NCBI GenBank assembly: GCA_017561105.1
Contig: JAFZDR010000167.1
Location: 1 to 29,687 of the forward strand
Reading direction: 5' to 3'
From: Alistipes sp.
GTDB lineage: Bacteria > Bacteroidota > Bacteroidia > Bacteroidales > Rikenellaceae
DNA length: 29,687 nt
A program made the position numbers and the translations under genes. The notes under the pieces were generated by a model, which saw only the letters and a list, made by a program, of their open reading frames with translations, had not been told where the DNA came from and did no database searches. This document shows positions 1 through 29,687 of the stretch, one piece after another (the stretch's first letter is position 1; the number at the start of each line of letters is the position of its first letter).

Positions 1-131
1 AGGTAGTTGTAGCCCATATCGCGCATCACATACCTACCGCTGCGGTCGTGGTCGTCCCAGTTCTCGGCACAGAGGATGGTGGGCACCGAGAGGCACACTA
101 CGGTAGCCACAATGGGTGCAAGTTTATCGTT
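1..131 (-). pseudogene. In-frame continuation of the DUF2723 gene after the TAG
   Basis: Reading the minus strand directly after the TAG at 132-134 in the same frame gives 43 open codons up to the window edge. They contain VCLSVPTILCAENW and DDHDRSGRY, which resemble the segment following the central region of DUF2723 proteins. The remaining C-terminal part lies outside the window. If the TAG is real and not read through, this is the untranslated 3' part of a broken gene. A base-calling error at the TAG is the main alternative. Confidence 0.7.
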
Positions 132-1988
132 CTACTTGAAGATTTTCTTCAGCCACTCCGCCACCGCGAGCACACCGAAGCCTATCCACATACAGAAGGC
201 ATAGAAGGAGCCTGCATAGATGTAGTCCCTCTCGCGGGGCTCACCTGGGGGCGAGTTGAAATATACCACCAGCGCTATACCCATCATCACAAACAACCAC
301 ATAACGATTGTAAAGTTGCGAGGGTCACGGTTGAGCTGGTAGATCAAACCGATAATACCCAACAAGAACGGCAACAAGAAGTAGGTGTTACGCGCCTTGT
401 TATTCTCCATCTCGCGCGGAAGATTTGTCTGCGGGCCGAGATAGAGCGAGTCTATTGCCTTGATGCCGGTGATCCAATTGCCGTTGGTGATTGTTACCGC
501 ATCGGCCTGTATATCATCCTGGCGTCCCACGAAGTTCCAAAGGAAGTAGCGCCAGTACATGTAGTTGAGCTGATAGGAGAAGAAGTAGTTGAGATTCTCC
601 AAGAATGTTGGCTCGATAACGGTGCGAGTACGCTCACCGTCGTAGTACGAAACCTTGCGACCAAAGTCGAGCACCTCCTTGCGCATCGGGCGACCATCCT
701 GACCATAGGCGATCTCGCCATTCTCGTCGCGCACAAAGTCCATCTTCGTACGATATGCCGCCCAAGGCTTGTAGTCCTGCTCCTTCTTCATGTAGTTCCA
801 CATTCGTGGGAAGAGGTGCATAAACTTATCGGGATAGACATAGTCATCAACGGTTGTTCGCTTCTCGTACTGTTTCTTCTCGTCGTTGTAGTGGTAGAAC
901 TCCTTCTCGGTGTAGTCCTCGACAGGTGCTGCATACGATGCACCATAGAGCAACGGACGATTACCATACTGATCGCGATTGAGCATCGAGAGCAGAGCTG
1001 TCGGATTGTCCGGATTGTTCGAGTTCATCGGCGGATTTACCGCTGCACGGATTGTAACCGATGCATACGACGCAAAACCGAGCATGATCATCGTAACCGA
1101 CACTGCCACCAAGTTCAAAAGTCGCTTACCCTTGCGGTGGGTTACATATACGACTGTGCCAAGCAGAGCAAAGAGTGCAAAAGCAAAGACAACAATACCC
1201 GTATTAACCGGCAACGACAGGCTATTCACAAAGAAGACATCGACCATTGCACCGAAATAGACGGTGTAAGGGATAATGATACCGTTCAACACCACCAAAA
1301 TCGCACACGCCAAGAGGGTAACAAGGCACAAACCCTTAAAGGTTATCTTCTTGTACTTGCGGAAGTAGTAGATAAATACCAACGCAGGTATGGTGAGCAG
1401 GTTGAGGATATGTACTCCGATCGACAAACCCATAAGATAGGCAATAAGCACAATCCAACGCGCTGCGTGAGGCTCATCAGCCTCCTCCTCCCAGCGCAAC
1501 ATCAACCATACAACCAAGGCGGTAAACATCGACGAGAGCGCATAGACCTCACCCTCGACAGCCGAGAACCAGAATGTGTCGGTGAAGGTATAAGCCAAAG
1601 CACCTACGGCGCCTGCGCCCAACACGGCAACGCCGTTTGCAACCGAGAGAGGTCGTCCCTCGCGAGTCAAAAGGCGGCGGGCAATATGGGTGATTGTCCA
1701 GAAGAGGAACAATATGCAGAAGGCACTTGCCAACGCATTCATTCCGTTCACCATGTGTGGCACATAGTGTGTCGATGGTGCTAACATGGTGGCGATACGC
1801 GCCAAGAGCATAAAGAGTGGCGCACCCGGAGGGTGTCCCACCTCCAACTTATACGATGTTGCGACAAACTCGCCACAGTCCCACAACGAAGACGAAGGCT
1901 CTATTGTCATCAAATATGTGAAGCTGGCGATGGCAAAGACCACCCAACCCACAATACGATTCCAACGCTTAAATATATTTTGTTCCAT
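132..1988 (-). CDS. DUF2723 multi-membrane protein, truncated by an in-frame TAG
   Basis: The product is a polytopic inner-membrane protein. Near the N terminus it has SLWDCGEF and VGHPPGAPLF, which I recognise as hallmarks of the DUF2723 family, followed by many hydrophobic segments typical of GT-C-type glycosyltransferases. The eukaryotic DUF2723 member TMEM260 has been reported as a protein O-mannosyltransferase, so a role in protein or envelope glycosylation is plausible but inferred. The frame ends after 618 residues at a TAG following WLKKIFK. Family members in Bacteroidales are usually much longer, about 1000 residues. The next in-frame codons still read family-like sequence including ENWDDHDRSGRY, so the stop looks like a nonsense mutation. 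The start at 1988 is preceded by a TAAATTTG -7 box and a perfect inverted repeat. A terminator lies between it and the upstream folE. Confidence 0.8.
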   Translation of the reverse strand: MEQNIFKRWNRIVGWVVFAIASFTYLMTIEPSSSLWDCGEFVATSYKLEVGHPPGAPLFMLLARIATMLAPSTHYVPHMVNGMNALASAFCILFLFWTITHIARRLLTREGRPLSVANGVAVLGAGAVGALAYTFTDTFWFSAVEGEVYALSSMFTALVVWLMLRWEEEADEPHAARWIVLIAYLMGLSIGVHILNLLTIPALVFIYYFRKYKKITFKGLCLVTLLACAILVVLNGIIIPYTVYFGAMVDVFFVNSLSLPVNTGIVVFAFALFALLGTVVYVTHRKGKRLLNLVAVSVTMIMLGFASYASVTIRAAVNPPMNSNNPDNPTALLSMLNRDQYGNRPLLYGASYAAPVEDYTEKEFYHYNDEKKQYEKRTTVDDYVYPDKFMHLFPRMWNYMKKEQDYKPWAAYRTKMDFVRDENGEIAYGQDGRPMRKEVLDFGRKVSYYDGERTRTVIEPTFLENLNYFFSYQLNYMYWRYFLWNFVGRQDDIQADAVTITNGNWITGIKAIDSLYLGPQTNLPREMENNKARNTYFLLPFLLGIIGLIYQLNRDPRNFTIVMWLFVMMGIALVVYFNSPPGEPRERDYIYAGSFYAFCMWIGFGVLAVAEWLKKIFK

Positions 1989-1998
1989 AATTTTTCGG

Positions 1999-2028
1999 GC
2001 GTTTATAGTATATAAACGCGCAAATTTA
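1999..2028 (-). promoter_or_regulatory. DUF2723 promoter box and adjacent perfect inverted repeat
   Basis: On the minus strand TAAATTTG (2021-2028) matches the Bacteroidetes -7 consensus TAnnTTTG. Immediately downstream, at 1999-2019, are 9-base perfect inverted arms (gcgtttata and tataaacgc) separated by gta. The arms end 11 bases before the start codon. They could be an operator or a hairpin at the 5' end of the mRNA. I saw no convincing -33 TTTG at the usual distance. Confidence 0.4.
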
Positions 2029-2096
2029 CAAAAAGTTATTTGAATTTATCGAATTTTAGCAAAATGTTTCTCATTTACCACAATTAAAACCATATG

Positions 2097-2147
2097 AAAC
2101 AAAAGAGCGAGAACGCAATATACCCGAAAGCATATTTGCGTTCCCGC
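2097..2147 (-). terminator. Rho-independent terminator downstream of folE
   Basis: Arms at 2107-2121 and 2132-2147 pair over about 15 bases with one bulge around a 10-base loop. On the minus strand the stem is followed by a T-rich run (ctcttttgttt). It lies 29 bases beyond the folE stop and upstream of the DUF2723 promoter, so the two genes are probably separate transcription units. Confidence 0.6.
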
Positions 2148-2175
2148 CTATTTTGAGTTTTTGCAACTCGCTTTA

Positions 2176-2778
2176 TTACTGCAACTTAGCCGAGATAAGC
2201 GACATGAACTCCTCGCGAGTACGAGGGTCCGAGAGGAAGATTCCCGTAAAGGCCGAAGTTGTGGTCTTCGAACCCTGCTTCTCCACGCCGCGCATCTGCA
2301 TGCACATGTGCGAAGCCTCGATAACCACCGCTACACCGATAGGATTTAACGCCTCCTGGATGCAGTCACGAATCTGCACGGTTAGGCGCTCCTGCACCTG
2401 CAAGCGACGAGCAAAGCACTCCACCACGCGAGCCACCTTCGACAAGCCGGTAATTGTTCCATTCGGAATATACGCCACATGTGCCTTACCTACAAATGGA
2501 AGCATGTGATGCTCACATACCGAGAAGAGCTCGATATCCTTCACCACAACCATCTGCTTGTACTCCTCCTTGAACATTGCCGACTGAAGAATAGCCACAG
2601 GGTCCTGCTCGTAGCCCTTTGTGAGGTATGACCACGCCTTAGCCACACGCTCGGGGGTCTTAATCAAGCCTTCGCGCTCGGGGTCTTCTCCCAAAAGGCG
2701 CAACACCTCGCCATAGTGATATTTTAGTTGCTCAATCTTCTCGAGGTCATACTTGTCCTCACGCTCGTAATTTGCCAT
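2176..2778 (-). CDS. folE: GTP cyclohydrolase I
   Basis: It converts GTP to 7,8-dihydroneopterin triphosphate, the first step of tetrahydrofolate and queuosine-precursor synthesis, as a cytoplasmic decamer. The 200-residue product has the expected length. The catalytic zinc ligands are visible as C88 and H91 in [10 protein letters not shown] and C159 in [10 protein letters not shown]. The GLSKVAR substrate-binding segment (111-117) and the terminal domain ending in EFMSLI are also present. No key residue is missing. It lies about 100 bases downstream of rdgB in the same direction, separated by a long imperfect hairpin repeat, so it may be read from the rdgB operon or from its own promoter. 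Confidence 0.97.
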
Positions 2779-2788
2779 AATCTTTTTT

Positions 2789-2879
2789 GCTGTTAGCCAT
2801 TAGCCCTTAGCCATTGGCTTTATTATTTTTTGCTTTTTTTGTTTTCAGCTAATGGCTGGTAGCCAATAGCTAATAGCCC
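2789..2879. repeat. Dispersed ttagccatt-type imperfect hairpin repeat, copy A
   Basis: Two arms of about 31 bases (2789-2819 and 2848-2878) are imperfect inverted copies, matching at about 23 of 31 positions by eye, around an AT-rich loop. Each arm is built from overlapping units such as ttagccatt and tagccattggc. It fills the gap between rdgB and folE and touches the rdgB stop codon. Related copies lie near 4981, 11585 and 28184. Confidence 0.65.
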
Positions 2880-3457
2880 TAATTATTCTGTAAAAATTCT
2901 ACCAATTTTGCCACTGCTCGACCACGGTGCGAGATGGCGTTCTTCTCCTCGGCCGACATCTCGGCAAAGGTACGTGTATCGCCCTCGGGAACAAACATAG
3001 GGTCGTAGCCGAAGCCCTCTGTGCCCGACATATGATCGATAATTGCTCCCTCGACAATTCCCTCGAAGAGGTACTCCTTGCCACCGAGAATCAAGGCTAT
3101 AACCGTACGGAAACGAGCCTTACGGTTGCTCTCGCCCTCGAGGTTTTTCAGTAGCAGGGCGTTGTTTGCGTCGAAGTCGTGCTCATCGCCTGCATAGCGA
3201 GCCGAGCGAACACCCGGAGCTCCACCCAAAGCCTCAACCTCCAAGCCTGTATCGTCGGCAAAGCAGTCGGCACCGGTGCGCTCGTGAACATAGCGCGCCT
3301 TCAACAAGGCATTACCTTCGAGTGTCTCGGCAGTTTCAGGAATATCTTCGGTTATGCCACACTCACGCAAGGTTTTAAGGGCAAATTTGCCCTCCAAAAG
3401 GGCCTGCACCTCGCCAAGCTTGTGGGCGTTATTGGTGGAAAAAATCAGTTCTTTCAT
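2879..3457 (-). CDS. rdgB: Non-canonical purine NTP pyrophosphatase (RdgB/HAM1)
   Basis: It hydrolyses dITP, XTP and ITP to monophosphates and pyrophosphate, keeping deaminated purines out of DNA and RNA. The 192-residue length is normal. Family motifs are STNNAHK (7-13) at the N terminus, the metal-binding FADDTGL with D68 and D69, [10 protein letters not shown] (148-157) and the C-terminal SHRGRA (176-181). The start lies 4 bases after the lipoprotein gene's stop, with aggag just ahead of it, which indicates translation from the same mRNA as the two envelope genes upstream. It ends in a true TAG stop. Confidence 0.96.
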
Positions 3458-3461
3458 TCTC

Positions 3462-4211
3462 CTACTCTAATTTTGGAGTGGCAAAGGTAACAATTTTATT
3501 TGCAATTTGCACCATCACCTCTCGTTTTGTGTAGTCGACGAGGTCCTGATACAAAATGTGTACCTTGCCCTGCTCTATCGAACTGCGGAGAAGCATCGGC
3601 TCCACCAAGTCGAATGCTATCACATAATCCGGCGTTTTCCAGCTATCTGTCGATTCGCCCTTGAAGGTGTTGTACTTCACACTGCGACATTCGTGGATAG
3701 GATCATACTCCCACTCTACTTCGCTCTCGGCGGTGTAGTGGTGGTCGTAGTATGTGTTGCCCCACTCGCTGTTGTCGATAAAGAGGTTAAACTTCGCGCT
3801 CTCGCCCTCGATGCCGACCGCCTTACCCATCTTTACATACTCCATATAATCGCCTTCGCGGTAGTACAAATGCCATACTCCGCCCTGACTGAGGAGCTTG
3901 CCGTCGGTCTGTATGCGATATGAGCGAGAAGAGTAGGTTGTACCATAAGTCAAGGTGTAGATATTTTCTCCAACCTCTAGTTCGCACGCCTTATATAGGC
4001 TCTTCGGATAGGTTTTACCTATCAATGTATCGTTCAGCTGTGCCACCGCCTCGGCGTGGCTATGTTGCTGATATACGGCGTCGCTCACTCTGTTCCAAAG
4101 GAGCTGATTTGCACGATTTGGATTTGGCTCGGTGCCGCTTTCAAGTTCGCACGATGTCGCCATAAACATTGCCGCAAGGGCAACCACTACAATCGAAATA
4201 TAGTTTCTCAT
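3462..4211 (-). CDS. Predicted lipoprotein of unknown function
   Basis: I do not recognise the 249-residue product. It begins with a hydrophobic signal and a lipobox (FMATSC, Cys21), so it should be lipid-anchored in the envelope. The mature part is rich in Tyr, Trp and charged residues with alternating patterns suggesting a beta-rich fold, and has no obvious catalytic motif. It is sandwiched between a predicted outer-membrane beta-barrel gene (12-base gap) and rdgB (4-base gap), all on the minus strand, so it probably works with the barrel protein. Cotranscription with rdgB may be incidental. Confidence 0.8.
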
Positions 4212-4223
4212 AACTCTGCCCTC

Positions 4224-4898
4224 CTACTTTTTAACTGCATTAAAACGATAACCTATACCTCCGCGCAACCAGCCGGCAGTACCCAAACCAAACTCGGCAA
4301 AGCCGAAGAATTTGCGACCAAACGAGCAACCGAAGAGAGTCAAATCGCCCCACGGATAGGCCTCTTCAAAGTCGGTTACAACACCTATCGAAACGGTAGA
4401 ATAGAGCTGCACCTTCTCACGATAGAACCAATTAAAACGCACCGAAGGCATGATCGAGAGGCAGTAGTAGCTCTGATTTTCGATCTTCTTGCCTGTGTTG
4501 GCTTCCTTGCGCCAACGGGTCGATGCACCAAATACGGCCTTACCACCATACTGCAACCAACGACGATTTTGGTAGGTGTAGCTCAGTGTGTAGTTGCCGA
4601 TAAACATTCGCGGTGTGAGGTAGCTATCGCCAACCGCAATATCGTGGCGGAAGTTCGGAATAGGATCGACACAACCCACCTCATCGAGCGCAAAACTCGT
4701 TACTAAGCTCATAGTTCCGACACCGATGCGGATATCGTGCTTCGGCACAAAATCGGAGTACTGAGGTTTTGTCTTGACGATTGTAATAACCGTTGTGCTG
4801 TCGGTTCTGACCACAGACTTCTCTCGCGTCTGCGCCACCACACCCTGCACCACAAAGAGTGCAACGAGCGCAAGCAGTGTTGTTTTGAGTTGTTTCAT
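4224..4898 (-). CDS. Predicted outer-membrane beta-barrel protein
   Basis: The start at 4898 gives 224 residues with a clear signal peptide (MKQLKTTLLALVALFVVQG, cleavage near VVAQ). An upstream in-frame ATG at 4991 would only add translated repeat and G-tract sequence. The mature protein has alternating aromatic/polar strands and ends GGIGYRFNAVKK, as in small 8-stranded barrels. No enzyme motif is visible and I cannot name the family. It is the first gene of a probable operon with the lipoprotein and rdgB. A run of eight C on the plus strand (G8 on the coding strand) lies 53 bases upstream of the start, which could affect its expression. Confidence 0.75.
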   Translation of the reverse strand: MKQLKTTLLALVALFVVQGVVAQTREKSVVRTDSTTVITIVKTKPQYSDFVPKHDIRIGVGTMSLVTSFALDEVGCVDPIPNFRHDIAVGDSYLTPRMFIGNYTLSYTYQNRRWLQYGGKAVFGASTRWRKEANTGKKIENQSYYCLSIMPSVRFNWFYREKVQLYSTVSIGVVTDFEEAYPWGDLTLFGCSFGRKFFGFAEFGLGTAGWLRGGIGYRFNAVKK

Positions 4899-4951
4899 AA
4901 GGGACTTTATTAAATGGTTTAATATTTCAGGGTGGTAAATTTTGCAGAGCA

Positions 4952-4959
4952 CCCCCCCC
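4952..4959 (-). repeat. G8 homopolymer upstream of the beta-barrel gene
   Basis: Eight consecutive G on the coding strand lie in the leader or promoter region of the beta-barrel gene. Tracts of this length can slip in replication and change promoter spacing or leader structure. Confidence 0.6.
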
Positions 4960-4980
4960 ATTAAAATTCTGGTTATCAGG

Positions 4981-5010
4981 CTATTAGCCATTGGTTTTTA
5001 GCTTTTTGGG
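4981..5010. repeat. Partial copy of the ttagccatt repeat, copy D
   Basis: The block contains attagccattgg and ttttagc, matching one arm of the repeat seen at 2789 and 11585. A second arm is not evident. It borders the composite repeat region at 5019-5187. Confidence 0.45.
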
Positions 5011-5018
5011 CGTAGCAA

Positions 5019-5187
5019 AATGACATTCGCTCCCGTTGGTCGCTGAATGGCAACGAATGACATGCGCTCGTTACACTCGCTGAATGGCAAAGCGCCACTC
5101 ATTAAGCACTCCTTGGAGTGCGCTGTCATTAAATGCCATTAAGGGCTGGAAGCCCGAATGCCATTCAATGCCATCTTGCTTGGCGCC
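5019..5187. repeat. Composite intergenic repeat region
   Basis: Two adjacent 37-base units (5019-5055 and 5056-5092) match at 28 of 37 positions, sharing aatgacat at the start and tcgctgaatggcaa near the end. They are followed by a compact hairpin (gcactcc-tt-ggagtgc), then a second hairpin (gggct-gga-agccc) flanked by direct aatgccatt copies. No ORF with coding character fills the region between the HAD gene stop and the beta-barrel leader. Confidence 0.55.
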
Positions 5188-6036
5188 CTATTTCTCCGCC
5201 TCCAAGAGCTGGAGCTTATAGTCGGCATCGCACTTGTCGATGATGGTCTTGACTACGGTGTCAATTTCCGAGCCCTCGCTATAGTCTGCAGGGCAGACAT
5301 GGTTTACTCGGTTGTCACGAATAAGGGTGTTCATCTCGCCACGCTTCGCCTCCGAATTTGGGTTATAGACCGCAATCGAGTGGCCGCCAAAGTTCTTCAC
5401 AAGGCGCATACAAGGGATATCGGTTGTTCCGTCGCCCACATAGATCATTCGCGAGAATGGCACAGGACGCTCACGCTCCTCCATATACTGATTTACCTGC
5501 TTGGTGTCGTAGACCGACTCCACACCCTTGTTAATTTTGAAGATAAACTGTGTTTTGTTGGTATAATTTACCGCCACACCCGGCCAATAGGCGATGCCGT
5601 CGACATTGTAGAGGAACGAGCAGGCGTAGATCTTACGGAACTTATCGGCGATAGGCGTACCCTCGATAATCTCCTTCAAGCCCGACGAATTGATGTAGTG
5701 CACAACTCTTACTCCGCGCTCCTCGCCATACTTGTTGATACGGTCAAACCACTCCAACACACCGTCATAAAACTCGACCTTCTTGCCCGACTCCTGGAAA
5801 GCCTCGCGACGAAGCGACAAGCCTTTGGCTTGTGCCGAGCGAATCATCAACGCCATATAGGTCAAAATCTGATCGGCATCCTGCTCCTCGGCGAGGTGAT
5901 TTGCCTCGTCCCAGAACTCGAAGTTACTCTTGCCTACGGCAGGTATAAAGTCGTACTCCTGCATATTTCCTGCAGCGAGTGTTCCGTCGAAATCGTATAT
6001 AAGTGCAATGGTAAATTTGTGATTTGTCTGCTCCAT
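5188..6036 (-). CDS. HAD-superfamily phosphatase
   Basis: The 282-residue cytoplasmic protein carries the HAD motifs in order: motif I IYDFDGTLA with nucleophile D15 and D17, motif II INSSG (116-119), a candidate motif III lysine at K161, and motif IV YVGDGTTD with D202 and D206. The helical cap between motifs I and II and the GDGTTD form resemble phosphoserine-phosphatase-type HADs. The substrate is unknown. It is divergent from the nitroreductase across 95 bases. On the minus strand TATATTTG (6064-6071) is a candidate -7 box. Confidence 0.88.
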   Translation of the reverse strand: MEQTNHKFTIALIYDFDGTLAAGNMQEYDFIPAVGKSNFEFWDEANHLAEEQDADQILTYMALMIRSAQAKGLSLRREAFQESGKKVEFYDGVLEWFDRINKYGEERGVRVVHYINSSGLKEIIEGTPIADKFRKIYACSFLYNVDGIAYWPGVAVNYTNKTQFIFKINKGVESVYDTKQVNQYMEERERPVPFSRMIYVGDGTTDIPCMRLVKNFGGHSIAVYNPNSEAKRGEMNTLIRDNRVNHVCPADYSEGSEIDTVVKTIIDKCDADYKLQLLEAEK

Positions 6037-6063
6037 AACAAAAACATTTGTGTAAAGTTACTA

Positions 6064-6092
6064 CAAATATAGTAATTTTTTCACTATTTTTG
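6064..6092. promoter_or_regulatory. Divergent -7 boxes for the HAD and nitroreductase genes
   Basis: TATATTTG on the minus strand (6064-6071) and TATTTTTG on the plus strand (6085-6092) both match TAnnTTTG and lie upstream of the HAD and nitroreductase starts respectively. Correctly spaced -33 TTTG elements are not evident for either. Confidence 0.45.
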
Positions 6093-6131
6093 CATTAGCA
6101 AAAGTGAAATCAACAATAAAACTATATAATT

Positions 6132-6662
6132 ATGGAATTTAAGGAGGTTTTAACCAAGCGTCGCAGCGTGCGTAAATTTTTACCTACTGCACCATCACAC
6201 GAGGTATTGTTGGATATTGTACACGATGCTAACACAGCACCATCGTCGCGCAATATGCACACCACACGATTTATGATTATCGAAGATCGCGAAACTCTCG
6301 ACAAGATTGCCGAGATGCGCGATTATGGCTCAGGTTTTATGACAGGAGCTCCGGCTGCTATCGTAGTTATGGGCGATACCACAAAAACCGATCTTTGGCG
6401 CGAGAACTGCGCTATTTCGGCTACAATTTTGCAGCTCTCAATCGTAAATCACGGTTTGGCGTCGTGCTGGGTACATGTGGCAGATCGTCCCCGCATCCAC
6501 GAAAAGCCGGATAGCGAGAGAGCCGAAACCTACTTGCGCACCTTCCTCGATATTCCGGAGGATTGGAAGGTAGAGTGTGTGGTTGCTCTCGGTTACTCCG
6601 ACTTCGAGCCAAAGCCTCTCCCTGAGTGGGATTCAGAGTCAACAATCTTGTGGCACAAGTAA
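6132..6662 (+). CDS. Nitroreductase-family FMN oxidoreductase
   Basis: The 176-residue protein matches small nitroreductases: RRSVRKF (10-16) and APSSRNMH (36-43) form the FMN phosphate and ring contacts, and the GLASCWVHV segment and C-terminal VVALGY are typical. It would use NAD(P)H to reduce quinones, nitroaromatics or flavin-linked substrates in the cytoplasm. The physiological substrate cannot be read from sequence. It is a single-gene unit with a candidate -7 box upstream and a strong terminator downstream. Confidence 0.92.
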   Translation: MEFKEVLTKRRSVRKFLPTAPSHEVLLDIVHDANTAPSSRNMHTTRFMIIEDRETLDKIAEMRDYGSGFMTGAPAAIVVMGDTTKTDLWRENCAISATILQLSIVNHGLASCWVHVADRPRIHEKPDSERAETYLRTFLDIPEDWKVECVVALGYSDFEPKPLPEWDSESTILWHK

Positions 6663-6671
6663 AACAAAAAG

Positions 6672-6706
6672 GCGTGTCCATAAAACTTGTTGGACACGCT
6701 CTTTTT
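6672..6706 (+). terminator. Rho-independent terminator after the nitroreductase
   Basis: A perfect 9-base stem (gcgtgtcca / tggacacgc) with a 10-base loop is followed by tcttttt, ten bases beyond the stop codon. Confidence 0.85.
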
Positions 6707-6710
6707 GGTG

Positions 6711-6830
6711 GAAATTGTATAACAAGTGGGATTTTAAGACTTGCGAAGCCCGAAAAAGCGGAGTTTACTCAGCGTAAATGAGCATTTTGAGGGCAAGCGT
6801 AACGCAAAAATCACCTTGTTAGACAGTTTC
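6711..6830. repeat. MITE-like element with imperfect terminal inverted repeats
   Basis: The 120-base segment starts gaaattgtataacaag and its reverse complement starts gaaactgtctaacaagg. These termini match at about 19 of 25 positions ungapped. The interior has further short palindromic bits (tttac-tcagc-gtaaa) and no coding signal. The size and structure fit a miniature transposable or REP-like element. No direct target-site duplication is obvious. Confidence 0.5.
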
Positions 6831-6851
6831 TTTTTTTTGTAGGAAGGCGTA

Positions 6852-9131
6852 TTACTCTTCAATCCACCTCAAAGCATACAATACGCTCAAATAGGCCTCT
6901 CCAAGATCACAAGGGAGGTAGAAGTAGTGGTTTGATGATTCGTAAGCTATCTTCGAATCGTCAGACAATACGGGCAACATATCTTTGATAAGTTGCAACT
7001 CTTGTTCGCAAGCCTTACGCATAGTAGCTTTGTACTCAGCGCGTTTAGCGCTATCTTTCTCTTTCAAATAGAGATTACGGGCCTCGAAGAAACACCCCTG
7101 CACAGCTGATGATTTGAGATGTATAAAGATTGCCTTTGCTCTATTCAACTGCTCCCATACTCGCTTTTTCTCCTCTCCCTTTGCCACCTTATAAGCCTTT
7201 TCAAGCAGGGTTACTCCCTTTTCAAAGCCTGCTGCACACTTCTCCAGCTGCGAACACCACACTTCGATAGGATAAATACTTCTCCATCGATCGTAGTGAT
7301 CATAAGGTATTCCAACCATTGTCGCTCTATAATTGGTTGGGACAACATAAAATATGTTGGAAGGTCCGATATGGTGAGGTCCGTTGTAGATAGAAGATAT
7401 ATTAAAAGGATATTCCGTATAGGTTGACGAACACTCGCGCCAAGCCTCACGCACCAAAGCTCCGACCCTTTCGCCATACTCCTCGCGAGCCAACTTATCG
7501 ACAGCCTCCGAAGCTGTCATCTTGCCGTCAAAAGATTGGAAAAGTTTCAGATTTTCGGTTGGATAACCTCCTAAACTCCAACTCAAAAATACTCCATCCA
7601 CACCCTCCTTAGAGAGGTTTTCAGCGTGTTGTGCCACAATATCAAGCACAGGTATAGATGGAGTAACAGACATCTCCCAAGTGCTATTTACCTGCACCTT
7701 AGCCATACACTTCAATCCCGCATCCTTGGCATAATTCCAATTCCTAACAGCTCTTGATCCGGGACCAACAACAGACATCGAATACTCGTTAATTTTAGAC
7801 TCTACACCTCCACGATTTATCGGCATAGACCACTCACTTACCGACATATAACGGCAACCTTTCGGGAGATTCTCTATTATCTCTTTACACTCATCATCAG
7901 GCCACTTCCAATCCCATACTATAACCTCGGCATCGCGATTAGCTTTGTGGACACCTCGTTCCATTGCCGCATTGACATCCGCCTGTAACTTGGCATACGA
8001 TTTATTAGCGCAATGAGGGCAATTTTTGTAATATTTATAACGCGAAGTACAGGTGGTGAAATTCTCCGATGCAGTGATGGTAAAAATACCTCCCAAACCC
8101 TTAACTTGCGTAAATACACTCTCCAAAGAGCGAGTCAGCCAATTCAAAACCTCAGGATTTGATGGGCAGAAAGATCTCAACCCTTTCATCTCGTAACCAC
8201 CATACTCCTTACGCTCCGGTTTAGATTCAAACCACTCCGGGCTCATACCGCGCGGCTCATTCATATAGAGGAATACCCTGACTCCGTACTTTGCAGCACG
8301 CTCTACTAATCGTTGTAACCCCTCTATACGCTCCGCAGCGCGACTATCACCCGGAAAACCCATATCATCAGGCTCCACCAAAGTACGCAAAACGGTATGA
8401 ATCCATATTCCATTCACACCCACCTCGGCAAGTCGGCGAAACATCTCCTCCGGATAGGTAGTCATATCCTTATCAAGCAAAGCATCACCATAGGTTGCAA
8501 AGTAAGGGTAAACTATCTTTAAGTCAAAGCTATTTCCACCATCTTGTTGCGGAGAAAAAGATCCCTTAACCGTTTCAAATTCGCGCATAAATTCGAAACG
8601 AGACTCCTTCGTAACAAACGGATTTTTACCCAACCCCTTTATCTCCTTGGCTATCTGCTTGGCACGCTCTTGCATAGCCAATGTAGGCTCCTCGTAACGC
8701 AATGGCTCGCAGTAGGGTTTCATTTTACCGAGTTTATCAAAAAGAAAGTCGTCCTCGATAAGATGAAATCTAAGCTCCTCGCGACTCATTCCAAGAAGCT
8801 GCATGATTTGATCATAAGGCAGGAGGTGCCAATTTCGACGAACAATAGTTATATATCCCTGCTTAGTTGCCCACTCCTTCTCTATACTCTGCATTTTAGA
8901 CAATCCCATTGAGGTTGCCAACTCCTCGACATTTTTCACCGAAGTACCGAGAATTTGGGCAATTTTCTCCTTATCCACCACACTCCAATTTCTCCAAACA
9001 AAGGTGTATTGAGGGTGTGGAAAATAGGAAAACTCAATGGCAGGAGTCTTGCCTTTTTCATCGGGCAACGGCTGCGCAAAACCAACTATACTACTCAGTA
9101 ATATAGCGTATAAAATAATAAATTTCTTCAT
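6852..9131 (-). CDS. Secreted glycoside-hydrolase-like protein
   Basis: The 759-residue product has a signal peptide (MKKFIILYAILLSSIVGFAQ) and no lipobox, so it is probably periplasmic. Residues 46-130 hold two related units, WRNWSVVDKEKIAQILGTS and RRNWHLLPYDQIMQLLGMS, a small duplicated helical domain. Residues about 205-560 look like a (beta/alpha)8 barrel, with IWIHT, VFLYMNEPRG, FTITASENFTT and YMSVSEWSM in strand-like order. E356 and E433 are candidate catalytic acids, by inference only. A cysteine cluster (C361, C371, C374 in CPHC) could bind metal. The C-terminal 200 residues are helical. I cannot assign a GH family. It starts 26 bases after nadA ends, which suggests cotranscription without obvious functional logic. 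Confidence 0.6.
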   Translation of the reverse strand: MKKFIILYAILLSSIVGFAQPLPDEKGKTPAIEFSYFPHPQYTFVWRNWSVVDKEKIAQILGTSVKNVEELATSMGLSKMQSIEKEWATKQGYITIVRRNWHLLPYDQIMQLLGMSREELRFHLIEDDFLFDKLGKMKPYCEPLRYEEPTLAMQERAKQIAKEIKGLGKNPFVTKESRFEFMREFETVKGSFSPQQDGGNSFDLKIVYPYFATYGDALLDKDMTTYPEEMFRRLAEVGVNGIWIHTVLRTLVEPDDMGFPGDSRAAERIEGLQRLVERAAKYGVRVFLYMNEPRGMSPEWFESKPERKEYGGYEMKGLRSFCPSNPEVLNWLTRSLESVFTQVKGLGGIFTITASENFTTCTSRYKYYKNCPHCANKSYAKLQADVNAAMERGVHKANRDAEVIVWDWKWPDDECKEIIENLPKGCRYMSVSEWSMPINRGGVESKINEYSMSVVGPGSRAVRNWNYAKDAGLKCMAKVQVNSTWEMSVTPSIPVLDIVAQHAENLSKEGVDGVFLSWSLGGYPTENLKLFQSFDGKMTASEAVDKLAREEYGERVGALVREAWRECSSTYTEYPFNISSIYNGPHHIGPSNIFYVVPTNYRATMVGIPYDHYDRWRSIYPIEVWCSQLEKCAAGFEKGVTLLEKAYKVAKGEEKKRVWEQLNRAKAIFIHLKSSAVQGCFFEARNLYLKEKDSAKRAEYKATMRKACEQELQLIKDMLPVLSDDSKIAYESSNHYFYLPCDLGEAYLSVLYALRWIEE

Positions 9132-9157
9132 TCAGACTATGTCTTAAAATGGGTTTA

Positions 9158-10081
9158 TTATCCCACCTTCACCATTGCTTCTATCGACTTTGAAGCTTTT
9201 AAACGAGTCTCCTCGTCGAGTTCAATTGTTGGCGATTCGTTTTCGAGGCAGGCGATAATGCTGTCGAGTGTTATCATCTTCATATATTCGCACTCGTTGC
9301 AAGCCTTACCCTCAACCGATGGTGCAGGGAGGAACTTTTTAGACGGATATTTCTTCTCCATCTCAGCCAAGATACCCGGTTCGGTAACTACGATAAAGGT
9401 ATCGCACTCGCTCTCTCCGCAATAAGAGAGTATTCCCGCCGTAGATCCGCAATAATCGGCCAATTCGGCAACTTCTCCACGACACTCGGGATGAACAACC
9501 ACCTTCGCCTTCGGATAGGACTTTTTAATCTCTAAAATTCCCTCTTTCGAGAACTTCTCGTGCACATGGCATGCGCCATTCCACATTATCATATTCTGGC
9601 GACCTGTAACCTTCTGGATATATGAGCCGAGATTCTTATCGGGAGCAAAAATAATCGGTTTGTCGGCAGGTATAGACTGCACCACCTGTAGCGCATTCGA
9701 CGATGTGCAGCAGATATCGGTCAGCGCCTTTACGCCAACGGTTGTATTTACATAGGCTACAACCAAAGCATCGGGATATTGAGCCTTAAACTTGGCAAAC
9801 TCCTCCGCCTTGCACGACTCGGCAAGTGAGCATGTAGCCTCAGGGTTTGGAATTAAGACCTTCTTCTCGGGCGAGAGAACTTTTGCGGTTTCGCCCATAA
9901 AGTGAACACCGGCAAAGAGGATAGTCTTCGCCTCGATATCGCGAGCCTTGACCGATAGAGCCAACGAGTCACCCAGAAAGTCGGCAACCTTCTGCACCTC
10001 CGGACGACAATAGTAATGCGCCAGGATCACAACACCCTTCTCACGCTTTAACTCTTCGATTCTTGCAAGTTTGTTTTCCAT
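9158..10081 (-). CDS. nadA: Quinolinate synthase
   Basis: It condenses iminoaspartate with dihydroxyacetone phosphate to quinolinate in de novo NAD synthesis and uses a [4Fe-4S] cluster. The 307-residue length is that of the short NadA type. Probable cluster ligands are C84 (EATCSLAES), C171 (GACHVHEKF) and C264 (ECEYMKM). Substrate-site elements AHYYCRPEVQ (21-30) and HPECRGEV (197-204) are intact. nadB and nadC are not in the window. The 421-base gene-free region lies directly upstream, so its promoter must sit there unless it is read from mrp. Confidence 0.97.
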   Translation of the reverse strand: MENKLARIEELKREKGVVILAHYYCRPEVQKVADFLGDSLALSVKARDIEAKTILFAGVHFMGETAKVLSPEKKVLIPNPEATCSLAESCKAEEFAKFKAQYPDALVVAYVNTTVGVKALTDICCTSSNALQVVQSIPADKPIIFAPDKNLGSYIQKVTGRQNMIMWNGACHVHEKFSKEGILEIKKSYPKAKVVVHPECRGEVAELADYCGSTAGILSYCGESECDTFIVVTEPGILAEMEKKYPSKKFLPAPSVEGKACNECEYMKMITLDSIIACLENESPTIELDEETRLKASKSIEAMVKVG

Positions 10082-10502
10082 AGTTTTTTATTACTGTTTT
10101 AGCTGTTGGCCAGCGGCCATTTGCTTTCAAATTTTTTTATAGGTTTTCGACAGCTGTTAATTGTTATTTTTATACTTTAAATATAATAATTAAATAATTT
10201 TAATAAATGAATAACAACAATAATAGCTGTTGAAAGTGTTGATAAATTTTTTCGGAAAAAAGTTACTAACTATTAGTTTTGAAAAATTTTTAATAATATC
10301 CGCTTAACAGGCTGATAATGATAGTAGGACTACCCTATTTTCAACAAATGTTTACAAGTGGTTTCAACATATAAACACCGATTATTTTAAACAATTATCA
10401 CCATTTTTTCTTTAACAAAAACAGCAACAATTTTTAATAACTCGGCAGTTTGTTTCCCTTCTCAAAAGTTGTTAAGAGTTATCAAAAGTTTTCCACCTCT
10501 TA
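10082..10502. other. AT-rich gene-free region, candidate replication origin
   Basis: This 421-base region holds no credible ORF. About 10147-10225 is extremely AT-rich (ttaaatataataattaaat type), like an unwinding element. DnaA-box-like nonamers occur around it: TTATCAACA on the minus strand (10237-10245), TTATCACCA (10395-10403), TTATCAAAA (10479-10487), TTTTCCACC (10489-10497), and TTATCAACA just inside mrp (10522-10530). Each differs from TTATCCACA at one or two positions. Left of it eight of nine genes run on the minus strand, while to the right orientation is mixed. The alternative is a long regulatory leader for nadA. Confidence 0.35.
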
Positions 10503-11579
10503 TTAACACATTTTTTCCATCTTATCAACAACCTTTCGGGCAATCTGTCGATAGATATCCTCAACATCAGTGAGAGTGTTTGTAGCAGGGTTTCCATTGT
10601 CGCCTGCTTCCATAATGCCTTGAATTATAGGTACTTCGCCCAATAAATCAACACCTACCTCCTCGGCATACTTTGCAGCGCCACCCTTACCGAAGATATA
10701 GTAACGATTGTTTGGCAACTCGGCCGGAGTAAACCACGCCATATTCTCCACAACACCCAAAACAGGGATGTTTACATTCGGATTTCTAAACATCTCTACA
10801 CCGCGAACTACATCAGCCACAGCAACTTGCTGAGGTGTGGATACTATGATTGCTCCACCAATGCGCAATTCGTTAATTATTGACAAATGTATGTCACCTG
10901 TACCCGGGGGCAGATCAATTAGTAAAAAATCTAAATAACCCCACTCTGTTTGGTGTATAAGTTGGCGTAACGCGCTGTTAGCCATGGTTCCACGCCACAA
11001 CAAAGCATCGGTCGGACGGATGAACATAGCTATAGAAATAAGCTTCACACCACCCACCTCGGCTGGTACGATATAATCGCGTCCATCAACCTGTTTTGCA
11101 TCGGGCAGATAACCCTCGCAACCGAACATTTTCGACTGCGACGGACCATAGATATCGGCATCGAGAATACCCACCTTATAACCCTCCTTTACGAGCGCTG
11201 CTGCGAGGTTCGAAGTAACAGTCGATTTACCCACTCCGCCCTTACCCGAAGCGATGGCTACAATGTGTTTAATGTCCGAAATTGTGGAGTGCTGGTGCAT
11301 CTCCTCGATAGCGGCATTCTTTGCTGCACGCTCGGCGCTCTTCTCGCCCTCTTTTACTATTACGGTAACCTTATAGTCGGGATATGCCGAAAGAATGGTC
11401 TGCTCTACCCTGCTCTTAATCTTCAGGGCAAACGGATCCTTCGCCTTGCGGAAGATAAGACCAATAACGACCTTATCCCCCTCAATCTCGGCACCCTCGA
11501 ATATTCCGGCGGTAACAATATCTTGCTCCAACTCGGGGTGGAAAACACCCGACAAGAGCTCTTTTATTCTATTTCTCAT
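10503..11579 (-). CDS. mrp: Mrp/NBP35-family iron-sulfur carrier ATPase
   Basis: The 358-residue cytoplasmic protein has an N-terminal MIP18/DUF59-like domain (1-90) followed by a P-loop ATPase. The deviant Walker A is SGKGGVGKST (111-120), followed by DADIYGPSQ and the Walker B-type LLIDLPPGTGD. Mrp proteins carry and deliver [Fe-S] clusters to apo-proteins. The usual C-terminal CxxC is absent: the corresponding stretch reads ENMAWFTPAELPNNRYYIFG, which I recall as the normal Bacteroidetes form. Its only conspicuous cysteines are one in the ATPase domain and the terminal residue. A hairpin repeat separates it from sppA upstream. Confidence 0.94.
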   Translation of the reverse strand: MRNRIKELLSGVFHPELEQDIVTAGIFEGAEIEGDKVVIGLIFRKAKDPFALKIKSRVEQTILSAYPDYKVTVIVKEGEKSAERAAKNAAIEEMHQHSTISDIKHIVAIASGKGGVGKSTVTSNLAAALVKEGYKVGILDADIYGPSQSKMFGCEGYLPDAKQVDGRDYIVPAEVGGVKLISIAMFIRPTDALLWRGTMANSALRQLIHQTEWGYLDFLLIDLPPGTGDIHLSIINELRIGGAIIVSTPQQVAVADVVRGVEMFRNPNVNIPVLGVVENMAWFTPAELPNNRYYIFGKGGAAKYAEEVGVDLLGEVPIIQGIMEAGDNGNPATNTLTDVEDIYRQIARKVVDKMEKMC

Positions 11580-11584
11580 ATTTT

Positions 11585-11665
11585 TTAGCTATTAGCTATT
11601 AGCCATTGGCCATTAGCTTCTTTAATAATTTTTTAGCTGCAGCTAAAAGCTAATGGCTAATAGCC
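11585..11665. repeat. Dispersed ttagccatt-type hairpin repeat, copy B
   Basis: The left arm (gctattagctattagcc type, about 11587-11618) and right arm (about 11633-11665) are inverted, with the outer 16 bases nearly perfectly paired (one difference) around an AT-rich loop. It fills the sppA-mrp gap, and its right arm supplies the last two codons and the TAG stop of sppA. Confidence 0.65.
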
Positions 11666-13456
11666 CAAACTAAATGCATACGGGCAGTATGCCTGAATAC
11701 CCTCACGAGCAACCTCTCGCTTCAACGAGTTGTAGTATTCTACAGCCTCCATGGTCTCGTTGTCGAGGAAATATGATTTAACCTTCATATTTAAAGACTG
11801 CATAACCTGAGCCATAGGCGAAAGATCCTCCAACACCTCGGTAACGCGGAAATTATCGGCGATACCTGCCTTATCAACAGCTACGGCAATAGCCTCGCGT
11901 AAACCACCGTTTGCATCGGCCAAGCCGAGCGAGACGGCGCGTGTTCCCGACCAAACTCTACCCTGTGCAATATCCAAAACCTTATCCATAGGGAGATTAC
12001 GACCTACCGACACACGCGATGTGAAGGTGTCGTAAACCTTATCTACCGAGCGGATAAATACCTTGCGCTCGGCCTCGGTAAACTTGCGAACACCTATACC
12101 CATAACATTTGTACCGAAATCGGCCGATGAGCCGCTCTTTACAACATCAGTTGATATGCCGAGTCTGTTTTTGAGCATATCCTCACCCTCAAGGAGCATT
12201 CCGAACACTCCGATAGAGCCTGTCAAGGTCAACTTGTCGGCGATAATAGCATCGGCACCTGCCGAGATGTAGTAACCGCCACTTGCAGCATACGAACCCA
12301 TCGAGACGATTACCGGCTTCTCCTTGCGGAGCAACTCAACCTCGCGCCAGATAACATCGCTTGCCAAGGCGCTACCTCCCGGCGAATTTACGCGGAATAC
12401 AACAGCCTTGATACTCTTATCCTCGCGAGCCTTGCGGAGAGTTTCGCTGACATTTACACTATATATATTATCATCCTCGCCTGCGCCGTCGAAAACCTGA
12501 CCCTCGGCATAGACGATACCTACTGCCGGAGCGCCAAACTTAGGAAGAACAGGAGCCAAAGTCATATACTCGCCCAACGAAATGATGTTATATTTGCCAT
12601 CTGCGCCCTTCTCAACGCCATACTCTGCAAACTTTGCATCCATCTCGTCGGCATAGATCAAACCATCAACCAACTTATGCTTCAAGGCATCCTCAGGCTG
12701 AGTAACATCCAACCTATCGGCCATGCTCATAAGCTCTTTTGCGTCGAGGTTACGACTCTCGGCAATGCTACCTACGAGAACACTCCACATATCGTTGACC
12801 AAAGTCTGCATCTGTGCGCGATTTTCAGGCGACATGTTTTTGCGGATATATGGCTCCACTGCACTCTTATATTTACAAGATGTAGGACGGAAAACCTCGG
12901 CATGAAGTCCGAGTTTATCCAAAGCTCCCTTGAAAAAGAGAGAAGGGAAGGCCATACCTACCCACGAGAAGCCTCCCTCAGGGTGGAGATAAATCTTATC
13001 GGCTACGGATGCGAGGTAATAGGCTCCCTGCGAATAAGTTTCGTTATATGCCACAACAAACTTTCCGCTTGTCTTAAAGTCGAGAAGTGCAGCACGAAGC
13101 TCCTCCATCGCTCCTGTAGTTATCGAGCCCATACCTGTAAAGTTGAGGTAGATACCCTTTACGCGCTCGTCGCCCTTTGCCGCCTCGACACTCTGCAACA
13201 CCTTCAACAAATGCGTGTTCTTTGGCATAGTCATGGTGGTGTAGTCGAAACCCGCCATAGGGTTCTTGGTCGGAGCCTCCGAGATATTCTCTGCAAAATC
13301 AATCTTAACAATAGTCTGTGGAGTGATCACCGCCTTGGTGGTTTGACCCATTGTTCCGGCCATACCTACAAATATCATCAGGCACAACACCCACGACAAT
13401 ACCGTACCCACAACCATTGCGAGCAGGGTAGCAAGGAAAATCTTAAAAAACTTCAT
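11657..13456 (-). CDS. sppA: Signal peptide peptidase SppA, 67K type
   Basis: This membrane-anchored serine protease degrades cleaved signal peptides in the periplasm. The 599-residue length is that of the double-domain enzyme. A single N-terminal membrane helix (about 7-33) is followed by the two tandem ClpP-like domains. The catalytic dyad is K197 in CKYKSAVEPY and S392 in SYAASGGYY. RVNSPGG (355-361) and LTGSIGVFG also match the family. The extreme C terminus (residues GY and the stop) lies inside an intergenic repeat, so the tail may have been altered by repeat insertion. A minus-strand TATCTTTG (13496-13503) lies upstream. Confidence 0.96.
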   Translation of the reverse strand: MKFFKIFLATLLAMVVGTVLSWVLCLMIFVGMAGTMGQTTKAVITPQTIVKIDFAENISEAPTKNPMAGFDYTTMTMPKNTHLLKVLQSVEAAKGDERVKGIYLNFTGMGSITTGAMEELRAALLDFKTSGKFVVAYNETYSQGAYYLASVADKIYLHPEGGFSWVGMAFPSLFFKGALDKLGLHAEVFRPTSCKYKSAVEPYIRKNMSPENRAQMQTLVNDMWSVLVGSIAESRNLDAKELMSMADRLDVTQPEDALKHKLVDGLIYADEMDAKFAEYGVEKGADGKYNIISLGEYMTLAPVLPKFGAPAVGIVYAEGQVFDGAGEDDNIYSVNVSETLRKAREDKSIKAVVFRVNSPGGSALASDVIWREVELLRKEKPVIVSMGSYAASGGYYISAGADAIIADKLTLTGSIGVFGMLLEGEDMLKNRLGISTDVVKSGSSADFGTNVMGIGVRKFTEAERKVFIRSVDKVYDTFTSRVSVGRNLPMDKVLDIAQGRVWSGTRAVSLGLADANGGLREAIAVAVDKAGIADNFRVTEVLEDLSPMAQVMQSLNMKVKSYFLDNETMEAVEYYNSLKREVAREGIQAYCPYAFSLGY

Positions 13457-13495
13457 ATCTCTTAACTTTTAAGTTAAAAACAAAATTCCACACTA

Positions 13496-13542
13496 CAAAG
13501 ATAGTAAAAAAATAGAGAATAAATAATTTTATTGTACCTTTA
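13496..13542. promoter_or_regulatory. Divergent -7 boxes for sppA and the aminopeptidase
   Basis: TATCTTTG on the minus strand (13496-13503) is a full TAnnTTTG match 40 bases upstream of the sppA start. TACCTTTA on the plus strand (13535-13542) matches at seven of eight positions 42 bases upstream of the aminopeptidase start. Confidence 0.5.
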
Positions 13543-13583
13543 CGGAAAATAACGAAAGAAAAGATTAAAAACATACAACAATC

Positions 13584-14969
13584 ATGAGAAAATTATTTGT
13601 TACAGCGATGGCCCTTGCCCTTGCAATAGGTGCGGGAGCAAAGGAGAAGGAGGGAGGAATCGACGCCAAGATGATGGAGCAGCTGCGCCGCGGATATACC
13701 GCATCGGCCGAGCAGAAGGCTATCAAAAACGCCCTTGCATCAACCTCTATCGCCACTCTTGCTACCAATAGCGAAAACCTTGCAATGTGCGACACACACT
13801 TCTCGCATAAGGTAAAAACCCAAGGCATAACTGACCAGAAATCGTCGGGTCGTTGCTGGCTCTTCACGGGTTTGAATGTCTTGCGTGCCAAGATGATTGA
13901 CACCCACAAGCTCGCAGGAATGGAGTTCTCGCAGAACTACTGCTCGTTCTACGACCTGCTCGAGAAGTCAAACCTCTTCCTGCAGGCAATTATCGACACC
14001 CGAGCGCTTCCGTTCGATGACCGCAAAGTCGACTGGTTGCTCCGCAATCCTATCAGCGACGGTGGACAGTTTACAGGCGTATCGAACCTCATTATGAAGT
14101 ATGGCGTTGTGCCAAAGGAGGTTATGCCGGAAACATTCCAGAGCAACAACACTCGCAATATGCGCACCATTCTCTCACTCAAGTTGCGTGAGTATGCCCT
14201 TGCTCTCCGCAATGCCAAGAGCGACAAGGCAGCTGCTTCGATGAAGGTGGATCAACTGACCGAGATTTACCGTATTTTGGTGGAGTGTCTGGGCGTTCCG
14301 CCAACCGAGTTCGAGTGGACACATCGCAACCGCCAAGGCGAGGTTGTTTCAACCGATAAGTACACCCCTAAATCATTCTATGACAAGTTTATAGGCGAGG
14401 ATCTCGAGGGCAACTACATTATGGTTATGAATGACCCTTCACGCGAGTATGGCAAGGTTTACGAAATCGAGTACGACCGCCATGTTTACGACGGTGAGAA
14501 TTGGCTCTACATAAATCTCCCGATCGAGCGCATCAAGGAGATGGCTATCGCCTCGATTAAGGATAACACCGCAATGTACTTCTCGTGCGATGTTGGCAAG
14601 TTCTTCAACCGCGAGAAGGGAACTCTCGATTTGGCAAACTTCGACTATGCTTCGTTGTTCCGCACCTCGTTCCCTATGAGCAAGCGCGAGCGTGTGCAGA
14701 CCTACGCAAGTGGCTCGTCGCACGCAATGACTCTTATTGCGGTGGACCTCAACGACGAGGGTAAACCGAGCAAGTGGATGGTTGAGAATAGCTGGGGTGC
14801 AAAGTCGGGTTATAAGGGCAACCTTATTATGACCGACGAGTGGTTCAACGAGTATATGTTCCGCCTTGTTGTGGAGCGCAAATATGTACCTGAGGATATT
14901 CTTAAGATGCTAAATCAGAAGCCGATAATGCTTCCGGCGTGGGATCCGATGTTTGCCCCCGAAGAGTAA
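13584..14969 (+). CDS. pepC: Exported aminopeptidase C (bleomycin hydrolase family, C1B)
   Basis: This papain-fold cysteine aminopeptidase has 461 residues, the usual length plus a leader. The catalytic triad is C91 in SSGRCWLF, H380 in SGSSHAMTL and N402 in VENSWGA. Q85 in the preceding DQKSSG forms the oxyanion hole. The N terminus (MRKLFVTAMALALAIGAGAK) is a signal peptide, so the enzyme should act in the periplasm on peptides, whereas classical PepC and bleomycin hydrolase are cytoplasmic. It is a single-gene unit divergent from sppA and closed by a strong terminator. Confidence 0.94.
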   Translation: MRKLFVTAMALALAIGAGAKEKEGGIDAKMMEQLRRGYTASAEQKAIKNALASTSIATLATNSENLAMCDTHFSHKVKTQGITDQKSSGRCWLFTGLNVLRAKMIDTHKLAGMEFSQNYCSFYDLLEKSNLFLQAIIDTRALPFDDRKVDWLLRNPISDGGQFTGVSNLIMKYGVVPKEVMPETFQSNNTRNMRTILSLKLREYALALRNAKSDKAAASMKVDQLTEIYRILVECLGVPPTEFEWTHRNRQGEVVSTDKYTPKSFYDKFIGEDLEGNYIMVMNDPSREYGKVYEIEYDRHVYDGENWLYINLPIERIKEMAIASIKDNTAMYFSCDVGKFFNREKGTLDLANFDYASLFRTSFPMSKRERVQTYASGSSHAMTLIAVDLNDEGKPSKWMVENSWGAKSGYKGNLIMTDEWFNEYMFRLVVERKYVPEDILKMLNQKPIMLPAWDPMFAPEE

Positions 14970-14970
14970 T

Positions 14971-15001
14971 AGAAAAGACCGCTGTTTCGGCGGTCTTTTC
15001 T
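14971..15001. terminator. Bidirectional terminator between pepC and the hemolysin III gene
   Basis: A perfect 12-base stem (agaaaagaccgc / gcggtcttttct) with a 7-base loop has T-rich ends in both directions. It lies between the convergent genes. Confidence 0.9.
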
Positions 15002-15002
15002 A

Positions 15003-15668
15003 TTAATAGAGATAAAACACAATTCCTATTGCGTGGCATATCATCGCCAAGTTTATCAGCAGATGCCACACCAGATGGTGATACTTAAAACTCTTTTTGG
15101 CGTAGATTGCCGCACCGATGGTGTAGAAGATTCCGCCGGCGGCAATCAGCACAAGAAGTGGGGTAGAGGCGTTGTTCCAAAAGAGCGGGAAGAAGATAAC
15201 AATCATCCAACCCATAATAAGGTAAATCGTAAGGCTGATTGACGGTATCGAGCGACGCGACAACGACTTATAGAAAATACCGAACAAGACCATAACCCAC
15301 TGAATAATAACAATAAGTGTTCCCTGCCAGCCACCAATTACATAGAGCGCAATCGGGGTATAGGAGCCCGCAATGGCGAGGTAGATCATTATGTGGTCGA
15401 GGATGTGGAATACCGCCTTATGCTTCGACTCGGGCTGCATCGAGTGGTAGAGTGTCGAGCATAGGAACATCAAAAAGATGCAGATAACAAAGGTCGAAAC
15501 GCCCGCGCTCGCCAAGATAGGTGCCGCCGTGCCGTGTACAAAGGCCCAAACAGCCGAGAAGGGTAGTGCTAAAAGGGTTAAAACCGCCATTACGCCGTGC
15601 GAAACAGAGTTTGCCACCTCCTCGCCAAATGTTGGAATGTATATCAACTTTTTGAGCTTTTCTTTCAT
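15003..15668 (-). CDS. Hemolysin III / PAQR-family membrane protein
   Basis: The 221-residue protein has seven predicted membrane helices. Conserved PAQR metal-site elements are visible: H24 in NSVSHG, STLYHS (71-76), LDHIMIYLAIAGSYTP with D91 and H92, and H198/H202 in YHHLVWHLL. Bacterial members (YqfA/TrhA type) are linked to membrane fluidity homeostasis; the hemolysin name is historical. Minus-strand TACCTTTG (15688-15695), 20 bases upstream of the start, is a full -7 match. Confidence 0.93.
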   Translation of the reverse strand: MKEKLKKLIYIPTFGEEVANSVSHGVMAVLTLLALPFSAVWAFVHGTAAPILASAGVSTFVICIFLMFLCSTLYHSMQPESKHKAVFHILDHIMIYLAIAGSYTPIALYVIGGWQGTLIVIIQWVMVLFGIFYKSLSRRSIPSISLTIYLIMGWMIVIFFPLFWNNASTPLLVLIAAGGIFYTIGAAIYAKKSFKYHHLVWHLLINLAMICHAIGIVFYLY

Positions 15669-15687
15669 TTTGTCTATTTTTTCGTGG

Positions 15688-15695
15688 CAAAGGTA
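15688..15695 (-). promoter_or_regulatory. -7 box of the hemolysin III gene
   Basis: TACCTTTG on the minus strand is a full match to TAnnTTTG just upstream of the start. No -33 TTTG is seen at the usual spacing. Confidence 0.5.
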
Positions 15696-15780
15696 GTTAA
15701 AAATTTAAATCTATAATGTTGGATTTGGGCAACAAAGTATCGTTTATAGTTTTTGCCTATAGGTGCATCAGAATTTATGA

Positions 15781-15812
15781 TTTGCATAAATGGAAATAAA
15801 GAGATAAATTTG
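15781..15812 (+). promoter_or_regulatory. Promoter of the DUF4405-superoxide reductase operon
   Basis: TTTG (15781-15784) and TAAATTTG (15805-15812) are separated by 20 bases and lie 23 bases upstream of the start codon. This fits the Bacteroidetes housekeeping promoter (TTTG at -33, TAnnTTTG at -7). Confidence 0.7.
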
Positions 15813-15834
15813 CCTAACAAAAGATGTTTAAACG

Positions 15835-16203
15835 ATGAAAAATTCTCTTAAAATTAACATGGGCATTGACCTGTTGCTCTTTTTGGCAATGGTTGTAACA
15901 AGTATCAGCGGTGTTGTTATCAAAATTATCGCTCCTTTGCGCCGCGTTGCCGAGCAGGAGTGGGTACGCAGGGCTGCAGCGTGGTTCTTCGAGTCGTGGA
16001 ACCGTCGCACTTGGGCCGCGATACACCTCTGGGCAGGCGTTGTGGTAATGGTGCTTTTGGTGCTCCACATTGTTCTTCATTGGAAGGTAATCGACGGTTT
16101 CTGCTCCAAGTATATTGTGAATAAGACAGTGAGAGCAGCGTTCTACGCTCTCCTTTTGGTACTGTTGTTGCTCTCGGTTATTCCGTGGGTATATGCCTTT
16201 TAA
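15835..16203 (+). CDS. DUF4405-type small heme membrane protein
   Basis: The 122-residue protein has three hydrophobic helices (about 10-33, 61-83 and 99-120). Histidines H64 in AAIHLWAG and H78/H82 in VLHIVLHW sit in the second helix in a cytochrome-b-like pattern. This fits the DUF4405 family, thought to bind heme b and move electrons in the membrane. It heads a two-gene operon with superoxide reductase (34-base gap), so it may take part in delivering reducing power, though that is inference. Upstream is a clear TTTG/TAAATTTG promoter. Confidence 0.75.
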   Translation: MKNSLKINMGIDLLLFLAMVVTSISGVVIKIIAPLRRVAEQEWVRRAAAWFFESWNRRTWAAIHLWAGVVVMVLLVLHIVLHWKVIDGFCSKYIVNKTVRAAFYALLLVLLLLSVIPWVYAF

Positions 16204-16237
16204 CACTTAATTTTTGAACTTAAAACATTGTAATACT

Positions 16238-16612
16238 ATGGCTGTGAAATTTTATCTTTGCCCTCATTGCGGCAATGTCATTCAGAAGGTTGTGGACTCT
16301 AAGGTTCCTGTGGTTTGTTGTGGCGAGAAGATGCAGGAGTTGGTGCCAAACACCGTTGATGCAAGCAACGAGAAGCATGTTCCTGTGGTAACACGCATCG
16401 ACGATTGTCATATCAAGGTTGAGGTGGGCAGCGTGGCACATCCGATGTTGCCTGAGCACCACATCTGCTTTATCTATGTCGAGACAGAGAAGGGTGGTAT
16501 TCGTGTCGATTTGACCGATAAGCCCGAGGCTGTTATCTGCGTCTGCACCGATAAGCCGATTGCGGTTTACGAATATTGCAACTTGCACGGACTCTGGAAG
16601 ACAGAGCTCTAA
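16238..16612 (+). CDS. Superoxide reductase (desulfoferrodoxin, 2Fe type)
   Basis: It reduces superoxide to hydrogen peroxide in the cytoplasm of anaerobes without making oxygen. The start at 16238 gives 124 residues; a TTG at 16214 in the same frame would add a non-family leader. The N-terminal desulforedoxin Fe(Cys)4 site is C8, C11, C27 and C28 (CPHC...CC). The catalytic iron ligands are H47 in NEKHVPV, H68 in SVAHPM, H74 in PEHH, and C114 and H117 in YCNLHGLW. K46 of the EKHVP motif is present. All ligands are intact. It is cotranscribed with the DUF4405 gene and closed by a hairpin terminator. Confidence 0.95.
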   Translation: MAVKFYLCPHCGNVIQKVVDSKVPVVCCGEKMQELVPNTVDASNEKHVPVVTRIDDCHIKVEVGSVAHPMLPEHHICFIYVETEKGGIRVDLTDKPEAVICVCTDKPIAVYEYCNLHGLWKTEL

Positions 16613-16633
16613 AAAATACCCTCTTTAACGAAG

Positions 16634-16662
16634 AAGACCAACCCCGAAAGGTTGGTCTTTTC
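16634..16662. terminator. Terminator between superoxide reductase and cytochrome c peroxidase
   Basis: A perfect 10-base stem (aagaccaacc / ggttggtctt) with loop ccgaaa is followed by a short T run on the plus strand. The reverse direction has a weaker T tract. It separates two convergent operons. Confidence 0.85.
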
Positions 16663-16682
16663 TATTGAGCTTTTGCTGTCTC

Positions 16683-18050
16683 CTATTTACTATTCTTGTT
16701 GGTGAGCAACTTGCCCTGATACTCGCCGGTCAACGAGTTGAGGAATGCAACGATCAAATCCTCCTCCTCGTCGGTAAGAACAACACCCGACTGATATGTT
16801 CCCATATCGCATACAGCCTCTTTAAGCGAGGTGCGGGTACCGTCGTGGTAGTATGGCCAAGTGAGAGCTACATTGCGCAAGCCCGGCACCTTGAAGCGGT
16901 GACGATCGCGCTCTACGCCTGTCTGCTTGAAACGGCCATTATCCTCCTCGGTAAGCTCCAAACCGCGGTCTGCGAAGTAGTGCTTGCGCAAGCCCATCAA
17001 CTCGTAGCTTTCGCCACCGAGGTTCTTGCCCACATGGCAGGTTGCGCAGTTGTACTTCTTGAAGAGCTCGTAACCCTGCAACTCCTCGGCTGTTATAGCC
17101 CCCTTGTCGCCACGCAAATACTTGTCGAAGCGAGAGTTAGGAGTGATGAGTGTGCGCTCGAACTGCTCGATTGCATCGGTAATAGTTGCCTGCGACAAAC
17201 CCTCGGGATATACCGCCTTGAACTCCTTTACAAATTTGCGGTCTTTGTTGAGCTTTGCAACGATAGCATCGAAGTTTGGTGAAGCCATCTCCACCGGATT
17301 TACCGGAGGTCCTGCAGCCTGGTCGGCGAGAGTTACGGCGCGACCATCCCAGAACTGTACAAAGTTGTATACGGCATTATAAACGGTTGGAGCATTTACT
17401 CCTCCGAGCTTGCCCTCAACGCCCTCCGAGTATTGCTTGTTATCAACGCCTGCGGTGTTCAAGCCGTGGCAAGATGCGCACGACACGGTGTTATCCACCG
17501 ACAAACGCTTGTCGTGATAGAGTTTAAAGCCCAAAGCTGCCTTTGCCTCGTCGTATGGCAAGGTCAAATCGATTGGGCGAACAGGCTCGCAGCCACATAC
17601 GCCATCGTTGTAGTGAGCGGTGCGATAAGCCGCAACCCACTCGAGAATGAGATCGCGCTTAGCATTTGTCATGCGACTACCCCAATGCACAAGGTAGTAT
17701 TTCGCCATAGGCATGCGCTTGTCGAGCGCCACCTTCTCAACCTTTGCCATATCGACAGGGTTGAGTGTTCCCTCGCCCGATTCGAGCACCTTCCACATAG
17801 GCTCCATATCGAAGGCGCGATAACCCTCGTCGATATCCTTCTTCATCACTTTGCCCACAACCGGGAGTTTGAAGTAGGCCGGCAACTCGGGATTTGCCGA
17901 GTGGCAATCCAAGCAGCCACCCTTAACAAAGATTGCAGCCACGCGCTGATTGAGCGGATAGTCAGCCGAAGGCACACGATCAGAGATGCGGAAGATGGCA
18001 AGTGCCACAGCCACAAGTAGCAGAGCTAAAAAGAGTAATTTCTTCTTCAT
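16683..18050 (-). CDS. Triheme cytochrome c peroxidase
   Basis: This periplasmic enzyme reduces hydrogen peroxide to water with electrons from the respiratory chain. The 455-residue protein has an N-terminal membrane anchor (4-20) and three CxxCH heme sites: CLDCH (46-50) in an added N-terminal heme domain, CASCH (191-195) and CATCH (335-339) of the classical MauG/CcpA part. GRAVTLADQAAGP and VPGLRNVALTWPYYHDG match diheme peroxidases. The extra N-terminal heme suggests direct quinol or cytochrome input, as in YhjA-type peroxidases. It is the last gene of resB-ccsA-peroxidase, 26 bases after ccsA, so its own heme-attachment machinery is cotranscribed. Confidence 0.94.
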   Translation of the reverse strand: MKKKLLFLALLLVAVALAIFRISDRVPSADYPLNQRVAAIFVKGGCLDCHSANPELPAYFKLPVVGKVMKKDIDEGYRAFDMEPMWKVLESGEGTLNPVDMAKVEKVALDKRMPMAKYYLVHWGSRMTNAKRDLILEWVAAYRTAHYNDGVCGCEPVRPIDLTLPYDEAKAALGFKLYHDKRLSVDNTVSCASCHGLNTAGVDNKQYSEGVEGKLGGVNAPTVYNAVYNFVQFWDGRAVTLADQAAGPPVNPVEMASPNFDAIVAKLNKDRKFVKEFKAVYPEGLSQATITDAIEQFERTLITPNSRFDKYLRGDKGAITAEELQGYELFKKYNCATCHVGKNLGGESYELMGLRKHYFADRGLELTEEDNGRFKQTGVERDRHRFKVPGLRNVALTWPYYHDGTRTSLKEAVCDMGTYQSGVVLTDEEEDLIVAFLNSLTGEYQGKLLTNKNSK

Positions 18051-18076
18051 AACGACTGTTGTTTTTAAATGGTTAA

Positions 18077-18853
18077 TTATTGATTATAGGAATGAACACT
18101 TTTTGATGCCGAAGGGAGATAATTTACCCCATACCAACACATCTGCAACGATAGGAAGCCGACAATGAGCAACACGCAAAAACCCTTTACGGCGCGAGGG
18201 CGCAAAAGGCGCAAATGTATGGCCCCCAGATAGATAAACCAAGTTGCCGCAGCCCACGCCTCCTTGGCATCCCAGCTCCAATACTCTCCCCACGCCTGCT
18301 TTGCCCACAAGGCTCCTGTCAGCATACCTACGGTGAAGAGAGCAACACCTCCGCCGAGCAGATTGTCGATGGCCGATAGCACTCGCTCGTCGCGCTTTAC
18401 GAGGTAGTAGAGCGCCATAAGCGTCGCTACACCAAGCAGTGCGTACGAGAACATATATACCGCCACATGAGGCATAAACCAGGCACTCTGCAATGCCGGC
18501 ATAAGGCTCTTGTCGTGGAGTTCGGGGCGCAGACAATTTATCACCATAAAGACTGTGGCAAGGAGTGTCGAAAAGCTGAGCACCCACTTAAAGCGCCACC
18601 TTGCATAGGTCGCCACACCCGCCACGAGTAGGAAGAGTGAGTACCAAAGTCGCGTTTCGCCCATTGTGCGCATTGGTGGTCGCTCGAGCGAGAGCCACAA
18701 CATCGCCACAAAGGCACCGAGCGCGGCCACTGCAAGCGACGATGCTGCAAGGGCAAGGGTGCGACGGTTGCACAAGGCAAGCACCGATGCCGCAATAGCC
18801 AAAAGGGCTGTTGCACCTGCAAACCAAGGGAATATGTTCCAACTCGTCATCAT
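18077..18853 (-). CDS. ccsA: Cytochrome c biogenesis protein CcsA (heme handling)
   Basis: CcsA of cytochrome c maturation System II exports and presents heme for attachment to CxxCH. The start at 18853 overlaps the resB stop in an ATGATGA arrangement, indicating translational coupling; a longer frame to 18940 would lie within resB. The 258-residue protein is polytopic and carries the tryptophan-rich WWD motif (WGEYWSWDAKEAW, 188-200), with external histidines H129 (MPHVAVY) and H213 (AIHLR). The downstream gene is a triheme peroxidase, a direct client. Confidence 0.92.
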   Translation of the reverse strand: MMTSWNIFPWFAGATALLAIAASVLALCNRRTLALAASSLAVAALGAFVAMLWLSLERPPMRTMGETRLWYSLFLLVAGVATYARWRFKWVLSFSTLLATVFMVINCLRPELHDKSLMPALQSAWFMPHVAVYMFSYALLGVATLMALYYLVKRDERVLSAIDNLLGGGVALFTVGMLTGALWAKQAWGEYWSWDAKEAWAAATWFIYLGAIHLRLLRPRAVKGFCVLLIVGFLSLQMCWYGVNYLPSASKSVHSYNQ

Positions 18854-19668
18854 CGTTTTGCTCCTCCAAATCCTTGCAAAAAGATAATAAATGCTCCGAG
18901 CAATAACATCGTAATGCCCGCTGCGGTAACGGCGTGCCAAGGCTCTCGCACAACCTGCAATATGCAGCCGTCAGCCTCGTAGCTCACCAGATATATATCC
19001 TCGCCATACTTTTGTGAGTATGGGCTATTTACCTCGATATCGACAACTTTATCATCCACAGCAACCGTTGCGCGGAACATTTGCGGAGTGCCATTTTCGG
19101 AGTTTTCGACCTTGAAATCAACAAGGCGCAACTCGTAGTCGAGATAGCTCTTTGTACCTTGCTCGTTTATAACTTCGCGAGTTGGTGTTTTGCCCACTTC
19201 TGCTCGTAAAATCTGCTTGTCAGGGGCGCCGAGCAGCGCCGATGTTACCGCCAGCCACAATCCGCAATGGGTGATAACGAAGCGCCAACGCACACCCTTC
19301 TCGTTGCGCCAGCCTCGCAATATGACGAGTGTTAGAACGGTCTGAGCGAAGAGGAAACCTCCGATTACGGGCCATGATGTAGTTGCGGGACAGCTCTGCA
19401 AGCCAAGCACGACAGATAAAACAGCCACTACTGCCAATGCGATATACGAGGCTTCGGGCGAGAGCAGATATTGTACGACGATGTTGGTTGCGCGACGGCG
19501 ATAACTCTCCCAAATGAGCGCAATCCACAGCGCTCCGAGCAGAAGATTCATCGGTGCAGAGAAGAGCCATACGGGAAATGCGCCACAAAGCCACTGCACA
19601 CCAAAAAGTGCAGCAGCGAAAACCACAAGAACAATGCGTGGCATACGGTATTGTGTCGAACTTCTCAT
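18850..19668 (-). CDS. resB: Cytochrome c biogenesis protein ResB/CcsB
   Basis: This is the partner of CcsA in System II heme attachment, keeping apocytochrome cysteines reduced and docking the substrate. I take the start at 19668 (272 residues, MRSSTQYRMPRIVLVV), because the longer frame to 19722 would run through the candidate promoter boxes. Several hydrophobic helices are followed by a periplasmic domain (about 145-235) and a final C-terminal helix, the ResB layout. H134 in VITHCGLWLA is the conserved membrane histidine. It is shorter than many ResB proteins but typical of Bacteroidetes split CcsBA systems as I recall them. It is the first gene of the operon. Confidence 0.85.
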   Translation of the reverse strand: MRSSTQYRMPRIVLVVFAAALFGVQWLCGAFPVWLFSAPMNLLLGALWIALIWESYRRRATNIVVQYLLSPEASYIALAVVAVLSVVLGLQSCPATTSWPVIGGFLFAQTVLTLVILRGWRNEKGVRWRFVITHCGLWLAVTSALLGAPDKQILRAEVGKTPTREVINEQGTKSYLDYELRLVDFKVENSENGTPQMFRATVAVDDKVVDIEVNSPYSQKYGEDIYLVSYEADGCILQVVREPWHAVTAAGITMLLLGAFIIFLQGFGGAKR

Positions 19669-19682
19669 TTCGGCTACTTTTC

Positions 19683-19696
19683 CGAAGGTAAAGATA
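19683..19696 (-). promoter_or_regulatory. Candidate -7 boxes of the resB operon
   Basis: On the minus strand TATCTTTA (19689-19696) and the overlapping TACCTTCG (19683-19690) each match TAnnTTTG at seven of eight positions, 15-21 bases upstream of the chosen start. Confidence 0.35.
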
Positions 19697-19820
19697 GTAA
19701 AATTATTATTAAAAACCACCATCGCAGAACAAAGTTTTTAATTTTTTCACCGCTCTTTGCGCCACTCTTTATATTTCATAATATAAAATTAGGAAGATTT
19801 TTTTTGCATTTTATACGAAA

Positions 19821-19879
19821 TATGCCGAAAAATCACTATCTTCGAGGGTAAATATTGCATATTTTGCACATTCGGCATA
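19821..19879 (+). promoter_or_regulatory. Inverted repeats flanking the GLUG gene promoter region
   Basis: Perfect 9-base inverted arms, tatgccgaa (19821-19829) and ttcggcata (19871-19879), enclose a 41-base segment containing TATCTTCG (19837-19844), a seven-of-eight -7 match. They could be paired regulator half-sites, the stem of a leader hairpin, or a very short invertible segment. The right arm ends 28 bases before the start codon. Confidence 0.4.
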
Positions 19880-19907
19880 CGGAAAAACAACTAAAAAATG
19901 AACTGAT

Positions 19908-22900
19908 ATGAAAACTTTGACTAAACTTTTTGTGGCGGTTGCAGCGTTGGCAGTTGGATTTGCTTGTACAACCGACGCAACCAATGACCTCGGCGCAAAC
20001 ATCCTGGGGGGGGGTAAAACTACTATTACACTTTCATTGGAGGAGTCGCGTACACAGCTCGGCACCGAGGCTAATGGAATTTACCCCGTTTCGTGGTGTG
20101 ATAACGACGCCATTTCGGTAAATGGCACCCCTTCAAAGTCGATTACTATCGCTAATGGTGGCAAGGTGGCTACCTTCACCTTCGACGGTGTGGTGAACTA
20201 CCCTTACAACATCGCATATCCTGCGGCAGCTGATGGTAAGGTTATCTTCGCTGCGAAGCAGTCGCACACCGAGAGCACTTTTGCTAACGGTGCGGCAACT
20301 ATGTATGGCTATGCAGAGTCGGAAGGTGGCATGAAACTCAACCACCTCACAGGTGTATTGAAGATCGCTGTTCAGGGCGACAAGACCCTCTCTCACGCCC
20401 AGATTTCGACCATTGACCGTGCCCCTATCGCAGGCACCTTCGCAATTGACTTCGCATCGGGCGAGGTCTCTCCTACCGCAGAGTCGGCAGTCGTTATCAA
20501 CTACTCGTTTGGTGATGGCGTGCATCTCTCGTCGACACCGCTCTATATGCATAATTCAGTACCCGAGGGCGAATACGACGAGCTCTATATCACACTCTAC
20601 GACACCGAGGGTGGCGTGATGTTCGCAAAGACTAAGGCTGACGAGAAGAGACCTCTCGGGGCGGGTGTTGTGCGCCACTTCACTACCCCTATCGATTATA
20701 TGCCGACTTCGTCGCTCCATATCATCAAGGACGTAGCATCATTGAAGGCGTTGCCAAGTGCAAATACCGATGCTGTAGTGATTTGCGATATCGATCTCTC
20801 GGGCGAGGCATGGACTCCGCTCAAGGGTTATAGCGGAACTCTCAATGGTAATGGCTACGCTATCAAGGGTTTGACTGCTCCATTGTTCGAGAGCACAAGC
20901 GCAACTATCAAGGGCTTGCACCTCGAGGATGTGAACATCACCAAAAACTCGTTGACTTCAATGGGAGCTTTGGTCGGCACCTACAGCGGTACCGAGATTT
21001 CGCACTGCTCGGCAAGCGGAAATATCACTTTGACCCGAGCATCTACCGCTGTTACCAACTTGAGTGCTCTCATTGGTAGCATCACAACCACTTCGAACTA
21101 CATCGTTAGCGATTGTACCAACAACTGCGTGATGAATCTCACCTTGTCGTCTACAAACTCGAAGTACAACTTCAATGTCGGCGGTGTCGTTGGCTTCACT
21201 GCTGATGTTGCCGACACCGTAGAGGGTCACTTCGTGAACAATACCAACAATGCGGCTATCACCGTTTCAACTCCTGAGGGTGGTTCGTTGGTTAGCCAGC
21301 TTGTTTTGGGTGGTGTTTTGGGCTATATCGGCTTTGTAGATACATACATCGACGGTTGCCATAACACTGCAAACATTAGCGCAAATATCGCATCTACCAC
21401 AGGTGTTACCGTAGTTGGTGGTGCTGCGGGTGCTGTATATCGTGCAACAACCGGCAAGACAGCCTATGTTGTGGATGCAAATAATATCACCAACTCGGGC
21501 AAAGTTACCGTTAACGTAAACTCGACCAATGCTATCAATGTTGCGGGTTGCTTCGCTCGTTTGTGCGACGACAAGCATACCGGATCAATGAAGGTGGAGA
21601 ACTTCGTAAATAGCGGTGCCATTGCATTGAATAGCGACACCTCTTGTAGCGGTAAGACATATATGGGAGGAGTCATTGGTTGGGGTGTAAACTCTATGGC
21701 TTGTAAAAATCTCCGCAACGAGGCGACCGGTACCGTAACCGCAACTATGGCTTCGAAGACCGGCGAGGAGTTCCACATTGGTGGTCTCTTCGGTTACTTG
21801 CGAGTTTTGAAGTTGAGCAATATGAGCGCTAAGGACTGCTACAACAAGGCACAGATCTCTTCAAACTTGACTGCTGCCGAGTGTAAGCACAATGTTGGCG
21901 GTTGCTTCGGTTTGTTGTTCCCATTCACATCCAATGCCTACAACATCACATTGGATAATGTCGATAACTACGGCGGTATTCTCATCAACTGCAAGAACAA
22001 GGCGAGCGAAACCAATGTTGGTGGTATCGTGGGCGGTATGACCGATGGTACAACAAATACTGCAACCACAAATGTATTCAAGATTATGAATTGCGACAAT
22101 GTGGGCGACAGCAACAATAAGTTCCATATCACTAACGGTGCTTACGGCACATTCCACGTTGGCGGTATTATGGGCCCTTGTTTCTCGCATGTCGATATGG
22201 ACGATTGCTCTAACAGTATGGACTTCCTCTTCGATGCCGACAAGGCTACTACTACCAATATGTGGGGCGGTTGCATCGTTCGATTCACTCCGCAGGCAAA
22301 GGTTGAAGGTCGTACAACAACTATCGACAACTTTACCAATACAGGTAATGCCCTCTTTATTCCAAAGACCTCGATTGCGGGTTACAATATCTATTCAGGC
22401 TTCGTGTCATATATGGCAGCCGATGGCCCTGTGCACGCCGTAATAGCTAACAATATTGTAAATAAGGGTAATATCAAGGTAGACTCTCCTCTCATTAGCA
22501 ACACCCTCTTTGCAGGCGGTTTCGGTGGATACTACCAGTACAAGAATAGCTTGACTATGTCCAATAGTACCAACTACGGAAGCATCGATATTACTACAGA
22601 ACAGTCTAAGGGTAATGTCTTCATCGCCGGATTCGTAGGCACTACATATCACGCAGGCGCAAACCTTGTCTTCACAAATTGCCACAACGAAGAGAGTGCT
22701 ACCATATCATTCCACACCTCTAAGCACGAGGTGGACTACAACATCTTCCTGGGCGGTCTTTTCGGCTTGCCACGCGTAGGTGTTGAGTTAAATAACTGTA
22801 GCAACAAGGCTAATGTTACCTTAACCGGTAGTCATGAGTACCCTACAGAGACTTTCTATACTGTTGTAGGCGGTATCATCGCACGCTTCAGCGGTACATT

Positions 22901-23411
22901 CTTGAACCTCTCTGATGTTACCAACACAGGCGATATCATTATCGGTACAGACGAGAAGCCATTCAGCATCAACACTATGTTGAAAGTAGGAGGTATTGGT
23001 GGATCGGTAGAGGGCACGGCCACTTGCACCTACGACTTCAAAGCACCAATACTCAACACAGGCGATATCCTCTATACAAATGTAACTATCGGCAACTTGG
23101 AGGCATCATACATCGGTGGTGTGGTTGGCGAGACTACCGTGCCGATTTCGAACGTAAGCGCAATCTGCGACATCAAGGCTATGGCTATTCCAATGAAGGG
23201 TATGATTATGGGTATCCCTTATGCCGAGGCGACCAAGGTGACAAACTTCACCGTTGGTGGCTCGATCATCACTGACTACAACGTCGAGGACGAGAGCTAC
23301 AAGTCTATATACCTCGATCAGTCGAACTACTTCAACTACATCTACGGCACTCCTATCGAGCAGAGTGTTGCAGAGGCTGATGGTGGCTCGTGCACATCTG
23401 TAATCAAGTAA
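19908..23411 (+). CDS. Large fimbrillin-like/GLUG-repeat surface lipoprotein
   Basis: The 1167-residue product starts with a signal and a probable lipobox (AVGFAC, Cys20), so it is probably a surface lipoprotein. Residues about 37-265 resemble the fimbrillin/Mfa-like beta-sandwich domain of Bacteroidales (TITLSLEESRTQLG, a WCDNDAISV segment, LNHLTGVLKI). From about 350 to 1075 at least thirteen GLUG-like units recur every 45-60 residues, with cores such as VGGVVGF, MGGVIGW, IGGLFGY, VGGIVGG, LGGLFGL and IGGVVGE, alternating with NxxNxGxI-type strands: a long beta-helix. Adhesion or glycan binding is likely but inferred. A G9 tract (20006-20014) encodes GGG just after the lipobox; slippage would end translation early. 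It is followed by a 38-codon ORF in the same unit. Confidence 0.85.
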   Translation: MKTLTKLFVAVAALAVGFACTTDATNDLGANILGGGKTTITLSLEESRTQLGTEANGIYPVSWCDNDAISVNGTPSKSITIANGGKVATFTFDGVVNYPYNIAYPAAADGKVIFAAKQSHTESTFANGAATMYGYAESEGGMKLNHLTGVLKIAVQGDKTLSHAQISTIDRAPIAGTFAIDFASGEVSPTAESAVVINYSFGDGVHLSSTPLYMHNSVPEGEYDELYITLYDTEGGVMFAKTKADEKRPLGAGVVRHFTTPIDYMPTSSLHIIKDVASLKALPSANTDAVVICDIDLSGEAWTPLKGYSGTLNGNGYAIKGLTAPLFESTSATIKGLHLEDVNITKNSLTSMGALVGTYSGTEISHCSASGNITLTRASTAVTNLSALIGSITTTSNYIVSDCTNNCVMNLTLSSTNSKYNFNVGGVVGFTADVADTVEGHFVNNTNNAAITVSTPEGGSLVSQLVLGGVLGYIGFVDTYIDGCHNTANISANIASTTGVTVVGGAAGAVYRATTGKTAYVVDANNITNSGKVTVNVNSTNAINVAGCFARLCDDKHTGSMKVENFVNSGAIALNSDTSCSGKTYMGGVIGWGVNSMACKNLRNEATGTVTATMASKTGEEFHIGGLFGYLRVLKLSNMSAKDCYNKAQISSNLTAAECKHNVGGCFGLLFPFTSNAYNITLDNVDNYGGILINCKNKASETNVGGIVGGMTDGTTNTATTNVFKIMNCDNVGDSNNKFHITNGAYGTFHVGGIMGPCFSHVDMDDCSNSMDFLFDADKATTTNMWGGCIVRFTPQAKVEGRTTTIDNFTNTGNALFIPKTSIAGYNIYSGFVSYMAADGPVHAVIANNIVNKGNIKVDSPLISNTLFAGGFGGYYQYKNSLTMSNSTNYGSIDITTEQSKGNVFIAGFVGTTYHAGANLVFTNCHNEESATISFHTSKHEVDYNIFLGGLFGLPRVGVELNNCSNKANVTLTGSHEYPTETFYTVVGGIIARFSGTFLNLSDVTNTGDIIIGTDEKPFSINTMLKVGGIGGSVEGTATCTYDFKAPILNTGDILYTNVTIGNLEASYIGGVVGETTVPISNVSAICDIKAMAIPMKGMIMGIPYAEATKVTNFTVGGSIITDYNVEDESYKSIYLDQSNYFNYIYGTPIEQSVAEADGGSCTSVIK
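20006..20014 (+). repeat. G9 homopolymer inside the GLUG lipoprotein gene
   Basis: Nine consecutive G span residues L33-G36. In the present length the frame is open. Gain of one G puts TAA immediately after the tract. Loss of one G shifts into a frame that stops at 20119-20121. The tract can therefore act as an on/off switch. Confidence 0.75.
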
Positions 23412-23434
23412 TAACCTTCAAACGATTTACGATT

Positions 23435-23551
23435 ATGAGAAACTATTTAAGACCAGAGATTGATATTCACGAAGTCGTAGCCGAGAGGGGTTATGGAGAT
23501 AGCGTTCTTCTTCCGGGCTTCGGCGGCGAGGATGACGAATTGGTGTACTAA
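23435..23551 (+). CDS. Small 38-residue peptide of unknown function
   Basis: The ORF starts 23 bases after the GLUG gene stop and ends just before a terminator. It begins MRNYLRPEIDIHEV and ends GFGGEDDELVY. The acidic tail is glycine-rich and there is no signal peptide or cysteine. The M(K/R)xYxxPEI opening resembles short uncharacterised ORFs I recall near surface-protein genes in Bacteroidales, but I cannot confirm a family. Possible roles are a small regulator, an export helper or a precursor peptide. Codon use looks like that of the neighbours. Confidence 0.55.
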   Translation: MRNYLRPEIDIHEVVAERGYGDSVLLPGFGGEDDELVY

Positions 23552-23567
23552 GCCAATGGCTAAAAAG

Positions 23568-23605
23568 AATAATCGGGCAAGGAAACTCGCCCGATTATTT
23601 CTCTT
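23568..23605 (+). terminator. Terminator after the GLUG-peptide unit
   Basis: The arms aataatcgggcaag (23568-23581) and ctcgcccgattatt (23586-23599) pair at 13 of 14 positions around gaaa, followed by tctcttt. It ends the GLUG lipoprotein and small-peptide transcript. Confidence 0.85.
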
Positions 23606-23618
23606 TATAGCGTAGTGA

Positions 23619-23830
23619 TTAACCCTGTCGCTCCGACTTAGGAGTACCGTTGTGAGTTCCCGAGCGCAACAACTTGCGCACATAGAGCTTACTACCACTC
23701 ACTGCAAAGCGGCATCACCGCCAAACACGCCAACAATATTCTTCACAAACTCTTCATTGTCGACTATGATTTTTTGAAACTTTAGAATAGGCAAGATTAT
23801 AAAAAATCGAACAAAATATAGATTGGCAAA
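23619..23830 (-). pseudogene. Possible decayed gene fragment
   Basis: The 350-base gap between the small peptide and the symporter holds a terminator, a promoter and this stretch. On the minus strand one frame reads VDNEEFVKNIVGVFGGDAA before a TGA, and the next frame continues AVSGSKLYVRKLLRSGTHNG to a TAA at 23619-23621. The codon choice looks coding, as if one frameshift had split a C-terminal fragment. No start codon or family is recognised. Chance openness is a real alternative. Confidence 0.25.
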
Positions 23831-23835
23831 TATAA

Positions 23836-23862
23836 TTTGCCGCAAAAATTTTCGTACCTTTG
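23836..23862 (+). promoter_or_regulatory. Promoter of the symporter-GH3 operon
   Basis: TTTG (23836-23839) and TACCTTTG (23855-23862), a full -7 match, lie 40 bases upstream of the symporter ATG. The spacing (15 bases) is somewhat short for the Bacteroidetes consensus. A ggaggg purine run precedes the start. Confidence 0.6.
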
Positions 23863-23901
23863 CGAAGCCTCCCCAAAAATTGGAGGGCAGAGAAGATTAC
23901 T

Positions 23902-25125
23902 ATGGTTAAAAAACTACTCAAAAACTTAGGCCTTTGGATTCTTGTGGCTATGATCGCAGGAGTCATTGCAGGCTTCGCTATGGGCGAGGAGGCGACAATG
24001 TTTGCTCCGCTCGGAACCCTCTTTATTCAGCTTATCAAGATGTTGGTGGTGCCGTTGGTTGCCGTATCGATTATTTCGGGCGCAGCATCGCTCGGCAGCA
24101 GCCGCTCGGCGGGCAAAATCGGTGTCGTGAGTATCGGTTACATCTTGCTGACAACTGTAGCGTCGATAATTCTTGCCATTGTTGCGGGTCTTATCTTCAA
24201 GCCGGGTGCAGGTCTTAGCGCCGAGGGTGTCGCCTCGATTGCTGCACACGCATCGGCTGATCAGGGTGCCCCTACAGACCTCTCGTTCTGGGATACCGTC
24301 ATCGGAATGATTCCTGCCAACCCTATCCAGGCTTTTGCCGAAGGTAACATCCTACAAATAATCGTCTTTGGACTCTTCCTCGGCTTTGGTATCGCCGCAA
24401 TCTCGGAGGAGAAGCGCATAAAGGTTATCAACGGCTTGAACTATATCCTCGAAGCGTTGATTTGGTGCATCGGTAAGGTGATGCTGGTGGCACCGATAGG
24501 AGTCTTCGGCCTTATGGCCGAGGCGGTCGGAACATTCGGTTTCGATGTGCTTGTCAAGGTTATAAACCTCTTGTGGGTAAACCTCCTTGCAGCATTAGTT
24601 ATGGGTATCGTTATCTACCCTTCGACCATAGCTTTGCTTTCGAATGTGGGCATTAAAACCTTCTTCCGCGAGATGGTGCGACCTCAGATTGTGGCCTTCT
24701 CGACAGCATCGTCGATGGCTACCCTTCCTGTAACTATGGGAGCTTGCGACAATATGGGCGTATCGAAACAGGTTACAGGCTTTGTGGTACCGCTCGGAGC
24801 TACGATAAATATGACGGGCAATGCCATCTACTACACCCTTGTGGCGATGTTCTTTGCGCAGTTCTACGGTATCGAGCTCGGTATTGCGCAGTATGTGGCA
24901 ATTACCGTTACCGCCTCGCTCGGCAGTATCGGTCAGGCGGGTGTTCCGGGCCCTACATTGATGGTTGTGGCGGTGTTGGCGGCGGCAGGTATTCCGATTG
25001 AGGGCTTGCCTTTGCTCTACGCCTTGGACCGTATTTTCGATATGATTCGCACCGTGCTGAATATTACAGGCGATGCCGCTTGTGCTGCGGTAACCGACAG
25101 AATAGCGATTGGAAAAGATAAATAA
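23902..25125 (+). CDS. Sodium:dicarboxylate/amino-acid symporter (DAACS family)
   Basis: The inner-membrane secondary transporter takes up acidic amino acids or C4-dicarboxylates with sodium or protons. I choose the ATG at 23902 (407 residues), because the longer frame begins at a TTG inside the -7 box. Family elements are the serine-rich hairpin STASSMATLP (267-276), NMTGN (303-307, in place of the usual NMDGT), AGVPGPTLMVVAVLA (346-360) and DRIFDMIRTVLNITGDA (376-392), which hold the substrate and sodium sites. The NMTGN variant may alter ion coupling, but I recall it in other bacterial members. The GH3 gene follows after 20 bases. Confidence 0.93.
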   Translation: MVKKLLKNLGLWILVAMIAGVIAGFAMGEEATMFAPLGTLFIQLIKMLVVPLVAVSIISGAASLGSSRSAGKIGVVSIGYILLTTVASIILAIVAGLIFKPGAGLSAEGVASIAAHASADQGAPTDLSFWDTVIGMIPANPIQAFAEGNILQIIVFGLFLGFGIAAISEEKRIKVINGLNYILEALIWCIGKVMLVAPIGVFGLMAEAVGTFGFDVLVKVINLLWVNLLAALVMGIVIYPSTIALLSNVGIKTFFREMVRPQIVAFSTASSMATLPVTMGACDNMGVSKQVTGFVVPLGATINMTGNAIYYTLVAMFFAQFYGIELGIAQYVAITVTASLGSIGQAGVPGPTLMVVAVLAAAGIPIEGLPLLYALDRIFDMIRTVLNITGDAACAAVTDRIAIGKDK

Positions 25126-25145
25126 ACCATATAGAAATTAAAATT

Positions 25146-27602
25146 ATGAGAAAATTAACTCTTTTATTGTGCGGTTTGTTGGCAGTTGCAACAATTTCGG
25201 CACAGCAGATTACAGATGATGCAAAGCGTCGTGCAGCAGAGCTCGTATCGAAGATGACCCTCGAGGAGAAGCTCGATTACATTGGCGGTTACAATCGCTT
25301 CTACATCCGTCCTATCGAGCGCCTCGGCATACCTGAGATTCGTATGGCCGACGGTCCGCAGGGTGTTCGCAACAATACCAAGAGTACAATGTTTGCTTCG
25401 GGTGTCGCCGTGGCTGCCACTTGGAACAAGGAGGCTGTTCACAATATGGGTGTAGGCCTTGGTCAGGATTGTCGCGCACGCGGTGTGCATATCTTGCTTG
25501 GCCCTGGCGTAAACATCTATCGCTCGCCACTCTGCGGTCGTAACTTCGAGTATTTTGGTGAGGATCCATATTTGGCAGCGCAGACAGCAGTACAGTATAT
25601 CAAGGGTGTGCAGAGCCAGGGAGTAATGGCTTGTATCAAGCACTACGCAGCCAACAACCAGGAGTGGGATCGCCACCATGTATCATCGGATGTTGACGAG
25701 CGCACATTGCACGAGATCTACCTTCCGGCATTCCGCGCAGCGGTTGAGGAGGCGGGTGTAGGCTCGTTGATGGCGTCGTACAACCTTATCAACTCGGTAC
25801 ACGCAACCGAGAACAAATACCTCAACATCGAGGTTTTGCGCAATATGTGGGGCTTCGAGGGTATTTTGATGTCGGACTGGACAGCAACTTACTCGGCTGT
25901 AAACGCTGCAAATGGAGGTCTCGATCTCGAGATGCCTGCAGGTCGCGTAATGAACTACAAACACCTCGCTGAGCCTATCGCAAATGGCGTTGTAGATGTT
26001 CGCACAATCGACACAAAGGTTCAGCACATTCTCCAGACCCTTATCGCCTTCGGTTTCTTCGACCGTCCGCAGAAGGATGAGAAGATAGGCGAGCGCAACC
26101 CATTCTCGGATAACGCATCGCTCGAGCTCGCCCGCAATGGCGTTGTAATGCTCAAGAATGACGGTATTCTTCCGCTCAAGAGTGGCAAGGTAGCTGTTAC
26201 AGGTATCCAGTCGAAAAGAGTTCCTACCGGTGGTGGTAGTGGCTATGTTCACCCATTCGAGACATGCTCGGTTGAGGAGGGCCTTTCGCAGGTCGAGAAC
26301 TACAAAACAATCTCTACCGGAGACATCTTCACCCACTCGTTGGAGAATCACTTCTACACCTCGGCAGACCTTAAAACTCCAGGCTTGAAAGCAGAGTATT
26401 TCAACACCAAGAATTGCTCGGGCGAGGTTGTTTGGAGCCATACAGCAACATCTATCAAGCACAACTGGAAGAAGAATTCGCCACATAAGCTCGTTAATAA
26501 GGATGGTTTCTCAATCCGTTGGAGCGGTGTTTTCTGCAGCAAGGAGAACGAGGATATTATCTTTGAGCTCTCGGGTGATGACGGCTATCGTATGTTTATC
26601 GACGACGAGGAGGTTATGGCCGATTGGCGTAACCACTCTCGCAGCGTACGCACATACAACTTCAAGGCCAAGGCAAACAAGAAGTATAATATCCGCATCG
26701 AGTATTTCGACAACTCGAGCGATGCAATGGTGGCATTCCAAACCTATAATCAGGGCTACCTCAAGCAGAATGCCAAGACTTTCAAGTCGGCAGATGCGGT
26801 TGTTGTATGCGTAGGCTTCGACTCTTCGACCGAGAAGGAGGGACGCGATCGTAAGTTTGAGTTGCCATACGAGCAGGGCAAGTTTATCAACGAAGTGGCC
26901 GCTATCAACCCTAATGTCATTGTGGTTGTAAATGCTGGTGGCGGCTTCGAGATGGAGAGCTGGTTGAACTCTGCAAAGGCTGTTTTGTTGGCTTGGTATC
27001 CTGGTCAGAAGGGTGGTCAGGCTATTGCCGAGATTATCTCGGGTAAACTCTCGCCAAGCGGTCACCTTCCAATCTCTATCGAGCGTCGCTTGGAGGATAA
27101 CCCAACCTGGGGTAGCTACTACCACAACCTCGATGTCGACACCCGCAAGAGCCCTTACAAGCGCGTAAACTACAAGGAGGGTGTATTCCTCGGCTATCGT
27201 GGCTACGATCGCAAGGAGGTTAAGCCTCTCTTCCCATTCGGCTTCGGCTTGAGCTATACAACATTCAAGTATGACAACTTCAAGGTTACCCCTTCGGCTG
27301 AGAGCTACCTTGTGGAGTTCGATGTTACAAATACAGGCAAGATGGACGGTGCCGAGGTTGCTCAGGTCTATGTAGGCTTCAACGACAAGAGTGTACCGCA
27401 CCCTGTAAAGGAGTTGAAGGGCTACGACAAGGCTATGATTAAGAGCGGTGCAACCAAGCATTTTGCTATCACATTGCCTTACAAGGAGTTGGCATACTAC
27501 GATATCTTCTCGCACAATTGGGCCGATGCATCGAAGGATGTAACAATCTATGTGGGTTCATCGTCGGAGGAGATTCACTTTACACAGCAGGCAAAACACT
27601 AA
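25146..27602 (+). CDS. GH3 beta-glucosidase with inserted PA14 domain
   Basis: This exported glycosidase removes terminal beta-linked glucose (or a related sugar) from oligosaccharides. The 818-residue protein has a signal peptide (MRKLTLLLCGLLAVATISAQ), the GH3 N-terminal barrel (about 25-300) with the KHYAANNQE loop (165-173) and nucleophile D244 in GILMSDW, and the alpha/beta domain from about 330, interrupted by a PA14 domain (about 411-535). The acid/base is probably E563 or E565 in STEKEGRDR. A fibronectin-III-like domain ends the protein (about 715-815). The PA14 insertion often shapes the active site and limits substrate size. It is cotranscribed with the symporter, which suggests catabolic use, though a symporter for acids is not an obvious sugar partner. 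Confidence 0.94.
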   Translation: MRKLTLLLCGLLAVATISAQQITDDAKRRAAELVSKMTLEEKLDYIGGYNRFYIRPIERLGIPEIRMADGPQGVRNNTKSTMFASGVAVAATWNKEAVHNMGVGLGQDCRARGVHILLGPGVNIYRSPLCGRNFEYFGEDPYLAAQTAVQYIKGVQSQGVMACIKHYAANNQEWDRHHVSSDVDERTLHEIYLPAFRAAVEEAGVGSLMASYNLINSVHATENKYLNIEVLRNMWGFEGILMSDWTATYSAVNAANGGLDLEMPAGRVMNYKHLAEPIANGVVDVRTIDTKVQHILQTLIAFGFFDRPQKDEKIGERNPFSDNASLELARNGVVMLKNDGILPLKSGKVAVTGIQSKRVPTGGGSGYVHPFETCSVEEGLSQVENYKTISTGDIFTHSLENHFYTSADLKTPGLKAEYFNTKNCSGEVVWSHTATSIKHNWKKNSPHKLVNKDGFSIRWSGVFCSKENEDIIFELSGDDGYRMFIDDEEVMADWRNHSRSVRTYNFKAKANKKYNIRIEYFDNSSDAMVAFQTYNQGYLKQNAKTFKSADAVVVCVGFDSSTEKEGRDRKFELPYEQGKFINEVAAINPNVIVVVNAGGGFEMESWLNSAKAVLLAWYPGQKGGQAIAEIISGKLSPSGHLPISIERRLEDNPTWGSYYHNLDVDTRKSPYKRVNYKEGVFLGYRGYDRKEVKPLFPFGFGLSYTTFKYDNFKVTPSAESYLVEFDVTNTGKMDGAEVAQVYVGFNDKSVPHPVKELKGYDKAMIKSGATKHFAITLPYKELAYYDIFSHNWADASKDVTIYVGSSSEEIHFTQQAKH

Positions 27603-27613
27603 AAAAGAAGAGA

Positions 27614-28180
27614 ATGGAACAGACGGAGTATTTTGATACATTCGAGAATAACCTCTTGCAGGAGTTGATGAAGCTCTCCACATCGCACAAGATGTTGGAG
27701 GGCACCCTCCTCGCATCGGACGATATCGACGATCGTTGGAAGGAGTTTGCTCCCGAGTATATGGCCGATGTCGTGCCGCAGGTAAACGCCTTTCCTGCAG
27801 CCGCTATTGCATGGGCAGGCTATGTGGGAATGGCTGTTGCACACCGCTGGGATGAGGATTGGGCAACCTATGCTGCCGAGCCTTACGAGAAGTTGCATGG
27901 CGAGCAGGGCTTTGACGATATGGATGAGCATATCATGCAGAACATCCTCGGTCTTTCGCTCGAGTCGGAGGAGGCTCAGAAAATTGAGAATATGATGCGT
28001 CGTTGCGCCAACACAGCTATTACCTATATCCGCCGTGAGGATACCGAGGCGCAGAGTACCAAGGCCTTCTACATCTTCGCTCGCACCACCCGCGTAATGT
28101 TCCGCATCGGTGCAGCAATGGAGCTTCACCGCCTTGGCTACAAGTTCGAGAAGGTGAATGTTGCCGATATGGCAAACTAA
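27614..28180 (+). CDS. Conserved-looking protein of unknown function
   Basis: I do not recognise this 188-residue protein. I choose the ATG at 27614, 11 bases after the GH3 stop with a purine-rich aagaagaga ahead of it; a longer frame would overlap GH3. The product is acidic, without signal or membrane segments, and looks mostly helical: MEQTEYFDTFENNLLQEL at the start, an Ala/Trp-rich AAAIAWAGYVGMAVAHRW segment, MMRRCANTAITYIRRED, and KFEKVNVADM at the end. Tight spacing places it at the end of the symporter-GH3 operon. Nothing visible suggests an enzyme. Confidence 0.7.
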   Translation: MEQTEYFDTFENNLLQELMKLSTSHKMLEGTLLASDDIDDRWKEFAPEYMADVVPQVNAFPAAAIAWAGYVGMAVAHRWDEDWATYAAEPYEKLHGEQGFDDMDEHIMQNILGLSLESEEAQKIENMMRRCANTAITYIRREDTEAQSTKAFYIFARTTRVMFRIGAAMELHRLGYKFEKVNVADMAN

Positions 28181-28183
28181 ATG

Positions 28184-28215
28184 ACCATTAGCTTTTAGCC
28201 ATTGGCCATTAGCCA
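28184..28215. repeat. Dispersed ttagccatt-type repeat, copy C
   Basis: The block contains ccattagc, ttttagccattggcc and attagcc, the same units as at 2789 and 11585. Only one arm is clear. It lies between the unknown gene's stop and a strong terminator. Confidence 0.55.
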
Positions 28216-28217
28216 TA

Positions 28218-28251
28218 AAAAATAAGTTGGGTGTTCGCCCAACTTATTTTT
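28218..28251. terminator. Bidirectional terminator between convergent operons
   Basis: A perfect 14-base stem (aaaaataagttggg / cccaacttattttt) with loop tgttcg carries A and T runs on both sides. It serves the GH3 operon and the galE-deoC operon. Confidence 0.92.
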
Positions 28252-28269
28252 CTTTTATGTTGTTTTTTC

Positions 28270-29148
28270 TTAGAAGTGCGAAACCTTCTCGCCCAAGATA
28301 CCCGACAAGAGGTTGTTTGCTGCCGAAGATGCTCCGATACGGAAGAGATCGGTGGTGAGCCACTCCTCGCCGAGGATCTCCTCAACGATTGTGTAGTACA
28401 ACGCAGCATCCTCAGGTGTGCGAACACCACCTGCAGCCTTGAAACCAACCTTTACGCCGGTCTTCTCGTAGAACAACTTGATGGCACGACACATCACAAC
28501 AGCCGCCTCAGGGGTTGCTGCAACATCTATCTTGCCGGTCGAAGTCTTGATAAAGTCGGTACCTGCCAACATCGAAATCAACGACGCATCGTGGATCAAC
28601 TGCGGAGTCTTCAAAGCTCCGGTCTCGAGGATAACCTTCAAAACAACATCGTTGCCCATCTCCGACTTGATAACCTCAACCTCGGCCGCCGCCTCGTCGT
28701 AGTTGCCGGTGAGAACCTTACCTACATTCATCACGATATCCACCCCGTCGGCACCATTCTCGATAGCCATAGCCACCTCCAACATCTTCACCTCGAGGAA
28801 GGTCTGCGAAGCAGGGAAACCCGCCGCCACGCTTGTGATTCGCATTGGTGAGCCATCAACAGCCAAACCAACAGTCTCTACAAACGAAGGATATACGCAG
28901 ATTGAGGCCACATTCTCCAACTCAGGATACTTAGCGTAGAAATCTACCGCGCGCTTTGCGAATGCCGACACCGACTCAACCGAGTCGTTGCAGGTGAGTG
29001 TTGTCAAATCGACAGCCGAGAGAGCAAAAGCGTAGACCTCTTTGCGGCAGTTGCGAGCCGATAACTCCTTGATGCGGGCAACCTCAGCTGCCACCTCCGC
29101 CTCAGTCAGCGACGGAGCAAACTCCTGTAATTTTACCTTGTACTCCAT
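28270..29148 (-). CDS. deoC: Deoxyribose-phosphate aldolase
   Basis: This class I aldolase splits 2-deoxyribose 5-phosphate into glyceraldehyde 3-phosphate and acetaldehyde in deoxynucleoside catabolism. The start at 29148 (292 residues, MEYKVKLQEF) follows galE by 8 bases; the longer frame to 29235 runs inside galE. The Schiff-base lysine is K201 in DFIKTSTGK, with the relay K237 in VGFKAAGGVRT and D137 in GVDIVMNVG. The protein is longer than E. coli DeoC owing to about 35 extra N-terminal residues. The pairing with galE groups sugar metabolism genes without a clear pathway link. Confidence 0.95.
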   Translation of the reverse strand: MEYKVKLQEFAPSLTEAEVAAEVARIKELSARNCRKEVYAFALSAVDLTTLTCNDSVESVSAFAKRAVDFYAKYPELENVASICVYPSFVETVGLAVDGSPMRITSVAAGFPASQTFLEVKMLEVAMAIENGADGVDIVMNVGKVLTGNYDEAAAEVEVIKSEMGNDVVLKVILETGALKTPQLIHDASLISMLAGTDFIKTSTGKIDVAATPEAAVVMCRAIKLFYEKTGVKVGFKAAGGVRTPEDAALYYTIVEEILGEEWLTTDLFRIGASSAANNLLSGILGEKVSHF

Positions 29149-29156
29149 ATCTCTTA

Positions 29157-29687
29157 CTATTTTATTCCGCGAACATTCTTCTCCCAAGCCCAAGCCGAAC
29201 GCAAAGTGTCGTCCAACGAACGCTCTGCCTTCCAACCAAGTTCCTCGTTTGCGTGGGTTGTGTCTGCCCAGATAGCCACAACATCGCCCGGACGGCGTGG
29301 TGCAACCTTGTAGTTGAGCTTCAACTCGTTTACGCGCTCGAAGGTGTTCACCAACTCCAATACCGATACTGCACGACCTGTGCCAATGTTGAAGATCTCG
29401 TAGTTCTCCTTGCTCTTTTCGTCAATCATGCGCTGGATTGCTACAACATGAGCCTTTGCCAAATCTACAACATCGATGTAGTCGCGCAAGCACGAACCGT
29501 CAGGAGTGTTGTAGTCGTCGCCGAATACCGAAAGACACTCGCGAACGCCTGCAGCAGTCTGAGTGATAAATGGCACGAGGTTCTGCGGTACACCGCGTGG
29601 CAACTCGCCGATAAGAGCCGATGGGTGAGCACCGATTGGGTTGAAGTAGCGCAATGCGATACCCTTCAAGCCCTCAGCGCCGTATGC
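29157..29687 (-). CDS. galE: UDP-glucose 4-epimerase, C-terminal part
   Basis: The enzyme interconverts UDP-glucose and UDP-galactose using bound NAD. Only the last 176 or so codons are in the window; the N-terminal Rossmann part with GxxGxxG and YxxxK lies beyond the edge. Visible family elements are LRYFNPIGAHPS, IGELPRGVPQNLVPFI, VFGDDYNTPDGSCLRDYI (the substrate-binding region), FNIGTGRAVSVLEL and the YKVAPRRPGDVV arginine segment. It appears open to the window end, so it is cut, not broken. deoC follows after 8 bases. Confidence 0.95.
   Translation of the reverse strand, partial: AYGAEGLKGIALRYFNPIGAHPSALIGELPRGVPQNLVPFITQTAAGVRECLSVFGDDYNTPDGSCLRDYIDVVDLAKAHVVAIQRMIDEKSKENYEIFNIGTGRAVSVLELVNTFERVNELKLNYKVAPRRPGDVVAIWADTTHANEELGWKAERSLDDTLRSAWAWEKNVRGIK

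Follow-up and report, generated by a model that had tools for sequence, protein, structure and literature searches.

A run of nine G near the start of a gene for a 1167-residue lipoprotein of Alistipes sp. is probably (at about 0.7 by our estimate) a poly-G contingency switch that now stands in its ON state and belongs to a set of similar tracts that extends across the genus Alistipes. The gene lies in the window, by which we mean the whole stretch of 29,687 nucleotides that was analysed; the source assembly measures 1.64 Mb in 246 contigs and is 69.6% complete. Many tracts of the genus are located in the signal peptide, in the linker that follows the lipobox or in the leader of exported proteins. 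The reading as a switch is built on the tract and its reading frames, the length profile of G runs, their placement on the sense strand, an ORF offset shared with a homologue (L136), the states of sibling tracts and a pair of G9 and G10 versions in one assembly. Slippage at the window locus and its rate are inferred, as are the surface exposure of the product and an adaptive value. The features of the window gene are the following.

19708..19907, plus strand: upstream region of the window gene, without a G run of five or more, unlike the G9/G10 leaders of several paralogues.
19908..23411, plus strand: intact ORF of the 1167-aa lipoprotein, with a putative N-terminal beta-sandwich and a long GLUG-type beta-helix (translation and domain searches).
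19908..19967, plus strand: lipoprotein signal peptide and lipobox ending GFA-C (translation; assigned by inspection).
20006..20014, plus strand: G9 homopolymer, made of the third base of CTG, GGG GGG and the first two bases of GGT; part of L-G-G-G.
20015..20017, plus strand: TAA met with one more G, immediately 3' of the tract (frame reading).
20016..20699, plus strand: putative N-terminal beta-sandwich (residues 37-264), resembling Bacteroidales putative adhesin/fimbrial proteins.
20119..20121, plus strand: TAA met with one fewer G, the first stop in that frame (frame reading).
20706..23312, plus strand: beta-helix (about residues 267-1135).

Across the tract the native codons are ATC CTG GGG GGG GGT AAA. 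A change of one unit shifts the frame, and both alternative frames run into a stop (at 20015 and at 20119), a property by which contingency loci are recognised. The preliminary description had given the position and length of the tract, the two stops reached with one G more or less and a protein of 1167 residues, all of which proved exact. It had also placed the tract right after the lipobox, but the Cys codon occupies 19965-19967 and the G9 begins 38 nt downstream. Its proposal of phase variation by slippage is partly supported: the tract, the frames and the lipoprotein design are confirmed, and a genus-wide class of G8-G10 tracts, the offset shared with L136, the out-of-frame siblings and the G9/G10 pair agree with it, but no length variant was found at the window locus itself. 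No G or C run of the window is longer than the G9. Next comes a minus-strand G8 (4952-4959); it precedes by about 53 nt the probable ATG of P0002, a secreted protein without Pfam match, and may be a leader or promoter tract.

Replication slippage among lengths of 8, 9 and 10 G would carry the ORF out of frame, or back into it, shortly past the lipobox. Loss of the frame would lead to a stop either directly 3' of the tract or 35 codons further on, and the lipoprotein would be lost. The OFF state would then consist of a short lipopeptide only and the ON state, which is that of the assembly, of the 1167-residue lipoprotein, which a reverse slip would bring back.

The N-terminal part of the protein may be of the fimbrillin-like (type V pilus) or FimB/Mfa2-type class of Bacteroidales adhesin lipoproteins. 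The protein contains the GLUG beta-helix region of M26 IgA1 protease, its residues 267-668 matching the beta-helix of these enzymes. A Pfam scan of 30 family members (E <= 0.01) gave matches to PF05342 (N-terminal region) and PF07581 and to no other family, and no M26 catalytic or peptidase domain was found in it. The family profile gave 0 matches at E <= 0.01 among sequences of solved structures, and no relative was found when the protein P0001 was scanned against the genome contig database.

The G9 tract is not due to chance. When the gene's own codons were shuffled synonymously, the longest G run reached nine or more in 6 of 20,000 shuffles, a figure that overstates chance because two thirds of the GGG codons of the gene lie inside the tract. 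GGG serves for 3 of the 129 Gly codons of the window gene (2 of them within the tract) and for 9 of 509 in 11 long ORFs of the window. Exact G runs were then derived for 11 family-holding Alistipes/Rikenellaceae MAGs of the genus by subtraction of overlapping words (952 G7, 612 G8, 294 G9 and 51 G10) together with the listed G10 places. A random decay of about four-fold per extra base was expected; the observed runs instead climb to a maximum at nine (22 G7, 75 G8, 201 G9, 35 G10, 5 G11 and 2 G12). The assembly of the window, with 0 G7, 3 G8, 5 G9 and 2 G10, also displays the opposite of random decay. Since the 11 genomes had been picked for holding the family, G9 words were also counted in 101 genus genomes, an even sample of a larger group, and in 117 genomes from elsewhere in the order. 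None of the 101 lacks a G9 word, and the median density in the genus is 10.0 per Mb against 1.2 per Mb in the rest of the order, or about eight times as high. Over-representation of G runs and a non-random length class, both characteristic of contingency loci, are therefore present. By comparison, the excerpted text of a survey of 99 prokaryotes describes poly(G) as generally under-represented in coding genes and 9 genomes as having an excess of runs of 7 or 8 G (PMC2831843).

A match to the lipoprotein family was found in 33 of the 101 genus genomes. We read the starts of 60 family genes, 20 of them from the window's own genome (window gene included) and 40 from ten other genomes. The latter were taken in rank order from the matches extending to the N-terminus, with exceptions: L126 and L146 were added in the knowledge that a tract was nearby, and G068:C50 (with 90 nt of upstream sequence) and G047:C15:85-891 were left out. 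A G9 or G10 occurs within 450 nt upstream in 20 of the 60 genes, and three carry a G9 inside the ORF, within its first 300 nt, namely the window gene, L136 and L137, the last with its tract in the signal peptide. Over these two intervals together the 60 genes have 23 tracts of at least G8 and none of C8 or longer, so that 23 of 23 tracts lie on the sense strand. L136 comes from another species and is 39% identical over residues 1-380. Its G9 is at ORF offset 98, exactly as in the window gene, and is followed by the same GGGGGGGGGTAAAAC, so one extra G would bring the same immediate TAA.

Protein records include ten close relatives with 85-97% identity. At the tract GGGK is found in P0004 and P0009 and EGGK in P0005; four orthologues have GGQ, with two residues fewer, and two more have other residues. 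Gly-Gly-Gly is thus absent from seven of nine full-length orthologues and, with GGGK in the other two, the tract belongs to part of the clade. P0004, a separate record with 97% identity, encodes GGGK in frame. P0013 (88% identical) is without the N-terminus, which may reflect an allele that is out of frame or an artefact of a contig edge. In 180 genus genomes, all matches with E <= 1e-100 beyond the window's own assembly stay at or below 52% identity. No tract is present in L123 (genome G005), whose N-terminus is the most similar one in DNA, with 64% identity over residues 1-233; a contig end truncates it.

Elsewhere in the genus, the pattern ATGAAA..TGY..G9 was matched 45 times, at 38 distinct places, in 21 of the 101 genomes, against 14 times for the reversed pattern, and its products, by inspection, include lipoproteins and SusC-like receptors. 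In-frame tracts, with at least 100 codons beyond them, make up 19 of the 38 places. At 9 the tract is out of frame, meaning that another frame is open for at least 100 codons, at 6 a stop precedes the tract and 4 are ambiguous. At least one of the nine out-of-frame places (L221) is unlike a signal peptide. By the same rule the G6 controls, which comprise 50 of 71 exact-G6 places, gave 25 in frame, 4 out of frame, 14 that stop early and 7 ambiguous. The surplus of out-of-frame places at G9 is suggestive only, as 9 of 28 against 4 of 29 at G6 is not significant (one-sided Fisher p=0.09), and neither is 7 of 24 against 2 of 21 for signal-peptide-like starts alone (p=0.10). A seemingly stronger contrast with the first 30 controls (18 in frame, 1 out) weakened to 25 and 4 (p=0.09) with the next 20 listed.

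In genome G070 the end of L161 (contig C17) and the end of L155 (C12) overlap, with 127 identical flanking bases, and one has G9, the other G10. The pair is clearly a length variant within one assembly, of which homopolymer read error is a possible source. In the G9 version the frame of the receptor-like gene runs on past the tract as far as the contig end; we take L161 to be an STN/TonB receptor, a name given by inspection. Four SusC-like receptors from three genomes (L226, L228, L232 and L302) carry G9-G12 at one shared site near signal-peptide cleavage; the SusC-like label of L212, L226 and others is our own, by inspection. L006 (own genome, C98) and L152 (G070), presumably M16-peptidase-like genes as judged by inspection, have a G9 at a matching site about 195 nt upstream in two species. 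Other tracts have no obvious frame to switch: in L016, L017, L148, L149, L163 and L166 a G8 or G9 lies immediately 3' of terminator-like hairpins or tRNA genes. Of the 20 tract loci read in one sibling genome, no fewer than 4 sit after terminators or a tRNA, and part of the tract abundance may therefore be mutational.

A different class of tract forms part of a leader hairpin, which is absent from the upstream region of the window gene. Among the collected loci, 39 places agreed with the rule of eight pyrimidines shortly before a run of at least G7, and in 29 of them a TAnnTTTG box, which we take by inspection to be a promoter box, is located 45-60 nt upstream of the tract. Six were dropped from the alignment (L104 and L149 as not promoter-linked, L053 for its weak arm, and L098, L121 and L186 as near-duplicates), two degenerate forms (L026 and L130) were added by eye, and the alignment has 34 distinct rows. 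The typical leader consists of AAAATCCCTCCCCCGA, an AT-rich loop, TC, G10 and ATTTTGAGG. The 34 elements form 11-19 base pairs each (-14.1 to -32.8 kcal/mol), and their consensus fold has nine pairs, in two of which both sides change. The purine arm is a pure G9 or longer in 32 of the 34 and the opposite arm varies between C and T. This asymmetry is no more than a hint that the purity of the tract itself is kept, since both the selection of loci and the rule used to find them are biased towards pure tracts.

In one Rikenellaceae MAG, L186, L209 and L201 differ upstream, and the sequence common to them begins 35-51 nt ahead of the loop and extends into the leader; two of their three contigs end 21 nt past the tract. 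Such an arrangement suggests copying or recombination between family loci, and part of the leader conservation may accordingly be recent copying. L082 (G9) and L186 (G10), a leader pair within one genome, had been considered as a length variant of one locus; their upstream sequences diverge and they are different loci. The 3' part of the leader element (17 bases) was found in 45 stretches of the contig database, 20 of which are titled Alistipes or Rikenellaceae. A known RNA element was sought in Rfam for 8 sources, with no match at the gathering level; another 8 sources (two shared) searched at E <= 1 gave seven matches, all below gathering scores.

Within the window's own genome, three paralogues of the window gene have a G9 or G10 in the leader hairpin (L001:400-409 and L004:1501-1509, both on C6, and L010 on the minus strand of C112), some 45-55 nt past the start of the TAnnTTTG box. 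Upstream of the ATG of L026 (C83), CCCTTTCT/AGAGAGGG replaces the poly-G, so that the stem is kept and the tract is absent. On the minus strand at L008 (C108), a G9 lies within the 19-nt TTTG-TAAATTTG spacer before a gene judged lipoprotein-like by eye, where slippage would alter promoter spacing. Alistipes may have a two-layer poly-G phasome for an expanded family of adhesin-like lipoproteins, in which tracts in the ORFs of some members, such as the window gene, would switch the frame and tracts in the leaders of others would act as the arm of a hairpin with a cis pyrimidine arm, about 40 nt after the putative transcription start. We offer this extension tentatively, with the odds somewhat against it.

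Other accounts of the window tract must be weighed. It is rather unlikely that the tract slips as a mere by-product, in a genus that tolerates G8-G10 anywhere through a slippage equilibrium, perhaps with lax repair, and that the gene is a bystander. Such an account would accommodate the G9 tracts found after terminators and tRNA genes, the occurrence of the G9 word in all 101 sampled genomes and the absence of Gly3 from 7 of 9 full-length orthologues. It is difficult to reconcile with the position of all 23 family tracts on the sense strand and with no C8 or longer, with the 45 matches against 14 for the reversed signal-peptide pattern, and with the tract of a distant homologue, L136, at the same ORF offset. 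A stable Gly-Gly-Gly linker after the lipobox that happens to use GGG is improbable. Gly-rich linkers do follow the Cys in several lipoproteins of this study, but GGG is rare (9/509 in the long ORFs; 3/129 in the gene, 2 of these in the tract), runs of nine or more appeared in only 6 of 20,000 shuffles and the tract also takes in the G of CTG. On codon use and synonymous shuffles we reject a plain Gly linker as the main account.

A role of the tract as nucleic acid and not through the frame, whether it paired in an RNA hairpin or served as a hot spot of recombination between paralogues, is likewise improbable for the window gene, where the tract is inside the ORF, has no adjoining pyrimidine arm and is not preceded by such a hairpin upstream of the gene. 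The idea, which may hold for the leader tracts, draws on the paralogues, with a G9 or G10 upstream of the ATG in 20 of 60 family genes, 34 leader elements that fold with 11-19 base pairs each, and three loci of one genome with an identical leader below different upstream DNA. A sequencing or assembly artefact, with another true tract length and an accidental ORF state, has a negligible chance of being correct. The assembly is indeed fragmented (246 contigs, 69.6% complete), but the ORF is open across the tract for 1167 codons, and P0004, in a different record and with 97% identity, has GGGK in frame, on which ground we reject the artefact as the main account. The contingency switch remains the preferred reading of the window tract.

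Slippage as a mechanism is already known from the poly-G genes of Campylobacter and Neisseria. The excerpted text on Campylobacter jejuni describes a similar situation, with tracts in ORFs and some intergenic, mainly of G9-G10, affecting surface structures, and attributes the predominance of G9-G10 to an insertion bias at G8 and a deletion bias at G11 and above (PMC8355987). The length profile of the 11 Alistipes genomes matches that of C. jejuni as given there (PMC8355987, in part). The two differ in phylum, and Alistipes has lipoproteins, SusC-like receptors (by inspection) and the leader-hairpin class. In Neisseria, the haemoglobin receptors HmbR and HpuAB similarly have a poly-G within the ORF of an outer-membrane receptor, mutation of which switches expression (PMC3786947, excerpted text); the proteins are different, and switching is described in Neisseria whereas in Alistipes it is inferred. 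The leaders of the paralogues resemble Helicobacter pylori tlpB, where, in the excerpted text, the length of a poly-G repeat in the 5' leader tunes tlpB expression (PMC8295292). There the trans sRNA RepG pairs with the repeat, whereas the Alistipes leaders have a cis pyrimidine arm just upstream, and the comparison concerns these leaders and not the tract of the window gene. A leader hairpin whose length tunes expression would be new.

In the same order, invertible promoters of capsule and SusC/SusD loci also provide surface phase variation, but by DNA inversion and not by slippage (PMC12632263, excerpted text). The excerpts of PMC11868660 and PMC12632263 treat phase variation in gut Bacteroidales as DNA inversion; the terms 'slipped', 'homopolymer' and 'tandem repeat' are absent from PMC12632263 and from a Bacteroidales-phage paper (PMC12118408). 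Among the matches listed in open-licence PubMed Central, none dealt with poly-G tracts of gut Bacteroidales or with phase variation through strand slippage in Alistipes. Should the two-layer phasome be real, the leader would be a cis-encoded, length-tuned RNA rheostat, comparable to tlpB/RepG minus the sRNA, and each cell would display its own combination of adhesin-like family members. If a slippage phasome in Alistipes is confirmed, the surface of this gut commensal would vary by a mechanism that inversion-finding software overlooks.
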